A stretch of 64,000 nt of DNA from Chryseobacterium gleum (GTDB lineage: Bacteria; Bacteroidota; Bacteroidia; Flavobacteriales_D; Crocinitomicaceae): contig CAMAXI010000001.1 of assembly GCA_945862165.1 (NCBI GenBank), positions 186,001-250,000 on the forward strand. The letters run 5' to 3'. Below the pieces are notes generated by a model. That model ran no database searches and was not told where the DNA came from. It worked only from the letters and a program-made list of their open reading frames with translations. A program made the position numbers and the translations under genes. Shown piece after piece: positions 1 to 64,000 of the stretch (position 1 is its first letter; each line of letters starts with the position of its first letter).

Positions 1-34
1 GGAAACAAAATCCTTCACGCAACACGGAAAACTG

Positions 35-448
35 ATGTACCTTATCTTTATTCCACTAATAATAACTAACCTCTATTTATTCGTGCAAGCTTCCAATAAT
101 CTAGGTGGACAAACAAAATATTATGCCATTCTAAGTCTTTTATTCTTGCTTTGTCTGGCATGTTTCAATAAAATCACCATTACCATTACGAAAACAACAC
201 TCAGTTTCTCGATGGGTATCGGACTAATCAAAAAAACCTACCAACTTTCGAATATCAAAAGTTGTACTCCTATTAAAAACAACATCATTAATGGATGGGG
301 AATTAGACGCATCCTAGGAGGTTGGTTATACAATGTTTCCGGATTTCAGGCAATCGAACTTCAATTCAAAAATGAAAATAAAATTATTCGTATCGGTACA
401 AACAAACCCGACGAAGTAGTGGCAGAAGTGAAAAAATTTATACGGTAA
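35..448 (+). CDS. Membrane protein with bacterial PH-like domain (possibly 5'-truncated)
   Basis: Unnamed small membrane protein. Two hydrophobic segments (about residues 1-17 and 28-46 from the first ATG) are followed by a beta-rich tail of about 90 residues that looks like a bacterial PH-like domain (alternating strands, then a C-terminal amphipathic helix). The reading frame stays open from the ATG at 35 to the window edge (base 2), and the ATG falls right at the first membrane helix, so the true start is probably a few codons further upstream, outside the window. It is convergent with the transglutaminase gene. Membrane location is supported; function is unknown. Confidence 0.6.
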   Translation: MYLIFIPLIITNLYLFVQASNNLGGQTKYYAILSLLFLLCLACFNKITITITKTTLSFSMGIGLIKKTYQLSNIKSCTPIKNNIINGWGIRRILGGWLYNVSGFQAIELQFKNENKIIRIGTNKPDEVVAEVKKFIR

Positions 449-465
449 TTTTCTTAAGAAATACG

Positions 466-538
466 CACATCTTACTCGTCACGTCTCTCGTTACATGAAT
501 CCTGAGCTTGTCGAAGGACGTCACTCATCACACGTCAC
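466..538. repeat. Dispersed short repeats: GTGACGAGTGACG family and CTTCGACAAGCTCAGG motif
   Basis: This gap between two convergent genes holds several CGTCAC/CTCGTCAC words (minus strand GTGACG-AGTGACG). It also holds, at 501-518, the reverse complement of TCCTTCGACAAGCTCAGG, a motif found dispersed in many bacterial genomes. Related CGTCACTCGTCAC tracts occur at 7303-7350 and 53907-53950, each directly behind the stop of a minus-strand gene. No coding potential is seen. Confidence 0.6.
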
Positions 539-1177
539 TCAATACTTGAAACTAAACTCCTTGCTCTCCCATTCGCCTTCAAACAAATGCGGATAATAAT
601 TTTGCATTTCCGACTTCATCAAGGTTAGAGGAACATCTTCAAACGAACCATAATCGTGCACATATTCCATAAATTGAGATTCGCCTGCATACGCTTGAAA
701 TAAGGAATCACTTTCTCCATCCCAAACCAAAGGAGGTACACCGGTCATCCGACAAATATTACGATCAAACGAAGGGGTACATTTCACCCAACGATTTTCG
801 AGATAGAGTTCTACATAGCCATGAAAAACAATTTCCGGACGACATAAGTACTGCAACAATCGCTCTACACCGATATGATTCACGACCACTGCATAACCCA
901 AACGTGCAGGTATTCCCAAACGACGTGCACAGGCACATAAAACAATGGCTTTCTCCACGCACCAAGCGCGTTTCTTTGTGAGAATATGACTTCCTTGTAA
1001 CGCGTTTTCAGTTAGGTGTAAATGATATGGATCATACAAAAATGCATCACGCACTTTCTCATACAAAGCAATAGCCGTTAATTTTGACGTTTCTGAACAT
1101 GCAAAACCCGCTAAAAATGTCGAAAAATTCGCGTGCGAATAATTTAAAAAAGAAGTTTCTTGTAGAAACGCTTTCAT
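539..1177 (-). CDS. Transglutaminase-like cysteine peptidase family protein
   Basis: Cytoplasmic protein of 212 aa in the transglutaminase-like superfamily. The catalytic triad is visible: Cys in RAWCVEKA (about residue 72), His in FHGYVELYLE (about 119) and Asp in CTPSFDRN (about 137), in the usual Cys-His-Asp order and spacing. There is no signal peptide. Many bacterial members of this fold are peptidases rather than cross-linking enzymes, and the substrate here is unknown. The start codon lies 1 nt after the stop of the Crp/Fnr gene, so the two are probably co-transcribed with the regulator first. Family assignment is firm; biological role is not. Confidence 0.8.
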   Translation of the reverse strand: MKAFLQETSFLNYSHANFSTFLAGFACSETSKLTAIALYEKVRDAFLYDPYHLHLTENALQGSHILTKKRAWCVEKAIVLCACARRLGIPARLGYAVVVNHIGVERLLQYLCRPEIVFHGYVELYLENRWVKCTPSFDRNICRMTGVPPLVWDGESDSLFQAYAGESQFMEYVHDYGSFEDVPLTLMKSEMQNYYPHLFEGEWESKEFSFKY

Positions 1178-1178
1178 C

Positions 1179-1874
1179 TTAACGATGTAAACCTGCTAAT
1201 TTCGTGATTCCAGCTTTATTCAAAATGGTTAATTTACGTGTAGCGATGTCAATCAATCCATCCTCTTTGAATTCTTTTAATAAACGAATTAAGGTTTCTG
1301 TAGCCGTACCAACATAATTTGCCATGTCTTCTCGGGAAATATTAATCGGATCTTCTCCGTATACCTCTTTTAAAATCAATAAAATAAACGCCAAACGTTC
1401 ACGCACTGATTTTTGCGCCATATTCGTAATAAACTCCGCGCGTTCCGCTAATTCTTTCGAAAACTCCTTGAACAATTCATTTCTAAATGCCGCATTCGAA
1501 TCGATGATACTCAAAAAACTGTCGCGATGAATGAAGCAAATGTTCGCATCTTCTAAAGTGGTAGCACTTACTTTGTATGGTTCACCACTAAAAATGGAAC
1601 GGAAACCTAAGATTTCTCCATCTCCAGCAATTTGAATGATTTGTTCTTTCCCTTCATCGCCTAGCGCGAAAACTTTTACTTTACCCTTATTTACACAAAA
1701 AACACCACGCGGAATACTTCCTTCTAAAAATAAACCTTGATTTTTTTTATAATGACTACACGCTTTGTGTTCATTTAAATCTGCTACTTGTTCGCCATGT
1801 AAACCTGCAAACAAGGATTTATTTCGTGCGCCACAATTTTCACAAGAAACAGATTTGTGCGAATGATCAATCAT
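1179..1874 (-). CDS. Crp/Fnr family transcriptional regulator
   Basis: Regulator of 231 aa: an N-terminal Cys-containing lead (C11, C14, C39), a cyclic-nucleotide-binding-like beta-roll (about 45-150, with the GDGEILGFRSIFSGEPY segment), a long dimerisation helix, and a winged helix-turn-helix (about 165-215, with REDMANYVGTATETLIRLLKEF as the HTH). The CxxC plus a further Cys near the N terminus recalls oxygen-sensing Fnr proteins, where cysteines hold a 4Fe-4S cluster. Whether this one does is inference, since the spacing is not the classical Fnr one. It sits first in a two-gene unit with the transglutaminase-like gene. Confidence 0.88.
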   Translation of the reverse strand: MIDHSHKSVSCENCGARNKSLFAGLHGEQVADLNEHKACSHYKKNQGLFLEGSIPRGVFCVNKGKVKVFALGDEGKEQIIQIAGDGEILGFRSIFSGEPYKVSATTLEDANICFIHRDSFLSIIDSNAAFRNELFKEFSKELAERAEFITNMAQKSVRERLAFILLILKEVYGEDPINISREDMANYVGTATETLIRLLKEFKEDGLIDIATRKLTILNKAGITKLAGLHR

Positions 1875-1894
1875 ATGTAAAATAATTAGTTGCC

Positions 1895-1902
1895 CAAATG
1901 TA
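1895..1902 (-). promoter_or_regulatory. Candidate -7 promoter element (TACATTTG) for the Crp/Fnr gene
   Basis: On the minus strand TACATTTG lies 20 nt upstream of the Crp/Fnr start and fits the Bacteroidota -7 consensus TAnnTTTG. A convincing -33 TTG at the right distance was not found, so this is a partial match. Confidence 0.4.
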
Positions 1903-1954
1903 GGAAAAAGACTGTGAATATTTGCTAAAAAACCACGTGGAAATAGAGATTTAT

Positions 1955-2557
1955 TTATAATTCAATCTGCGCAGCAATCGCTTGAATAAAGGAAGTATCG
2001 ATGTTTTCCGTCAATGGTATACGCACATAGGGAATTTCTGGGAAACGACAAGAAATAATGGATTCTGTAGCGCTATTTTCGTCCCCCACAAATACCACTG
2101 CCATTACGGATACCTCCGCAGCAGCAAGCGCAGACAAGGATAATAAGGTATGATTAATACTCCCTAAATAATGCTTAGACACCAATACCACCGGTAATTT
2201 CCATTGTTTCAAAAGGTCTAAATACAAATCTCCTTTTTTGTTCAATGGAACCATCAAACCACCTGCTGCTTCTATAATTAAATCCTCGCTAGTAGGTAAC
2301 GAAAAATCAGATAATTGGATATTAACACCATCGATTTCTGCAGCATAATGCGGTGAAGCTGGTGTATGTAAACGGTAAACCTCCGGATAAATGGTTTGTG
2401 CAGCAGGAGCCAAACGAGCTACTTTGTGGCTATCAGAATTATCCAATTCACCTGCCTGAACAGGTTTCCAGTACGAGGTTTTAAATTTTTCTACTAAAAT
2501 TGCGGAAACGATTGTCTTACCAACATCCGTTCCAATTCCTACCACTACAAATTGCAT
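1955..2557 (-). CDS. bioD: Dethiobiotin synthetase
   Basis: ATP-dependent carboxylase that closes the ureido ring of 7,8-diaminopelargonate to give dethiobiotin, the penultimate biotin step. The P-loop GIGTDVGKT is at residues 7-15, followed by the substrate-binding KPVQAG segment. At 200 aa it is typical for BioD. An in-frame TTG sits just before the ATG, but ATG at 2557 is preferred: it overlaps the stop of the upstream SUI1-like gene by one base (TGATG) and is preceded by AGGAGG, an unusually good Shine-Dalgarno for this group. Translational coupling is therefore likely. bioA is in the same window near 39 kb, not adjacent. Confidence 0.93.
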   Translation of the reverse strand: MQFVVVGIGTDVGKTIVSAILVEKFKTSYWKPVQAGELDNSDSHKVARLAPAAQTIYPEVYRLHTPASPHYAAEIDGVNIQLSDFSLPTSEDLIIEAAGGLMVPLNKKGDLYLDLLKQWKLPVVLVSKHYLGSINHTLLSLSALAAAEVSVMAVVFVGDENSATESIISCRFPEIPYVRIPLTENIDTSFIQAIAAQIEL

Positions 2558-2901
2558 CAACCTCCTTTTCGTATAACTCCGTAACCTTCTTTCTTCAGTA
2601 ATTCGATAATTTTATCTCTAAAATTCCCTTGAATGATGATTTCACCATCTTTTACAGTTCCGCCAACACCACATTTAGACTTCAACACCTTGCCTAGTTC
2701 TTTCAAATCCTCTTCCAAACCGATAAAGCCTTCAATTAACGTAACCTCTTTACCAGCACGTTGTTTTTTATCGATCGAAATATATAATTTTTGTTGGTTC
2801 TTCGAAAGGGTATCTTGTACCTCCTCCTCCTCTTCTTGGTAGGAAAAACTTGGATTGGTAGAATAAACGACATTAATGCGTTCTTTTTTACTTTTAGCCA
2901 T
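2557..2901 (-). CDS. SUI1/YciH-family translation initiation factor-like protein
   Basis: Protein of 114 aa whose C-terminal 65 residues match the SUI1 (eIF1/YciH) fold: EGFIGLEEDLKELGKVLKSK, then CGVGGTVKDGEIIIQGNFRD and a closing KKEGYGVIRKGG. The N-terminal third is charged and probably disordered. Bacterial SUI1 proteins may influence initiation fidelity, but their role is poorly defined. It is first in an operon with bioD (one-base overlap). A 15-bp palindrome lies about 20 bp upstream of the start. Confidence 0.88.
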   Translation of the reverse strand: MAKSKKERINVVYSTNPSFSYQEEEEEVQDTLSKNQQKLYISIDKKQRAGKEVTLIEGFIGLEEDLKELGKVLKSKCGVGGTVKDGEIIIQGNFRDKIIELLKKEGYGVIRKGG

Positions 2902-3238
2902 TGGGAATAATTTTAAAGAATAAAGATATTATATCTTCGGACACTTCTTACAATGAAAGTAATTTTTATAGGATTGTTTTAAGAAAAAAGAGATTTTTTA
3001 ACACAAAGGCACTAAGTAAACACAATGGACACGGAGATTTTTTGATGGGGTAGAAAAAAACGTATTGGAGGAGTTTATTTTTAGAATTGAGCCGCAGGAT
3101 TAACTTAGTTGCTGCGGAGCGGTACAAATCCAGCGGAGCGGGGAACGGAACATTATATAATTTAACGATTCGATTACATTTGAAGTACTTTTGTTACTAA
3201 AATTGAAGATATTTATACGTATTTTTTATTTTATCTCA
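2902..3238. other. Intergenic region with palindrome and REP-like repeat
   Basis: No gene is seen in these 337 bases. Near the SUI1-like start there is a 15-bp palindrome (AAGATAT-T-ATATCTT, 2923-2937) that could be an operator. At 3091-3143 there is a copy of the dispersed repeat family containing GCAGGATTAACTTAGTTGCT and CAAATCCAGCGGAGCGG. The rest is AT-rich. Confidence 0.55.
3091..3143. repeat. Dispersed REP-like repeat (GCTGGATTTGTACCGC family), copy 1
   Basis: The reverse strand reads CCGCTCCGCTGGATTTGTAC, then CGC, AGCAACTAAGTTAATCCTGC. Related words occur at 4189-4227, 60810-60905, 61661-61695 and 61752-61796. The family is GC-richer than its surroundings and is confined to gene boundaries in the accessory parts of the window. 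Confidence 0.6.
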
Positions 3239-4165
3239 TTATTTTTTTTTATAACATTCAGGTAATTCAATTTGACGTTCAATTGAGAATTCTTTCAAGG
3301 TATTCAGACCGATGTTTAATCTTAGTTCATCTACTTTTTTACATTCGCATAATGTTATAGAAAGTTTACCATCGTGATAGGTTGGCATAACACCATAAAT
3401 AGCACATTTTTTCTCATCTAAACTGATTCTGTCATATAACCCTGCAAATACGGAAGGATGTACTTCATAATTTACACATGCATCAAAAATTAAATTTGAG
3501 CATTCTTCAAAATATTTTTTATAATAAGAAACATGATGTAGAATTAATGAAATATTGTTGATAGCATCTCTTCCTATTTTGTAACGTGGTGGAATTTTAT
3601 TATTGTACTTAGAAAAAATTTGTTTTAATTCTATAAAATTTATCGAATCAATTTCTTGAATATTTTTACCCCATTGTATTAAGTCTGTTTGTGGTGTTGA
3701 TCTAATCATTTGCTCAATATTGACCAATTTGTTTATTTGATTTATTGTTGCTGTATCTAATTTTCTTTCATGAATTGTATGGTGAAATAAATAGTTTTGT
3801 TTTATGTATTTATTTAAAAAATCTATTGTAAATTCTTTTTGACTTATAAGATTTGTAAATCTTGATCCTTCATCCCAAAACAATCCATTTTCAATACCAT
3901 TTTTAAGCATATTGACACATTTTATAGTATCATTTAATAATAATGAACTTTTAGAATAATACAAATAATCAAACTCATTATATGGAACTAGTAAATTCTT
4001 TTTTTGGATTAATAAATTTATGCATTTATCATATTCTGCATTATTAAATGCATTCTCAATTTTATAACTTAATAAATATGCTTTTTGAACGTCTCTTGGG
4101 AATTTTAATTGAGAATTTAGATTATAGTTGATTAAAAAAATAAATAAAAGAACAATTATTTTCAT
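3239..4165 (-). CDS. Secreted protein, DUF6624-like
   Basis: Protein of 308 aa with an N-terminal signal peptide (MKIIVLLFIFLINYNLNSQ). The C-terminal half resembles the DUF6624 pattern: an IxLILHHxxxYKKYFEEC helix, then the AGLYDRISLDEKKCAIYGV segment, where YDR and the following IYG are typical. This family call is from memory of the motif and not firm. The gene is AT-rich and stands alone, with the GCTGGATTT repeat family on both sides (3091-3143 and 4189-4227), which suggests an accessory insertion. Function unknown. Confidence 0.65.
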   Translation of the reverse strand: MKIIVLLFIFLINYNLNSQLKFPRDVQKAYLLSYKIENAFNNAEYDKCINLLIQKKNLLVPYNEFDYLYYSKSSLLLNDTIKCVNMLKNGIENGLFWDEGSRFTNLISQKEFTIDFLNKYIKQNYLFHHTIHERKLDTATINQINKLVNIEQMIRSTPQTDLIQWGKNIQEIDSINFIELKQIFSKYNNKIPPRYKIGRDAINNISLILHHVSYYKKYFEECSNLIFDACVNYEVHPSVFAGLYDRISLDEKKCAIYGVMPTYHDGKLSITLCECKKVDELRLNIGLNTLKEFSIERQIELPECYKKK

Positions 4166-4188
4166 GTTTTTAAATTACTAATATCCTC

Positions 4189-4227
4189 TCCGCTGGATTT
4201 GTACCGCGAAGCAGAAAATCCAGCGGA
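4189..4227. repeat. REP-like inverted repeat, copy 2 (12-bp perfect arms)
   Basis: Left arm TCCGCTGGATTT (4189-4200) and right arm AAATCCAGCGGA (4216-4227) are perfect reverse complements around a 15-nt loop. It lies just upstream of the DUF6624-like gene start and belongs to the same dispersed family as 3091-3143. Confidence 0.75.
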
Positions 4228-4274
4228 AAGGTTACAAATTAAGTTTAAAGAAGGTGATTAAAATATTTACACAA

Positions 4275-4301
4275 AAAAAGTCACTATTAAAGTGACTTTT
4301 T
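4275..4301. terminator. Strong hairpin with flanking A/T tracts (bidirectional terminator-like)
   Basis: An 11-bp stem AAAAAGTCACT / AGTGACTTTTT around a 5-nt loop gives a T tract on either strand. It lies between two divergently transcribed genes, where no gene needs a terminator. It may mark the end of an unseen small transcript or insulate the two promoters. Confidence 0.6.
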
Positions 4302-4413
4302 CATATCTTTTACTTGGTTACGTTTCATAAATGAAAGAGGCTTTACCAAATATTACAATACAAATTTAGTGAATATTTTATAATTTTAGAATAATGTAAA
4401 ATAATTTTATTTA

Positions 4414-5115
4414 ATGAAATACGAGAGATTAGAAAATTTTGTCTCCAAACAAAGACTAGACCGATACCTTGTAAGCTGTTCCAACTCGAAGCAGAAAGCT
4501 AAGATCCTTTACAAAGAAAATCTTTTAGTCGCTCAGTCATTTTATCCAATTCTTAATTTGTTCGAAATATTTCTAAGAAATTCTATAAACGATAAGTTAT
4601 CACACTTCTATAATGACGATGCTTGGATAATAAATCAAAAAACCGGTTTTATGAACGACAAATCACTATTTCCAAATTTCTGGATTCAAAAACAGGTGAT
4701 TAACACTGAAAAGAACACAAGAGGAATTATAACAGCTGGTAAAATCGTTTCTGAACAAACATTTGGATTCTGGACATGTCTATTTGAACCGAGATATTAT
4801 AAACTTATAAATGGATATGTTATACATTGTTTCCCTGATAAACCTACTCACGTAAATCGAATCTATATTGCAAACATGCTACGTGAAATTAGAATATTTC
4901 GCAACCGCATTTATCATAATGAAGCGATTTGTTTTGAAAATATGACAATAGATTTTAGTTATGCATTAAAAATTAAGGAATATATATTCAAACTATTAGA
5001 ATGGATGGATACAGAACTCAAAGAATATGCGATTCAATTAAATACTATTGATGAAACAATTACAAATAGTTTAAACAACTTAAATATAACATCAAGTCAA
5101 TCGTCGAAAAAATAA
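4414..5115 (+). CDS. Abi-like HEPN protein (candidate abortive-infection RNase)
   Basis: Protein of 233 aa resembling the Abi_2/AbiD-F group of HEPN proteins. The C-terminal half carries the HEPN signature RNRIYH (R163, H168; Rx4H) inside LREIRIFRNRIYHNEAI. The N-terminal half has the conserved LNLFEIFLRNSINDKL helix. Family members act in phage exclusion by abortive infection, and the Rx4-6H motif is the catalytic pair of HEPN RNases; activity here is inference. The gene is solitary, with no antitoxin-like partner. It follows the REP-like hairpin and is followed by another repeat element, consistent with an acquired defence gene. Confidence 0.75.
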   Translation: MKYERLENFVSKQRLDRYLVSCSNSKQKAKILYKENLLVAQSFYPILNLFEIFLRNSINDKLSHFYNDDAWIINQKTGFMNDKSLFPNFWIQKQVINTEKNTRGIITAGKIVSEQTFGFWTCLFEPRYYKLINGYVIHCFPDKPTHVNRIYIANMLREIRIFRNRIYHNEAICFENMTIDFSYALKIKEYIFKLLEWMDTELKEYAIQLNTIDETITNSLNNLNITSSQSSKK

Positions 5116-5384
5116 ATTAAGTATATACTAAAAAAAAAGCGGTTGAAATACACTCCAAACATAAATCCGCGGACCGAAATTCGTCGCATGGAAAAAGTAA
5201 AGCGTGCTTTTATCGGAAAAGGTAGCGTAACAAAAACAAGTGTTTGAGGAGTCCTGCAAGGCGACGACCACGAAGTAGCTCCGAAGGAAGTTTTGTTTTT
5301 GTAGCGAACATTCCGAAGTAAAAGCCGATGCTTTTTCAGCGACAAGGCCCTTTTTGCTTACTTTTTTGGCCAGAAAAAAGTAAG
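5116..5384. repeat. Non-coding repeat-like element ending in a long hairpin
   Basis: This stretch is GC-richer than its neighbours. It has no convincing gene and ends at 5357-5384 in an 11-bp stem (CTTACTTTTTT / AAAAAAGTAAG) around GGCCAG. Sequence of this look is common as dispersed intergenic repeats in Bacteroidota genomes (recalled, not checked). An 82-codon minus-strand frame inside it reads as translated repeat, not as a gene. Confidence 0.45.
5357..5384 (-). terminator. Hairpin 10 bp past the M16 peptidase stop
   Basis: The 11-bp stem with a GGCCAG loop is directly downstream of the peptidase gene on the minus strand and could end that transcript. The U-rich part is within the stem rather than after it, so termination is only plausible. 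Confidence 0.4.
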
Positions 5385-5394
5385 AGAAAAAAAA

Positions 5395-6636
5395 TCAATC
5401 TTCAGTAACTTCAAATATTAACTCTGAAACCTTACTTTCATCAAAATATTCCGCAGCAATTTCGCGTAACTCTTTCACGGTCAATTTATCAATAGCACTG
5501 TATATTTCTTGGATGGAATCTATTTGATTAAACAACAACAAACTTTTCCCAAGTCCTAACATGATACCCGAATTACTATCCAGCGATAAGGCTAAATGCC
5601 CTTTCAATTGTTCTTTTGCTTTTTTCAATTGGATTTCAGATAAAGCCTCTTCCCGCATTAACTTAATTTCTTTGTAAACCAACTTGCGGGTTTTTTCTAA
5701 ATATTTCTGATCCGTACCAAAATAAATGGTCCAATAGCCTATATCCGCGTATGGAGAATAACTCGCCTCGATGTTGTAGGTATACCCGTACTTTTCACGG
5801 ATAGTTAATATCAAACGGGAATTTAACGCTGGTCCACCCAATACATTGGTCAACAAGGTCATGCCACGACGTTGTTCGTTATTGTATCCCGGAGCAATAC
5901 CTCCAATAACCGCGTGGGCTTGAAAATTCCCTTCTTGCGAACGAATTTGGAATGGTTTGTAATCCTTAAAAGGCAAAGGTGTTACTTGCAACGCACTTCG
6001 TTTTAGGGTAGAAAAATCTTTTTCGATGGTTTGCACCAACTTGGTTAAAGGAACATCCCCCACAAACGAAATCACAATGTTTTCTGCAAAAAAGAAACGT
6101 TGAATATAATCCATCAACTCTTTGCGTGTAAAACCAGAAACGGATTCTTTGGTTCCTAATATATTGGTGCCAAGTGGATGATTCTGGAATAATAACTCTT
6201 CAAAATCATCAAATATTTTATCGCTTGGAGAATCTAAATAGGAATTTATTTCGTCCAAGACAATCTCTTTCTCTTTTTGAATTTCTTTTTCTGGAAAATT
6301 GGAATTCAGCACGATATCCGCCAACAATTCAGAACTTCGTTTGAAATATTCCTTGGTAAACGAAGCATACACGCAAATTTCTTCTTTGGTCGTGTAGGCA
6401 TTTAATTCACCACCAACAGAATCCAAACGCGACAAGATATGCAAGGAACGTCGTTTGGTTGTCCCTTTAAAAATACAATGCTCTAAAAAGTGTGCTAAAC
6501 CTGCTTCTTGGGACTTCTCATAACGAGAACCTGCTAACACAGTTACACCCATATGCGCAACTGGAGAAGGCGTATGCATGTACACTAAACGAATTCCATT
6601 GCTTAATGGAACGATGATTGGTTCTATTTCTATCAT
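5395..6636 (-). CDS. M16-family zinc metallopeptidase (insulinase/processing protease-like)
   Basis: Peptidase of 413 aa with the inverted zinc motif HFLEH (H49, E52, H53) and the downstream glutamate in EKEIVLDEINSYLD. This is one full M16 N-terminal catalytic domain plus its paired inactive C-terminal domain, the usual length for short mitochondrial-processing-peptidase-type bacterial proteins. No signal peptide is seen, so it is probably cytoplasmic. An upstream in-frame start at 6663 exists, but ATG at 6636 overlaps the pdxH stop by one base (TAATG) and gives a standard N terminus. It is the last gene of the DUF4494?-pdxH-M16 minus-strand group. Confidence 0.88.
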   Translation of the reverse strand: MIEIEPIIVPLSNGIRLVYMHTPSPVAHMGVTVLAGSRYEKSQEAGLAHFLEHCIFKGTTKRRSLHILSRLDSVGGELNAYTTKEEICVYASFTKEYFKRSSELLADIVLNSNFPEKEIQKEKEIVLDEINSYLDSPSDKIFDDFEELLFQNHPLGTNILGTKESVSGFTRKELMDYIQRFFFAENIVISFVGDVPLTKLVQTIEKDFSTLKRSALQVTPLPFKDYKPFQIRSQEGNFQAHAVIGGIAPGYNNEQRRGMTLLTNVLGGPALNSRLILTIREKYGYTYNIEASYSPYADIGYWTIYFGTDQKYLEKTRKLVYKEIKLMREEALSEIQLKKAKEQLKGHLALSLDSNSGIMLGLGKSLLLFNQIDSIQEIYSAIDKLTVKELREIAAEYFDESKVSELIFEVTED

Positions 6637-7280
6637 TAAGGATTGATTCTGAATAATTGCCAAGCATCTCCATTTCTTTCATACACGATACGATCGTGTA
6701 AGCGCGAAGGTCTTCCTTGCCAAAACTCTACTTTTATTGGTCGCACAAGATACCCTCCCCAATGGGCTGGTCTTGGAACTTCCGTTGGAAATTTAACGGT
6801 GAAGTCTGCTACTTTTTGTTCTAATTCTTGACGCGAAGTTAATTTTTCGCTTTGGTTAGAAGCCCAAGCACCGATTTTACTACTATATGGTCTAGAAGCG
6901 AAATACGCATCACTCATTGCTTCTGGTACTTTTTCTACCAACCCAGAAATACGTATTTGACGCTCTAATTCCGGCCAATAAAACAACACATGCACTTTAT
7001 TGTTTTGTGCAATTGCTTGACCTTTATGGCTATGGTAATTCGTATAAAAAACAATTCCCTCTTCTAGTAATTCTTTGATATAAACGACACGTGTTTCCGG
7101 AAAACCGTCTAAACCAATGGTAGAAACAGAAATTGCGTTCGGCTCATGCACATTGCGCTCCAAAGCTTCCCGCAACCAACTAGAAATCATACCAAACGGC
7201 TGATCTTCATAGTGATCCTCCAATTTCCCTTGATCAAACTGATGATGATCGTTTCTGATTAAATCCAAAAAATCATCCAT
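6636..7280 (-). CDS. pdxH: Pyridoxamine 5'-phosphate oxidase
   Basis: FMN-dependent oxidase converting pyridoxamine or pyridoxine 5'-phosphate to PLP. The 214-aa length and motifs are canonical: PNAISVSTIGLDGFPETRVV, FYTNYHSHKGQ, LFYWPELERQIRISG, and the C-terminal PxxWGGY...FWQGRPSRLHDRIVYER FMN/PLP-binding stretch. Its stop overlaps the M16 start by one base. The PLP made here serves PLP enzymes such as BioA and the class IV aminotransferase elsewhere in the window. Confidence 0.95.
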   Translation of the reverse strand: MDDFLDLIRNDHHQFDQGKLEDHYEDQPFGMISSWLREALERNVHEPNAISVSTIGLDGFPETRVVYIKELLEEGIVFYTNYHSHKGQAIAQNNKVHVLFYWPELERQIRISGLVEKVPEAMSDAYFASRPYSSKIGAWASNQSEKLTSRQELEQKVADFTVKFPTEVPRPAHWGGYLVRPIKVEFWQGRPSRLHDRIVYERNGDAWQLFRINP

Positions 7281-7302
7281 ATTATTCTATTAATCGATTA
7301 CC

Positions 7303-7350
7303 AAAACTTTTCGTCTCTCGTAACTTCGTCTCTTCCGTCACTCGTCACTT
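7303..7350. repeat. CGTCACTCGTCAC-type short repeat tract, copy 2
   Basis: CGTCTCTCGTAAC, CGTCTCTTCCGTC and ACTCGTCACTTG follow one another between the pdxH start and the DUF4494 stop. They match the tracts near 480-535 and 53907-53950. The tract probably spaces rather than encodes. Confidence 0.5.
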
Positions 7351-7351
7351 G

Positions 7352-7987
7352 CTATTCTTCTTCGCCTGAGAAATCATCTTCTAAAGAACTCTCAAACTCC
7401 TCCTCATCGTCAAAATCCGATCCAGATGCTGAAAACACAACCCCTTTCCCAGTAGTTTCTGGCACCTCTTCTTCACTCGTCACTTCAGCCACTGTCTTCT
7501 CTTTCGCTGGTTTTCTTTCCAATTCCACGTCTAACTCTTCGTTAAAAGGAAAAATATCTACAATCGGAGTCAAAATAATCGAAGGAATTTGGTAATCCAC
7601 CATTAACGTCGATAAACTTTCTTGAATACGTTCAAATGCCTCTTTTACAGAAGTAGCAGTTACCAAAAAGTTTTGAGAAACTTTCTTCACTTTTTTAGGA
7701 TTCAAATCCGATTCAATTTCTAATCCGTCTCCTTCACTTTGGTACGTTATCTTACATTTATACCATAAATCTGCATCTTCGTAATAGAAAATATCGTGGT
7801 ATTCTGTGCGCGCAATATTGGTTACTGTAAATTCTCCGCGAATAATAGAACCTAATTCTTCATATATTCTTGCCTCTGCATCCGTAAAGGTCATCGCAGC
7901 CAATAAATATGGTTCAGAAACACGTTTGAAAGTTCCGTCGTCTAATTGTTTTGTATATTTTACTTTTACGGTAAACCAAGTATTCAT
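7352..7987 (-). CDS. DUF4494 domain-containing protein
   Basis: Protein of 211 aa conserved in Bacteroidota. It starts MNTWFTVKVKYTKQLDDG and carries the EPYLLAAMTFTDAEARIYEE and DLWYKCKITYQSEGD segments of DUF4494, then a second half with the same alpha/beta flavour and a very acidic C-terminal tail. ATG at 7987 is chosen because the family begins at this methionine; an upstream in-frame start would add 15 residues without similarity. Cytoplasmic, function unknown. Confidence 0.85.
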   Translation of the reverse strand: MNTWFTVKVKYTKQLDDGTFKRVSEPYLLAAMTFTDAEARIYEELGSIIRGEFTVTNIARTEYHDIFYYEDADLWYKCKITYQSEGDGLEIESDLNPKKVKKVSQNFLVTATSVKEAFERIQESLSTLMVDYQIPSIILTPIVDIFPFNEELDVELERKPAKEKTVAEVTSEEEVPETTGKGVVFSASGSDFDDEEEFESSLEDDFSGEEE

Positions 7988-8115
7988 AGAATAAATATTT
8001 AAAATTGAGTAACAAAAATACAAAATAATCAAGCAAAATACCGAACCTCTTCGACACGATTTATTTCATTCGTAAAAAAATGGTATTTTTACCTATAATA
8101 AACAATCTACTAGCA

Positions 8116-9309
8116 ATGAAAAACCTTTTAACAATCGCTTTTTTATGCACTATTTCACTTGTTTCCAAGGGACAAAATCGTGAAATTAAATTTGAAACGA
8201 GCACCTTCGAAGAAGTAAAAGCAAAAGCAAAAAAGGAGAATAAATTAATCTTTGTGGATGCATATACTACCTGGTGTGGTCCGTGTAAATGGATGGCTAA
8301 GACAGTATTCACCAACGATACGGTGGCAGATTTTTTTAACGCCAATTTTATTTCTACCAAAATCGACATGGAAAAAGGGGAAGGCATTGAGTTTCGTAAA
8401 AAATACACTGTATTCTGCTTTCCAAACTTGTTATTTATCGATGCCAATGGCGAAGTGGTGCATCGACGCGGTGGTGGGATGCCGCCTGCTAATTTCATTG
8501 CGTTTGCGAAAGAAGCACAAGGAAGTTCAAATACCTACCAGGCTTTCGCAAAAGAATACGAAACCAAAAAATCGGATGCTTTATTTTTGAGCGCGTATCT
8601 TGGATACTTAAGTAAAACCTGTGTGCCGTACGAAGAGGTAGTAGCAAATTACTTCAACACACAATCCGAAGACCAATTAACATCACGTGCAAATTGGAAC
8701 ATGTTTTATGCCTATGCAAAAACGTACAATAACAAGGCTTTCAGTCATGTAACAAACAACTTAAACACCTATTACACCCTGTACACTAAAGATTCGGTAG
8801 ACCTAAAGTTAAAAGAAGTGTTGTACAAAAGTGGACAAAAAGCACTTTTCGCTAAAAAAAATGCAGATTCTACATTTACGGTATTTAAAACAGATATTGC
8901 AAAATACCCAGAACAGATTGCAAACAATGTACTTTTTCACCTCGACTTAGATAAATACGCTTCCAAAAAAGAATGGACTTCCTACGGAGAGTTACTGCTA
9001 ACCAAAGGAGACCTGTACCTTACCGCAAAAGAACACAACGGTATCGCTTGGAAAGTTTTTGAAAATGTAGAGAACCCAAAAGTGTTAGAAAAAGCAAGTC
9101 AATGGATGAAAAAATACATTGATGAAAATCAAAACAGTACCAAAACATCGCTGTATGCGGAATACGACACTTATGCATCCCTGTTATTTAAATTGAAATT
9201 AAAAAACGAAGCGTTAGCAGCGGCAAATGAAGCCATCAAACAAGCAAAGGCTTTTAATAGTGATTATGAAAGCACCGAAAAATTAATTGAAAATATTAAA
9301 AAATTATAG
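8116..9309 (+). CDS. Secreted thioredoxin-fold protein with C-terminal helical domain
   Basis: 397 aa with a signal peptide (MKNLLTIAFLCTISLVSKGQ) and a thioredoxin domain (about 25-145) with the redox motif WCGPCK (C54, C57) and the cis-Pro region CFPNLLFIDANGE. The remaining 250 residues are helical and TPR-like. It probably acts as a periplasmic disulfide reductase or a protein-folding aid. The ATG at 8116 is preferred over an upstream one at 8080 because it starts the signal peptide. It is followed 2 nt later by a small secreted protein gene, and ung comes next. Confidence 0.87.
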   Translation: MKNLLTIAFLCTISLVSKGQNREIKFETSTFEEVKAKAKKENKLIFVDAYTTWCGPCKWMAKTVFTNDTVADFFNANFISTKIDMEKGEGIEFRKKYTVFCFPNLLFIDANGEVVHRRGGGMPPANFIAFAKEAQGSSNTYQAFAKEYETKKSDALFLSAYLGYLSKTCVPYEEVVANYFNTQSEDQLTSRANWNMFYAYAKTYNNKAFSHVTNNLNTYYTLYTKDSVDLKLKEVLYKSGQKALFAKKNADSTFTVFKTDIAKYPEQIANNVLFHLDLDKYASKKEWTSYGELLLTKGDLYLTAKEHNGIAWKVFENVENPKVLEKASQWMKKYIDENQNSTKTSLYAEYDTYASLLFKLKLKNEALAAANEAIKQAKAFNSDYESTEKLIENIKKL

Positions 9310-9311
9310 CC

Positions 9312-9710
9312 ATGAAAAAATTAATCGCAATCGCATGCTTATTTATAAGCCTTAGTTCCTTTTCACAAGCGGACACACTGAAATACAAAGGAACGTTCAA
9401 CGGTATACCAACCATCTTCAAATTTGTCATTACTGTTACAAACAAAGGATGTTTAGTGAGTTTTGACGGAATGTACTTCAGTAAAAAACTTAAAAAAGAC
9501 ATTACGTTTGCAGGTAAATTTGATTCCTGCGAAAGACATGCAGATCCAGACGCTCCTATTCTTATGGATGAAATGAATGGGGATGTTAAGATTGGAGAAT
9601 TATTATTTTTCAACATCGGAGAAGAAAAATGTATTGGAGAATGGGTAAGTGCAGACAAAAAAAAACATGCGAACCTCAATCTAATCTTACAAAAAGAGAA
9701 GAAAAAATAG
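9312..9710 (+). CDS. Small secreted protein of unknown function
   Basis: 132 aa with a clean signal peptide (MKKLIAIACLFISLSSFSQA). The mature part is about 110 residues, beta-rich, with three cysteines and a Lys-rich end. No family recognised. It begins 2 nt after the thioredoxin-like gene and 6 nt before ung, so it is part of the same transcript. Confidence 0.7.
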   Translation: MKKLIAIACLFISLSSFSQADTLKYKGTFNGIPTIFKFVITVTNKGCLVSFDGMYFSKKLKKDITFAGKFDSCERHADPDAPILMDEMNGDVKIGELLFFNIGEEKCIGEWVSADKKKHANLNLILQKEKKK

Positions 9711-9716
9711 CGCAGT

Positions 9717-10397
9717 ATGTTCACCAAGATTGATCCTAGTTGGAAATCTTTTTTTGAACAAGAAAAACAAGCACCCTACTTTCAAAAGTTACTGCTTTTA
9801 TTAGACAAAAAATACGCAACTACATCCGTTTACCCAGCGCAACCTGCTGTTTTCAGAGTGTTTGAAACGCCATTAGACGCAATAAAGGTGGTAATTCTTG
9901 GTCAAGACCCATACCCTACCTATGGATATGCAAACGGCTTAAGTTTTTCGGTACAACCAGAAATTTTTCCTTACCCTAAAAGTTTACTCCACATTTTCAG
10001 AGAGATAAAACGAGAATATCCAACTTTTGAACCAGAAAACGGGGATTTAACAGCTTGGCAAAACCAAGGTGTATTTCTGTTAAACACCTTATTAACAGTA
10101 GAAAAAGGACTTCCACTAAGTCACAAAAACTTGGGTTGGGAAATATTTACATGCAATACAATAAAGCACCTAATGCTACACAATAAAAATGTAGTGTATC
10201 TTCTTTGGGGTAAAAATGCGCATTCCATGGAAAAACAGATCGATGCAAGCGAAAATCTCTTACTAAAAACCTCCCACCCTTCTCCCTTGGGGTATACAAA
10301 AAGTGGGAAAGATTTTATTGCTTTTAAGGAAAGTGGGCAATTTAATACGTGTAACTCCTATTTAAAAGCGAATAAGCAAGTGCAAATTTCATGGTAG
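9717..10397 (+). CDS. ung: Uracil-DNA glycosylase (family 1)
   Basis: Removes uracil from DNA in base-excision repair. The water-activating motif GQDPYP is at 62-67 (catalytic Asp64), FxLNTLLTVEKGLPLSH is the uracil-binding middle, and HPSPLG (187-192) is the DNA-intercalation loop with the catalytic His. At 226 aa it is standard for Ung. It follows two genes for secreted proteins with only short gaps. Confidence 0.96.
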   Translation: MFTKIDPSWKSFFEQEKQAPYFQKLLLLLDKKYATTSVYPAQPAVFRVFETPLDAIKVVILGQDPYPTYGYANGLSFSVQPEIFPYPKSLLHIFREIKREYPTFEPENGDLTAWQNQGVFLLNTLLTVEKGLPLSHKNLGWEIFTCNTIKHLMLHNKNVVYLLWGKNAHSMEKQIDASENLLLKTSHPSPLGYTKSGKDFIAFKESGQFNTCNSYLKANKQVQISW

Positions 10398-10411
10398 TTT
10401 GTTGAATTTCG

Positions 10412-10420
10412 TATCTTTGC
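10412..10420 (+). promoter_or_regulatory. Candidate -7 promoter box (TATCTTTGC) upstream of hemE
   Basis: TATCTTTGC matches the Bacteroidota -7 consensus TAnnTTTGC exactly and lies about 20 nt before the hemE start, inside the short ung-hemE gap. A TTG at the ideal -33 distance was not found. Confidence 0.5.
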
Positions 10421-10438
10421 ACACGTAAAAATGCAACC

Positions 10439-11482
10439 ATGACAAACACACTACAAAACGATTTAGTACTACGTGCTGCTAAAGGAGAAAATATCGAGCG
10501 TTATCCAGTATGGCTAATGCGTCAAGCTGGAAGAATTTTACCAGAATACCGTGCGGTTAGAAGCTCCCTTTCTGGCTTCAAAGAATTGGTAGAAACTCCT
10601 CGTTTTGCTGCGGAAGTTACAGTTCAACCAGTAGATATTTTAGGTGTCGATGCTGCAATCATTTTTTCGGACATTCTTGTAGTTCCGGAAGCGATGGGAT
10701 TGGAATACCAAATGTTGGAAGCTAAAGGTCCATGGTTTGAAAAAACAATCCAAACAGAAGCGGATTTAAAATTTGCAGAAGTGGATTTTGATGTGGAAGA
10801 CCGTTTAGGGTATGTCTTAGAAGCAATTAAATTAACGAATAAAGAATTAAATGGTCGTGTTCCACTCATCGGTTTCGCGGGTGCGCCTTGGACCATCTTT
10901 TGTTATATGGTAGAAGGACATGGTTCCAAAACATTCTCGGAATCGCGTAAAATGCTCTATACAAATCCAGTTTTAGCTCATAAATTACTCGATCGTATTA
11001 CAAAGGTTACTATTAAATACCTGCAAGCGCAAATTAAAGCAGGTGCCCACATGGTGCAAGTTTTTGATTCTTGGGCTGGCATTTTGGGTACCGAACAATA
11101 TGCAACCTTCAGTATGCCCTATTTGAAACAAATTGCAGATGCAATCCAAGAAGTGCCGCTAACCATTTTCTCCAAAGGTGCTTTAAGTTCCTTGGAAGAT
11201 ATTGCAAACCTAGCTTGTAATACCGTTGGATTGGATTGGAACATGGATATTTCAGATTTTAGAAATGTAATTGGAGATAAACGAACGATACAAGGAAATT
11301 TAGATCCATGTGCATTATACAGTTCTCACGAGGAAGTAGCAAAACTTACGACGAATTTATTGGATTCATTTACGAGTAAAAGACACATTGTAAATCTTGG
11401 TCATGGGGTTTATCCAGATGTGGATCCTGCGAAAGTGAAAACATTCATACAAACAGTAAAAGATTACGCAATTAAGTATTAA
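10439..11482 (+). CDS. hemE: Uroporphyrinogen decarboxylase
   Basis: Decarboxylates the four acetate side chains of uroporphyrinogen III to give coproporphyrinogen III in heme synthesis. The signature [16 protein letters not shown] is near the N terminus (about 23-38), then [16 protein letters not shown] and the C-terminal [12 protein letters not shown]. Length 347 aa is normal. No other hem genes are next to it. It is preceded by its own likely promoter and followed 3 nt later by the OmpA-type gene. Confidence 0.97.
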
Positions 11483-11485
11483 TAG

Positions 11486-12640
11486 ATGAAAGCAACTACC
11501 CTCCTACTTTTTATTTTTTTAATTTTCACTACCCAAGCACAGGTTGCAAATCTTGTGGAGAATGGAAGTTTTGAAATTATTAAAGGCAAAGTAAAAGGTT
11601 TAGGATGTGTGGAAGCATCCGCAGATTGGAAAAATGTAACATCCGCAAAAGCAGATTTATTTGTCAAAGAAAATAAATTGCCAATATTACTTACCTCTGG
11701 AAATACGTACGGCAAAGAAGACCCTAAAGAAGGGGATAATTACGCAGGCTTAGTAGTATATTCCCCGAAGGATAAAATTGCACGGAATTATATCACATCC
11801 CCCTTAGCACAACCAATGTTAAAAGGGAAAAAATACTGTGTAAGTATGTACATTTCACTGGCGGAAGGTTCTAAATTCGCAACAAACAATCTTGGTATCA
11901 ATTTTCATAAAAAACAACCAAAACAAGAAGATAACAAAACGATAGTAGAAAAGACCGCTATCTTACACCACCAATCCAAAATGGTCAATGCAACCTATGG
12001 ATGGGAAAAAGTATGTGGTACTTACATCGCAGAAGGTGGCGAAGAATTTATTACCATCGGAAATTTTACAGCTACAGATAAAACAAAAACAGAAAAAGCA
12101 ATCAAAATAAAAGACTACAAAGGGGTGCTTTCTGACTTTGCATATTATTTTATCGACGATATTTCTGTCAGTATGGTAGATACAAAAACATCCTGTGATT
12201 GTGGAAATCAAGAAAGTAATAAGGATACGTATTACCACAAAATCATCATGTTAGAAGAAAAAATGACACCAATTCAACGCATCGAAGCGCATACTGCATT
12301 TTTTCCGTTTGGTAAATATGAACTACAAGAAACCAATCGTTCTACCATTGATGCGGTTATTCGCGAAATGAAGGCTAACCCTGATTTTATTGTAGAATTA
12401 TTTGGTCACTTAGACGTTAATGAAGCGGAACTTGCAACTAAGAAACCTTTATTCGCTGATTTAGCAAATCGAAGAATCCGCGAAGTGATGAAATACATGA
12501 TTGAAAATGGTATCGAGGAGAAACGCTTGATCTCTACTCCAAAAGATGAAAAAGAACCAAACGAGGAAATTTTGCCGGAAGACGACGAAGATTTAAAATT
12601 GGCAAAGAATCGTCGTGTCATGTTTATCGTCAAAAAATAA
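11486..12640 (+). CDS. OmpA-like domain protein with N-terminal carbohydrate-binding-like domain
   Basis: 384 aa: signal peptide (MKATTLLLFIFLIFTTQAQ), an N-terminal beta-sandwich domain beginning NLVENGSFEI that resembles galactose-binding/CBM folds (about 22-240), and a C-terminal OmpA/MotB-like domain (about 262-384; FFPFGKYELQ, VELFGHLDVNE, LANRRIREVMKYMIENGI, KNRRVMFIVKK). The OmpA part would bind peptidoglycan in the periplasm. The usual Asp in the OmpA GHTD motif is present as GHLD. Confidence 0.78.
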   Translation: MKATTLLLFIFLIFTTQAQVANLVENGSFEIIKGKVKGLGCVEASADWKNVTSAKADLFVKENKLPILLTSGNTYGKEDPKEGDNYAGLVVYSPKDKIARNYITSPLAQPMLKGKKYCVSMYISLAEGSKFATNNLGINFHKKQPKQEDNKTIVEKTAILHHQSKMVNATYGWEKVCGTYIAEGGEEFITIGNFTATDKTKTEKAIKIKDYKGVLSDFAYYFIDDISVSMVDTKTSCDCGNQESNKDTYYHKIIMLEEKMTPIQRIEAHTAFFPFGKYELQETNRSTIDAVIREMKANPDFIVELFGHLDVNEAELATKKPLFADLANRRIREVMKYMIENGIEEKRLISTPKDEKEPNEEILPEDDEDLKLAKNRRVMFIVKK

Positions 12641-12650
12641 GTAGACTTCC

Positions 12651-13196
12651 ATGTTTAAACTAGGTGAAAAAGTAGGTTTTTTATCGGAGCAAGGAACAGC
12701 TAAAATTCTTGAATTTCTTCCAAACCAAAAAATTAGGTTAATTGATAATGAGGGATTTGAGCAAATTCGCTTAAGTTCTGAACTTATTACCTTACATAGT
12801 TTAAACTACCAATTAGAAAACACTTCCCTTCCGTTAAATAAAGAACCTATTTCGAAACGAAAAAATATGCAATTTTCGGTGAAAGTAGAAAACAAAAAGA
12901 AAACCTCTATTTGGGAAATTGACCTGCATATTGAGAACTTATTGGATAATGCTAAACACCTCACTAATACGGAAATCTTACTGAAACAAATGGGTAATTT
13001 TAGAAATACCTTTTTAAAGGCGAAAGATAAACGTATCCAAAAATTGGTCGTGATTCACGGCGTTGGGGAAGGCGTGTTAAAAAATGAAATTCGTTCGTAT
13101 TTGTCCAAGCAAGAAAACATAGAATATTTCGACGCATCCTACCTGGAATACGGGAAAGGTGCCACAGAAGTTAGATTCAAACATTCATCCTACTGA
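12651..13196 (+). CDS. Smr-domain protein (MutS2 C-terminal-like)
   Basis: 181 aa: a short N-terminal beta domain (about 1-60) and a C-terminal Smr domain with the signature DLHIENL (about 88-94) and KLVVIHGVGEGVLK (about 141-154). Smr domains are found in DNA- or RNA-nicking proteins; the catalytic histidine of the DLH motif is present. It lacks the MutS-like ATPase, so it is a stand-alone Smr protein. It sits 2 nt before yaaA. Confidence 0.85.
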   Translation: MFKLGEKVGFLSEQGTAKILEFLPNQKIRLIDNEGFEQIRLSSELITLHSLNYQLENTSLPLNKEPISKRKNMQFSVKVENKKKTSIWEIDLHIENLLDNAKHLTNTEILLKQMGNFRNTFLKAKDKRIQKLVVIHGVGEGVLKNEIRSYLSKQENIEYFDASYLEYGKGATEVRFKHSSY

Positions 13197-13198
13197 CC

Positions 13199-13957
13199 AT
13201 GAAAATTTTACTTTCACCAGCAAAATCATTAGATTATTCCAAATCGATCGAAAAACCATTTGTAAACCAAGCATTCTTTTTAAAAGAAACGGAACAACTG
13301 GTGGTAAAACTAAAAAAGATTAAGCCAAAAAAATTCATGGAGATGATGCATATTTCCTCGGATTTAGCACATTTAAATTACGATCGTTACCAAGCATGGA
13401 CTTCACCAACAGAAGAAAGCGAAGTGGTTAAAACATGTATTGAGGTTTTTAATGGCGAAGTGTATAAGGGTTTGGATCCATTTTCATGGAATGAAACAGA
13501 ACTTATTCGAGCAAATGAACAAATTCGAATTTTATCTGGTTTATATGGGATGTTAAAGCCATTAGATTTAGTATATCCCTACCGACTAGAAATGGGAACT
13601 AAATGGCAAATTACACCAAAAGTGAAAAACCTATATGCTTTTTGGTCAGAAAAATTAACCAAACAGTTAAACACTGAAAAACCGGAAGAAGTCTTAAATC
13701 TTGCATCAGCAGAATACAATAAGGTAATCAATTTCAAACAATTAAAAGCAAAAGTAATCACGCCAACGTTCAAAGATTTTAGCAATGGAAGTTATAAAGT
13801 GGTGATGATGTACGCCAAACATGCGCGTGGTGCAATGGCGAATTATTGTATTAAAAACAACATAACTTCATTAGAAGAGTTGAAAGTATACGATGTGGAT
13901 GGATACACCTTCGATGCTAAGACTTCGACAGAAACCGAATGGAATTTTATTCGTTAG
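13199..13957 (+). CDS. yaaA: Peroxide stress protein YaaA (DUF328)
   Basis: 252 aa starting with the family hallmark MKILLSPAKSLDY. YaaA/DUF328 proteins limit free iron and oxidative DNA damage in E. coli and bind DNA through a helix-hairpin-helix. The conserved LSGLYGMLKPLDLVYPYRLEMGTK region is present in full. Its end overlaps the convergent glycosyltransferase gene by 11 bp. Confidence 0.93.
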   Translation: MKILLSPAKSLDYSKSIEKPFVNQAFFLKETEQLVVKLKKIKPKKFMEMMHISSDLAHLNYDRYQAWTSPTEESEVVKTCIEVFNGEVYKGLDPFSWNETELIRANEQIRILSGLYGMLKPLDLVYPYRLEMGTKWQITPKVKNLYAFWSEKLTKQLNTEKPEEVLNLASAEYNKVINFKQLKAKVITPTFKDFSNGSYKVVMMYAKHARGAMANYCIKNNITSLEELKVYDVDGYTFDAKTSTETEWNFIR

Positions 13958-15173
13958 TTCGTTTTTTTAATTCTATCCACTTCGACATAAATTTTGTTGC
14001 TTGAAACTGTTGGTGTTGTAAGAGATTTCCTAGAAAATTTTGTTTCCTATGTGTTTTTAATTCCACATACAATCTTTCTAGTTTGGTAATAAACGCATTA
14101 TCACGTTTTGTAAAACGTGTCTCTAAAATTTTGTTCCCATTTTCAACTGCTGCATGCCATTTTTGCGTATCGCCATACAATTCTACAGCTGCATCCGCAA
14201 ATGCTTCTGCCTCTAACTCAACAGAACCATTCCAAGGTAATTCTCCATGCATGGATTCTGCACCTATCGGGGTGGTTACACTTGGTACACCATGTACCAT
14301 CGCTTCTATTAATTTCCCTTTAATTCCAGCACCAAAGCGTAACGGAGCCAAAAACACGCGTGTATTTTCGAATACCTGCGTTACGTTTTCTGCACGTCCC
14401 TTCACGATAAATCCTTCTTTTGGATTATGTAAATCCAATACTTTTTGAGATGGATAAGCACCAAAAACATGTAATTCTACTTGTGGCAACTGTTTACGAA
14501 TTCTAGGCCAAATTTCTTTTTTCAGATATAAAACAGCATCCCAATTTGGTTCATGTAAAAAATTACCAATAAACGAAAAGTGTACTTTTTCCGAAATTAC
14601 AGTATTTACCTCTGGAACTGTTTCTACCCACATTGGCAAATAATCCACTAAAGCTATATCTAGTTTAAAGACATTTTGCAGAATGTCCATTTCATATTCC
14701 GAGATAATCCAAGTAAGGTCACATCGTAATATACTTGCTATTTCTCTTTGTGCAGTCTCTTCTACCAACAAATCCTCCAAACAAAAAACACGCTGCTCTT
14801 TCACTGCTTGTTGGCGTGCCTTTCGCAAACAATGTAAATCTTCCGAATCTAAAATCCGAAGCGCATTTGGACAATTTTCGCTTACACGCCAACCATAATA
14901 TTCCTCGGTGATATAACGATCAAATACCACCATTGTTGGTGCTATTTCTTGTATAAAAGAATCAAAACTGGAAGAATTAAGTACAATCGTATAACACTTT
15001 ACCCCAATATTTTCCAATGGATAACTAAATTCACCGCGTGCAGCAGAACACGCAAAGGATACTGTATAATCTTTTTCTAAAAAAGATTGAATTAATTGAA
15101 CGATACGAACGCCAGCAGCGGAAGAATTTGGCTCTGGCCAAACAAGTCCTATAAGCAATACGTGGTGTTTCAT
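13947..15173 (-). CDS. Glycosyltransferase, GT4-like
   Basis: 408 aa with the two Rossmann-like lobes of GT-B enzymes. The C-terminal lobe has the family-4 pattern FSFIGNFLHEPNWDAVLYLKKE, then RFGAGIKGKLIEAMVHGVPSV, where the glutamate of the nucleotide-sugar-binding E-x7-E-like region lies. The N-terminal lobe starts at LIGLVWPEPNSSAAGVRI. Donor and acceptor are unknown; polysaccharide or glycan synthesis is likely. It is the last gene of a four-gene minus-strand run (rhomboid, class IV aminotransferase, DEAD helicase, this gene). Confidence 0.83.
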   Translation of the reverse strand: MKHHVLLIGLVWPEPNSSAAGVRIVQLIQSFLEKDYTVSFACSAARGEFSYPLENIGVKCYTIVLNSSSFDSFIQEIAPTMVVFDRYITEEYYGWRVSENCPNALRILDSEDLHCLRKARQQAVKEQRVFCLEDLLVEETAQREIASILRCDLTWIISEYEMDILQNVFKLDIALVDYLPMWVETVPEVNTVISEKVHFSFIGNFLHEPNWDAVLYLKKEIWPRIRKQLPQVELHVFGAYPSQKVLDLHNPKEGFIVKGRAENVTQVFENTRVFLAPLRFGAGIKGKLIEAMVHGVPSVTTPIGAESMHGELPWNGSVELEAEAFADAAVELYGDTQKWHAAVENGNKILETRFTKRDNAFITKLERLYVELKTHRKQNFLGNLLQHQQFQATKFMSKWIELKKRTNE

Positions 15174-15186
15174 ACCTAAGAAGAAA

Positions 15187-16299
15187 CTATTTGATTTGGT
15201 GAAATTTGATTCCCAATTCTTGTTCGATTTTACGAATTCGTTTTATCTCTTTCGATTCAATAAACGCAATTGAAATTCCTTTTTTACCAGCACGCGCAGT
15301 ACGACCACTTCGGTGTGTGTAATTTTCAATATCATCTGGAAGTTCGTAATGCACCACAAAAGATAAATCTTCCACATCGATTCCACGTGCCGCAATATCG
15401 GTTGCAACTAAAAAAGAAAACGTTCCTTTTTTAAACATACGCATCACTTTTTCACGTTCGCGTTGCTCTAAATCGCCATGAATTACACCAACACTGTGTT
15501 TACTTTCTTTGAGTTTATCCGAGATAAATTGTGCCGAAGCTTTTGTTCTACAAAAGAAGATTCCAGTTTTATTCGGTTGTGTTTTTAAGAAATGGGTCAA
15601 ATACCCGAATTTTTGTTTTGGGTCACACACAAAATACTGGTGTTCAATACCCGTGTTCATATTCTTTTGCTTATTTACCTGAATACGTTTCGCATCTTCG
15701 GATAAATAATTGGTTATTATCAACTCTAACTCATTCGGTATAGTAGCAGAAAATAACCAAGTAAAACTATTTTTATGCGTTTGTCGCAAAATCGTTTCCA
15801 CATCTTTTTGGAAACCCATTTTTAACATCTCATCTGCCTCATCTAAAACAACGGTATTTACATCTTTTAAATCGACTACTTTACGGTCTAATAAATCGAG
15901 CAAACGACCTGGTGTTGCAACAATTACCTGCGTAGGTCTGGAAAGTGCACGAATTTGCAAATCAATCTTTTCTCCACCATACACCGCTTGCACATACACA
16001 TTGGTAGTGTACTTAGTCATTTTAAATAACTGTTTGGAAATTTGTTGACACAACTCACGCGTTGGCGCTAAAATTAATGCCTGAACTTTTGGAGAAGTTG
16101 CATCTATTTTTTGAATAATTGGGATACCAAAAGTTGCTGTTTTACCTGTACCGGTTTGTGCTTGTCCGACGAAATCCGATTTATACTCTAACAAAAAAGG
16201 CAGTGCTTTTTCTTGAATTTCAGTTGGTTCTGTAATATTAATATCATCCAGTGCTTTGATTAGGTATGTTTCAACACCTAAATCTTTAAAATTGGCCAC
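15187..16299 (-). CDS. DEAD-box RNA helicase
   Basis: 370-aa helicase core: Q motif region FKDLGV...EPTEIQEKALP, motif I AQTGTGKT, Ia PTRELCQQ, II DEAD, III SAT, and VI HRSGRTARAGKKG. There is almost no C-terminal extension, so this is a minimal core like short RhlE/DbpA-type proteins. Unwinding of structured RNA, probably in ribosome assembly or mRNA turnover, is the expected role. It lies 13 nt ahead of the glycosyltransferase gene. Confidence 0.93.
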   Translation of the reverse strand: MANFKDLGVETYLIKALDDINITEPTEIQEKALPFLLEYKSDFVGQAQTGTGKTATFGIPIIQKIDATSPKVQALILAPTRELCQQISKQLFKMTKYTTNVYVQAVYGGEKIDLQIRALSRPTQVIVATPGRLLDLLDRKVVDLKDVNTVVLDEADEMLKMGFQKDVETILRQTHKNSFTWLFSATIPNELELIITNYLSEDAKRIQVNKQKNMNTGIEHQYFVCDPKQKFGYLTHFLKTQPNKTGIFFCRTKASAQFISDKLKESKHSVGVIHGDLEQREREKVMRMFKKGTFSFLVATDIAARGIDVEDLSFVVHYELPDDIENYTHRSGRTARAGKKGISIAFIESKEIKRIRKIEQELGIKFHQIK

Positions 16300-16323
16300 G
16301 TGTATTTATTTAATGAAAATGAA

Positions 16324-17193
16324 TTATTCTTCTATTTCTTCTAATTGATTCTCCCAGTAATCATTTAAAAAAGATTGGATTTTTCTACCTAAGGTATTGA
16401 AATATCTTTTGGTTCTATAACCACCGACCCAAACGATTCCACGGATTGCATTTGTTAGAAAAATTTCGTCTGCAGCCAATAAATTCTGTGGTAATATGGC
16501 ACATTCATAGACTTTAATACCATGAGTCAGTGCTATATTTATGACTTGCATACGCATCGTACCCGCTAAACAACCGTCTTCCAAACTAGGGGTGTATAAT
16601 ACACCATTACTAACTACAAATAAATTCGAATTAGAACTTTCGATTACTGCATCTTTTTCATTGATTAGCAAATAATCATCCAACCCTTTTTCTTTTGCAG
16701 CAATCGCAGTCATTACATATAATAATCCATTTTTTGTTTTGAAATTGGATAGAAAGTTTTTTTGTTTTTTGAGTTCTCGGTAAATATCTACTTCATACCC
16801 TTTGGAATTCAATTCAAAATAATTGGACTCGTACGGATATATTTCAATAAAATAGGAAATTTCATTGGTTTCTGGGATATAGGTTCCTCCTAGAGCTCTA
16901 TCCAAGGAAATTCTGCATTTCCCTCCTTCTTTTATTCCAGAAAGCGCAATTAATTCTACAACCTTATCTTCAAAAAATTCTACAGTGAAAAAGGAAGGAA
17001 ATCGCATTTTTATTGCTTTTGCGCCTTCCGCCATACGATTAAAATGGTTAACCATATTAATTGGTTTTCCATTCATAACACGAACGCTTTCAAATAATCC
17101 GTCCCCATAGAGATATGAACGGTTACCTGCTGCAATGGTAGCACCTTTATTCGGTAATACCGCTCCATTATTGTTAACAAATAAATCTTGCAT
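16324..17193 (-). CDS. Aminotransferase class IV (PabC/IlvE-type PLP enzyme)
   Basis: 289 aa of the class IV fold. Seen: RSYLYGDGLFESVRV near the N terminus, the PLP lysine region NFKTKNGLLYVMTAI, then ESSNSNLFVV and LAGTMRMQVI for cofactor phosphate contact. It could be 4-amino-4-deoxychorismate lyase (PabC) or a branched-chain/D-amino acid aminotransferase, and the motifs seen do not decide. It begins 3 nt after the rhomboid gene stop. Confidence 0.87.
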   Translation of the reverse strand: MQDLFVNNNGAVLPNKGATIAAGNRSYLYGDGLFESVRVMNGKPINMVNHFNRMAEGAKAIKMRFPSFFTVEFFEDKVVELIALSGIKEGGKCRISLDRALGGTYIPETNEISYFIEIYPYESNYFELNSKGYEVDIYRELKKQKNFLSNFKTKNGLLYVMTAIAAKEKGLDDYLLINEKDAVIESSNSNLFVVSNGVLYTPSLEDGCLAGTMRMQVINIALTHGIKVYECAILPQNLLAADEIFLTNAIRGIVWVGGYRTKRYFNTLGRKIQSFLNDYWENQLEEIEE

Positions 17194-17196
17194 ACT

Positions 17197-17805
17197 CTAG
17201 GACATTATACTTTGTAAAAACTCTCTTCCTTTATCGGCGTTAATCAATAAAATATATAAAACGCCGAATACTGCACCTCCGATATGCGCATCATGTGCAA
17301 TGTTTGTTTTTTGTCTTTTAAACATCCAAAATTCAAATGCTAAATACAGTGGTCCAAAAATATAAGCTGGAATCATTATCGGTAAAAATATCAATCCCAT
17401 TTTCATCGTTGGATTCCACATGATACCTGCAAAAACAACCGCAGAAACAGCACCAGAAGCACCTAGGGATAGGTAATTTACATTTTCTTGATTGCGTATG
17501 TATGGCCATAAGGTAGAGAAAAGTCCACCAACAAAATATAAAATCAGAAAATGTATCATCCCATTAGAATTTCCAAAATGAGTATCCAATTCACCTTCAA
17601 TCATTGCACCAAACATGAAAAAAGAAATCATATTAAACAGTAAATGAGACAAATCTGCATGGATAAACATGTGTGAAATAAATCGCGACAATTCGTTATT
17701 ATGCTTCACACGATACGGCGAAAACACCCATTTACTGATCAATTGTGGATTTTTAAATCCCATAAATGAAATAATCGCAGTAGCAATAATGATTAAAATA
17801 GTCAT
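17197..17805 (-). CDS. Rhomboid-family intramembrane serine protease
   Basis: 202 aa, about six membrane segments. The catalytic dyad is visible: Ser117 in GASG and His174 in AHDAHIGGAVFG, with the N-terminal HMFIHADLSHLLFNM motif of the oxyanion region. Cleaves membrane-embedded substrates; the target is unknown. It is first in the four-gene minus-strand run. Confidence 0.92.
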   Translation of the reverse strand: MTILIIIATAIISFMGFKNPQLISKWVFSPYRVKHNNELSRFISHMFIHADLSHLLFNMISFFMFGAMIEGELDTHFGNSNGMIHFLILYFVGGLFSTLWPYIRNQENVNYLSLGASGAVSAVVFAGIMWNPTMKMGLIFLPIMIPAYIFGPLYLAFEFWMFKRQKTNIAHDAHIGGAVFGVLYILLINADKGREFLQSIMS

Positions 17806-17945
17806 ATAATGGTTGTAATATCGAAGTAAATATAAGGATTGCTGATGAAAAAATGGATATTCTAATTAATCTAAAACATATATGGGTTGCTTCAAATGAA
17901 CTATTTGATTAAATTAAAGTAGGATTTGTCAAATTATGGTTTAAA

Positions 17946-18638
17946 ATGTCGGAAAAATTTCAAAACAAATACAGAATTCCATCTTCAAGATGGCAACAGT
18001 GGGATTACCGTTCTGAAGGAATTTATTTCATTACAATTTGCACTAAAAATAGAATACATTATTTTGGGGAAATAGAAAACGGACAAATGAATTTGAATGA
18101 ATTAGGGGGAATTGTCAATCGAGAATGGGTAAAAACAATCGAATTGCGTGCTGATATGAATTTAGAAATGGGTGAATTTATTGTGATGCCAAATCATTTT
18201 CACGCGGTGATAAGGATCGGTAAAAATAAATATAATGAAAATATTGGGTGGGATGTAACGGGATGCGGAGACAGGGATGATTGTAGGAATGGGGATGGTT
18301 GTGTGGACGCGTGCGGGGACGGGGATGGTTGCGCGGATGGTTGCGGGGACGCGGATGGTAGAGACGCAATGCATTGCGTCTCTACGCTAAAACGTCACGC
18401 AAATACGTCAAACCATCCAAAAAATCAATTTGGTGTTCAATCCAAAAATTTGGCATCCATAATTCGGGGATTTAAATCTGCTGTAACCACCTATTCAAAA
18501 AAACATGATTTTTCCTGTTTTGAATGGCAGGCACGATACCATGATCATGTAATTCGGAATCCATATTCATTTGAACGAATTCAAAATTATATCATAAACA
18601 ATCCAAGGAATTGGAAAGAAGATACATTTAATAAATGA
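17946..18638 (+). CDS. REP-associated tyrosine transposase (RAYT) with repeat-rich insertion
   Basis: 230 aa of the Y1 transposase/IS200-like fold. HUH motif HFH at 84-86 (MPNHFHAVI) and a candidate catalytic Tyr198 in WQARYHDHVIRN. RAYTs are single-copy relatives of IS200/IS605 transposases that process REP palindromes. Between the two halves, residues about 101-160 form a Gly/Asp/Cys-rich insertion encoded by a GC-rich degenerate tandem repeat (18261-18357) and a perfect 28-bp palindrome (18358-18385). No terminal ends of a normal IS are seen around the gene. Start ATG fits the family N terminus. Confidence 0.9.
   Translation: MSEKFQNKYRIPSSRWQQWDYRSEGIYFITICTKNRIHYFGEIENGQMNLNELGGIVNREWVKTIELRADMNLEMGEFIVMPNHFHAVIRIGKNKYNENIGWDVTGCGDRDDCRNGDGCVDACGDGDGCADGCGDADGRDAMHCVSTLKRHANTSNHPKNQFGVQSKNLASIIRGFKSAVTTYSKKHDFSCFEWQARYHDHVIRNPYSFERIQNYIINNPRNWKEDTFNK
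18261..18357 (+). repeat. GC-rich degenerate tandem repeat inside the RAYT gene
   Basis: Units around GGATGGTTG and GGGGACG recur: GGATGATTG once, GGATGGTTG three times, then GGATGGTAG. The tract is far GC-richer than the rest of the gene and stays in frame, adding a Gly/Asp/Cys-rich linker. Confidence 0.85.
18358..18385. repeat. Perfect 28-bp palindrome (REP-like) within the RAYT coding sequence
   Basis: The half-site GTAGAGACGCAATG is followed directly by its exact reverse complement, with ATGCAT at the centre. In frame it encodes GRDAMHCVST, a string recurring in RAYT proteins of several phyla (recalled). It is the likely cognate REP unit, caught inside the transposase gene itself. Confidence 0.9.
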
Positions 18639-18652
18639 AAATGAAATAATTG

Positions 18653-18660
18653 TACATTTG
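18653..18660 (+). promoter_or_regulatory. Candidate -7 promoter box (TACATTTG) upstream of esterase-like gene
   Basis: TACATTTG fits TAnnTTTG and lies 26 nt upstream of the ATG at 18687. No good -33 element was seen. Confidence 0.35.
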
Positions 18661-18686
18661 CCAAAAAAATATTTAACTGATAATCA

Positions 18687-19559
18687 ATGAAATTATTCGC
18701 ATTTTTTATATTTTTTCCAATTTTTCTTTTTTCACAAAAAGAGGAAGAAATACAGTCACCAGACACTAACAAATTAGGGAAAGTTGAAGAACTTAAAGGA
18801 AAATTAAAGACAATAGAATTATATAGTAAAAATTTAGAAGAACCTAGAAAAATTACAATCTATGAACCTCCTTTTTATTCAAAAGATTCGACATATGGTG
18901 TAGTATTATTAACAGATAACTTTGCGACTAAGATTGCAAATTATATCGAGTATTTAATTCTAACCAAGAAAATAAAACCTATTATTTTGGTTGGAATACA
19001 TAATCGTGAACCTCAACCAATAGATTCTTTATTCAAGGATTATTTTTATGATTTTAGAACTGAAGAGATGTTAAGAAACAGAATAGAATTTACATCTGAA
19101 AAAGCACTTAAAGCATATTCTGATAAACTATTTTCTAAGTTAATAAAAGATCGATACAATAGATTTTCAAAATTTATCACTAAGGAAGTAATATCTTATT
19201 TAAAAAAAACATATTCACTTAACCAATCTATAACAAGATGGACTATTGGAGGGTTTTCAAATGGAGGTGCATTTGTATACGGATTAACCACTGATTATCC
19301 AGGATTATTTGGAAATTCAATAATAATGTCACCCGCCGGTTTTAATGGATATAACATTGAACAAGCAAAAGGTATTTATTTCTTATGTGCAGGAACTCTC
19401 GAACCTGAAAGCTTTATGCAAAACAGCCTAGAGTATTTACCAATATTTAAAGAGAAGAACATAAACTTTATTCATAAATCATATAAAGAAGATCATAATT
19501 CAAACATGTGGATTACATTTTGTGTAGAATCAATTTCAAGAATCTATTATAATCCGTAA
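18687..19559 (+). CDS. Secreted alpha/beta hydrolase, putative esterase family
   Basis: 290 aa with a signal peptide (MKLFAFFIFFPIFLFS). The nucleophile elbow GGFSNGGAF matches the putative-esterase (esterase D-like) family. A central Asp/Glu around FLCAGTLEPESF and a late His in YKEDHNSNMW complete a plausible catalytic triad. AT-rich and unlinked to neighbours by strand or spacing (rpe follows on the same strand after 28 nt). Substrate unknown. Confidence 0.75.
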   Translation: MKLFAFFIFFPIFLFSQKEEEIQSPDTNKLGKVEELKGKLKTIELYSKNLEEPRKITIYEPPFYSKDSTYGVVLLTDNFATKIANYIEYLILTKKIKPIILVGIHNREPQPIDSLFKDYFYDFRTEEMLRNRIEFTSEKALKAYSDKLFSKLIKDRYNRFSKFITKEVISYLKKTYSLNQSITRWTIGGFSNGGAFVYGLTTDYPGLFGNSIIMSPAGFNGYNIEQAKGIYFLCAGTLEPESFMQNSLEYLPIFKEKNINFIHKSYKEDHNSNMWITFCVESISRIYYNP

Positions 19560-19587
19560 TTTTAACGACAAATCAAAAAAGAGAATT

Positions 19588-20238
19588 ATGAGTGTACTAA
19601 TTTCCCCATCGATGTTATCCTGTGACTTTGCAAATATGCAACGCGATATTGAAATGATCAATGCAAGCCAAGCTGATTGGTTTCACGTGGATGTGATGGA
19701 TGGTGTTTTTGTACCAAATATCTCTTTTGGTTTCCCCGTAATTGAAGCAATGAAACGTCATGCAACCAAACCATTGGATGTGCATATTATGATTGAAAAT
19801 CCAGATGATTATATTGCGGAATTTAAACGTTGTGGTACAGATATTTTAACGGTTCACTATGAAGCATGCAGACATTTACACCGTACCATTCAAGCGATCA
19901 AACAAGCTGGAATGAAAGCAGGTGTAGCATTGAATCCACACACACCAGTGAGCGCATTAACAGATGTGATTGCTGATTTAGATTTGGTATTGATTATGTC
20001 CGTTAACCCAGGTTTTGGTGGTCAAAAATTTATTGCAAATGCAGTGAATAAAGTGGCTGAAACGAAACAATTAATTCAAGCTAAAGGTTCTTCCGCATTG
20101 ATTGAAGTTGACGGAGGTGTTAACCTAGAAACAGGAAAACTATTAGTTGACGCTGGAGCAGACGTACTTGTTGCAGGAAGTTTTGTATTCGGTTCTAGTA
20201 ACCCAAGCGAGACAATAGAGCAATTAAAAAGTTTGTAG
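19588..20238 (+). CDS. rpe: Ribulose-phosphate 3-epimerase
   Basis: TIM-barrel epimerase that interconverts ribulose 5-phosphate and xylulose 5-phosphate in the pentose phosphate pathway. Opens with ISPSMLSCDF. Metal ligands are at WFHVDVMDG (His33, Asp35) and DVHIMIENP (His66), with MSVNPGFGGQKF and EVDGGVN following. At 216 aa it is typical. Convergent with the 163-aa repeat protein gene, with 4 nt between the stops. Confidence 0.96.
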   Translation: MSVLISPSMLSCDFANMQRDIEMINASQADWFHVDVMDGVFVPNISFGFPVIEAMKRHATKPLDVHIMIENPDDYIAEFKRCGTDILTVHYEACRHLHRTIQAIKQAGMKAGVALNPHTPVSALTDVIADLDLVLIMSVNPGFGGQKFIANAVNKVAETKQLIQAKGSSALIEVDGGVNLETGKLLVDAGADVLVAGSFVFGSSNPSETIEQLKSL

Positions 20239-20242
20239 GAGC

Positions 20243-20734
20243 TTACTTAAACACGTGAGGATCATTATTAAAATCCTCAATTTGATCCTTAATTTTCTTG
20301 ATTGCTACCATTAATATGTAAATATCTACCGATTGGTTGTTTTTCACCCATTGGTAGGAATCGTTGTCTCCATCGATAGCCCTCGCCATATTTAATAACA
20401 ATTTAAATTTATTCCGATCCAACCAAGCCTCTGCATGTTTATTTCCTTCGGAGGCTTGAATAAATGCTAATAAATGGGGATATCCATTATCCATCAACCA
20501 ATCGCGTGCTTTTGCATTAAGTTTAATCGCAGAGCATGCAGTGTGCAATTCCAAGAATCCATTAAATTTTAACCATTCCGAAAATTCTTCCTCGCCTTCG
20601 ATTGCTTTAGCCCATGCCAATAAGATTTTTGGAGGATAGTCCAACGCCTTCATTGGTACTACTTTTTTCTCTTTATCGGAAGGAATGTGTACCTTTTTTT
20701 TCTTTTTGAACATGGCAAAAATCTTAGTGAGCAT
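20243..20734 (-). CDS. Helical repeat protein of unknown function
   Basis: 163 aa. After a basic N terminus it holds three or four imperfect repeats of about 34 residues, of the form LLAWAKAIEGEEEFSEWLKFNGF, LLAFIQASEGNKHAEAWLDRNKF, LLNMARAIDGDNDSYQWVKNN. The shared pattern is hydrophobic helix, acidic turn, second helix with Trp and Leu. No family named. Its start overlaps the end of the SpmA/SpmB-like gene by 11 bp, so it is translated from the same mRNA. Confidence 0.7.
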   Translation of the reverse strand: MLTKIFAMFKKKKKVHIPSDKEKKVVPMKALDYPPKILLAWAKAIEGEEEFSEWLKFNGFLELHTACSAIKLNAKARDWLMDNGYPHLLAFIQASEGNKHAEAWLDRNKFKLLLNMARAIDGDNDSYQWVKNNQSVDIYILMVAIKKIKDQIEDFNNDPHVFK

Positions 20735-21959
20735 AAAATAAATAAGAAACTAGAACTGCTGTAACTACTCCAACAATATCTGCAATAATACCACCCATAG
20801 CAGCATACCGTGTGTGTTTGACTTTGACTGCACCAAAATATACTGCTAGTACATAAAAAGTAGTTTCAGTACTTCCTTGGAAAGTAGCTGCTAATTTCCC
20901 GACAAAACTATCCACACCAAAGGTTGTCCAAGATTCCACCATCAAGGCACGCGCTCCACTACCAGAGAATGGTTTCATAAAAGCGACTGGAAGCGCATCT
21001 ACAAATTCTGTAGCGGTAACTCCTATTGCTACTAAACCTAATTTTATTCCATCAATCAATGCTTCAAGCGCTCCACAGGAACGAAAAACGGCAATCGCTG
21101 CTAACATTGCAACTAGGTAAGGAACAATTCCAATAGCCACTTCAAAACCACCTTTTGCACCTTCAATAAACTGATCGTATACATTGACTTTAGAACGAAT
21201 TGCTAAAACAATAAAGAAGATAATAATGAGAAATAAAAACAAGTTACTTCCCACTGAAGAAATTGGTTGAATGTATTGCGGATGATTATAAAGCAGTACT
21301 AATAAACCTACAATTAAAGCGGTCAATGTACCAACATACAACAAAACCACTTTATTCAATAAGTTTATTTTTTGACGAATCCCTACATAAATTAATGCCG
21401 CAAGTGTTGCGAAAAAGGTTGCTATTAATATCGGTAGAAAAACTTCTGAAGGAGAAGCAGACCCATTAGCAGCTCTTAAAGACAAAATACTAATCGGAAT
21501 GATTGTCAATCCAGAAGCATTCAATACCAAAAACATAATTTGCGCATTTGTTGCGGTATCTGGTTTCGGATTTAAAGTTTGTAATTCCTTCATGGCTTTT
21601 AACCCCATGGGTGTCGCAGCATTATCTAAACCCAACATATTGGCGGAAATATTCATCATCATCGATCCAATAGCTGGGTGACCTTTCGGTACTTCTGGAA
21701 ATAATTTAGAAAACAATGGGGATACCAATCTTGTCATAATTCGTATGGCCCCTCCTTCCTCTCCGACTTTCATAAAACCAAGCCATAAACATAAAGCACC
21801 CGTAAAATACAAAGAGATTTCAAACCCTGCTTTTGCAGCATCAAACAAGGAAGTAACCATCTTTTCAAAAATGGTCAAGTCATGCCAAAAAAGAAGTTTT
21901 GAAAGACCTGTAACCAGTGCAATCAAAAACATTCCTATCCAAAGTCTATTCAATAACAT
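20724..21959 (-). CDS. Nucleoside-recognition (Gate) domain membrane protein, SpmA-SpmB fusion
   Basis: 411 aa inner-membrane protein with about ten hydrophobic helices and two nucleoside-recognition/Gate domains. The N-terminal half resembles SpmA (GEEGGAIRIMTRLVSPLFSK, MMNISANMLGLDNAATPMG) and the C-terminal half SpmB (VPYLVAMLAAIAVFRSCGAL, PFSGSGARALM, GSTETTFYVLAVYFGAV). In Firmicutes these are separate spore maturation proteins; fused forms are common in non-sporulating Bacteroidota, so the role is not sporulation. The transport substrate is unknown. Confidence 0.88.
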   Translation of the reverse strand: MLLNRLWIGMFLIALVTGLSKLLFWHDLTIFEKMVTSLFDAAKAGFEISLYFTGALCLWLGFMKVGEEGGAIRIMTRLVSPLFSKLFPEVPKGHPAIGSMMMNISANMLGLDNAATPMGLKAMKELQTLNPKPDTATNAQIMFLVLNASGLTIIPISILSLRAANGSASPSEVFLPILIATFFATLAALIYVGIRQKINLLNKVVLLYVGTLTALIVGLLVLLYNHPQYIQPISSVGSNLFLFLIIIFFIVLAIRSKVNVYDQFIEGAKGGFEVAIGIVPYLVAMLAAIAVFRSCGALEALIDGIKLGLVAIGVTATEFVDALPVAFMKPFSGSGARALMVESWTTFGVDSFVGKLAATFQGSTETTFYVLAVYFGAVKVKHTRYAAMGGIIADIVGVVTAVLVSYLFYAH

Positions 21960-21977
21960 AATGACGAAGTTCGGGAA

Positions 21978-22556
21978 TTAACTAGCAGTGTTTGAACCTT
22001 GTTGCAAACAAATATTAACAAAGTTTTCAATAAACAAGGTTCCTTGATTTCCAGATACCTCTGGATGAAACTGCACACCAAACAAAGGTTTTGAAGTATG
22101 ACACATCGCTTCATTCACACATGCGTCCGAAACGGCTAATAACTTAAAATCTTTTGGTAAGGAAATCGACTCGCAATGATCTTCCATCATTTCAAATTCG
22201 ACCGGTAATTTATCAAATAAAGGATGGTCTTCCAAGGATTCGATTGTTTGCCAATCGCGGTCTTCTTTTTGTCGTGAAGGTCTGGCACCATGTAATAAAC
22301 CAATCATTTGGTGACCAAAACAAATACCTAAAACAGGAATTTCAAGTTCTTTAAGAAAAGCTAATTGTGCTAGATGTTTGGTATAATCTATCTCCGTAAT
22401 TAATATCGGTGCTCCAGAAATAATAACCCCTTTTTTATCGATAGTATGTTCTTTTTCGAGCTCCCATAATCCTATGGTTTGATAATCCATTTGAAGATCA
22501 ACCGTTTCTTCGATAAAAGGTGTTTTCTGACTACCACAGTCGATAATTAAAATCAT
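21978..22556 (-). CDS. Class I glutamine amidotransferase (GuaA N-domain-like)
   Basis: 192 aa, a stand-alone GATase1 domain. Catalytic Cys in GICFGHQ, and His/Glu in FHPEVSGN. DCGSQKTPFIEETVD at the start is GMP-synthase-like. A synthase partner is not adjacent, so it probably is not a complete GMP synthase; it may serve another amidotransfer reaction or regulate glutamine. It lies 18 nt upstream of the SpmA/SpmB-like gene on the same strand. Confidence 0.82.
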   Translation of the reverse strand: MILIIDCGSQKTPFIEETVDLQMDYQTIGLWELEKEHTIDKKGVIISGAPILITEIDYTKHLAQLAFLKELEIPVLGICFGHQMIGLLHGARPSRQKEDRDWQTIESLEDHPLFDKLPVEFEMMEDHCESISLPKDFKLLAVSDACVNEAMCHTSKPLFGVQFHPEVSGNQGTLFIENFVNICLQQGSNTAS

Positions 22557-22567
22557 AGCGCTTTGTG

Positions 22568-25500
22568 TTAACGTATTACATTTACGTGCCCCAATTTTGT
22601 ATGTTCTTGTCCGTTTTGCTTTTCCTTAAAATTTAATTTCCAGATATACGTATTACTTCCTATAAGTTGGTTATTATACGTTCCATCCCAGCCTATTTGC
22701 GCATTATGCGATTCAAAAATCAGTTCTCCCCAACGATCGTAAATAAACAAAGTGTAATTATACGGATCTAAACCACTGGAAAAAATCGGTTTAAAGGTAT
22801 TATTAAACTCATCACCATTTGGCGTAAATGTATTTGGGATATAGTAAATTAATGGTTCTTTGGAAACTATCACTTGCGTGTAGGCATTGGAACAACCTTC
22901 TTTCGTATTCGATGCTGTAAGCGTTACGGTATAATATTTACCCTCGTCCGTTGGAAAAAAGTGAATTGCATCTTTCGTGGTGGAAGTAGGTTTTCCATCG
23001 CCAAAATTCCATTTAAAATACTTTCCATCCGAATTCGTTTTAAATCGAACCTCTGGATTTAAGATATCAATGGAATCTGGAGTAAAGACGAAAGAAACGT
23101 ATGGCTTATTTACAACCTCTACATAATTTAACTTTACAATTGAGTCTTGACAACCATAACTATCAATAGCAGTCAAGGATATTGTAAAAAATCCATCTTT
23201 ACTATACTTATGGTTGGTTTTCGATGATTTTATTCCGTCTCCAAAATCCCACTGATAGGTTTCACAAAGTGGAGAAGTAGTATTTAAAAGACGTAAAGTA
23301 TCATCGATACAAATTTCTTTGATGGAAGAAAAATTTGCGATAGGTAAACCATACACTTTAAACAATTTCGAGGTTTTACAGCCTTTATTATTTGTAAATG
23401 AAACGGAATCTACACCTGCTTTCAAGCCAAACACTTGACCAGAAACTGAATTTATTGTCAAATTATTAGAAGTAGATTTCCACGGATTACTAGATGTGGG
23501 TGCTTGGTTGGCTTTTAATATAAGTTGGCTGTTTTCACAAACACCAAGTGGCAAAGTAGTTATCGAGGGTGTAGCATTAACGACAAGTTCTTTAGTTATC
23601 TTACAACCTACATTATCCGTAAATGTAATCGTAGATTTTCCTGCGATTAAACCTTGCGCTTCACCAGTACCTGAATCAACGCTAGCTATTGCAATATCTG
23701 AAGAAATCCATGCATTTGAAGTCGCTGGTAAATGATTACTTGTCAATACAGTTTTATAACTTTCGCATAAATCTGGAACTGATATAGATGGTAAAGGATT
23801 TACAGTAACAAAAACAGAATCGAAATTTTCACACAGATTAACATCTAAACCTTTTACAATATAATTCGCACTTAATTGTGGTTTAAACGAACTATTATCT
23901 TGTACATTATTGTCCCAAAAATACGTCAAGGCTCCGGTCCCACTTAATCTTACCTCATCCCCTATGCAAATACTAAAATCTGCAGCAGTTTTCACTTGTG
24001 GTAATGGATTAATTGTGATAGTAAACTTTTGTGTTGCCGAACAATTATTTTCATCTGTAACAGTTAATCCATACTCACCATTATGAACTGCAGGAATAGA
24101 TTTTAATGTAATTGTAGTGTTTGCAACAGAAGGAATAACACCTACCAAAGAAGTTGGTCCTGTCCATACATAACTTAAAACCGTATTAGTAGAAGTGTAA
24201 TTTGCTTTTAATATCAAAGGTTTGTTTTCGCATGGTACTATATAATTTGGAGAAAAAACAGGCAATTCATTAATTCCTACAAGCACAGTTCGTATATCAC
24301 TACACGAATTAGCATCTGTTAACTTCAACGTATATAATCCTGTATCTGCAAGTGTAACGGAAGGAATAATCGGATTTTGAGTCGCATTAGAAAAACCATT
24401 TTTATGTGTCCAGGCATAGGACTTTACTCCTGGTAAATCACTAGTGAGATTCAAGTCTTGTCCAACACAAGGTGTATTTGCTGTGACATTAAATATTGGC
24501 AATGGATTAATTACAACAGATGTCGTTGCGATTACTGAACAACCATTTGCATCCATACCTTTCAATGTAAACACTTCGCCAGAAATAGCATTTTTAATCC
24601 TGGGTTGTTGAACTAAAGAATCATTAAAAATAGCAACATTAGAACTTTTCCAACTCCATTTAGCGAGTAAACTTCCACTTTGATTTAATCGTAATGTCGT
24701 ATCATTCGCACACAAAGGTCCATTATTAGAAACAGTTATAATAGGGCTTGGTTTGACTGTAACCCTCACTTTTTTAGTGTCCGAACATCCGTTAATGTCT
24801 GTAACCGTAACATTGTAATCTCCGTCGTGTGTACTGGGATTTGCACTATTGGAAACCAAAACTGTTTCCGTATTTGATAATGTAACTGGTCCGGTCCACA
24901 GATAAGTTACAGCATTGGAATAATTTGCTTTTACAGAAAAAGGGGTTGATTCACATGGTGATATTGCGGATGGCGTAAAAATCGGAAGTGGTTTAATTTG
25001 AACAAATATTGAATCCACTTTATAACAACCTTTGGAATCAATAAATTTTAAGTAATAGTAACCACTATCTGTTAATTGCGCGGAGGATATGATTGGATTT
25101 TGCAACGCACTTATAAACCCATTTTTATGTGTCCAAGTATAGGATTGCGCACTTGCGGTAGAGCAATAAAGGGATAAAGATTCTTTCTCACAAGGACTAG
25201 AGGAAGCTAAATTAAAGATAGGTAAAGGACTGATCGTAAAAGTTGTTGTAGCAGAGGCTTTACATCCATTCACATCATACCCAGAAAGCGTGAAAACTTC
25301 ATTATTAATTGCTTTTTTAACAACAGGTTGCTTTATTAACGAATCGCTGAATAGTGCATTCGCATCACTTTTCCAACTCCATTTTGTTAAAACATCCCCA
25401 CTTTGAACCAAAGAAAAAACAGTGTCATTCGCACAGATTGGACCTGAATTTGTAACCGTAATACTCGGTAAATTATTTACGTTAACCTTAACACTAGCAA

Positions 25501-28500
25501 AATTCTTACAACCATTTACATCGATACCGTTTACCTTATAGGTACTTGTACTCGTCGGTGCAAAAGCTATATTATCCTGAATTCCATTATCCCAAGTATA
25601 AGAAGCTGCTCCTTTTCCTTTTAGTGTAATCGTAGAACCTTTACAGATACTAGTGTCTAATTTTGTACTTATAGTAGGCAAAGGATTTACAATGATTTTA
25701 AAAGTCATAGTTGGACCCTTACACGGATTTTTAAATGCATTTACTTTTATGATACCTATTTCTTGTTGAGTTACTAACGCCGTTTTAAATAAAGTATCCG
25801 AAATACCATAAATTGATAAACCAATAGCACTATTCGAATTGGTCCATGAAAAGGATTCTGGCGCATCTGAACTTGTAAATACTGGAATATCTACATTATC
25901 CCCTGCACACACAACGATATCCAACAACTGATCTGTTATTGGTGTAACGCAAGTAGTTGAAATACAATTTGCTGTCTCAGGACCTGTACAATACCCTCCA
26001 ACTGGAGTAAGTGTAAAATTGACCGTCTTACCCATCCCATCAACGGTAATTATAGTATCAATTGTGTTTGCTAAAATAGTACCAGTAACTGCGGGGCCTG
26101 TATTATCCACAGTATAACTGAATGCGTAATTCGTTGCGTTTTTAATTTTATCCCATTTAAATTGAACCGAATTATTTGTTCTATTACCACACTGTAAATT
26201 CAACACCTGCTTTGGCATTACAGCAATTGTAACTAAATTAGAAGTGTCTGGAGGACAAACTCCAGATTTCACTAGCACACGAAATTTAGTGGTATCATTC
26301 AAAACCGGAGTTGCATATGAATTCAAAGGATGAACGATATCATTCCAAAGGATAAACGGCTTAGTAGCACTTTGCCATTTTAAAATGGTGTTACCATTTC
26401 CAACCAACGTTAAATTACCCCCTGTTTGTCCTGCACATACAGAAACGGGAGTACCTAAAGTACCAGCGATACTTTTCGGATCCACCGTTACTAATGCTGG
26501 TGTTGCATATGCTTCCGGACAAGTACCACTTTTGACAACGGCTCTAAATTTAGTCGACTGATAGATAGGTCCAGATGTAAAAGTAGAAGTTAAAATTGCT
26601 GTATCTATCCACGTTGTATATGGAGAAATCGCATATTGCCATTTTGTAATTAAACCTGTTTTTCCAGTTAGTGTGAGTTGATTACTAGGCGAGCCAAAAC
26701 AAACTGTATGGTTGTTACTCACGACACCTCCAATGCTAGCTGTGTCTATTTTAACAGTAACAGTATCATTTAAAATCGAACGACAATTTATATTGTCTTT
26801 TATTTCAATTAGATTGTATTTAAAAACTCCTTCTTTTGATGTATTTACAGAAATCGTTGCATTATTACCATTACTTACTGCTAATTGATTTATCCCTCCA
26901 TTTATATTATACGTAAAAGTATAATTTGGTGTACCTTTTAAACCAGAAAAAATAATGGAGGTATTTAAATCTCCTTTACACACTTGAACATCGTTACTTA
27001 TTGTAGCTAAAGGCAAAGGATCATTTATCAGTGTTATTTTAGAAGTTGCAACTGCACAAATTCCCGTTTTTACAGAAACAGCATCTATAAAATTCCCAAA
27101 AGTTTTATCCCCACCAAAAGAACTTACGGATTCAAATCGTAAAGAATAATTACCTGTTGTTGTCGCAGTATAGGAGGTTGAATAGACTACCCAAGACGTA
27201 TTACCCGTGCTATATTGCCCTAATTGTGTATAAGGGCCTCCAACGGGGCCTATAGAAACTTTCATAACATCTACCCCTTTCCTTCCTCTATGTGCAAAAG
27301 ATATATCTACTTTTGAACCGGATGTTAAAGAAATATCTTGAAATAATACACCATCATTATCAGAATTAATTTCTATAAATTGATTACCAGAAAAAGCAGG
27401 TACTCCCAAATGTCCAGCTGACCATACTTCAATGTTTGGATTTGATGAACTCCAACATAGATAATTAGATCTATGAACATTCCCCCAACTTGAACTTGCA
27501 ATAGTAGGAATTTCAAAATCATCGTTACATAACTTATTCGCAGGTGTAAAAATATTACATATATAATCCCCAGGTGTGGAAGATAAAAAAGAGTTTACAT
27601 TTCCTGGATTGGTAACTCCATTTGGCACCGTCCAAACATATATATTACCAGTAGAGGGAATAGTTGTTGCTGATATTGTAGTGGAAGAACCGGTACAAAC
27701 ATGCACATTAGTTGAATTAATTATAGTTAGAGGTGAGATGGTTAAAAGTGCAACGGTAGAACTATCACTACAAAAACCTGTAACATCTTTTATTATGCAT
27801 TTATATTTATACCCATTTACCGTGGAAGTAAGACTTGTTAATGTCAATGTAGCACTTGTAACACCAGAATAAATCCCCGTATTTGTTAGCGTAGAATAAG
27901 TCAAACCGCCATCTGTACTTTCTTTCCACTGAAAACTAGTGGCACCAGTAGTTGTAATCGAGAAACTGATCGTACTTCCTGGACAGGTAGATACAGGAGA
28001 AGGATTTGTATTGATAACCGGTTTTACACACAAGCAATTTGAAATAGTCACTAATAAGGAATCTTTTGTTCCTGTACAAGTACCTGTAGCCTCAACAATA
28101 TAGCGTGTTTCTTCAGTTGGACCAGGATTTAAAGACAGATTTGCAGTAGTACCAATATTCGGAGTTAAATTAGAGCCTGCACGCGAAGACCAAGTTAAAT
28201 TAGATGTACCTATTCCTATAGCTTTTAATTCTAAAGGATTGGTGTTTGGATTACAATAAATTTGATCTGGACCTGCATCCACCATTTGAACACCAGAGTT
28301 AGTTGCTATAATGTAGTCACAAGTTGCCCCTGAATTACCATCAAGCATGATATAATACTCATTCCCAACCGTTAAATTAGTTGCTGTAAGCAGATTATTA
28401 TCCATGTTTGGCGAAGACCAGAAATTAGATTTAGGTACGATAGAAGCACAATTCCCCTCGTAAACACCTGCTTGTATACCTAATACATTACCTGCTTTAC

Positions 28501-29632
28501 CCGCTTTACAATTACTAACATAAATTGTAAACATTGCGGATGTTTCGCTTGCTATAAAAGATAACCAAGAATTATTTTCAATCGTTGCACTTCCATATAC
28601 CGCATGTTGTTGATAGGTTCCACCAGGTAAATCAATTGTATAGGAACTAGAAGTGTTTCCACAATACCCATTTAAATCACAAATACGTGTTGGAGCAGTA
28701 CAATTATCCCCAGCTGGAATATGCGAACCACATTCCGGTGGAGTAGAAACACAAATATTAAAAGTTCCTAATAGTGCATTCACATTGGTTGCACAGACAC
28801 GAATATATACATACGAATTGGGTGTTAAACCAGAACGATCTAATGTTAATGCACCTGAACTGTAATCAGATCCAACTTCGTTTAGTGTTACACCATTATC
28901 TGCAGACGTATATAATGCTAAAGCTTCCAAACCATCAACACCAACATTTTGAAGTATAACACTTAATCGACCATTTGCAGGTACTTTTGCTTTAAACCAA
29001 ACATCCGAAAATTGCCAAGTTGCATTTGTTACTGCTGTGATTAATTTTTCCGGATTTGATTTGGTAGATTTAGAAAGTGTATATAACGAAAAATTACACG
29101 TTTGAGAAACAGGCAATTCAATCGCATTACCTACCAAATCATTCACATCTCCAAGATTTTTAAATGTGCAAACAGAAGTATTAAATTCAAATTCTGTTCC
29201 TCCACCAGCATTATAAACGCGGTAATAATAAGTTTTACCAATGACCAAACTAGTGTAGGTTCTTTCTATACGATTTTGAGGATTTGGAACACTCCCAACG
29301 GTTGTATTATCCAATGGCAAAGAATTAATAACAGAGCCGCCACAAGCATCATACAACTGAAAGTCTGGTTTAAAAACTTTAGCCCCGATGATATCTTTTG
29401 TTTTTACTACTCCTACAGCATGTGATGAGGAAGTAGCAACAAAGGAGAACCATACATCATTATTAGTATACCCAGCATCCACTGTAGACTTACTCAATGT
29501 AGCGTTTACAGGAATACAATCCGAAGAGGGTGAAACAGGAATAGCATTAGCACATTTATCATTAATAGGCGCTTGAGTAAATGCAAAACCTATTAAAGTA
29601 ATAAATAAAAAACTAACTATTATCCTACGCAT
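22568..29632 (-). CDS. Giant secreted multi-Ig/PKD protein with T9SS type B C-terminal domain
   Basis: 2354 aa. Signal peptide (MRRIIVSFLFITLIGFAF), an N-terminal region of beta-domains beginning DKCANAIPVSPSSDC, then a long array of Ig-like/PKD-like domains. The C-terminal 85 residues begin FTPNGDEFNNTF and contain YDRWGELIFES and GWDGTYNN, the gliding-motility-associated (type B) sorting domain that routes proteins through the type IX secretion system to the surface. Inside, a three-domain block repeats with a period of 723 bp (from about 25468 and 24745). The gene has low codon-level oddity and no frameshift. Adhesion or biofilm function is inferred. Confidence 0.9.
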   Translation of the reverse strand: MRRIIVSFLFITLIGFAFTQAPINDKCANAIPVSPSSDCIPVNATLSKSTVDAGYTNNDVWFSFVATSSSHAVGVVKTKDIIGAKVFKPDFQLYDACGGSVINSLPLDNTTVGSVPNPQNRIERTYTSLVIGKTYYYRVYNAGGGTEFEFNTSVCTFKNLGDVNDLVGNAIELPVSQTCNFSLYTLSKSTKSNPEKLITAVTNATWQFSDVWFKAKVPANGRLSVILQNVGVDGLEALALYTSADNGVTLNEVGSDYSSGALTLDRSGLTPNSYVYIRVCATNVNALLGTFNICVSTPPECGSHIPAGDNCTAPTRICDLNGYCGNTSSSYTIDLPGGTYQQHAVYGSATIENNSWLSFIASETSAMFTIYVSNCKAGKAGNVLGIQAGVYEGNCASIVPKSNFWSSPNMDNNLLTATNLTVGNEYYIMLDGNSGATCDYIIATNSGVQMVDAGPDQIYCNPNTNPLELKAIGIGTSNLTWSSRAGSNLTPNIGTTANLSLNPGPTEETRYIVEATGTCTGTKDSLLVTISNCLCVKPVINTNPSPVSTCPGSTISFSITTTGATSFQWKESTDGGLTYSTLTNTGIYSGVTSATLTLTSLTSTVNGYKYKCIIKDVTGFCSDSSTVALLTISPLTIINSTNVHVCTGSSTTISATTIPSTGNIYVWTVPNGVTNPGNVNSFLSSTPGDYICNIFTPANKLCNDDFEIPTIASSSWGNVHRSNYLCWSSSNPNIEVWSAGHLGVPAFSGNQFIEINSDNDGVLFQDISLTSGSKVDISFAHRGRKGVDVMKVSIGPVGGPYTQLGQYSTGNTSWVVYSTSYTATTTGNYSLRFESVSSFGGDKTFGNFIDAVSVKTGICAVATSKITLINDPLPLATISNDVQVCKGDLNTSIIFSGLKGTPNYTFTYNINGGINQLAVSNGNNATISVNTSKEGVFKYNLIEIKDNINCRSILNDTVTVKIDTASIGGVVSNNHTVCFGSPSNQLTLTGKTGLITKWQYAISPYTTWIDTAILTSTFTSGPIYQSTKFRAVVKSGTCPEAYATPALVTVDPKSIAGTLGTPVSVCAGQTGGNLTLVGNGNTILKWQSATKPFILWNDIVHPLNSYATPVLNDTTKFRVLVKSGVCPPDTSNLVTIAVMPKQVLNLQCGNRTNNSVQFKWDKIKNATNYAFSYTVDNTGPAVTGTILANTIDTIITVDGMGKTVNFTLTPVGGYCTGPETANCISTTCVTPITDQLLDIVVCAGDNVDIPVFTSSDAPESFSWTNSNSAIGLSIYGISDTLFKTALVTQQEIGIIKVNAFKNPCKGPTMTFKIIVNPLPTISTKLDTSICKGSTITLKGKGAASYTWDNGIQDNIAFAPTSTSTYKVNGIDVNGCKNFASVKVNVNNLPSITVTNSGPICANDTVFSLVQSGDVLTKWSWKSDANALFSDSLIKQPVVKKAINNEVFTLSGYDVNGCKASATTTFTISPLPIFNLASSSPCEKESLSLYCSTASAQSYTWTHKNGFISALQNPIISSAQLTDSGYYYLKFIDSKGCYKVDSIFVQIKPLPIFTPSAISPCESTPFSVKANYSNAVTYLWTGPVTLSNTETVLVSNSANPSTHDGDYNVTVTDINGCSDTKKVRVTVKPSPIITVSNNGPLCANDTTLRLNQSGSLLAKWSWKSSNVAIFNDSLVQQPRIKNAISGEVFTLKGMDANGCSVIATTSVVINPLPIFNVTANTPCVGQDLNLTSDLPGVKSYAWTHKNGFSNATQNPIIPSVTLADTGLYTLKLTDANSCSDIRTVLVGINELPVFSPNYIVPCENKPLILKANYTSTNTVLSYVWTGPTSLVGVIPSVANTTITLKSIPAVHNGEYGLTVTDENNCSATQKFTITINPLPQVKTAADFSICIGDEVRLSGTGALTYFWDNNVQDNSSFKPQLSANYIVKGLDVNLCENFDSVFVTVNPLPSISVPDLCESYKTVLTSNHLPATSNAWISSDIAIASVDSGTGEAQGLIAGKSTITFTDNVGCKITKELVVNATPSITTLPLGVCENSQLILKANQAPTSSNPWKSTSNNLTINSVSGQVFGLKAGVDSVSFTNNKGCKTSKLFKVYGLPIANFSSIKEICIDDTLRLLNTTSPLCETYQWDFGDGIKSSKTNHKYSKDGFFTISLTAIDSYGCQDSIVKLNYVEVVNKPYVSFVFTPDSIDILNPEVRFKTNSDGKYFKWNFGDGKPTSTTKDAIHFFPTDEGKYYTVTLTASNTKEGCSNAYTQVIVSKEPLIYYIPNTFTPNGDEFNNTFKPIFSSGLDPYNYTLFIYDRWGELIFESHNAQIGWDGTYNNQLIGSNTYIWKLNFKEKQNGQEHTKLGHVNVIR

Positions 29633-29673
29633 GTATCCTTAAAAAACCGAATAGCTATAAAGATAGTAAAATA

Positions 29674-31722
29674 TTACATTTTCCAGCGAAGTTGAATATT
29701 GATTTCCTTTTTTTTTGTTTCCATTAATTGGTTTAAATCTACACTTGTATTGTTAGTAGATACATAATGGGTATCACCAACTTTAACCCAACAATCCAAT
29801 CTTTTCCAGAAAGTTAAGCGAACAAGTAAATACGCACGAATTCCTTTTCCGTAAAATGCTGGACTACTAAATTGATATGTTGGACTCGATTCAAAACTAT
29901 AGATCCGCGATGCATAGGAATCCGTATCAAAAAGTATAAATCGAAGTATATAGTCCCTGTTTTTATTCTTTGACGTAATATTTATATCCTGATAAAATAG
30001 CATCCCCTTCTCCGTTGATTTATCTTCTCGCGCAATCAAAACACCTTCTAATCGCGCACGAATTTCTAGTAAATCATTCATTTTATAGGATAAATGTCCT
30101 CGAAGATTAGAAGAATTCAAATTCGTCAAAACTTTCAAACCATCTGTTAATTCTGAACTATTTTGTTCTTTCCATTGATTTCGATACCGAACATAAAACT
30201 CTAGCATTTTAGATGGCTTCCAGGTAATCTGAAGACAATTTTCTATCCCTTTTGAAGGTAAACTAACTTGCTGTTTTAACCATGGAAATTGAAAAAAATC
30301 AGAATAGACTTGCAGATTCCATTGTTTAGCAAACATACTTGCAAATGCGACATATAAACCTGTTTCGTTTTGAACCGTACTCCCCTCCGAAAACCCTGCA
30401 TTATAGGTTGTTTCATATCCTTTATCATAATTTCTAAAAAGCAAACTGAAAGAATTCTTTGCATCAAGCGCCAGGATTAATCCTTGTAACCAAGCGATTT
30501 TATTTGTGAAATTTATCGTTGAAACCTCTCCAAAAGCCAATAAATTACGATAGGTAAAAGAATAATCTGCACTTGAACTTTGGTATTGCTTTCCCCTAAA
30601 ATCAAATTGATTATAGGTAGTTACTTTTGAATTTATACTTGGCGAATAATGCATAAAAACAGAGGCTAATCCAAAGTGTAAAGTACCTAAATCATATCGC
30701 AGATAAGCACCTAAAACGGTTTCTTTTAATAGATCTTTTCCTGCCAATTCACTTTTTGTTCGGTGATAACCAGTTGTTAATACAGAAGAAATTTGATTGG
30801 AAGAATCAGAGTTAAGCGACGCATCTTTTTGGTTTTTGGAAACGAATAATAAACAAGAAAAATTTTTGTATGCTATTTCTGAGGCACCCCCTCGTAAGAA
30901 ACGATTTTCTTCCGTAGAAGTATGTGGACGAATTACTTGTGCATTTTTTTTACTCGTTGTAAGTTCCAAAGATTTTCCCATTGCAAAAGAAGTCCAACAA
31001 TTTAATCCTTGACCAATTTGCACATGATAATCTCCTAAAACGATATTTTTCAACACCTTACCTACTTTTAACTGTAGATGACTCGAATAAAAATCAAACC
31101 CATTTTTATTTCCAGATTTAAAAAAGGGTTCACCAACATCTTTTTCTGCAGTAATACCAAAACTAACCCTTTGTTGATAGGTATAGCGAATTCTAGTTAA
31201 ATAATAATCACCATTTCCTACATAAGATGTACTTGAATTATTGGAATTGATAATAGTTGGACTCCAAGTATTTTCTACAGGATGTTGAAAACGTGATAGT
31301 GCTTCTACTTTCCCTTTGCGGGTAAGCTCGAACCAGGTTAAAGGAGGATTATCCGATCGTTCATCAAGGGTTACAAAAGGTAAAATCAGTTGTATAAAAG
31401 ATGTATCCCAAGAAGGTAGCGTCTGCAATTCATAAACGGTAAGTAAAGAACCAAACTTTATTCGATGATCTAATAAATCCTGAATTTGAATATCACTCCA
31501 TAAATCTAACGAAGCTAATTCTTCTTTAGGTACATTATTTATGTTTAATGGATTTGCCAAATAATATTCCCAAATTTCTTGAAGTTGCGTTAAATCTGTA
31601 TTTTCTGATTGATTTCTCTCCATCCAATATTCCAATCGCTTCTGCAATAACGAATTTGTCACTTGAGCAATTAAGGAATAGTTACACATAAAAACCAGGA
31701 GAAATAAGAATATATTTCTCAC
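29674..31722 (-). CDS. Outer-membrane beta-barrel protein with N-terminal helix-hairpin-helix domain
   Basis: 682 aa from the GTG at 31722, which opens a signal peptide (VRNIFLFLLVFMCNYSLIAQ). An ATG at 31758 would overlap the previous gene by 32 bp and add 12 residues, so GTG is preferred, though not certain. Residues about 50-105 (INNVPKEELASLDLWSDIQ, LDHRIKFGSLLTVYELQTLP) form a ComEA-like helix-hairpin-helix repeat. The rest is a long run of beta-hairpins rich in aromatic residues ending in QLRWKM, typical of an outer-membrane barrel. A DNA- or polymer-binding plug is possible but inferred. Confidence 0.78.
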   Translation of the reverse strand: MRNIFLFLLVFMCNYSLIAQVTNSLLQKRLEYWMERNQSENTDLTQLQEIWEYYLANPLNINNVPKEELASLDLWSDIQIQDLLDHRIKFGSLLTVYELQTLPSWDTSFIQLILPFVTLDERSDNPPLTWFELTRKGKVEALSRFQHPVENTWSPTIINSNNSSTSYVGNGDYYLTRIRYTYQQRVSFGITAEKDVGEPFFKSGNKNGFDFYSSHLQLKVGKVLKNIVLGDYHVQIGQGLNCWTSFAMGKSLELTTSKKNAQVIRPHTSTEENRFLRGGASEIAYKNFSCLLFVSKNQKDASLNSDSSNQISSVLTTGYHRTKSELAGKDLLKETVLGAYLRYDLGTLHFGLASVFMHYSPSINSKVTTYNQFDFRGKQYQSSSADYSFTYRNLLAFGEVSTINFTNKIAWLQGLILALDAKNSFSLLFRNYDKGYETTYNAGFSEGSTVQNETGLYVAFASMFAKQWNLQVYSDFFQFPWLKQQVSLPSKGIENCLQITWKPSKMLEFYVRYRNQWKEQNSSELTDGLKVLTNLNSSNLRGHLSYKMNDLLEIRARLEGVLIAREDKSTEKGMLFYQDINITSKNKNRDYILRFILFDTDSYASRIYSFESSPTYQFSSPAFYGKGIRAYLLVRLTFWKRLDCWVKVGDTHYVSTNNTSVDLNQLMETKKKEINIQLRWKM

Positions 31723-31726
31723 AATG

Positions 31727-32545
31727 TTATTGTGGTTTATTATTAAAAACAACACCAACTTGTGTCGATAGTCCTACTATTGGTTGCCAACTAGTTCCAA
31801 TATCTATTCTAACTCTTTTTTTAAGTAAACAGCCCATTCCACCACTAATTTGGTAAGAAGAAGTCATAATACCAGCACGAAAACAAATTATTGGAGAAAT
31901 AAAATATTCAGTCGCTATTTTCATACGCATTGGAGTAGTTACCGATTTTTCTATTTCAGTGTACATACTCCAAGCAGGTGCTATCGATGTATATTTTACA
32001 CCAACAAATAGATACGTTGGATTTACTTCTTGGGCCTTTATCCCATTGCCATTTAACGATTTCACGGATATACCGTAGGTTATTTTATCTGTTATTTTCC
32101 CTTGAATCGCTAATGCTATATCTAGCGAATTTCTCGAACCATACTGTTGAATCGCAATGTTTTTATCCCCTAAATAAATTCCAAATTTTATATTATCCGA
32201 TAAACGCATCGCATAAGAAACACCAGCATTTAATATATGATATATTTCATTACCTGTTTTTTGAAGCAACACCCCTACTACTCCTTTTTTTATCGGTAAT
32301 CCTATAATGGCTTCGTTTTTTTGAAATCCAATGGAGGATATAAAGGAGACATTTTGCAAGCAAATCTGCATCGAATGGTTATCCATTATTACAGATGGAT
32401 TCATCTGCATTACAGTAATATCATCGAGCGTAGCAACACTAGAAGCTAATGCAATACTACGTGCACTTGTATTCGAAATTGATTGACCTCTAACCATATA
32501 AGAAGCAAGAAATACGCAACATATTATTATATCATACTTTACCAA
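31727..32545 (-). CDS. PorV/PorQ-like outer-membrane barrel protein
   Basis: 272 aa with a signal peptide, then NTSARSIALASSVATLDDITVMQMNPS, resembling the N-terminal pattern of PorV/PorQ/FadL-like barrels (small conserved loop and NPA/NPS). The remainder alternates beta strands and turns. Its start overlaps the response regulator stop by 14 bp, and the HhH-barrel gene follows 4 nt after its stop. Whether it is a PorV-like T9SS shuttle is not decided. Confidence 0.68.
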   Translation of the reverse strand: MVKYDIIICCVFLASYMVRGQSISNTSARSIALASSVATLDDITVMQMNPSVIMDNHSMQICLQNVSFISSIGFQKNEAIIGLPIKKGVVGVLLQKTGNEIYHILNAGVSYAMRLSDNIKFGIYLGDKNIAIQQYGSRNSLDIALAIQGKITDKITYGISVKSLNGNGIKAQEVNPTYLFVGVKYTSIAPAWSMYTEIEKSVTTPMRMKIATEYFISPIICFRAGIMTSSYQISGGMGCLLKKRVRIDIGTSWQPIVGLSTQVGVVFNNKPQ

Positions 32546-33194
32546 TAAGTTTTAGTTTATGTTTAGTGACAAATTTTGCTAATTCCAACATGCTTTTGGT
32601 TCCTGTTTTACGCATCAATTTTGATCGATGTGATTCAATAGTTCGCGGACTTAAGAATAAATAATGTGCAATTTCTTTACTTGTCAAACCATTTAATAAA
32701 TAGGAAAGTATCAATAAATCTTTCTCACTGAATGTTACTTTTTTACTTGATTTCCGATCCTTTTTAGAACCTACAATATCCAATGATTGTTTTGTTTTCT
32801 CCGAATAAAATTTCTCGCCAGCATACACCGAGATAATTGCCTCACCTAATAAATTTACATCTTGATTTTTGTGTACAAAAGCTTTAGCTCCTAGATTTAT
32901 TGTCTGTCTAATGACCGAAATAGAATCCGTAGCAGAAACAATGATTGTTGGAACCTGTAGATTTAGGTTGTTCATAATAGTTAATACAGAAAAACCATCA
33001 CACATATCGATATAGATATCTAATAAGAATACATCCACTTTATTTTCACGCATGTATGAAATGGCATCTTGACCATTCGAAACCGAATGTAAATCAAATT
33101 GGAAAAGGTCTAATAACTCTAGTTTAAACCGAATCCCCAATTGAACCAGTTCATTATCTTCTGCGGATAAAATCTGAATCTTCGTATTAATCAT
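32532..33194 (-). CDS. NarL/FixJ-type response regulator
   Basis: 220 aa: receiver domain (about 5-120) with acidic pocket E12/D13, phosphorylation Asp59 in FLLDIYIDMCDGF, and Lys in VHKNQ (about 109); LuxR-type HTH (about 150-210) with LTSKEIAHYLFLSPRTIESHRSKLMRKTG. No histidine kinase is adjacent. It is first of a minus-strand cluster with two outer-membrane proteins, overlapping the next gene, so it may control them or be co-controlled. Confidence 0.88.
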   Translation of the reverse strand: MINTKIQILSAEDNELVQLGIRFKLELLDLFQFDLHSVSNGQDAISYMRENKVDVFLLDIYIDMCDGFSVLTIMNNLNLQVPTIIVSATDSISVIRQTINLGAKAFVHKNQDVNLLGEAIISVYAGEKFYSEKTKQSLDIVGSKKDRKSSKKVTFSEKDLLILSYLLNGLTSKEIAHYLFLSPRTIESHRSKLMRKTGTKSMLELAKFVTKHKLKLIGKV

Positions 33195-33416
33195 AAAGCA
33201 AATTTCAGGAGTTACACTAAAAAATACAAATGATATGTGTTTTTTAACGCCAACAAAAACTAATTAAAAGATTAATAAACAATAATTTAAATCATTAAAA
33301 AAAGCGTAGAAATACACAATTACCTATCGAATGAATATACCAAGTCTCCGAATGAATATTCGTAAGGGCACATACGTTATCCATAAAGGATTGTTTGTGA
33401 TTTTTTATTATTTTTC

Positions 33417-33447
33417 TTGTAAATCACCCCACAATATCCTACTTTTG
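33417..33447 (+). promoter_or_regulatory. Bacteroidota-type promoter for sucD (TTG, 20 bp, TACTTTTG)
   Basis: TTG at 33417-33419 and TACTTTTG at 33440-33447 are separated by 20 bp, a good match to the -33 TTG / -7 TAnnTTTG consensus of Bacteroidota sigma-ABfr promoters. The sucD start is 36 nt further on. Confidence 0.65.
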
Positions 33448-33483
33448 ATCTACAAAAATTAATAACATAAAAAATCCGTCAAA

Positions 33484-34362
33484 ATGGGTGTACTAGTTAG
33501 CAAAGATTCAAGAGTTATCGTTCAAGGTTTTACAGGAAGTGAAGGAACTTTCCATGCTTCTCAAATGATTGAATATGGAACAAACGTAGTTGGAGGTGTT
33601 ACTCCAGGTAAAGGTGGTTCTACACATTTAGATAAACCAGTATTTAATACAGTTGTTGACGCAGTAATCGCTACAAAAGCGGATGTATCTATTATTTTTG
33701 TACCACCAGCATTTGCTGCAGATGCAATTATGGAAGCTGCGAATGCAGGTATCAAAGTAATTGTTTGTATTACAGAAGGTATTCCAGTAAACGATATGGT
33801 GAAAGCGAAAGAATACATTAAAGGGTATGACACGCGTTTAATCGGTCCTAACTGTCCAGGCGTAATCACTGCTGGTGAAGCGAAAGTAGGTATCATGCCA
33901 GGTTTCGTTTTCAAAAAAGGAAAAATCGGTATTGTTTCTAAATCTGGAACTTTAACGTATGAAGCTGCTGACCAAGTTGCTAAAGCTGGTTTAGGAATTA
34001 CAACTGCAATCGGTATCGGTGGTGACCCAATCATTGGAACTACTACGAAAGAAGCGGTTGAATTATTAATGAACGATCCAGAAACAGAAGGTATCATCAT
34101 GATTGGTGAAATCGGTGGTAACTTAGAAGCAATTGCTGCACGTTGGATTAAAGAACATGGTACTAAACCAGTAGTAGGATTCATCGCTGGTGAAACTGCT
34201 CCCGCAGGAAGAACAATGGGACACGCTGGTGCAATCGTTGGTGGACATGATGATACTGCTGAAGCTAAAAAACGCATCATGCGAGAATGTGGAATTCACG
34301 TAGTGGATTCTCCTGCTGAAATTGGCAAGAAAATGGCAGAAGTAATCGGTGTTCTAGCTTAA
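33484..34362 (+). CDS. sucD: Succinyl-CoA ligase (ADP-forming) subunit alpha
   Basis: 292 aa. Catalyses the TCA-cycle step succinyl-CoA to succinate with nucleotide triphosphate formation, together with SucC. CoA-binding [10 protein letters not shown] is near the N terminus, and the phosphorylated histidine is His247 in [13 protein letters not shown]. SucC is not adjacent, which is common in this phylum. It has its own promoter and a downstream terminator hairpin at 34516-34542. Confidence 0.96.
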
Positions 34363-34515
34363 TGAATATAAAATTCGATTACTCTTCGTTCGACTGCTAA
34401 ATTTGTTTTATCATGTATTGTTGTACACTCAAAATCAAATTCATTGTCTACCTCGATAAATCAAATTTTAATTATTCATTGTAAAGTCGATAAACAATAT
34501 CATTAAAATATATTT

Positions 34516-34546
34516 AAAGCTGTTTCATTTTGAGACAGCTTTTTTT
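34516..34546 (+). terminator. Intrinsic terminator downstream of sucD
   Basis: Stem AAAGCTGTTTC / GAGACAGCTTT (one G-T pair) with a 5-nt loop, followed by a T7 tract. It lies about 150 bp after the sucD stop and just before the next promoter region. Confidence 0.75.
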
Positions 34547-34574
34547 ATGCGATAAAAATTATAACTTTATACGT

Positions 34575-37500
34575 ATGAAAATATTCATACTAGCATTTCT
34601 ACTTTTATTAAGCGATTTTTCATTCTCTCAAAACAAAGAAAAAGCGGTATCTTCCAATGTACAAATTGTACATAATAATCATTCATTTATTGAAAACAAA
34701 GGACAATGGGACGAAGATATTTTGTTCAAATCATCTTTTAAAGGAGGAAATCTTTGGATACAGCGCAATAAATTTTTATTTCACCTACAAGATTTTCAAA
34801 AACTGCGCAAAAACCATGTAAATTTGGGTAATCCGGACGTAAATGCAATTGATAGGCAACATGTCGTTCATCTTAACTTTAAAAACTCGCGTGAAATTAA
34901 ACGTGTTACAAAAAAAAATCCTTCTCAATCAAATTACAACTTTTACATTGGTAAAAACGAGAAACAATGGGCTAGCGATGTTCACGCTTATACAGACGCG
35001 CAATTATACGATTTATATAACGGGATTGATTTACATTTGATTCAAGAAGATGAACAATTAAAATATGAATTCCTAGTCTATCCGTCTGGCAACCCTAAAG
35101 ACATTCAATTAGAAATTGCTGGTTCGACCAAGTTGCACATCGATCTTCAAGGAAAACTACACATATCAACACCGCTTGGCGAAATTATCGAAGACAAACC
35201 CTATGTTTATCAATTAACAAATGGGAAAAAAGATCCTATTAAGTGTGATTTTAAAATTGAAAATCAAACTGTAACTTTCTCATTAGGAGATTATGATAAA
35301 ACAAAATTATTAATTATTGACCCTGTATTAATTTTCGCAACCTATAGTGGCTCTGTTACGGATAATTTTGGAATGACAGCAACCTACGGTCACGATGGTA
35401 CAGCATATTCAGGTGGTACCATTTTTGGTAATTCCTATCCGACACCCGATAATGGTGTATTTAATATTAAATCCAATTTTAATGTCGTTTCTGGAGGGAG
35501 TCCTTCCGATGTATTTATCTCTAAATATTCAGCGGATGGATCCAAAATGCTTTGGACTGCTTTTTTAGGGGGACAAAACAACACCAATGGTGCTGAAACA
35601 GTACATTCATTGATCTGTGATTCACAAAATAATATCTATGCATTCGGAGCTACCTCAAGTAATGATTTTCCAACTACGAATGGTTGTTTTCAAAATGTAC
35701 ATGGAGGTGGCTCAACATTTAATGCAGTTTTCAACGGTGCTCTTTTTGGTAATTTTGGGGTGGATATATATGCCGTTAAAATAAGTGCTAACGGGCATAA
35801 TTTAATCGGTTCAACATACATCGGAGGATCTGAAAATGACGGGATTAACACCAATATCACTGGCGTAAATTCAAATTATAATGGCAGCAATTATTATGAT
35901 AGTTTAACTTCTAATTACGGGGACCAATTTAGGGGAGAAATTATGTTAGATAAATTCAATAATATATGTATCGCTTCCTCTACAAGATCAAAAAATTTTC
36001 CTGTAAAAAATGCAGCAAAGGCGACCATCAATGGACAACAAGATGGTGTCATTTTTAAATTGAAAAACGATTTTTCCCAATTATTATTTTCGACGTATAT
36101 TGGAGGAAAAGACAACGATGCGTTATATTCTGTGAAAATTGATTCTTCCAATAATATTGTATTTTGTGGCGGAACAAGTTCGAATAACTTACCCACAACT
36201 TTAACCGCCTATCAAAAAACGTATGGAGGAGGTAAATGCGACGGTTTTATAGGTAAATTATCCCCCGATGGAACACAACTTAAAAATTTAACCTATTTAG
36301 GCTTATCGGATTTTGACCAAACCTTTTTATTAGAGATTAACCAACAAAATCATGTATTTGTTGTTGGTCACTCGCTTGGAGGAAATTTTCCAATTATTAA
36401 TGCAAACTATTCAAACCCGAAGAGCGCCCAATTTATTGCAGAACTTGATTCTACCTTGAGTAATTTATTACATGCTACTGTATATGGAAATGGGAATAAA
36501 AACGTTACAAACATCTCTCCTGCTGCATTTTTGGTGGATGATTGTGGAAATATCTATGTTTCAGGATGGGGAGCTAATATTCTTCAAAACAACCTATTAA
36601 GCGGTATGCCTGTAACCGATGGATCTTTACCTCCAAATGGTTTTGACTTCCATTTATTCGTATTAGATCGATCGTTTAATAATATTATTTACGGAAGTTA
36701 TTTAGGAGGAAATCAATCTCAAGAACATGTAGATGGCGGAACTTCCCGATTTGATAAAAATGGGATTGTTTATCAATCTGTTTGTGGAGGTTGTGGAGGT
36801 CATAGCGACTTTCCCGTAACAAAAAATGTCTGGTCGTCTACCAATAATAGTGATAATTGTAACAATTTAATTTTCAAATTCGCGTTCGAACTTACTCCCA
36901 CTGCTAAATTAACGGTAAGTAAAGACACCGCATGTCTTCCTGTACAAGTGATTTATGAAAACAAAAGTATCAATAACGACAATTTCGTTTGGGATTTTGG
37001 AAATGGGGTATTAGATTCTACTTCAATGAAAATCACAAAAAAATATACCATAAAGGGAGATTATCCGGTAAAATTATTGGTAAAAAATTCACTTTGTAAA
37101 TTAACGGATACTGCTGTTTTTACTAGTACGATTTTAGATTCTATTCGCTATGATAAATTAATCGATGTTGAATTTTGTTCTCCAACGAACACGAAGTTTA
37201 CTGCTAACAGTTACGGTACAGCGACTCAATATACATGGTCAAATGTGAACACCTTTATACCTTCCCTTAAAAAATCAAACGATTCTACTTTTTTATTAAG
37301 TGCAGATTCTTCTCAAGTTCTTTTTTATAAAATCACCAATGGGATTTGCGAAAAGGTAGATAGTGTTCGAGTTGCTTTAATTAGTTCTACTTTTAAATTA
37401 ATGGGAGATTCATCGTTTTGTGTGAAATCTTCTGACTCCTTATTTTGCATTATTAAAAGTTTAAACCAAACGTTTACATTTGATTGGTCACCTAAAAATT

Positions 37501-38153
37501 TTATCACTTCTTATCCAACCTATAATTCAGCGATTATTCAGCCTGATACTAGTCTAATGGTATATGTTCAAGCAACTGGTTCGGCTGGATGTGTTCTAAA
37601 AGACTCCTTGAAAATAAATTTAACCTCATTGAATTTATTCAACACAAAAGCAAGTGCAGACACAACGTATGTAATTAAAGGGGATAATGTAAAACTATTC
37701 GCTCAACCAAATGGATATACCTATACTTGGACACCGGAATTAAATGTTATGCAGAGTAATTACCAAAATACGGAAGCGAAAATGTGGGATAATACCATTT
37801 TCAAAGTAACTATTTCAGATGGCAATTGTACGGTAAGCGATACGATTTTAATAAAAGTTATCCCTTGGCAATGCGATTTTCCCTATGTGTTTGTTCCAAA
37901 TGCATTCTCTCCAAATGGAGATGGTGAAAATGATGTACTTTATGTTCGTGGACATCCAATCAAAAAAATAGAATTTAGAATTTTCAATCGTTGGGGAGAA
38001 ATGGTATTTGAATCTAACGATTTAAACATAGGTTGGGACGGAACCTACAAAGGGAAATTATGTGACCCAGATGTTTTTGACTATTATTTAAATGTGGAAT
38101 GTGTAGGGGAAGAACGCAATCAGATTCAAGGTAACATTACAATATTAAGGTAG
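34575..38153 (+). CDS. Large secreted SBBP-repeat protein with T9SS type B C-terminal domain
   Basis: 1192 aa from ATG 34575, which begins a signal peptide (MKIFILAFLLLLSDFSFSQ); an earlier in-frame start would place 15 residues in front of it. N-terminal domain HSFIENKGQWDEDILFKS is typical of the family that carries SBBP beta-propeller repeats. Several SBBP-like units follow (TYIGGSENDG, TYIGGKDNDA, SYLGGNQSQE). Then PKD-like domains and a C-terminal type B sorting domain (FVPNAFSPNGDGENDVLYV, FNRWGEMVFES, GWDGTYKG). Exported to the cell surface by T9SS. Confidence 0.9.
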   Translation: MKIFILAFLLLLSDFSFSQNKEKAVSSNVQIVHNNHSFIENKGQWDEDILFKSSFKGGNLWIQRNKFLFHLQDFQKLRKNHVNLGNPDVNAIDRQHVVHLNFKNSREIKRVTKKNPSQSNYNFYIGKNEKQWASDVHAYTDAQLYDLYNGIDLHLIQEDEQLKYEFLVYPSGNPKDIQLEIAGSTKLHIDLQGKLHISTPLGEIIEDKPYVYQLTNGKKDPIKCDFKIENQTVTFSLGDYDKTKLLIIDPVLIFATYSGSVTDNFGMTATYGHDGTAYSGGTIFGNSYPTPDNGVFNIKSNFNVVSGGSPSDVFISKYSADGSKMLWTAFLGGQNNTNGAETVHSLICDSQNNIYAFGATSSNDFPTTNGCFQNVHGGGSTFNAVFNGALFGNFGVDIYAVKISANGHNLIGSTYIGGSENDGINTNITGVNSNYNGSNYYDSLTSNYGDQFRGEIMLDKFNNICIASSTRSKNFPVKNAAKATINGQQDGVIFKLKNDFSQLLFSTYIGGKDNDALYSVKIDSSNNIVFCGGTSSNNLPTTLTAYQKTYGGGKCDGFIGKLSPDGTQLKNLTYLGLSDFDQTFLLEINQQNHVFVVGHSLGGNFPIINANYSNPKSAQFIAELDSTLSNLLHATVYGNGNKNVTNISPAAFLVDDCGNIYVSGWGANILQNNLLSGMPVTDGSLPPNGFDFHLFVLDRSFNNIIYGSYLGGNQSQEHVDGGTSRFDKNGIVYQSVCGGCGGHSDFPVTKNVWSSTNNSDNCNNLIFKFAFELTPTAKLTVSKDTACLPVQVIYENKSINNDNFVWDFGNGVLDSTSMKITKKYTIKGDYPVKLLVKNSLCKLTDTAVFTSTILDSIRYDKLIDVEFCSPTNTKFTANSYGTATQYTWSNVNTFIPSLKKSNDSTFLLSADSSQVLFYKITNGICEKVDSVRVALISSTFKLMGDSSFCVKSSDSLFCIIKSLNQTFTFDWSPKNFITSYPTYNSAIIQPDTSLMVYVQATGSAGCVLKDSLKINLTSLNLFNTKASADTTYVIKGDNVKLFAQPNGYTYTWTPELNVMQSNYQNTEAKMWDNTIFKVTISDGNCTVSDTILIKVIPWQCDFPYVFVPNAFSPNGDGENDVLYVRGHPIKKIEFRIFNRWGEMVFESNDLNIGWDGTYKGKLCDPDVFDYYLNVECVGEERNQIQGNITILR

Positions 38154-38168
38154 TTATTAAGATTTTTG

Positions 38169-38176
38169 TATATTTG
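38169..38176 (+). promoter_or_regulatory. Candidate -7 promoter box (TATATTTG) for the mntA/hepT pair
   Basis: TATATTTG fits TAnnTTTG and lies 14 nt before the first in-frame ATG of the MntA-like gene. A clear -33 element was not found. Confidence 0.4.
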
Positions 38177-38190
38177 TTTTAAATCGATGA

Positions 38191-38499
38191 ATGATGAATT
38201 CAATAGTTTCAGATAATAAAAAACAGTTAATTCAACTCTGCTCAGAATACAGCGTAAAATCAATGTATGTATTTGGTTCCGTTTGTACTGAAAATTTTAC
38301 TGAGGAAAGCGATATTGATCTTCTAATTTCTTTTGAAAACCTATCAATTGAACAATACACAGATAATTATTTTGAACTACACTACAAATTAGAAGCTTTA
38401 TTTGGTAGAAAAATTGATCTATTAACTGAAAAATCTCTTTCAAATCCATATTTCATAAAAAGTTTAGAAAATACAAAACAATTGATTTATGCAGCTTGA
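38191..38499 (+). CDS. MntA-type nucleotidyltransferase antitoxin
   Basis: 102 aa with the nucleotidyltransferase motif GS-x10-DxD (G29, S30, D41, D43) of the MNT family. In type VII HepT/MntA systems MntA modifies HepT next to its RNase motif and neutralises it. The gene ends 11 bp inside the following HEPN gene, the usual arrangement for such a pair. Two ATGs 3 nt apart are possible starts. Confidence 0.88.
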   Translation: MMNSIVSDNKKQLIQLCSEYSVKSMYVFGSVCTENFTEESDIDLLISFENLSIEQYTDNYFELHYKLEALFGRKIDLLTEKSLSNPYFIKSLENTKQLIYAA

Positions 38500-38821
38500 A
38501 GTCAAAAAATATCTTTATGACATTCAAATTTCAATCAATTCAATCTTTGAATACTTAGGTGAAAAAAGGGACTTTAATGAATATTTAAGCAACAAGTTAT
38601 TACGAAGAGGAATTGAACGAGAATTAGAAATTATTGGTGAAGCAGCTAACCGAATTTTGAAAATTGATTCAGAAATAAATGTTGAAAACGCACGGAAAAT
38701 TGTTGATTTAAGAAATTGGGTAATTCATGGTTATGACAAAATTGACGATGTAATTATTTGGGGAATTATTTCCAAACATTTACCGATACTTAAAACGCAA
38801 GTAGACGAATTATTGAAATAA
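38489..38821 (+). CDS. HepT-type HEPN RNase toxin
   Basis: 110 aa, all helical, with the RX4HXY signature RNWVIHGY (R75, H80, Y82), the catalytic motif of HepT toxins. It overlaps the MntA-like gene by 11 bp, so the two are translated together as a type VII toxin-antitoxin pair. The stop is 3 nt from the convergent bioA gene end. Confidence 0.9.
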   Translation: MQLEVKKYLYDIQISINSIFEYLGEKRDFNEYLSNKLLRRGIERELEIIGEAANRILKIDSEINVENARKIVDLRNWVIHGYDKIDDVIIWGIISKHLPILKTQVDELLK

Positions 38822-38823
38822 AT

Positions 38824-40101
38824 CTATATCATTTTCAAAAAACTTACTATTCCGGCATACATCCTTTCCAACTCTTCGTTGGTTGTACAATATGGAGGGT
38901 TTAAAAAGATAACATTTCCAAGTGGTCGAATTAAAAGTCCTATCGACAAAAAGTAATCATAGGCTTGATCCCTAATCGAAGAAAAATAATCTGCATTTTC
39001 TTGTAAAATTTCAATCGCTATAATCGTCCCAAGCTGACGAACTTCTTGCACCTTATCGTTATTTTGAATTCTTTCTTTGAACAATGTATGTTGCTCAGAA
39101 ATTCGGTTTACGTTTCGTTTGAATTCAATTTCATTTACTAAATCTATGTTCGCGCAAGCCACAGCACACACGAGCGCATTTCCGGTAAAAGAGTGTCCGT
39201 GTAGTAATGCTTTTGTCTTCTCTTCCGATAAAAACGCCTCATAGATTTGTTGTGTTGCAACAGTTAATCCCAACGGCAAAACTCCACCTGTCAACCCTTT
39301 GGAAAGACAAACTATGTCTGGTGTTTCTTGGATGTGATACATCGCAAATAACTCCCCTGTTCTCCCCCAGCCTGTCATTACTTCATCAAAAATCACGAGG
39401 ACACCATAGGATTTTGCTACTATGACTAATTTCTCTAAAAACTCAGATGAATAGGTACGCATTCCTGCCGAACCTTGAATCAGTGGTTCTAAAATAACTG
39501 CTGCAAATTCTTGCGTACAAAAAAGTTTTTCTGCTTCTAATAAAATAGCTTCTTCCCTTTCCTTTGTTGGAAATTCTAAATAATCTACAGAGAAAAACAA
39601 ATGTTCGAAGGGTTCATTGAAATATCCACGTTGAGATATTGACATAGCACCAAATGTATCCCCGTGGTACGCGCCATCTAAAGCTAACACACGTTTTTTT
39701 GGTTCATTCTGATTATGCCAGTATTGAAATGCCATTTTCAGTGCGACTTCAACAGCAGTTGAACCATCGTCTGAAAAGAATACTTTTTGTAAGTTATCAG
39801 GTAATAAGTTTGTTACTTTTTCGGCTAACTCCACCGCTTTTGGGTGGGTTACTCCTGCAAAAATAACATGATCAATGGCATCAAATTGATCGATTAACGC
39901 TTGTTTTAAGCTCGGGTGACCATGTCCGTGGATATTCACCCACCAGGAAGAATTACAATCCAAGTATTCCGTTCCATCTTCAGCAAACAGACTTGTATTT
40001 TTAGCTTTTACAATTGCTAATGGTGTAGGTGCAGTTTTCATTTGCGTGAACGGATGCCATACATGTTTGAAGTCGAAAGGAAGGATGGAGTTTATATTCA
40101 T
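38824..40101 (-). CDS. bioA: Adenosylmethionine--8-amino-7-oxononanoate aminotransferase
   Basis: 425 aa PLP enzyme making 7,8-diaminopelargonate in biotin synthesis, using SAM as amino donor. WHPFTQMKTAPTPLAI is the typical BioA opening, SSWWVNIHGHGHP follows, then GAYHGDTFGAMS, the Asp in IFDEVMTGWGRTG and the PLP lysine in CLSKGLTGG. Upstream, a dyad (40140-40164) separates it from parC. Confidence 0.95.
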   Translation of the reverse strand: MNINSILPFDFKHVWHPFTQMKTAPTPLAIVKAKNTSLFAEDGTEYLDCNSSWWVNIHGHGHPSLKQALIDQFDAIDHVIFAGVTHPKAVELAEKVTNLLPDNLQKVFFSDDGSTAVEVALKMAFQYWHNQNEPKKRVLALDGAYHGDTFGAMSISQRGYFNEPFEHLFFSVDYLEFPTKEREEAILLEAEKLFCTQEFAAVILEPLIQGSAGMRTYSSEFLEKLVIVAKSYGVLVIFDEVMTGWGRTGELFAMYHIQETPDIVCLSKGLTGGVLPLGLTVATQQIYEAFLSEEKTKALLHGHSFTGNALVCAVACANIDLVNEIEFKRNVNRISEQHTLFKERIQNNDKVQEVRQLGTIIAIEILQENADYFSSIRDQAYDYFLSIGLLIRPLGNVIFLNPPYCTTNEELERMYAGIVSFLKMI

Positions 40102-40139
40102 AAAACATAACGTTAATTCAATTTCTTAACTATGTCAAA

Positions 40140-40164
40140 ATGGGTTACGAAAATCATAACCCAT
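40140..40164 (-). terminator. Possible terminator between parC and bioA
   Basis: Stem ATGGGTTA / TAACCCAT (8 bp, perfect) around a 9-nt loop, followed on the minus strand by TTTT. It lies 24 bp past the parC stop. The T tract is short, so confidence is limited; an operator role for bioA is an alternative. Confidence 0.45.
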
Positions 40165-40187
40165 CATCAATAATTCATAACTAATAT

Positions 40188-42869
40188 CTATTCCTCCTCC
40201 GGTGCATCAAACAAACTTGGTTGCACATCTTCGTCGTCATCTTCTTTTTTGTCTAAATCCCACTCTACTGTCAATGCTTCTTCATTACTTTCTCCTCCTT
40301 CCACAACAACAGCAGCATCTTCTGGCCAAGGTTCACCTCCATCAATTTCATGATTCAAGGTAATTTCCTTCACTTTGAATTTGGTTACTTGATTGCCTTG
40401 CGCTTTCAGCCCTTTCACATCAATCATATCCGCAATATTAAATACATTATCCGGAAGATTTTTCGTCTCTTTCAGTAACTTATTAAAGACTACACGCACT
40501 TCAGGACGATAAGAAGTTGAAACAACATCTAAGAACGAACCTTCTGCTTCGGAGATAAAAGATACTTTTTTATCGGAAGTGACCTCACACAAGAAACGTT
40601 TTACATAATGCATTTCTTTTTCTGCATCATAATAAACAGCTGAAATCGGTCTACGAGGAATCCATTTTTCGATATGCACCATATCTTCGTCAAAATGGTT
40701 CGCTAAATCGAAACTGGTCAATCGGTATTCTCCTGATTTATATAGCGTAAGTATTCTATCTGAACCTTTAAACGAACCTAAGAACTTACCTCTACCATCG
40801 TCATTCAAACGTCCAACTATAACATCGTACCATATTTTACGCGCTGCTAAGGTCGAGCCACCCACCTCTTTTTGGGTAATTTTCTGAACAATTTCTTTGG
40901 TCACGCGATTCCCTGCGGAAGTTCTGGATTTGATTAACAAATCTCCAAAATCGATATCAAAACGCAAACGTTTTAAGTGTGGACGTGGACGTAACATTAC
41001 CGTCACCACTTCTTTCTCCCCATTTGGATGAATGGAGAAGTATAACAATTTACTTCCTTTCACACCACGCGTTAAATCATATTCCGTGTCACGTGTAATG
41101 GAATTCACGTAAAAACGTTTCATCATCGCTGGTCCACCCAAGCCATCTTGATACATCATGTGGTAAATGGTACGTGTATCTCCACGTTTCCATACATCTG
41201 CATGAATGATCCCTTTCCCCACAAATTTCTTATCCGAAACTTTGACAACCAACATTTTACCAGTATTGAAGAAAACAATTATGTCGTCGATTTCCGAACA
41301 ATCGTTTACTGCTTCTTTTTGTTTTAATCCCCAACCGATAAATCCTTCTTCCGGATCTACATATAATTTACGGTTAGCAATAATCACTTTCGAAGAAACG
41401 ATGTTGTCAAATATTTTAATTTCCGTTTTACGATCTCTTCCTTCACCAAAACGTTTTTTCAAGTCTTTGAAATAGTCAATCGCGTACTCGGTCAAATGCG
41501 CTAATTTATCCTTCACGTGTTCCATCTCCTCTTCCAACTTCACAATCGCTTCATCCGCTTTATCGCTATCGAAACGTGTGATACGAATCATTTGGATTTG
41601 CGTCAACTTTTGTAAGTCTTCCTCCACGATTTCGCGCACGAACATTTTTTTGAACGGCTCAAAACATTTAAATAAATACTTAAATAATTCTTCTTTATTT
41701 GAATACTTCTTAAAGTCGATATACATCTCTTCACGGATGAAAATCTTCTCTAAAGTCGAGAAATGCCAAGCTTGCATCAATTCTTGCAAACGAATTTCCA
41801 ATTCCCATTTCAGTAATTGAACCGTATTATCTGTATTAATACGTAAAATTTCACTTACACCAATAAAACGAGGTTTATCCCCATCAATAATCGAAGCATT
41901 CGGAGAAATAGAAATTTCACAATCCGTAAATGCATATAAGGCATCTAACGTTCTATCTGGAGAAACGCCAGGTGCTAAATGAATGTTGATTTCTGCGTTT
42001 GCAGATGTATTGTCTTCAATTTTACGAACCTTAATTTTTCCTTTATCATTCGCTTTGATGATGGATTCAATCAAGGAACCAGTATTTGTACCAAAAGGAA
42101 TTTCGGTAATCGTAAGTGTTTTATTGTCTAATTTCTTAATTTTTGCACGTACACGCACTTTACCACCACGCAATCCATCGTTGTAGTTACTGAAGTCCGC
42201 CATTCCACCCGTCAAGAAATCCGGGAAAATCTCTACTTTCTTTCCGCGTAAATGAAGAATAGATTGATCAATTAATTCGTTAAAGTTATGTGGCAAAATT
42301 TTACACGCCATACCAACTGCAATCCCTTCCGTTCCTTGCGCTAATAACAATGGAAATTTAACAGGTAGTTGATCTGGTTCTTTATTTCGACCATCGTAAC
42401 TGGAAAGCCAATTCGTCGTTTTTGGATTAAACACCACATGCGAAGCAAATTTGGATAAACGTGCTTCAATGTAACGCGGAGCAGCAGCGCCATCTCCAGT
42501 TAGGGTATTTCCCCAGTTTCCTTGGCAATCGATCAAAATATCTTTTTGACCCAATTGCACCAAAGCATCTCCGATAGAAGCATCTCCATGTGGGTGATAC
42601 TTCATCGTATTACCAATGATATTTGCAACCTTGTTATAACGACCATCATCCAACTCTTTCATGGAGTGCATGATACGACGTTGTACCGGTTTAAGTCCGT
42701 CGAATAATGCTGGTACAGCACGTTCCAAGATTACATACGAAGCATAATCTAAGAACCAATTCTCATACAAACCATTCAGTGGGATAATAACATCATCCAC
42801 CTTTGCTTTTTCAAAAGGATTAAACTCCTCTTCGTTCGCATTTACGTCTTCAATTTCGTCTTCCGCCAT
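40188..42869 (-). CDS. parC: DNA topoisomerase IV subunit A
   Basis: 893 aa, the breakage-reunion subunit of topoisomerase IV/gyrase-type enzymes that decatenates replicated chromosomes. Active-site Tyr133 in AAAPRYIEARLS and the quinolone-determining stretch YHPHGDASIGDALV (91-104) are present. It has an acidic C-terminal tail and long C-terminal domain. It begins 2 nt after the parE stop; the two form an operon. The alternative name GyrA is less likely because parE is next to it and its DNA-wrapping tail is non-canonical. Confidence 0.9.
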   Translation of the reverse strand: MAEDEIEDVNANEEEFNPFEKAKVDDVIIPLNGLYENWFLDYASYVILERAVPALFDGLKPVQRRIMHSMKELDDGRYNKVANIIGNTMKYHPHGDASIGDALVQLGQKDILIDCQGNWGNTLTGDGAAAPRYIEARLSKFASHVVFNPKTTNWLSSYDGRNKEPDQLPVKFPLLLAQGTEGIAVGMACKILPHNFNELIDQSILHLRGKKVEIFPDFLTGGMADFSNYNDGLRGGKVRVRAKIKKLDNKTLTITEIPFGTNTGSLIESIIKANDKGKIKVRKIEDNTSANAEINIHLAPGVSPDRTLDALYAFTDCEISISPNASIIDGDKPRFIGVSEILRINTDNTVQLLKWELEIRLQELMQAWHFSTLEKIFIREEMYIDFKKYSNKEELFKYLFKCFEPFKKMFVREIVEEDLQKLTQIQMIRITRFDSDKADEAIVKLEEEMEHVKDKLAHLTEYAIDYFKDLKKRFGEGRDRKTEIKIFDNIVSSKVIIANRKLYVDPEEGFIGWGLKQKEAVNDCSEIDDIIVFFNTGKMLVVKVSDKKFVGKGIIHADVWKRGDTRTIYHMMYQDGLGGPAMMKRFYVNSITRDTEYDLTRGVKGSKLLYFSIHPNGEKEVVTVMLRPRPHLKRLRFDIDFGDLLIKSRTSAGNRVTKEIVQKITQKEVGGSTLAARKIWYDVIVGRLNDDGRGKFLGSFKGSDRILTLYKSGEYRLTSFDLANHFDEDMVHIEKWIPRRPISAVYYDAEKEMHYVKRFLCEVTSDKKVSFISEAEGSFLDVVSTSYRPEVRVVFNKLLKETKNLPDNVFNIADMIDVKGLKAQGNQVTKFKVKEITLNHEIDGGEPWPEDAAVVVEGGESNEEALTVEWDLDKKEDDDEDVQPSLFDAPEEE

Positions 42870-42871
42870 AA

Positions 42872-44767
42872 TTATGATGCAATTTCTTCGACTTCGTCGT
42901 TACCTTCTAATTTATCTTTCGCAATTTCCTCCTCCAAATCTTTTTCTACACGCAAGTTATCAATGATAAAATCTTGACGTTCTGGTGTATTTTTACCCAT
43001 GTAATAGGATAAAATTTCATCAATCGATGCTTCTTTGGAAAGGATAACTGGTTCCAAACGGATATCTTCTCCAATAAAGTGCTTGAACTCATCCGGTGAA
43101 ATCTCTCCTAATCCTTTGAATCTTGTTATCTCTGGATTTTTACCTAATTCATTAATCGCATTTCTACGTTCTTCATCCGAATAACAATAGATTGTTTTCT
43201 TCTTATTTCGTACCCTGAACAAAGGCGTTTGCAATACATATACGTGATTACGTTTCACCAAATCTGGGAAGAAACGTAAAAAGAAAGTCAACAACAACAA
43301 ACGGATGTGCATCCCATCGACATCGGCATCGGTTGCGATTACAATCTTGTTGTAACGCAAATTATCCATGTCCTCCTCGATGTCTAGAGCCGCTTGGATC
43401 AAGTTAAACTCTTCATTCTCATACACCACTTTTTTGGTCAACCCAAAACAGTTCAAGGGCTTACCACGTAATGAGAAAACCGCTTGCGTGTTTACGTCTC
43501 TGGATTTCGTTATCGATCCACTCGCAGAATCTCCCTCGGTAATAAACAAGGTTGTTTCCTCGCGACGATCATCTTTCAAATCTGGGAAGTGAATTCGACA
43601 ATCACGTAATTTTTTATTGTGTAAACTCGATTTCTTTGCACGGTCACGCGCTAGTTTACGAATTCCGGTCAACTCCTTACGTTCGCGCTCCGACTGCTTG
43701 ATTTTCTTCTCAATCGTCTCAGCAACTTCCGGATTACGGTGTAAGTAATTGTCTAATTTATCTTTTAAGAAATCATTGATAAATGAACGCATGGATTGTC
43801 CACCCGGTTCAATTTCTTGTGATCCTAATTTGGTTTTTGTTTGGGATTCGAATACAGGTTCCACCACCTTCACCGCTATCGCAGCAACAATCGACTGACG
43901 AATATCCGCCGCATCGTAATTCTTGTTGTAAAAATCGCGGATTACCTTCGCAATGGATTCTCTAAAAGCACTTTGATGTGTACCACCTTGGGTAGTATGT
44001 TGACCATTCACAAACGAATAATAATCTTCACCATAGGTCTTACCGTGTGTAAACGCCACCTCGATGTCCTCCCCTTCCAAGTGAATAATTGGGTACAATG
44101 GATCCCCATCCATGTTGTCTTCCAGCAAATCTTTCAATCCATCTTTCGACTGGAATTTTTCTCCGTTGAAATAAATTGCCAATCCTCTGTTTAGGTAGCA
44201 ATAATTCCAAAACATCTTAATCAAATAAGGTGCTTTGAAATTGTATTTTTTAAATATTTGTTCATCCGGCCAAAACTCTACATACGTACCGTTTTGTTCA
44301 TCTGTTTTTTCTAAATCTTTTTCTTCTAGCAATTCACCGCGTTCGAAAGTTGCTTCTTTTTTCTCTCCTTCACGTACAGAATACAACATGAATTTCGAAC
44401 TTAAGGCATTTACTGCTTTGGTTCCTACCCCATTCAAACCAACCGATTTCTTGAAGGCTTTGGAATCGTATTTACCCCCCGTATTCATTTTGGAAACCAC
44501 CTCTACTACTTTCCCTAACGGAATTCCACGCCCATAGTCACGCACAGTTACCTTACCATCTTTCACTTTGATGTCAACGCGCTTACCATTTCCCATCACG
44601 AATTCATCGATACAGTTATCGACAACCTCTTTCACCAAAATGTAAATTCCATCATCTGCTGCGGCTCCATCTCCCAATTTCCCGATATACATCCCTGGAC
44701 GCAAACGGATATGTTCTTTCCAATCTAACGATCGTATATTATCCTCTGTATATTGATTTTCAGCCAT
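42872..44767 (-). CDS. parE: DNA topoisomerase IV subunit B
   Basis: 631 aa ATPase subunit: GHKL motif [10 protein letters not shown] near the N terminus, DYGRGIPLG and [13 protein letters not shown] for ATP binding, TOPRIM motif TEGDSASGS and [17 protein letters not shown]. Length and the short C-terminal end match ParE rather than GyrB. It precedes parC by 2 nt. Confidence 0.93.
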
Positions 44768-44805
44768 TACTTTAGTTATAATTTACGCTAACAAACAAAA
44801 ATACA

Positions 44806-44813
44806 TGTAGAAC
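44806..44813 (-). promoter_or_regulatory. Candidate -7 promoter box (TATTTTTG) for parE-parC
   Basis: On the minus strand TATTTTTG fits TAnnTTTG and lies 38 nt upstream of the parE start. No matching -33 TTG was identified. Confidence 0.3.
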
Positions 44814-44911
44814 AGCCATTCAAAACGTTACTTTTCAATACTTTTACACGACTTAACGTTAATTACTACAGGATTTATCACTAATTTTCGGCAAAAATTC
44901 ACAAGAAAAAT

Positions 44912-45421
44912 ATGAAAACAAAAAATACGCCTTCCTTCCAATTTTCACCTTTAGCAAAAACACGTTTTTTCTTGTTTAGTCTATCCGTCTTTTGTCTTTT
45001 ATCTACTAGTCTTATGTCTTGTACTAAAACTTCAACAGCCGAACAGGACAAAAAAGACGACGATGCGATTACAAGTTATTTGAGTAAAGATTCTATCAAC
45101 GCAATTAAAACTTCTTCTGGATTGTATTATTCTGTGGATTCAGTTGGAACCGGTATGCAAGTCAGTGCAAACAATACGGTTTACATAAAATACAAAGGGT
45201 ATTTATTAGATGGGACGGACTTTGACAAGGATACAATTGGAACATACATTACCCTTTCTAAAACTATCAAAGGATGGCAAGAAGGAATTCCAAAATTCAA
45301 AGTTGGTGGTAAAGGTAAATTATTTATCCCATCCAAATTAGGTTATGGAACAGAAGCAATAGGAAAGATTCCAGCGAATTCGGTGTTGATTTTTGAAGTT
45401 GAAGTGATTGAGATAGAATAG
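44912..45421 (+). CDS. FKBP-type peptidyl-prolyl isomerase, lipoprotein
   Basis: 169 aa. A lipoprotein signal with the cysteine at position 37 (SLMSC) puts it in the periplasm or on a membrane. The FKBP domain is about 75-169: NNTVYIKYKGYLLDGTDFDK, IKGWQEGIPKFKVGGKGKL, then YGTEAIGKIPANSVLIFEVEV. It catalyses proline isomerisation and helps fold envelope proteins. Divergent from parE. Confidence 0.9.
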   Translation: MKTKNTPSFQFSPLAKTRFFLFSLSVFCLLSTSLMSCTKTSTAEQDKKDDDAITSYLSKDSINAIKTSSGLYYSVDSVGTGMQVSANNTVYIKYKGYLLDGTDFDKDTIGTYITLSKTIKGWQEGIPKFKVGGKGKLFIPSKLGYGTEAIGKIPANSVLIFEVEVIEIE

Positions 45422-45489
45422 GAGAATCCTAATTTATATAAACTCCTAATAACTATTATTATATATTTTTACATAAATAAAAAAAAACC

Positions 45490-45744
45490 ATGCGCGTACT
45501 TGCCGAAATACCTCATCCAAAATATAAAATTCAGATTTTTAATTACAACAGTAAATACTTGGTAAAAGTAGAATTGGATCAATACGAACAAATTTTCAAG
45601 ATTAACGAAATAGATGTTTTTGGAATCGAAGATGTTCAAGCCATGATTACTGAAGAACTTTTGGACAACTCCTTCAACCGCTTTTTGACCATGCGTGAAG
45701 ATTGGTCGAAAGCCTTTGCAAATAAAAATAGCCATTCAAAATAA
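45490..45744 (+). CDS. Small conserved protein of unknown function
   Basis: 84 aa, soluble, no signal peptide; starts MRVLAEIPHPKYKIQIFNYNSK and is mixed beta and helix. Similar short proteins are conserved in Bacteroidota (recalled, family name not known to me). It is followed 10 nt later by the OmpH-like lipoprotein gene, so it is likely in the same operon. Confidence 0.7.
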   Translation: MRVLAEIPHPKYKIQIFNYNSKYLVKVELDQYEQIFKINEIDVFGIEDVQAMITEELLDNSFNRFLTMREDWSKAFANKNSHSK

Positions 45745-45754
45745 ATACTTTCCG

Positions 45755-46336
45755 ATGAAAAAATTAGTTACCATTTGTTTAAGTACTTTACTTCTTACCG
45801 CTGCATGTGGTGGAAAAACAGAAACTAAAAAAGAAGAAAATACAAAGCCAACAATCCCTGTGATTCGTACAAACGGATTAAAAATTGCGTATTACGACCA
45901 AGACAGTCTAAAATTGCAATATGAATACTTTGTGAAAATGGAGAAGATTTCCATGAAAAAACAACAAACGATTCAAGCACAATTGATTAATAAAGAACGT
46001 GACCTTCAAAATTACATCAATACCAACGAACAATTAGTACAGCAAAAACAACTTTCAGACATGCAAATCCAAGAAGCACAAATGGAAGTGCAACGCAGAA
46101 ACCAAGAGTTGTACCAATTGCAACAAACTCAGGGCGCAAAACTGGAAAGCGAAACGGTGAACCTTTTAAACATGTTAGGGAAGAAAATCGAAGATGCAGG
46201 AAAAAAATACTGTGAAGAGCATAAAATTGATATTCTTTTAGTTAAATCACCTGGAAGTCAATACAATTACATCCACCCTTCTATGAATGTTACGAAAGAG
46301 TTTATCGCTTTTTTGAATCAGAAATATGGTAAATAG
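45755..46336 (+). CDS. OmpH/Skp-like periplasmic chaperone, lipoprotein
   Basis: 193 aa from ATG 45755, which starts a lipoprotein signal with the lipobox LTAAC (Cys18). An earlier in-frame start would overlap the previous gene by 50 bp. The body is a long coiled coil (about 60-150), rich in Gln, Glu and Lys, as in Skp/OmpH chaperones. In gram-negative cells these hold unfolded outer-membrane proteins in transit. The lipid anchor is unusual for classic Skp but common in Bacteroidota OmpH. Confidence 0.85.
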   Translation: MKKLVTICLSTLLLTAACGGKTETKKEENTKPTIPVIRTNGLKIAYYDQDSLKLQYEYFVKMEKISMKKQQTIQAQLINKERDLQNYINTNEQLVQQKQLSDMQIQEAQMEVQRRNQELYQLQQTQGAKLESETVNLLNMLGKKIEDAGKKYCEEHKIDILLVKSPGSQYNYIHPSMNVTKEFIAFLNQKYGK

Positions 46337-46528
46337 ACAAAAGACTTTGAGATAAAAGAACAAAGACTTTTAGTTAAAAGAGCAAAGACTATTAGACAAA
46401 GGAACAAAGACTTTTAGTTAACTTAAAAAAACAAATTAAATAGTCTTTTTATCTTTGATCTTTAAACGAAGTGGTCTTTCATCTTTAAACGAAGTGGTCT
46501 TTTGTCTTTAAATCTTTAATCTAATCCT
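46337..46528. repeat. AAAGAC-rich tract with a 23-bp tandem duplication
   Basis: Several copies of AAAGACTTTTAGTTA-like words run on one strand at 46340-46422, and complementary GTCTTT/ATCTTT words follow at 46442-46515, so the tract can fold back on itself. A 23-bp unit containing CTTTAAACGAAGTGGTCTTT is duplicated at 46458-46480 and 46481-46503 with one mismatch. A related short tract is at 58433-58471. No coding potential. Confidence 0.65.
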
Positions 46529-47080
46529 ATGTTAATCGCTCAACAAAAACTAAAAGAAAATATTGCTGAATACATACTGTACATGTATCAGATTGAGGAT
46601 GTTATCCGCGCTTACAATTTTGATTTGGAGCGCATCATGGATGAATATGTCCGTCAACAATTGCCAGACACTTCGTTTCATGCGACCTACAGACAGTGGT
46701 ATAAGGACCTAATTGCGCAAATGCATTCGCAAAAAATTGAGAAAAAAGGCCATTTGTACTTGATTCAAGAGGTAATGATTGAACTTTCCTACTTGCACAA
46801 TACCTTGTTGAATATGGCAAACGATGTGAAGTACAAAGAATTATATGAACGTGCGATCGATGCCATTGAAGACTTCAAACAAAAATCCAATTTAAAAGAC
46901 AAAAACCACATCGAATTGGTGTTTCACGCGATGTACATGAAGTTGTTATTGCGTTTACAAAAGAAACAAATCCATACCGAATCCGAAGAAGCCTTTGATT
47001 CCATGCGAATTTTGATTGCCTATTTGTGTCGCGCGTACCACCAAATGAAAAACGGGGAGTTGAATTTTTTTAATAATTAA
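46529..47080 (+). CDS. DUF4924 family protein
   Basis: 183 aa, helical, cytoplasmic. MLIAQQKLKENIAEYILYMYQIEDVIRAYNFD at the start is the typical DUF4924 opening, with the later helical YLIQEVMIELSYLHNTL and FHAMYMKLLLRLQKK segments. Found across Bacteroidota, with no known function. It is separated from the OmpH-like gene by the AAAGAC tract. Confidence 0.85.
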   Translation: MLIAQQKLKENIAEYILYMYQIEDVIRAYNFDLERIMDEYVRQQLPDTSFHATYRQWYKDLIAQMHSQKIEKKGHLYLIQEVMIELSYLHNTLLNMANDVKYKELYERAIDAIEDFKQKSNLKDKNHIELVFHAMYMKLLLRLQKKQIHTESEEAFDSMRILIAYLCRAYHQMKNGELNFFNN

Positions 47081-47165
47081 CGGTTAGGAAATAGTTATTA
47101 GGGAATCGCTGTTAGTAGTTATTTTTTAAAGCCAGCTTAACTCATAAACACAAAAGTCAAAAATT

Positions 47166-47214
47166 GCACTTTTTTTAGTGCAAAAAATCAATAAATCTGC
47201 ACTTTTTGTAGTGC
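47166..47214. promoter_or_regulatory. Two GCACT...AGTGC dyads upstream of the AlkB-like gene
   Basis: GCACTTTTTTTAGTGC (47166-47181) and GCACTTTTTGTAGTGC (47199-47214) are near-identical 16-bp dyads spaced 33 bp apart (three helical turns), with no coding sequence. They are about 160-200 bp upstream of the AlkB-like gene. A repressor operator pair is plausible. Confidence 0.45.
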
Positions 47215-47369
47215 GTTATAGTATATTACTTGGATATCAGAACGTTATTACGCTATGGACTTTTGGATTTAATTATTAACAAGGAGTGAAGTCGAAATGG
47301 ACTCAGCTTGACACAGTATCATAGTGCTTAAATTCACGATTTTAGAACAAACACGAATAGTAGATTGTA

Positions 47370-47975
47370 ATGAAATTATCCTTTTTTCAAGAAAACAAAT
47401 CTAATATCCTTCCTTACGATGGATACACTTCATACATCCCAAATTTCATCAAGAACACCAATTCATCTTTCCTCCATCAATTACTAAACGAGGTAGCTTG
47501 GAAACACGACGAACTCACTTTGTATGGTAAAAAGATCATCACCAAACGTCAAGTTGCTTTTGAAGGAGACGAACATATCGCTTATACGTATTCGAAACAA
47601 GAGAAAATTGCAAGTCCTTGGTCGAATATAGTATTGGAACTCAAACAGAAATTAGAAAAGGAATTAAATACCCAATTCAATGGGTGTTTGTTGAACCTAT
47701 ATGCTACTGGAGAAATTGGAATGGCTTGGCACAGCGACAATGAACTGGAATTGGATGCAGAAGGTATCATTGCTTCCCTTAGTTTTGGTGTAACACGAAC
47801 TTTTCAACTCAAACACAAACAAAGCGGAGAAAAAATCGATATTCAATTAGAAAATGGCTCTTTAGTCGTAATGGATATGCATTCCCAAAAACATTGGATG
47901 CACCAACTAAAAAAAGAGACAAAAATTAAAGAATCCCGCGTTAATTTGACGTTTCGGCAATTTAAAGCTTCTTAA
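47370..47975 (+). CDS. AlkB-like 2-oxoglutarate/Fe(II) dioxygenase
   Basis: 201 aa. Iron ligands HSD (H121, D123) and a distal His around 178 (KHWMHQL). The 2-oxoglutarate motif RVNLTFR (R190, R196) is the classic AlkB signature. It probably demethylates alkylated bases in nucleic acids. It is not linked to other repair genes; the spacer upstream has the GCACT dyads. Confidence 0.9.
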   Translation: MKLSFFQENKSNILPYDGYTSYIPNFIKNTNSSFLHQLLNEVAWKHDELTLYGKKIITKRQVAFEGDEHIAYTYSKQEKIASPWSNIVLELKQKLEKELNTQFNGCLLNLYATGEIGMAWHSDNELELDAEGIIASLSFGVTRTFQLKHKQSGEKIDIQLENGSLVVMDMHSQKHWMHQLKKETKIKESRVNLTFRQFKAS

Positions 47976-48033
47976 TATCCTAAAGTTGCCATGGAGATCA
48001 CATTAATACCATTATTTACAAATAGATATTAAT

Positions 48034-48120
48034 TTCATTTTACACTTTTAGAAGTATTTACTTTACAATTTTAGAGCTTTTCATTTTACATTTTTTGAGT
48101 ATTTTACTTTACATTTTTTA
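48034..48120. repeat. Degenerate tandem repeat (about 23 bp, four copies)
   Basis: Four units in the pattern CATTTTAC-A-TTTT-GA/AG-TAT recur: CATTTTACACTTTTAGAAG, ACTTTACAATTTTAGAGC, CATTTTACATTTTTTGAG, ACTTTACATTTTTTAAAAC. AT-rich, in the gap between the AlkB-like and pirin genes. It is followed near 48200 by the ATAATTCATAATT-type words also seen at 40160-40187. Confidence 0.6.
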
Positions 48121-48244
48121 AAACAAACAGTTTTTTCATCACAAAAAATGGTTATAAAATAAGTTGTTTTCATTTTATGTATTACAATAATTCATTAATT
48201 TCATCCTAATTATAATCCATAACTTATAATTCATAATTTCAAAC

Positions 48245-49363
48245 ATGTTGCGTCGTAATTTTCTTTCTCGTCTTGGATTAGGGTTTGCCGCGTTAGGACT
48301 CCCATCCATTTCATTTAGTCAAAATAAACAAACAGAAACTATTCCACCAATGAATCCAATAAAATCTATAAAAGCCCTCGGTTTCCAATGGGAAACTGCT
48401 GATCCATTTTTATTCTGTGTTCACCACGAGGATTTCTTTCCGAAAGGCAATGACCAAATGGGACCAACCACTTCGATGGAAGGACGACACATGGGAAGTG
48501 ATTTTATCATCAAAGATGGGTTCCGTATGTACCATGGACAGACCGTTCCTGGATTTCCGGGTCACCCACACCGCGGATTTGAAACCATTACAGTAGTGCG
48601 TAAAGGCTTGGTGGATCATGCTGATTCTATGGGTGCAGCTGGTCGCTATGGTGATGGCGATGTACAATGGATGACTGCAGGTAAAGGGGTGCAACATTCC
48701 GAAATGTTTCCTCTGCTACATAAAGACAAAGAAAATCCGATGGAATTGTTTCAAATTTGGTTGAACCTCCCTAAAAAGAACAAAATGGTGGAACCTCATT
48801 TCAAAATGTTATGGAGCGATACCATCCCCACCCTAAAACATACGGATAACAACTCTAAATCGACATTAGTTGAGATTATAGCAGGTTCTACCGGTACAAT
48901 AAAAGCATCCACTCCACCACCAAATTCTTGGGCTGCAGATCCAGCGAACGAAGTGGCTGTATGGAATATCAAAATCCAAGCTGGAGGTTCATGGACCATC
49001 CCTAAAGCATCCGAAGGAATCAATCGTACACTTTATTTTTATGAAGGAGATACACTAACCGTAGCAGGAACGCTCGTGAATCGCTATAATGCAGTAGAAG
49101 TTGATCCAACTGTAGAACTTACATTACTAGCTGGAAACCTCGAAGCAAGCATCCTTGTTTTGCAAGGTCGACCAATCAACGAACCAGTCATTCAATATGG
49201 ACCTTTCGTAATGAACACCAAGGAAGAAATTCAGCAAGCGTTCAATGATTACCACGAAACACAATTTGGCGGCTGGCCTTGGAAACGTTTGGATCAGGTA
49301 CACGATCGAGAAAAAGGAAGATTTGCGTTACATGCAGATGGAAGGGAAGAGAAACGAAGTTAG
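48245..49363 (+). CDS. Pirin-family protein with Tat-type signal
   Basis: 372 aa with cupin domains. Metal ligands are H107, H109, H151 and E153 (GFPGHPHRGFETITVV, GKGVQHSEMF). The N terminus LRRNFLSRLGLGFAALGLPS has a twin-arginine motif and a short hydrophobic core, suggesting export by Tat in folded form with its metal. Pirins are usually cytoplasmic or nuclear, so the signal is unusual; some act as quercetin dioxygenases. The C-terminal third (about 270-370) is a second cupin half. Confidence 0.85.
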   Translation: MLRRNFLSRLGLGFAALGLPSISFSQNKQTETIPPMNPIKSIKALGFQWETADPFLFCVHHEDFFPKGNDQMGPTTSMEGRHMGSDFIIKDGFRMYHGQTVPGFPGHPHRGFETITVVRKGLVDHADSMGAAGRYGDGDVQWMTAGKGVQHSEMFPLLHKDKENPMELFQIWLNLPKKNKMVEPHFKMLWSDTIPTLKHTDNNSKSTLVEIIAGSTGTIKASTPPPNSWAADPANEVAVWNIKIQAGGSWTIPKASEGINRTLYFYEGDTLTVAGTLVNRYNAVEVDPTVELTLLAGNLEASILVLQGRPINEPVIQYGPFVMNTKEEIQQAFNDYHETQFGGWPWKRLDQVHDREKGRFALHADGREEKRS

Positions 49364-49370
49364 GAGTGAC

Positions 49371-49430
49371 GGCCCTTCCTTTCGGCAAGCTCAAGGTAAA
49401 CTTCACCTCTGGGACCGTGACGAAGAAAAG
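49371..49430. repeat. CTTTCGGCAAGCTCAAGG variant of the CTTCGACAAGCTCAGG dispersed motif
   Basis: CCTTTCGGCAAGCTCAAGG is a variant of the motif at 501-518. It lies just after the pirin stop. A plus-strand frame across it reads FRQAQGKLHLWD, the usual translated form of this repeat, so it is not a gene. Confidence 0.5.
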
Positions 49431-49548
49431 GGTGACTTAGTGAGGAGGGTTTTTGGTATATTATTTAATGATAATGAACAAAAACACTTTAAACCATTTA
49501 ATCACAGTAAACAATTTTAAATGATATTATCTATTATTAATAAATAAT

Positions 49549-50304
49549 TCACTTATCCTTTGAATTAATATCCATCAAAATTTTACCTTCTGGCTTGTCA
49601 TACACCGTCAAGTTTGAATACACTCCTTTTTCAATCATTGAAATCAGGCATTTATCGACTTTCACAGGACAAAAATTCTCGAAAGAAATCATTTCCAATT
49701 CTTTGTAAATACACAAGTTCTTGGGTAATTCTTTGAATGAACAAGAATAACTAAACTCATTAATTTTCGGCATGTTTAGAATTGGAAATACAGTCAATAG
49801 TGGAGCATCCAAATCTATCAAGCGTAATGCAGAATAAGTCGTTTCCGATTTCCAACTTATTAAATGAGAAGCATTTATTTCTAAATTTTCTAAGTGAGAC
49901 AATAGAGATTTAGAGATGTCTAATGATTTTAATTCCGTAGCATGTATTTGTAAAAACTCAACGCTTTGGATAACTGGCAAATTCAATGTTGTTCCAGTAT
50001 AATTTTCAATCACTAAAAAAAACAAGGAATCAAACTTCACATGTCCAAATACATCCAGAACTTCTTGTGAAGAAGCCGTCAGTTTAACCTCGCGTAATTG
50101 TGGATTATTCTTCAAAGAAATTTCAATATTTTTAACCGAATTTCCTGCATCAATGATCAAAGCGTGTAAGGAATCATTTCTCGGAATCACCTCATCGTCG
50201 TCCATCACCTCAAACTCAAAATCTTCGTTGTATGGGGTTAGGTTTTCTTGGGAGAAGAAGGCGTGGGAGATAAGTAAAGAAATAAAAACTACAACTATTT
50301 TCAT
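49549..50304 (-). CDS. Secreted protein with degenerate leucine-rich-repeat character
   Basis: 251 aa with a signal peptide (MKIVVVFISLLISHAFFSQ). Regular hydrophobic spacing (LREVKLTASS, LEFLQIHATELKSLDIS, LENLEINASHL, LRLIDLDAPLL) suggests LRR-like solenoid turns of about 20-22 residues. No family firm. It is 14 nt downstream of the sulfurtransferase gene on the same strand. Confidence 0.65.
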   Translation of the reverse strand: MKIVVVFISLLISHAFFSQENLTPYNEDFEFEVMDDDEVIPRNDSLHALIIDAGNSVKNIEISLKNNPQLREVKLTASSQEVLDVFGHVKFDSLFFLVIENYTGTTLNLPVIQSVEFLQIHATELKSLDISKSLLSHLENLEINASHLISWKSETTYSALRLIDLDAPLLTVFPILNMPKINEFSYSCSFKELPKNLCIYKELEMISFENFCPVKVDKCLISMIEKGVYSNLTVYDKPEGKILMDINSKDK

Positions 50305-50318
50305 ATAATTACATTATT

Positions 50319-51164
50319 TTAAAATTCATTCACTATCTCCTCACCACTTCGCGACCATTCACTCCATGAACCAACATATAAACTAGGTATTTCGTATCCA
50401 GCATAAGTCATCGCTAATAAGGTCTGACATGCTGTAACACCTGAACCACAATGTACAATCACTTTCTCTTGTGCATATGTATCAAAGATTGTTTCATACT
50501 TTTTCCTTAACTGTTCTCTAGTTAAAAAGCATCCATGTTCATCTAGATTACCGATGAATGGTATATTAATCGCATTCGGAATATGTCCAGCGACTAAATC
50601 CAAATTTTCAAATTCTCCTAAATAACGCCCAGATTCTCGAACATCAATTATTGCAAAAGATTTATCCATCGAATATTGTTTGACTTCTAGTAAATTCGAA
50701 ATTGGTAATAGCCACTTTTCAATTATATAAACACCTACCCTTTTTACAGTATTTAAGCTATTATTAGATGGATAATTTTGTTTTAAAGCATTATTAAACC
50801 CACCATTTAACACTTGAACTTTTGGATGACCAATAGCTGTTAACATCCACCAAAATCTTGCTGCAGCATTCGATGAATTGGTTTGATCGTAAATAATTAC
50901 ATGACTTTTCTCTGAAATCCCCAACGAAGAAAGTGTATCCTCAAATAAAGAAAAAGAAGGTAATGGATGTCTACCACCTTTTGATAAATCGTCATGAACT
51001 TCTGCTAATTGTGAATTCAAATCAACAAACAATGCATTTTCCAAATGAAGTTTATCGAAATTACTTCTAGCATTAACTCCATTACTCGCATCAATAATAA
51101 CTATATCCGAATTATTTCTAATCTTTAGTAATTCAGCAACTTCTATTAATGGGGAACTATTCAT
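50319..51164 (-). CDS. 3-mercaptopyruvate/thiosulfate sulfurtransferase (two rhodanese domains)
   Basis: 281 aa with two rhodanese domains; only the C-terminal one is catalytic, with Cys239 in VHCGSGVTACQT. The CGSGVT loop is the pattern for mercaptopyruvate sulfurtransferase rather than thiosulfate sulfurtransferase. Transfers sulfur from 3-mercaptopyruvate. No signal peptide, so cytoplasmic. Confidence 0.87.
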   Translation of the reverse strand: MNSSPLIEVAELLKIRNNSDIVIIDASNGVNARSNFDKLHLENALFVDLNSQLAEVHDDLSKGGRHPLPSFSLFEDTLSSLGISEKSHVIIYDQTNSSNAAARFWWMLTAIGHPKVQVLNGGFNNALKQNYPSNNSLNTVKRVGVYIIEKWLLPISNLLEVKQYSMDKSFAIIDVRESGRYLGEFENLDLVAGHIPNAINIPFIGNLDEHGCFLTREQLRKKYETIFDTYAQEKVIVHCGSGVTACQTLLAMTYAGYEIPSLYVGSWSEWSRSGEEIVNEF

Positions 51165-51246
51165 TTTAAAATCATTATTACATTTTCACATTGAAAAATT
51201 GAACCATTAATTCATTTTCAAATCAACTAATTTTCAAATTTTCAAA

Positions 51247-52341
51247 TTAGTTACCCTCATTATTTTCATTCAACTCAATTAATTCCAACCATTTCTTTTG
51301 TAACACCTCTTTTTTCGGTAATTTTAATTGGTAATCAGCAATCATAGCAGGATTCATACTTCTGCTAAGCGCATATTCAACCACTAAATCATCTTTGCCT
51401 TTACAAAGCAAAATACCAATACTTGGATTTTCATTCGGCTTTTTCACATCACGATCCAAGGCCTCCAAATAAAAATTGATTTGCGCTAAACTTTGTGGTG
51501 TAAATAGTTCTGTTTTCAATTCAACTGCAACTAAACATTGTAAATCTCGGTGATAAAATAATAAATCAATATAGAAATCTTGCATTCCAACGGAGAGTTT
51601 AAATTCTTCACCTACAAATAAAAAATCATTTCCGAGTTCTTTCATAAAAGAACTCAAATTTTTGATTAATGTTTTTCGTAGGGTTTGCTCTGAATGTAAA
51701 TCAGGAATATTTAAAAATTCAAAAATATAACTATCTCTAAATACGTTTGTAATATCTTGTGGGATGTGTTTTTGAAGTTGTTCTACTTGTTGATTTCCAA
51801 GCATCGTACGTTCAAAGGTTGCTGCTTTTATTTGTCTTCTCAAATCACGTACACTCCACCTTTCTTTTCGAGCCATAAGTATGTAATACAGTTTTTCTTC
51901 GGCTGTTTTACACGCTACTAATATCTCTAAATGATGCGTCCAAGTAATTTGTGTCATCACTGACGACACAAATATATCTACTTTATTATCAACACCTTCT
52001 AATTGTGTCATCACTGTCGACACAATTGACTTTTCAAGTAATTTTAATTGCGGTGAAACAGATTTTAGAAAATCATTACTCGAATACGTTTCATAAAACT
52101 GAACCATTCTATAAATACCTCTTTTTGTAAACCCTTTCAAAGTAGGTTCTTGTATTATCAAAAAGTCAGCTAATTGAGCAACTACTCCATCCCCCCATGA
52201 AGATGACTTTAATTTGGCACTAACATATTCTCCAACACTCCAATTTAAAAGTATCGACTCCTTATTTACCGCTTGATACGCTTTATTTCTTGCCTGAAAA
52301 ATCAGGCTTTTAATTTCCAAAAATTGGTTTTCTAGGTTCAT
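51247..52341 (-). CDS. DUF1016 (YhcG-like) PDDEXK nuclease family protein
   Basis: 364 aa. N-terminal DUF1016 helical domain and a C-terminal PDDEXK-type nuclease domain (about 250-345; FYIDLLFYHRDLQCLVAVELKTE, where D, E and K form the catalytic set). Two 27-bp dyad copies (51947-51973, 52001-52027) lie in the coding sequence and encode the duplicated VSTVMTQ / VSSVMTQ segment. It begins 8 nt after the GlcD-like gene on the same strand. Members are linked to DNA recombination or defence; function here not proven. Confidence 0.82.
   Translation of the reverse strand: MNLENQFLEIKSLIFQARNKAYQAVNKESILLNWSVGEYVSAKLKSSSWGDGVVAQLADFLIIQEPTLKGFTKRGIYRMVQFYETYSSNDFLKSVSPQLKLLEKSIVSTVMTQLEGVDNKVDIFVSSVMTQITWTHHLEILVACKTAEEKLYYILMARKERWSVRDLRRQIKAATFERTMLGNQQVEQLQKHIPQDITNVFRDSYIFEFLNIPDLHSEQTLRKTLIKNLSSFMKELGNDFLFVGEEFKLSVGMQDFYIDLLFYHRDLQCLVAVELKTELFTPQSLAQINFYLEALDRDVKKPNENPSIGILLCKGKDDLVVEYALSRSMNPAMIADYQLKLPKKEVLQKKWLELIELNENNEGN
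51947..52027. repeat. Two direct copies of a 27-bp hyphenated dyad inside the DUF1016 gene
   Basis: Each copy has 9-bp arms (ATTTGTGTC / GACACAAAT and AATTGTGTC / GACACAATT) around a 9-nt spacer ATCACTG(A/T)C. The copies are 54 bp (18 codons) apart, in frame, so the reading frame is kept. Confidence 0.85.
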
Positions 52342-52349
52342 AGGACAAA

Positions 52350-53747
52350 TTAAAATATCTTTCCAGGATTCAAAATCCCTTTCGGGTCAAATACCGTTTT
52401 GATTGAGCGCATTAAATTCAACTGAACCTCTGAAAACGCTAATGGCATGTATTGTTTTTGTACTAAACCAATTCCATGTTCTCCGGAGATGGTTCCTCCC
52501 AAAGCAAGGACTTCGATGAATAACTCTGAAATCGCTTTGGAAAGTTCATTGTCCCAGAAATCATCGGATAAATCGCCTTTGATAATGTTCACATGCAAAT
52601 TACCGTCCCCCGCGTGACCATAACAAACCGATTTGAATCCATAGTGATTTCCAATGCGTTTTACCGCCGATAATAATTTAGGTAATTCATAGCGTGGAAC
52701 AACCGTATCTTCTTCTTTATAAATCGAGTGCGACTTTACTGCTTCCCCTGCCTTTCTGCGTAGTTTCCACAATTGGTCTTTTTGTGCTTGACTCTCCGCG
52801 AATAATATTTCGTCCGTTTCAAATTTTTCTAATACCTGTGTAATCGCTTCACAAGACACCATCAAAGCATCCAAATCAAACCCGTCAACTTCAATCAATA
52901 AATGTGCTGCGTGATTGTCTTTCACTTCCACTACCGACTCCTTTTCGTATTGCATCGTCAATAAAAGTGCATCACGCTCCATAAATTCCAATCCACTTGG
53001 CGTGATTCCCGCTCTAAAAATTGCAGCGACTGCTTCACATGCTTTTTCTGCATCGTAAAATGGTACCAACATCAACAAATCTTCCGTTGGATGAGGTATC
53101 AAACGCAACACAATTTTCGTAATAATTCCTAACGTTCCTTCACTACCAACCAACAACTGTGTTAGGTTATACCCCGTTGCATTTTTCAATACATTCGCGC
53201 CTGTCCAAATGATATCTCCTGTCGGAAGCACCACTTCTAAATTCAACACGTAATCTTTGGTTACTCCGTATTTCACCGCTTTGGGTCCACCCGAATTTTC
53301 GGATACATTCCCACCAATAAAGCAACTTCCTTTACTCGCAGGATCAGGCGGATAAAACAAACCAACCTCACGCACCGCATCTTGTAAAACTTGCGTGATG
53401 ACTCCTGGTTCAACCGTTACTTGGTGATTTTTCTCGTCGATTTCGATGATTTTATTGAAACGTTCCATGGATAATGCTACTCCCCCTTTTATTGGCAAAG
53501 CACCACCGCTCAAGCCTGTACGTGCTCCAGATGGAGTCACAGGAATTGTATGTTCATGGCAATAAGCAACGATTTTCGCTACTTCTTCCGTTGTTTCAGG
53601 TCTCACCAACACCTCTGGCAAAAAAACCAAATCTTCGGTCTGATCGTGTCCGTATTCAGCTAACAACTCTGCTTTTGTTGTACATCTTTCCCCTACGATG
53701 GAAGTGAAAAATGCGATATCTTCTGTATTAATTTTGTTGTATTCCAT
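52350..53747 (-). CDS. FAD-linked oxidase, GlcD-like (glycolate/D-lactate dehydrogenase)
   Basis: 465 aa. FAD-binding 4 domain with PVTPSGARTGLSGGALPIKGG and YPPDPASKGSCFIGGNVSENSGGP motifs, and C-terminal FAD-oxidase domain ending SGEHGIGLVQKQYMP...NPGKIF. Oxidises a 2-hydroxy acid such as D-lactate or glycolate, passing electrons to a carrier. GlcE/GlcF partners are not adjacent, so a single-subunit form is possible. Confidence 0.9.
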   Translation of the reverse strand: MEYNKINTEDIAFFTSIVGERCTTKAELLAEYGHDQTEDLVFLPEVLVRPETTEEVAKIVAYCHEHTIPVTPSGARTGLSGGALPIKGGVALSMERFNKIIEIDEKNHQVTVEPGVITQVLQDAVREVGLFYPPDPASKGSCFIGGNVSENSGGPKAVKYGVTKDYVLNLEVVLPTGDIIWTGANVLKNATGYNLTQLLVGSEGTLGIITKIVLRLIPHPTEDLLMLVPFYDAEKACEAVAAIFRAGITPSGLEFMERDALLLTMQYEKESVVEVKDNHAAHLLIEVDGFDLDALMVSCEAITQVLEKFETDEILFAESQAQKDQLWKLRRKAGEAVKSHSIYKEEDTVVPRYELPKLLSAVKRIGNHYGFKSVCYGHAGDGNLHVNIIKGDLSDDFWDNELSKAISELFIEVLALGGTISGEHGIGLVQKQYMPLAFSEVQLNLMRSIKTVFDPKGILNPGKIF

Positions 53748-53765
53748 AATTTAACTATTTTTTTT

Positions 53766-53907
53766 ACCATTGAGAAATTAAGAAGTAAAGCGTTGGATTT
53801 AGTCGGCTTTGCCAATATTGAGGGAATTAAAATATTGCGTAAAACTTAATGCATCTTAATCCTATCTATTCACTTTCAACAACTCAACTTCTCAATTTCT
53901 TAATGGT
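53766..53907. repeat. Inverted repeat with 21-bp arms and downstream CGTCAC tract
   Basis: Arms at 53766-53786 and 53887-53907 match in inverted orientation at 19 of 21 bases (cores GAGAAATTAAGAAG and CTTCTCAATTTCTTAA). About 100 nt lie between. A CGTCACTCGTCAC tract (53907-53950) follows, just before the lipoprotein gene stop. No gene. Confidence 0.6.
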
Positions 53908-53944
53908 CAAACGTCTCTTCGTCACTCGTCACTTTCGTCACTCA

Positions 53945-54724
53945 TCACTCTCTTGTCATGTACTTCAAACTTCTCGGATCATAAAAAAAGCGATAAACTA
54001 AACCTCCTGCTTTTTCAATCTCTGGGTTGTAGGTATACACATCCGAGATGGCTGGTGAATAATTTTTAATCTTCCCGGTATAAATCAAAATGTCTTTAAA
54101 CATACTCATCGAACCTTTGTCGTAGGTAATGAAATTCGCTTCAGGATAAGCGGTTCCTACGTTATCGAATAACTTCCATTGGAACATGATTTGGATGTTT
54201 CCATTGTCGATGAGGTAATAATTTCTAAACGCAGAATTTCGGATGCGGTATTCGATGGTAATATCCTTATACACCTCCGACTGGATGTTCTCAAAAATGA
54301 CTTTCAACGGTGCTTTCGGACTAGAAGGAACCTTAATTGGATTAGAGAATTTCTTCAATTTCCCATCATAATAAATAAAGTAATTGTAGTTGCCGATGTA
54401 CCCCATTTCCGCGTTTTTGGTAGGATTTGCAGAACGACTCGCTTCCTCCAATGCAAAGTTGTAACGATTAACGGTGATAATAGCATCTTCTTCGTTGTCT
54501 GGATTTAAAAACGCTTTGTGTACCTCATAGGTATATTTCTCATTGCGCGGGATGGACAAGCGACCTTCTACTTCACGTACCACTTGTTGCTCAAACGGCA
54601 ACACCACTTCGTTTTCTTTCTTTTTAAAAAATTCATCCGTCACTTTTTCCTCTTCTTTTTGTTCCGAACACGAACTCAAAAACAAGGCAGTAACTCCAAA
54701 TATCAGGACAGACAATCGCTTCAT
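53945..54724 (-). CDS. Lipoprotein of unknown function
   Basis: 259 aa with a lipoprotein signal: MKRLSVLIFGVTALFLSSC with Cys19. The mature part is acidic, then beta-rich with several YxxYYD, NYYLIDNG and FITYDKGS segments. No family recognised. It is alone on the minus strand between the GlcD-like gene and the accessory region. Confidence 0.75.
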   Translation of the reverse strand: MKRLSVLIFGVTALFLSSCSEQKEEEKVTDEFFKKKENEVVLPFEQQVVREVEGRLSIPRNEKYTYEVHKAFLNPDNEEDAIITVNRYNFALEEASRSANPTKNAEMGYIGNYNYFIYYDGKLKKFSNPIKVPSSPKAPLKVIFENIQSEVYKDITIEYRIRNSAFRNYYLIDNGNIQIMFQWKLFDNVGTAYPEANFITYDKGSMSMFKDILIYTGKIKNYSPAISDVYTYNPEIEKAGGLVYRFFYDPRSLKYMTRE

Positions 54725-54824
54725 ACGTATGATTTTAAAACAAAGATAAGGATAAAAATAGGATGTAATTTCTTTGGAAGTATAGGAAAATAATTAATAA
54801 ATTTACGAATCAACAGTGATCAAA

Positions 54825-55590
54825 ATGGGAAATACAAAAAACAAGAATCAAACTACTTCAACAACAATAGTTCATTCAAATGAAATTAACAGTAAGTTAA
54901 ACGCTTATCTAACTTCAAAAAAAATTCTCACTATGAAAGAGTTAGATCAAAATAGATTAAGAGCTTACGAACCAATTTTTAAATAGATTTTAGTGTATTA
55001 TCCACTACATTTAAATTTTTCAAAAGTCTTAGACCAAAACGACCCCATCAATATAGAACTTTATAATGGTGTAGTTAAAATAGATCAATACAAGGTTAAA
55101 ATACGACTTAGATTAATTAATTTATTTGATAGAAATTCATTATTATGAAAGATTCGCATTTATTAAATTTTACCCTAAAATTTTAGAGAATTCAGAAAAT
55201 AAATATAAACAAGTTGGAATTGGATTAAAGATTGGAGAAATTAGAAGGTTAATTAGGACTTGTAGCAATTTAATTAAATCACTATTAATCCAAAATTCAA
55301 ATTATAACTTTGCCTTTTTTGGTCAAGTCTATGATAAGGATGATGTCAAAAAAAGATTAATCTCAAGAAGATTTGAATTATATAAAAAACAAGTTACCTC
55401 CGACTTTTATTCAGAAAAAATAAAACATTTAGAATTTGAAATGATGAATTTTTACACCGTTTCTTTAAAGACTGAAATTGAATTTAATGATGATATTACT
55501 TCATTTATTGAATATGTTAAATTTCATCAAGATAAATTCCAAGCGTTAATGACAAAAAATGCCTGGGAATCATTAATGAATACCAATTAA
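54825..55590 (+). pseudogene. Decayed ORF of unknown family (one stop, one frame change)
   Basis: A frame starting at ATG 54825 (MGNTKNKNQTTSTTIVHS) runs 53 codons to a TAG at 54984, then continues in the same frame for about 52 more codons to a TGA at 55146. A second, shifted frame from 55126 to 55590 carries the rest (FAFIKFYPKILENSENKYK). This looks like one gene with a nonsense mutation and a frameshift, though two overlapping small genes are possible. No family recognised. It lies directly upstream of the HigB remnant. Confidence 0.45.
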
Positions 55591-55618
55591 ACTGAAACAA
55601 ATCTCATAGGAATACGCG

Positions 55619-55684
55619 ATGGTTTGGATACGATTCATTGGTACACACAAAGAATATGATAAGATTAACGCATCAACTATTTAA
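55619..55684 (+). pseudogene. HigB-type toxin remnant (last 21 codons)
   Basis: MVWIRFIGTHKEYDKINAST then I and TAA, with stop codons just upstream in the same frame. RFIGTHKEYDKI matches the C-terminal end of the HigB-like mRNA interferase family (PF09907 type). All upstream catalytic parts are missing. It sits 2 nt before the HigA ATG, exactly where an intact HigB would end. Confidence 0.8.
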
Positions 55685-55686
55685 TT

Positions 55687-56043
55687 ATGAATATTAAACC
55701 AATTAAAACGGAACAAGATTACCAAGAAGCGCTTGATCGTTTAGAGGTGATATTTGATGCTAAAAAAGGTTCGCCTGAAGGGGATGAATTGGAAATTTTA
55801 GGTCTACTTATTGAAAAATATGAAAGTATTCATTTTCCGATTGACCTACCCGATCCAATTGAAGCAATCAAATTTCGTATGGAACAAATGGGGTACTCAC
55901 AATCCGATTTGGTTAAAATCATTGGTTTAAAAAGTCGTGTGAGTGAAATTTTAAATAAAAAAAGAAAACTGACACTTGAGATGATTCGAAAAATACATGT
56001 AGCGTTAAATATTCCAACTGAAATTTTAGTTCAGTCTTACTAA
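55687..56043 (+). CDS. HigA-type antitoxin (HTH), orphan
   Basis: 118 aa. Residues 60-110 form an HTH_3-like helix-turn-helix (IKFRMEQMGYSQSDLVKIIG, SRVSEILNKKRKLT) and the N-terminal half has the PIKTEQDYQEALDRLEVIF pattern of HigA-family antitoxins. In HigBA systems it binds HigB and represses the operon; here HigB is reduced to a fragment, so the antitoxin is orphaned. It is followed by the first 108-bp repeat copy. Confidence 0.9.
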   Translation: MNIKPIKTEQDYQEALDRLEVIFDAKKGSPEGDELEILGLLIEKYESIHFPIDLPDPIEAIKFRMEQMGYSQSDLVKIIGLKSRVSEILNKKRKLTLEMIRKIHVALNIPTEILVQSY

Positions 56044-56081
56044 TTATCGCGCAAGAGGCTATTCTTAAAACTTATAATGAA

Positions 56082-56189
56082 TTTACTGCAAAGTTCTGAA
56101 TTCCAATGTCTCTTACGAGAATCTTTCGACTGAGGCCTTTCATAGTGTTGCGTAGCGTCACCTTATTTTTATATTCCTAAGCTTCAAAT
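56082..56189 (+). repeat. 108-bp direct repeat, copy 1
   Basis: Identical over all 108 bases to 58194-58301 (offset 2112). It begins TTTACTGCAAAGTTCTG and ends CCTAAGCTTCAAAT. It lies between higA and the convergently placed TPR gene. Confidence 0.95.
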
Positions 56190-56224
56190 CATTAACATGA
56201 CTTACGCCATAATATAAAACTAAA

Positions 56225-57925
56225 CTAATATTTTTCCCATTTCCAATTTTGAGAGAGTATTTTATATTGTTGTAAATCTGTTTCACTTTTGCTTATCTGG
56301 TAACGAATAAGGAAGCATCTTGGATCTTTATTGTTTTTAAGAATCGCTTTATCAATTTCTTTCAAAGCATCCTCGTGTTTTTTTAATTGATTTAATACAG
56401 ATGCGCGATACATATTGATTCTATAACTTTTCATTTTTAACTCTTCTGCTTTATTAATATCATCAAGAACTTTATAAAAACACTTTTTTGTCTCTTCTCC
56501 CATACCTAAATTAAATCCTATTCCAAATTGTTCAATAGCTCGTGAAAGGTATAATTCAGGAGCATTTGGATTTTGCTTAATTATGGAATCAAAATGAATA
56601 ATTGTACCATTTGAACTTGATTTGTTATATCCAAATTCTTCTGACTTTAACCAATGTTTAAATGCTATTTTTTTTTCATTATTTAAATATTCTGCCATTG
56701 CAAGAGTAAAATAAGTATCCGCATATTCGGATGATCCTTGCGGACGGTCATTTAAATGATTATCAGGTATTGAGTCAATGGTTATTTTCAAATCTAAAAT
56801 TGCTCCTTTATAATCCTTTAGATATTTCATTTTAAAATTTGCCCTTTCAATGTTTGCGCCAATTTTATATTGAGAAATAGAGTATATTGTATCGTAATCT
56901 TCTAACGCTTTTTCATATTTTTTCATATTTATGAATAAATCTATTCTTGTTTCGTAATTTCTTACTTTGCTTTCCCATTCTTCATCCCAGTTATACTGTT
57001 TGCAGTGAATGGCATCGGATATGTTTTTAATTGCTTTTTCGTATTGCCCGGTTTGTGAATACGCAGTACAAAACAAGTATTGCATTTCGCAATTTATAGT
57101 TCCATTACTTTTTTCAATACCAACACCGATATCAATCAAAGCAAGTTCAGGCTGATTGTATCGTAAATAATATGCTGCTCTTTTGAGAAAATAGGAGGGT
57201 GGAAGATTTTTATCTAATAAAAAAGAAAGGTCAATTTTTAAATTATGTTCTAAATAACCTTCACAGGATAAATGCTTTACAGTAGTTGGAGTTAAGCCAT
57301 TCCCGATTAACCTTCTATTTTTATGAAAGTCATCACATATAAGACTTTCTGTATTTTTAAACCGGTAAAATTTAAAATATCCTTTTTGAATTACGAGGGA
57401 ATCCATCAAATCTCTTATCCCGGCTGGGTTTTCTCCAATTATTCCTACAAAATCAATGATCATCGTATCTTGGTTTCTCAAGATAAACATTCTTTGGTTT
57501 GATTGATTATCCAAGTACCCATCAACATCTATATCATCTGAGGGAGGAAGTAAAAACTTATAAACTAAACTATTAATTGCCCTATTAACTTTTTGATTTA
57601 ATAATCGTTGAAAAAGAAACGTTTCTTGATGAATTTTCTCACCATTTAAAATAAAAGTTCTGATTTTAATAGAAGAATCAGAAAAAAAATCTATCCTTTC
57701 AAGTTTTTCGTCGTATAAAGAACCTATTGATAAACCACCACCGCCACCTGGTTGCGCAAATAGTGGTCTGGAAAATAGAAGAAGATTTAAAATAATAAAG
57801 TAAATTAATTTGATGAACTGTCCGGTAGAGTAAAAACGCAGAACAAATGTCCATGAAACATGAAATAATCCACAAAGAATATAACTTTCTTTGTTGTTTG
57901 TTGTTTTTTTATGCACAGGTTTCAA
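56225..57925 (-). CDS. Secreted TPR protein, GGGGG-containing N-terminal family
   Basis: 566 aa. The signal peptide appears at about residues 36-58 (FIKLIYFIILNLLLFSRPLFAQ), preceded by about 35 residues that look unlike a start, so the real start may be a non-ATG codon further in. The mature protein begins PGGGGGLSIGSLYDEK, a Gly-rich opening common in Bacteroidota TPR proteins. Several TPR-like repeats follow (YFLKRAAYYLRYNQPELALI, ALEDYDTIYSIS, DALKEIDKAILKNNKDPRCF). It is framed by two perfect 108-bp direct repeats. Confidence 0.75.
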   Translation of the reverse strand: MKPVHKKTTNNKESYILCGLFHVSWTFVLRFYSTGQFIKLIYFIILNLLLFSRPLFAQPGGGGGLSIGSLYDEKLERIDFFSDSSIKIRTFILNGEKIHQETFLFQRLLNQKVNRAINSLVYKFLLPPSDDIDVDGYLDNQSNQRMFILRNQDTMIIDFVGIIGENPAGIRDLMDSLVIQKGYFKFYRFKNTESLICDDFHKNRRLIGNGLTPTTVKHLSCEGYLEHNLKIDLSFLLDKNLPPSYFLKRAAYYLRYNQPELALIDIGVGIEKSNGTINCEMQYLFCTAYSQTGQYEKAIKNISDAIHCKQYNWDEEWESKVRNYETRIDLFINMKKYEKALEDYDTIYSISQYKIGANIERANFKMKYLKDYKGAILDLKITIDSIPDNHLNDRPQGSSEYADTYFTLAMAEYLNNEKKIAFKHWLKSEEFGYNKSSSNGTIIHFDSIIKQNPNAPELYLSRAIEQFGIGFNLGMGEETKKCFYKVLDDINKAEELKMKSYRINMYRASVLNQLKKHEDALKEIDKAILKNNKDPRCFLIRYQISKSETDLQQYKILSQNWKWEKY

Positions 57926-58193
57926 TTTTATTGATTAACTGCCTTGTGTAGAACATTAGTTTTTAGCACAACTAATTTATAAACCTTGTAAAAATTGCTA
58001 TTATTTCAAAGAGATGTTAATCACCGTCATTTAATGCATTTTAGATTAAATATAACTAAAAATATAGAATTATCCTTTTCCCTGTGAGGTTGGTTTTTAA
58101 TCCTGTACTAAATATCAAAAAAAGTAACAAAAGTTAATACCAATAAAAACCCGTACACCACGGTTAATCGAAGCCTCCATTAACACGATTAGG

Positions 58194-58301
58194 TTTACTG
58201 CAAAGTTCTGAATTCCAATGTCTCTTACGAGAATCTTTCGACTGAGGCCTTTCATAGTGTTGCGTAGCGTCACCTTATTTTTATATTCCTAAGCTTCAAA
58301 T
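58194..58301 (+). repeat. 108-bp direct repeat, copy 2
   Basis: Exact copy of 56082-56189 in the same orientation. The two enclose the TPR protein gene and its upstream DNA, 2.1 kb apart. Confidence 0.95.
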
Positions 58302-58637
58302 TAGAATGTACGGGTCCTCCTTGCGAAGTAGATCTCATAGCCAATCTTTGATGGTCGGATCGTGGTGTAAAAATACTAAGAAGTTAATAAACATAAATAT
58401 AAAATTGGCCTCGAACCACATAAATTATACATGAAAGTCTTTGTTCTTTCATCTTTCAGTCTTTTATCTTAATAAAAAGTTATAATCATACTTACAACTT
58501 TCATCTTTTTTAGCAAAAGTTGTAGTTATACTTTAAACTTATAGGAGTTTTATATGTAAATGGACACACACCAAGGAATTTCAGTGATCAGTTTAATGGA
58601 ATTTTTGGAATGGGAATAACAAAAAGAGGAATCGATT

Positions 58638-58662
58638 CCGTTTTTAAACAATATAAAAACGG
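58638..58662. promoter_or_regulatory. CCGTTTTT / AAAAACGG dyad upstream of AAA ATPase gene
   Basis: 8-bp perfect arms around a 9-nt loop, about 95 bp before the ATPase start, in a stretch with repeated CGTTTTT words (58639, 58674, 58699). Possible autoregulatory site. Confidence 0.35.
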
Positions 58663-58754
58663 TTTCTATTACGTTTTTTAATCATAAAAAAGTGGATTAC
58701 ACTCCGTTTTTATTCATATATTTACGGTACATTTAATCGCATATATATAAAATA

Positions 58755-59969
58755 ATGGACATACTTTTTGAAATATCCGAACGACTAATTCGAGGTTTAT
58801 CAACGCATTTTCAGCGATATTTATCTAAAAAAATAGAGTGGGACAACCGACTTATTGAAATAAAAGGTGCGAGAGGTACAGGTAAAACAACCTTAATGCT
58901 CCAGCGAGCAAAAGAATTACAAAAAAAACACCTTGTTTTGTACACCTCTTTAGATTTGCCTTATTTTTATACAAATTCCATATTTGATTTAGCAGATACT
59001 TTTTATAAAAGTGGAGGAAACTATTTGTTTTTAGATGAAATTCATAAATATCCAAATGTTAAACTAGGCCAAGATTGGTCGAATGAATTGAAAGCAATCT
59101 ATGACTCATTCCCAGAGTTAAGAATCGTATACTCAAGTTCTTCCTTACTTCATCTCTATAAGGGAAATGGAGATCTAAGTAGACGAAAAGTTTCCTACGA
59201 ATTATATGGTTTATCGTACCGAGAGTTTTTAAACTTTCAATATGGGGAAAAATTCGAAGCAGTTCCGTTAAGCGAACTCTTGTCCAATCACATACAAATC
59301 GCTCGGGAAATAAATGAACGGATTAAGCCGCTAGCAAATTTTAATGAATACTTGCAAATTGGTTATTACCCATTTTTTAAAGAATCAAAATCAAATTATC
59401 CTGCTCGATTATTAAATATTATCAACCTAATTATTGAAAGTGATATACCTGCTGTAGTTTCAGCCCCGTCTGAAAACACGGAGAAGTTAAAGAAATTATT
59501 AGGCGCAATTAGCTCAACCGTACCATATACACCAAATATCAAAGCACTATCCAATCATTTATCCATTGCTGATTATCGAACTACGCTTAAATACTTGAAT
59601 TTATTGGAACATGGTGGATTAATCAAGCAACTTTCAGCGAACAGTATTGGAAATAAAATACTACAAAAACCTGATAAAATATACATTCAAAACACCAACC
59701 TACTGCACGTACTCGCTCCAAAAAACACAGAAACCGGAACAATACGAGAAACGTTTTTTTACAACCAACTACTCACCGAACATCAAGTAACCTATCCCAA
59801 AATAGGTGATTTTTTTATCGATCAACATATTTTGTTTGAAGTCGGTGGAAAGTCAAAAACACAAAAACAACTCGAGTCCTACGACGGCGAAAAATATATT
59901 GTTGCCGATAACATCGAAATTGGTTTTGGAAATAAAGTTCCGTTGTGGATGTTTGGATTTTTGTATTAA
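58755..59969 (+). CDS. AAA_14/DUF4143 family ATPase
   Basis: 404 aa. N-terminal P-loop domain with Walker A GARGTGKTT (38-46) and Walker B LFLDE (91-95), plus sensor-type SSSSLLHLYKGN. The C-terminal DUF4143 part (about 220-404) contains the winged-helix SNHLSIADYRTTLKYLNLLEHGGLI and the restriction-endonuclease-like end with FEVGGKSK. This two-part layout is typical of a widespread family of unknown role. It is solitary, with a dyad upstream; an attC-like dyad begins 2 nt after its stop. Confidence 0.88.
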   Translation: MDILFEISERLIRGLSTHFQRYLSKKIEWDNRLIEIKGARGTGKTTLMLQRAKELQKKHLVLYTSLDLPYFYTNSIFDLADTFYKSGGNYLFLDEIHKYPNVKLGQDWSNELKAIYDSFPELRIVYSSSSLLHLYKGNGDLSRRKVSYELYGLSYREFLNFQYGEKFEAVPLSELLSNHIQIAREINERIKPLANFNEYLQIGYYPFFKESKSNYPARLLNIINLIIESDIPAVVSAPSENTEKLKKLLGAISSTVPYTPNIKALSNHLSIADYRTTLKYLNLLEHGGLIKQLSANSIGNKILQKPDKIYIQNTNLLHVLAPKNTETGTIRETFFYNQLLTEHQVTYPKIGDFFIDQHILFEVGGKSKTQKQLESYDGEKYIVADNIEIGFGNKVPLWMFGFLY

Positions 59970-59970
59970 A

Positions 59971-60012
59971 TACTAAACCAACTAAAATGTCGTTTGTTGT
60001 TAGGGTGTTAGG
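59971..60012 (+). repeat. attC-like imperfect dyad, copy a
   Basis: Begins TACTAAACCAAC, core AAAATGTCGTTTG, ends GTTAGGGTGTTAGG. It starts directly after the ATPase stop codon. Copies b (61584-61626) and c (61837-61880) share this layout and orientation. Confidence 0.55.
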
Positions 60013-60083
60013 AGTAGATTGATTAATTTAGAGAAAACAAAAACTCATAAGACCTATACTATTGAGTTGATAACTAAAATACA

Positions 60084-60725
60084 ATGCTAAAACTACTTCT
60101 TTTATTTCTTTTTTTCAGTTTTCTAGCGGTTGCTCAAAGAGACTATTCTAAAATGGATACAACCAATATTTATAAAAAAGAATATTATGATTCTTTAGTA
60201 GCGGTTTATCATGATAAGGATCGGAACACAATTAATTTTAAAGATAATTATAACAATACTATATACTTCGGAAATTGGTATCAACCATCTGGTGGCAAAA
60301 GTGCATTTTCAGAAATAGTAAAGATTAATAATTCAGTAAATAATTTACGATTAATAAATTTTTATGATAAGTTAACTTTAAAGTTAATTGAGACATATTT
60401 TATAGATAGTTGTCGAAATAAAATTGGTTTCGGATACAAATACAATGACTCATTAAAAAAATTCGATCTTATTAATCACGATTTGAATTATAAAATTGAT
60501 GTAATTAAAGCAAAAAAAATAATTAAAAAACGTCTTATGTCAATTAAAGACACACGAAAATTTGATTATAGTAATGATCATTTGTGTTTAAAAAAGATTA
60601 AAATAGATGGAGTTTCTGCATATCAAATTGATTATCAATTAACAGATACAATGGCATTAATTTGTACAATGAATGCTAAGAACGGAAAAATTCTCTCTAT
60701 TCGTTATTTCTTCAGTAATTATTAA
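60084..60725 (+). CDS. Secreted protein of unknown function
   Basis: 213 aa with a signal peptide (MLKLLLLFLFFSFLAVAQ). The C-terminal 50 residues (CLKKIKIDGVSAYQIDYQ, MNAKNGKILSIRYFF) have a PepSY-like look; otherwise no family recognised. AT-rich. It follows attC-like copy a and is the first of several plus-strand secreted genes. Confidence 0.65.
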   Translation: MLKLLLLFLFFSFLAVAQRDYSKMDTTNIYKKEYYDSLVAVYHDKDRNTINFKDNYNNTIYFGNWYQPSGGKSAFSEIVKINNSVNNLRLINFYDKLTLKLIETYFIDSCRNKIGFGYKYNDSLKKFDLINHDLNYKIDVIKAKKIIKKRLMSIKDTRKFDYSNDHLCLKKIKIDGVSAYQIDYQLTDTMALICTMNAKNGKILSIRYFFSNY

Positions 60726-61048
60726 TATTTTTTTAATTAGAATATGCCCACAACAGAAAAATACTACCCAGCACTTTCAGACCTCATTAGTATCAATGAA
60801 ATAAATCATGCTCCGCTGAGCTGGATTTTTAATCCTGCTCCAAAAAATTAAGTAAATACGCTATACTTGATTTATACCGCCTAGCAGCAACGAAATTAAT
60901 CCTGCACAAACTTGGCCTCCAGAATTTGAAAGCAAGTCCACAATTAAAGAATTTGCTAAATCAAATAAAAATCATAAATTTAAAGTATAGCTTAACTTAG
61001 TCTCCAGAATTGAAGGCAAGTCCATTTAAAAAGAAATAATTATAACCT
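60726..61048. other. Intergenic region with REP-like words and a short direct repeat
   Basis: Contains the GCTGGATTTTTAATCCTGC type repeat (60810-60842), ACCGCCTAGCAGCAACG...TTAATCCTGC (60871-60905), and a direct repeat CTCCAGAATTGAA-GCAAGTCCA at 60914-60948 and 60999-61030. A 35-codon frame at 60744-60851 (MPTTEKYYPALSDLISINE) runs into the repeat and may be a truncated gene start. No convincing gene. Confidence 0.55.
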
Positions 61049-61543
61049 ATGAAAAACATAACTAAATATCTTACAACCTTAAGTCTTCTTATTTTACTAC
61101 TTCCATTTCTTCAAACCTGTACAAACCAAGAGTTGAAAAATCCTGAATATGTAGGCCACGAAAAAAATCCCTTAAATTACAATAAGGAAAAGAGTAAGAA
61201 AGTAAAAAGTGAAAGCACCTTTAATGGATATAAAATAGCTTTTTCTGTTTTTAAAAATGAACCTAAAAAAATAAATATAGACGATGCTATTTTGGCAGAT
61301 TATTTTATGTTAACTAGTGTTCTAATTTCTATATTTCTTTGCATACTTTCATTTTTCAATAGGTTTAATGCCATTATATTTTATTCAACTGGTATAAATA
61401 TTTTGTTAGTAATACTTAGTGTATATGTGTTTAAAAAATCAGGAATCCTAAGAGAGTTTCATCAAGTCAAAATAGGCTATTATTTATATACCATTAATTT
61501 GATTTTAATTGCTTTATTTTCTAAAAGAAAGCTAGCGCGCTGA
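61049..61543 (+). CDS. Membrane lipoprotein-like protein of unknown function
   Basis: 164 aa. A hydrophobic start (MKNITKYLTTLSLLILLLPFLQTC) with a lipobox-like cysteine is followed by a charged stretch (about 30-75) and three membrane segments (about 84-102, 108-130, 146-160). No family recognised. It is followed at 61584 by attC-like copy b. Confidence 0.65.
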   Translation: MKNITKYLTTLSLLILLLPFLQTCTNQELKNPEYVGHEKNPLNYNKEKSKKVKSESTFNGYKIAFSVFKNEPKKINIDDAILADYFMLTSVLISIFLCILSFFNRFNAIIFYSTGINILLVILSVYVFKKSGILREFHQVKIGYYLYTINLILIALFSKRKLAR

Positions 61544-61583
61544 GCAGGATTTTGTATCGCGGAGCAGCTAGAAAATAAACTCT

Positions 61584-61626
61584 ACACTAAACCAACGAAA
61601 ATTGCGTTTAGCGTTAGTAAGTTATG
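61584..61626 (+). repeat. attC-like imperfect dyad, copy b
   Basis: Begins ACACTAAACCAACG, core AAAATTGCGTTTAG, ends CGTTAGTAAGTTATG. The outer and inner parts can pair imperfectly (AACG with CGTT, AAA with TTT). Confidence 0.5.
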
Positions 61627-61836
61627 TGAAGATTGAGTAATTTTAGTTTGATGGAAATTAATCGCAGGATTACAAATCCAGCGAAGCAGGATGAGTAATA
61701 TCCTGTCTAAAATTGATTTGTATTCCAATTTGAAACCATAAACTAATACATTCCCGCTGTGTTGAATTTAGACCTCATAGCAGCAACGATGTTGTCCAAG
61801 CTCTAAACCAACCAATCAAAAACATATCTTTACCAA

Positions 61837-61880
61837 AACACTAAACCAACGAAAATGTCATTTGGAGTTAGGGTGTTAGG
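61837..61880 (+). repeat. attC-like imperfect dyad, copy c
   Basis: AACAC pairs with GTGTT, CCAAC with GTTAGG, and AAATG with CATTT. It ends GTGTTAGGT; GTTAGGT fits the integron R' core GTTRRRY. It lies 36 nt upstream of the 537-aa secreted protein gene. Confidence 0.55.
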
Positions 61881-61916
61881 TAAAGAATAGTTATTTTAGT
61901 TAACTATAAAATTAAC

Positions 61917-63530
61917 ATGAAAAAAATTCTTGTATTAATATCCATTCTTTGTCTAATCTGTGTAACCTGTGGTGCTCAAATCAAAACTTCAGGTTCAAAA
62001 AAACGAAGCATTTCATCAAGTATCAAAGATTCAATAACAACAACAGAAAAGAAGAATAATACAACGAAGAGCATCTTAAATAGTTTTTACGATGACGAAG
62101 GGTATTTATTAGCATATGAAGACTTACCCAACTTGAAAGGTTATAATCCAAACAAACCTATATTAGAGAATGAAGAGGAAGCATTAAACTATATACTTTC
62201 AAATATTGACTTTGTTTGTAATTATAATCCAGGATTTTACAAAAGCGATATATTATATTTTAAAATTAAAAATGGAAAAATCACTAATGTAGATCATGAT
62301 AAAGCAACAATATTTAAAGATTCTTTATTTTACAAAAAAATCAAATTGAATCAAAAGAGTTTACCCAATTTTTATATACCAATAGCTTATCTTTATTCTA
62401 AAAAATTATCTACAAAACGAATTTCAACCTATCAATTGGAAATTTTACACACTAATAATAAACGATATTACGATTCTATTACTCTAAAAAAAGAAATAAA
62501 GAAAAATTTGAAAACAGGAAAATATCAAACTTTAACATCTAAAGAGTTGAATTTGATTATTCGTCTGAATTTGAATTATAATTATAAAATCAAACCTGAA
62601 AATTGTATTTTGGAAAGAGGTGATCTGGTTATTGATACAACACAATTAGAAATAGATCCTAGGTATGGCTGTTTAATTTCCGAAGAATCAGAATATAGGT
62701 TTAAGAGAATGTTTAGAATAAAAGATCAAAATTTAGTTCAGGTTAAAAAGGATGATTATTCATACAAGAATATAGATATAATCTATTTTAATGATTCCTC
62801 ATTATTAAGAATTACAAATAATTATAATAATCGGTTTAAAATATATTATGATTCATCTTTGATATTCAATATGCAAGACACTATTACTGGAAACTATTTT
62901 ATTAGAAATCCATTAGTTAAAGATAAGTTGATTTTTATACACAGCGAAATAGGCGAACAATCAGGATATTCTAAACAACTTATAGAAGTTGATTCATATG
63001 AAAAAATGAAAAAATTTCGTTTTGGGTTATATAAAAAATATATCTTATATAAAATTAAAGGGAGTTCCTCTGTAAAAAAAGATTCAATCATTTATTTATT
63101 AGTAAATAAAAAAGAAAAGAAAAAAATATCAAAAAATAAAATAATTTATGTTTCTAAAGGCTGTAATAACACTGAAAATAAAAGTGTTAATTATTTTCAT
63201 TTGATCTACGATCAAAAATTTGATTACATAAATTGTGATAGTGAAAATGTTCATTTAGTTAATAATGAAATTCTTTGTTTTTTATCTACAAATCCCTATA
63301 AATCTGATTATTCCTCTAGTGAGTCAATTGAAAATGAGCAAAAATCAACAAAAGCAAATATATATAGAGTTAAAATTGTTCGTTATCTATATTATAGTCC
63401 AACCAATTTTTTAATTAATTCAGTAAAAAATTTTAAATATCAATGTAGGGTTGGTTTTAATGCAAAGAAAAATGACCCAACGGGTAAATACAAAGATCCG
63501 ATTATTTATTATTTAGAAAAAGGGTTATAA
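61917..63530 (+). CDS. Secreted protein of unknown function
   Basis: 537 aa with a signal peptide (MKKILVLISILCLICVTCGAQ, with a Cys that could be a lipid site). The mature part is rich in Lys, Asn, Ile and Tyr, with no recognised domain. Low GC content. It follows attC-like copy c and is convergent with the partial gene at the window end. Confidence 0.65.
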   Translation: MKKILVLISILCLICVTCGAQIKTSGSKKRSISSSIKDSITTTEKKNNTTKSILNSFYDDEGYLLAYEDLPNLKGYNPNKPILENEEEALNYILSNIDFVCNYNPGFYKSDILYFKIKNGKITNVDHDKATIFKDSLFYKKIKLNQKSLPNFYIPIAYLYSKKLSTKRISTYQLEILHTNNKRYYDSITLKKEIKKNLKTGKYQTLTSKELNLIIRLNLNYNYKIKPENCILERGDLVIDTTQLEIDPRYGCLISEESEYRFKRMFRIKDQNLVQVKKDDYSYKNIDIIYFNDSSLLRITNNYNNRFKIYYDSSLIFNMQDTITGNYFIRNPLVKDKLIFIHSEIGEQSGYSKQLIEVDSYEKMKKFRFGLYKKYILYKIKGSSSVKKDSIIYLLVNKKEKKKISKNKIIYVSKGCNNTENKSVNYFHLIYDQKFDYINCDSENVHLVNNEILCFLSTNPYKSDYSSSESIENEQKSTKANIYRVKIVRYLYYSPTNFLINSVKNFKYQCRVGFNAKKNDPTGKYKDPIIYYLEKGL

Positions 63531-63559
63531 CCCCCTCCCCCAACAAATCACCATAATCA

Positions 63560-63991
63560 TTAACGAACAAACTTTTTTCTTATCGATTTATTATTAGCTT
63601 GTAATATTTCAATTTCTACTACGTTTGGCGTAACTTTTTTTATTTGCAAATCCCCATAGAGTTGACTAAGCGAACAAGTAATATAATCGCACGTTTTCAA
63701 GTTCATTAGTAGTTTATCTGTCTTGCGATTAATGTCATAAAGCATCAAACTATCCGTGTCTTTACAGTAAAGTAATAACTCATTTTTTTCATCCGAGTCT
63801 ATCATAAAACCTTGAACTAGTTGAGATGCATCGCTTTTTCGTATCAGTTGCATTTCGAGTGGATTTCCGGAACCATAGGCTTGTACAAAGGCAAAACAAT
63901 CATTAAAATCCGCTCCTATATAACCTAAATTTTTCGTGACAATCCCATAACCCATTTCGTTTAACGTATCGATTGTTTTCTGCCCTCTCAT
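63560..63991 (-). CDS. Hypothetical protein, N terminus beyond window
   Basis: 143 aa visible from the ATG at 63991. The frame stays open upstream to the window edge and no signal peptide is seen at that ATG, so this is probably the C-terminal part of a longer protein. Beta-strand rich, with blade-like segments (GADFNDCFAFVQAYGSGN, ELLLYCKDTDSLMLYDINRK). No family recognised. Confidence 0.55.
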   Translation of the reverse strand: MRGQKTIDTLNEMGYGIVTKNLGYIGADFNDCFAFVQAYGSGNPLEMQLIRKSDASQLVQGFMIDSDEKNELLLYCKDTDSLMLYDINRKTDKLLMNLKTCDYITCSLSQLYGDLQIKKVTPNVVEIEILQANNKSIRKKFVR

Positions 63992-64000
63992 AAGGGTAAG

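Follow-up and report, generated by a model that had tools for sequence, protein, structure and literature searches.

A probable 6S RNA gene and its truncated duplicate flank a TPR-like protein gene

Organization of the TPR locus

The 64,000-nt stretch of DNA analyzed here (the window, from genome G000) carries a gene for a TPR-like protein (56225..57925, minus strand, 566 aa, TTG start as listed) between two direct repeats. As the initial annotation had claimed, the repeats are identical 108-bp copies: positions 56082–56189 and 58194–58301 match with 100% identity at an offset of 2112, a pair with a chance expectation of ~1e-51 for 64 kb of the window's composition, and identity is lost sharply at both ends. 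The proposed genome-wide search for further copies detected exactly two in the 2.89-Mb, 38-contig genome and no third one; the 108-bp repeats are not a repeat family. Nor is the repeat free-standing. The right copy (58194..58301, minus strand) is the middle of a longer conserved element at ~58145–58365, roughly nt 62–169 of a ~218-nt RNA, and the left copy (56082..56189, minus strand) is a truncated duplicate, a promoterless partial copy of the RNA gene with element positions 52–159 only. The intact gene, which codes for a structured and probably 6S RNA, was located by conservation, a covariance model and covariation at 58145..58365 of the minus strand, with its 5′ end near 58362–58365 and its 3′ U-run at 58145–58149; its degenerate −7-like promoter box (TATTTTTA, 58368..58375, minus strand) was read by eye. 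A HigA-like antitoxin gene (HTH_3 domain match, 55687..56043, plus strand) lies left of the partial copy, and an AAA_14/DUF4143 ATPase gene (58755..59969, plus strand), part of a low-divergence block described below, is the nearest gene beyond the RNA gene. Before HigA, at ~55629–55684, we recognized by eye the residual 3′ end of a gene for a HigB toxin (nucleotide match from 55599); the gene is intact in the congener G010 (PF09907).

The initial annotation had placed one secreted TPR gene between the repeats. This gene is indeed the sole ORF of at least 80 aa between the copies, but its TPR match is weak (Pfam TPR_14, 23.2 bits against a cut-off of 23.5, with all TPR matches under their cut-offs), and “secreted” stands for a hydrophobic leader seen by eye. 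Among 240 genomes of the family, a full-length homolog of the protein occurred only in G010, with one TPR gene in each of G000 and G010 and weak partial similarity in G003, G012 and G046. The protein gave no match in the defence library. A phage origin was rejected for want of a phage match to the protein, a plasmid origin because the unit DNA has no plasmid match and the protein one distant plasmid homolog only (Hymenobacter monticola, 24.5% identity, query residues 53–510), and a transposon reading because no transposase or recombinase match was present among the ORFs of the unit. We also rejected the repeat as a hairpin recombination site, since folding of the 108-bp copy and its short flanks, whether as DNA or RNA, was not superior to that of shuffled sequences, and dropped a strict REP-like palindrome as the unit boundary, with only 2 matches in the window. 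The TPR gene is located downstream of the RNA gene on the same strand, and read-through from the RNA promoter into it is possible.

Conservation, structure and identity of the RNA gene

The ~226-bp block around the right repeat was found by blastn at 90–100% identity in 6 of 12 other congeners, once in five and twice in G010, and on its left flank the alignment ends at the block's edge in most congeners that carry it. The remaining six, whose genomes are 59–94% complete, gave no match to the block by blastn or the covariance model. This model, built from seven sequences and run with strict filters on the 240 family genomes, matched 93 of them, 90 with a single match; more than one match occurred only in G000, G010 and G126, and two of these three represent the same TPR insertion. 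The intact RNA of the window was matched at 58146–58333 (contig 244146–244333) with 225 bits and the left partial copy with 104 bits. The two full-length matches in G126, a 75%-complete genome, lie on different contigs (L096, L097) and are either a real second copy or mixed strains. A search of viral contigs with a degenerate pattern of the RNA gave no match.

Single-sequence folding of the whole RNA stayed near shuffles (z −0.44 for the window RNA strand and −1.25 for G007), so that the case for RNA structure rests on covariation. In the homolog from G029, which belongs to another genus, three closing-stem pairs are changed on both sides and still pair, with six such pairs in total. Over 50 aligned members, 91.3% of cells were paired compared to 75.0% in shuffled and ≤49.8% in slid controls, and 45 of 52 pairs showed both-sided changes in this alignment, which was fitted to the model and so favours pairing; the same model-fitted alignment exhibits a conserved long rod-like structure with large bulges, as expected of 6S RNA. 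A T5 run (the U-run) terminates the RNA in 48 of the 50 members. The exact TAnnTTTG sequence, which we take to be the Bacteroidota −7 promoter motif, appeared near the RNA start in 17 of 50 members versus 2.1 in shuffles, 13 of the 17 at −43 to −41; the box of the window's own RNA is a degenerate form of this motif, with the exact motif at the matching place in other members. A protein-coding reading of the block was rejected: an ORF runs through it in G007 and G011, but other members are one base short there, and the substitutions appear mostly non-synonymous by eye. Conservation and covariation mark the block as a minus-strand gene for a conserved structured RNA.

The surroundings of this gene are rearranged within the genus, because its neighbours differ in G007 and G011. 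The G007 gene (L014:202-422) has a 231-aa gene and then clpX, as read by eye, for neighbours, and the G011 gene (L015:3023-3232) adjoins a 397-aa gene with a weak similarity (26% over 137 positions) to the AAA/DUF4143 protein of the window.

The RNA is most likely the unannotated 6S RNA of this genus, judging from its structure and its overlap with Rfam models in relatives. In an Rfam scan of the full set of 50 model loci or equivalent loci, RF01693 (6S-Bacteroidales), described in Rfam as “6S-Bacteroidales RNA suggested”, matched full-length at the place and strand of the RNA in 19 of the 43 loci outside the genus and in none of six congeners (2/16, 15/19 and 2/14 over the three locus batches), with every match below the cut-off (best 58.3 bits against 60). 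RF01685 (6S-Flavo) matched four loci of other genera (L083, L094, L098 and L067), likewise full-length at this place and strand, and all under its cut-off as well. The window's own RNA matched no Rfam 6S model, nor any Rfam model at all; the sole RF01693 match in its genome was at chance level and on another contig (21 bits, E 0.28), and a genome-wide run in 40 relatives, 25 of them in the family, gave 0/40 above the cut-off of either model. The 147 of 240 family genomes that lack a covariance model match under the strict filters, including 6 of the 12 other congeners, count against the 6S assignment, an absence that is odd for a housekeeping RNA unless the gene has diverged or is unassembled. 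Bacteroidales-1 was rated a likely RNA in the paper listing it (PMC2864571), and a transcriptome study of Bacteroides reports a 6S RNA with pRNA evidence (PMC7366714). We infer a 6S function for the RNA.

Insertion states and probable exchange among congeners

Three states of the locus were met within the genus. G008 carries the RNA gene without the TPR gene, and the places that match window positions 54760 and 58140 are only 4 bases apart there. In G010, the same TPR gene is flanked by the complete RNA gene on one side and on the other by a partial copy that consists of element positions 3–159 plus ~27 bp of flank, the two copies differing at 5/184 positions. In the window, the partial copy starts 38 bp past the HigA stop codon and its outer part is gone compared to G010, as is a ~4.6-kb stretch with six genes that separates HigA from the partial copy in G010. 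The “recent duplication” of the initial annotation thus survives as a duplication, of part of a conserved RNA gene, but not as a brand-new one: it predates the arrangement now seen in the window, because G010 shares it in a longer and diverged form. The same comparison makes an assembly artefact, in which a short repeat was mis-joined, very improbable; such an error would fit a 38-contig draft in which identity ends sharply on both sides, but the separate G010 assembly reproduces the gene order with a partial copy that is distinct, longer and diverged. It also seems unlikely that the RNA gene region was simply duplicated, in tandem or as a segment, and then partly lost, next to a TPR gene that was already in place and had not come with this event. 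Such a scenario would agree with the decay and trimming of partial copies seen in both genomes, but it needs more steps, and the TPR gene occurs once per genome and never beside a single RNA gene in the congeners.

Divergence between G000 and G010 differed strongly along the locus. Third codon positions differed at 93/466, 38/260 and 58/629 sites in three genes taken as core, and at 11/567 and 3/405 sites in the TPR and AAA genes, respectively, giving 1.4% for TPR plus AAA compared to 14% for the core (Fisher p 3.5e-31); the corresponding counts outside this test were 8/119 for HigA, 9/214 for a 213-aa gene and 1/342 for DUF1016. Because the TPR and AAA genes diverge far less between the two genomes than the core genes, the TPR-RNA-AAA block seems to have been exchanged recently, after the species separated, presumably by homologous recombination.

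The initial annotation had also offered gene conversion as a source of the identity of the repeats, and the congener comparison makes this likely. Per 108 positions, the G000 and G010 partial copies differ from each other at 4, the G010 pair at 4 and the window pair at 0, and the probability of zero differences in the window pair is 0.02 to 0.13, depending on the assumed rate. At the one informative site, the partial copy of G010 retains a base present in four congeners, while that of the window agrees with the intact copies. This modest evidence, also compatible with chance, makes it likely, if not proven, that conversion rendered the window pair identical.

On the 5′ side of the RNA gene, an integron-like array extends to a peptidase U32 gene, from window positions 59970–64000 on to ~255617 of contig C1 (L016, L048). 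Its palindromic repeat is present in 7 copies of one orientation (contig 245968–255617) and nowhere else in the genome, with three copies in the window (59970–60029, 61584–61643 and 61838–61897) and four more beyond it; among 59 genomes the repeat occurred in six, all within the genus. The units are shuffled: the order of the DUF1016 and 177-aa genes in G010 is the reverse of that in G000, and the breaks in homology fall within copies of the repeat. The interval between the RNA gene and U32 measures ~0.1 kb in G001, 1.1 in G008, 7.5 in G010 and 11.6 in G000. We rejected the TPR unit as an integron cassette, since all 7 array repeats lie right of the RNA gene and none at the ends of the TPR gene. 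Another contig of the genome, C17, codes for a 387-aa tyrosine recombinase (L033:1210-2373), whose best NCBIfam match is an integron integrase at 217.8 bits (cut-off 265), in an alignment that skips the central part of the profile; the adjoining gene (L033:2464-3459) has 39% identity over 339 positions to the AAA/DUF4143 protein of the window. No integrase like that of C17 was found in the fetched arrays. A DUF1016-type gene elsewhere in the window (51247–52341) matches the candidate defence models PDC-S02 and has ~30% identity to the DUF1016 unit of the array.

Proposed history and known systems

We consider the probable history of the locus to be a partial duplication of the putative 6S RNA gene around an inserted TPR gene, followed by trimming and conversion in the window lineage. 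An ancestor would have gained the TPR gene directly downstream of the 6S-type RNA gene through recombination with the RNA gene as anchor. The donor could have been a circle that bore the TPR gene together with part of 6S and integrated at this site, or a linear fragment with one homologous and one illegitimate junction. Either route would duplicate the 3′ part of the RNA gene and ~27 bp of adjoining sequence distal to the TPR gene, a state that G010 still shows. The TPR-RNA-AAA block may then have been swapped between the two species, after which a deletion in the window lineage would have trimmed the outer end of the partial copy to 108 bp, and conversion by the intact copy would probably have made the pair identical. 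We infer the insertion mechanism and the trimming from sequence comparison, with a single insertion event seen.

This history alters what recombination between the repeats would do. The excisable unit that the initial annotation had considered is hypothetical, with no recombinase gene seen between the repeats. According to the same annotation, the TPR gene would be deleted and a single copy would remain, which is formally true, but in the window the product would not be a complete RNA gene. The predicted product comprises element positions 52–228, missing the 3′ closing strand of the RNA and the terminator, whereas the corresponding product in G010 (element positions 3–228) is the complete gene. 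Loss of the TPR gene by recombination would therefore be costly in the window, because it would drop the 3′ end of the RNA, provided that the RNA is needed.

Genomic islands at tRNA and tmRNA genes carry the 3′ part of the gene and so restore their target, and site-specific integration could give the same arrangement here, with the 6S gene as attachment site and the TPR unit as a small island that carries the gene's 3′ part and whose integrase acts in trans or was lost. G010, where the insert is bordered by the intact RNA gene and, at its distal end, by the 3′ part of that gene, has the arrangement expected for an RNA-gene-targeted island, and tyrosine recombinases are present elsewhere in the genome. 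Three observations nevertheless make this origin doubtful: no recombinase or integrase gene, the hallmark taken for such an island, was seen between the repeats; the shared block extends ~27 bp beyond the RNA end; and more than one model match is rare (3/93 genomes, two with the same insertion). No report of 6S/ssrS as an integration site was found in a literature search that covered titles and abstract openings, which is no proof of absence. A more speculative and less likely idea is that the 6S RNA gene anchors a gene-trading site, where integron-like single-gene units would be shuffled on the 5′ side, cargo, for instance the TPR gene, would enter on the 3′ side with the RNA gene's own 3′ part as attachment site, and trimming of the outer copy would lock the cargo in, since its loss by recombination would destroy the RNA.

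An unexplained repeat has thereby become a named candidate gene, a probable 6S RNA uncalled by the two Bacteroidota 6S models of Rfam, and one genus displays the insertion of a gene beside a regulatory RNA gene in its uninserted (G008), duplicated (G010) and trimmed (window) states. The trimmed state suggests that the remnant of a duplication can make an insertion costly to lose.

The putative RNA shares with Bacteroidales-1/6S-Bacteroidales (RF01693) and 6S-Flavo (RF01685) the long bulged rod, the U-run end and, in most genomes where the model finds it, the single copy, but in the window and six congeners it is too diverged to match these models. Bacteroidota are listed among the phyla with integrons in one paper (PMC8618304), and a complete integron was reported in Salinibacter in another (PMC9024848). 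Like the cassette arrays of integrons, among them integrase-free clusters of attC sites, the array on the 5′ side combines single-gene units, a palindromic repeat in one orientation and an order that varies among relatives; the genome has no integrase above the integron cut-off, and the repeats are candidate attC sites. The TPR unit resembles the islands at tRNA and tmRNA genes in that its insert is flanked by the intact RNA gene at one end and by a duplicate of the gene's 3′ part at the other, most clearly in G010, but here the target is a 6S-type RNA, the insert is a one-gene unit of 2.1 kb in which no integrase was seen, and the outer copy in the window, trimmed to element positions 52–159, is without the RNA 3′ end. 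The kind of event is thus familiar, and what is unusual is the 6S-type target and the locked-in state.
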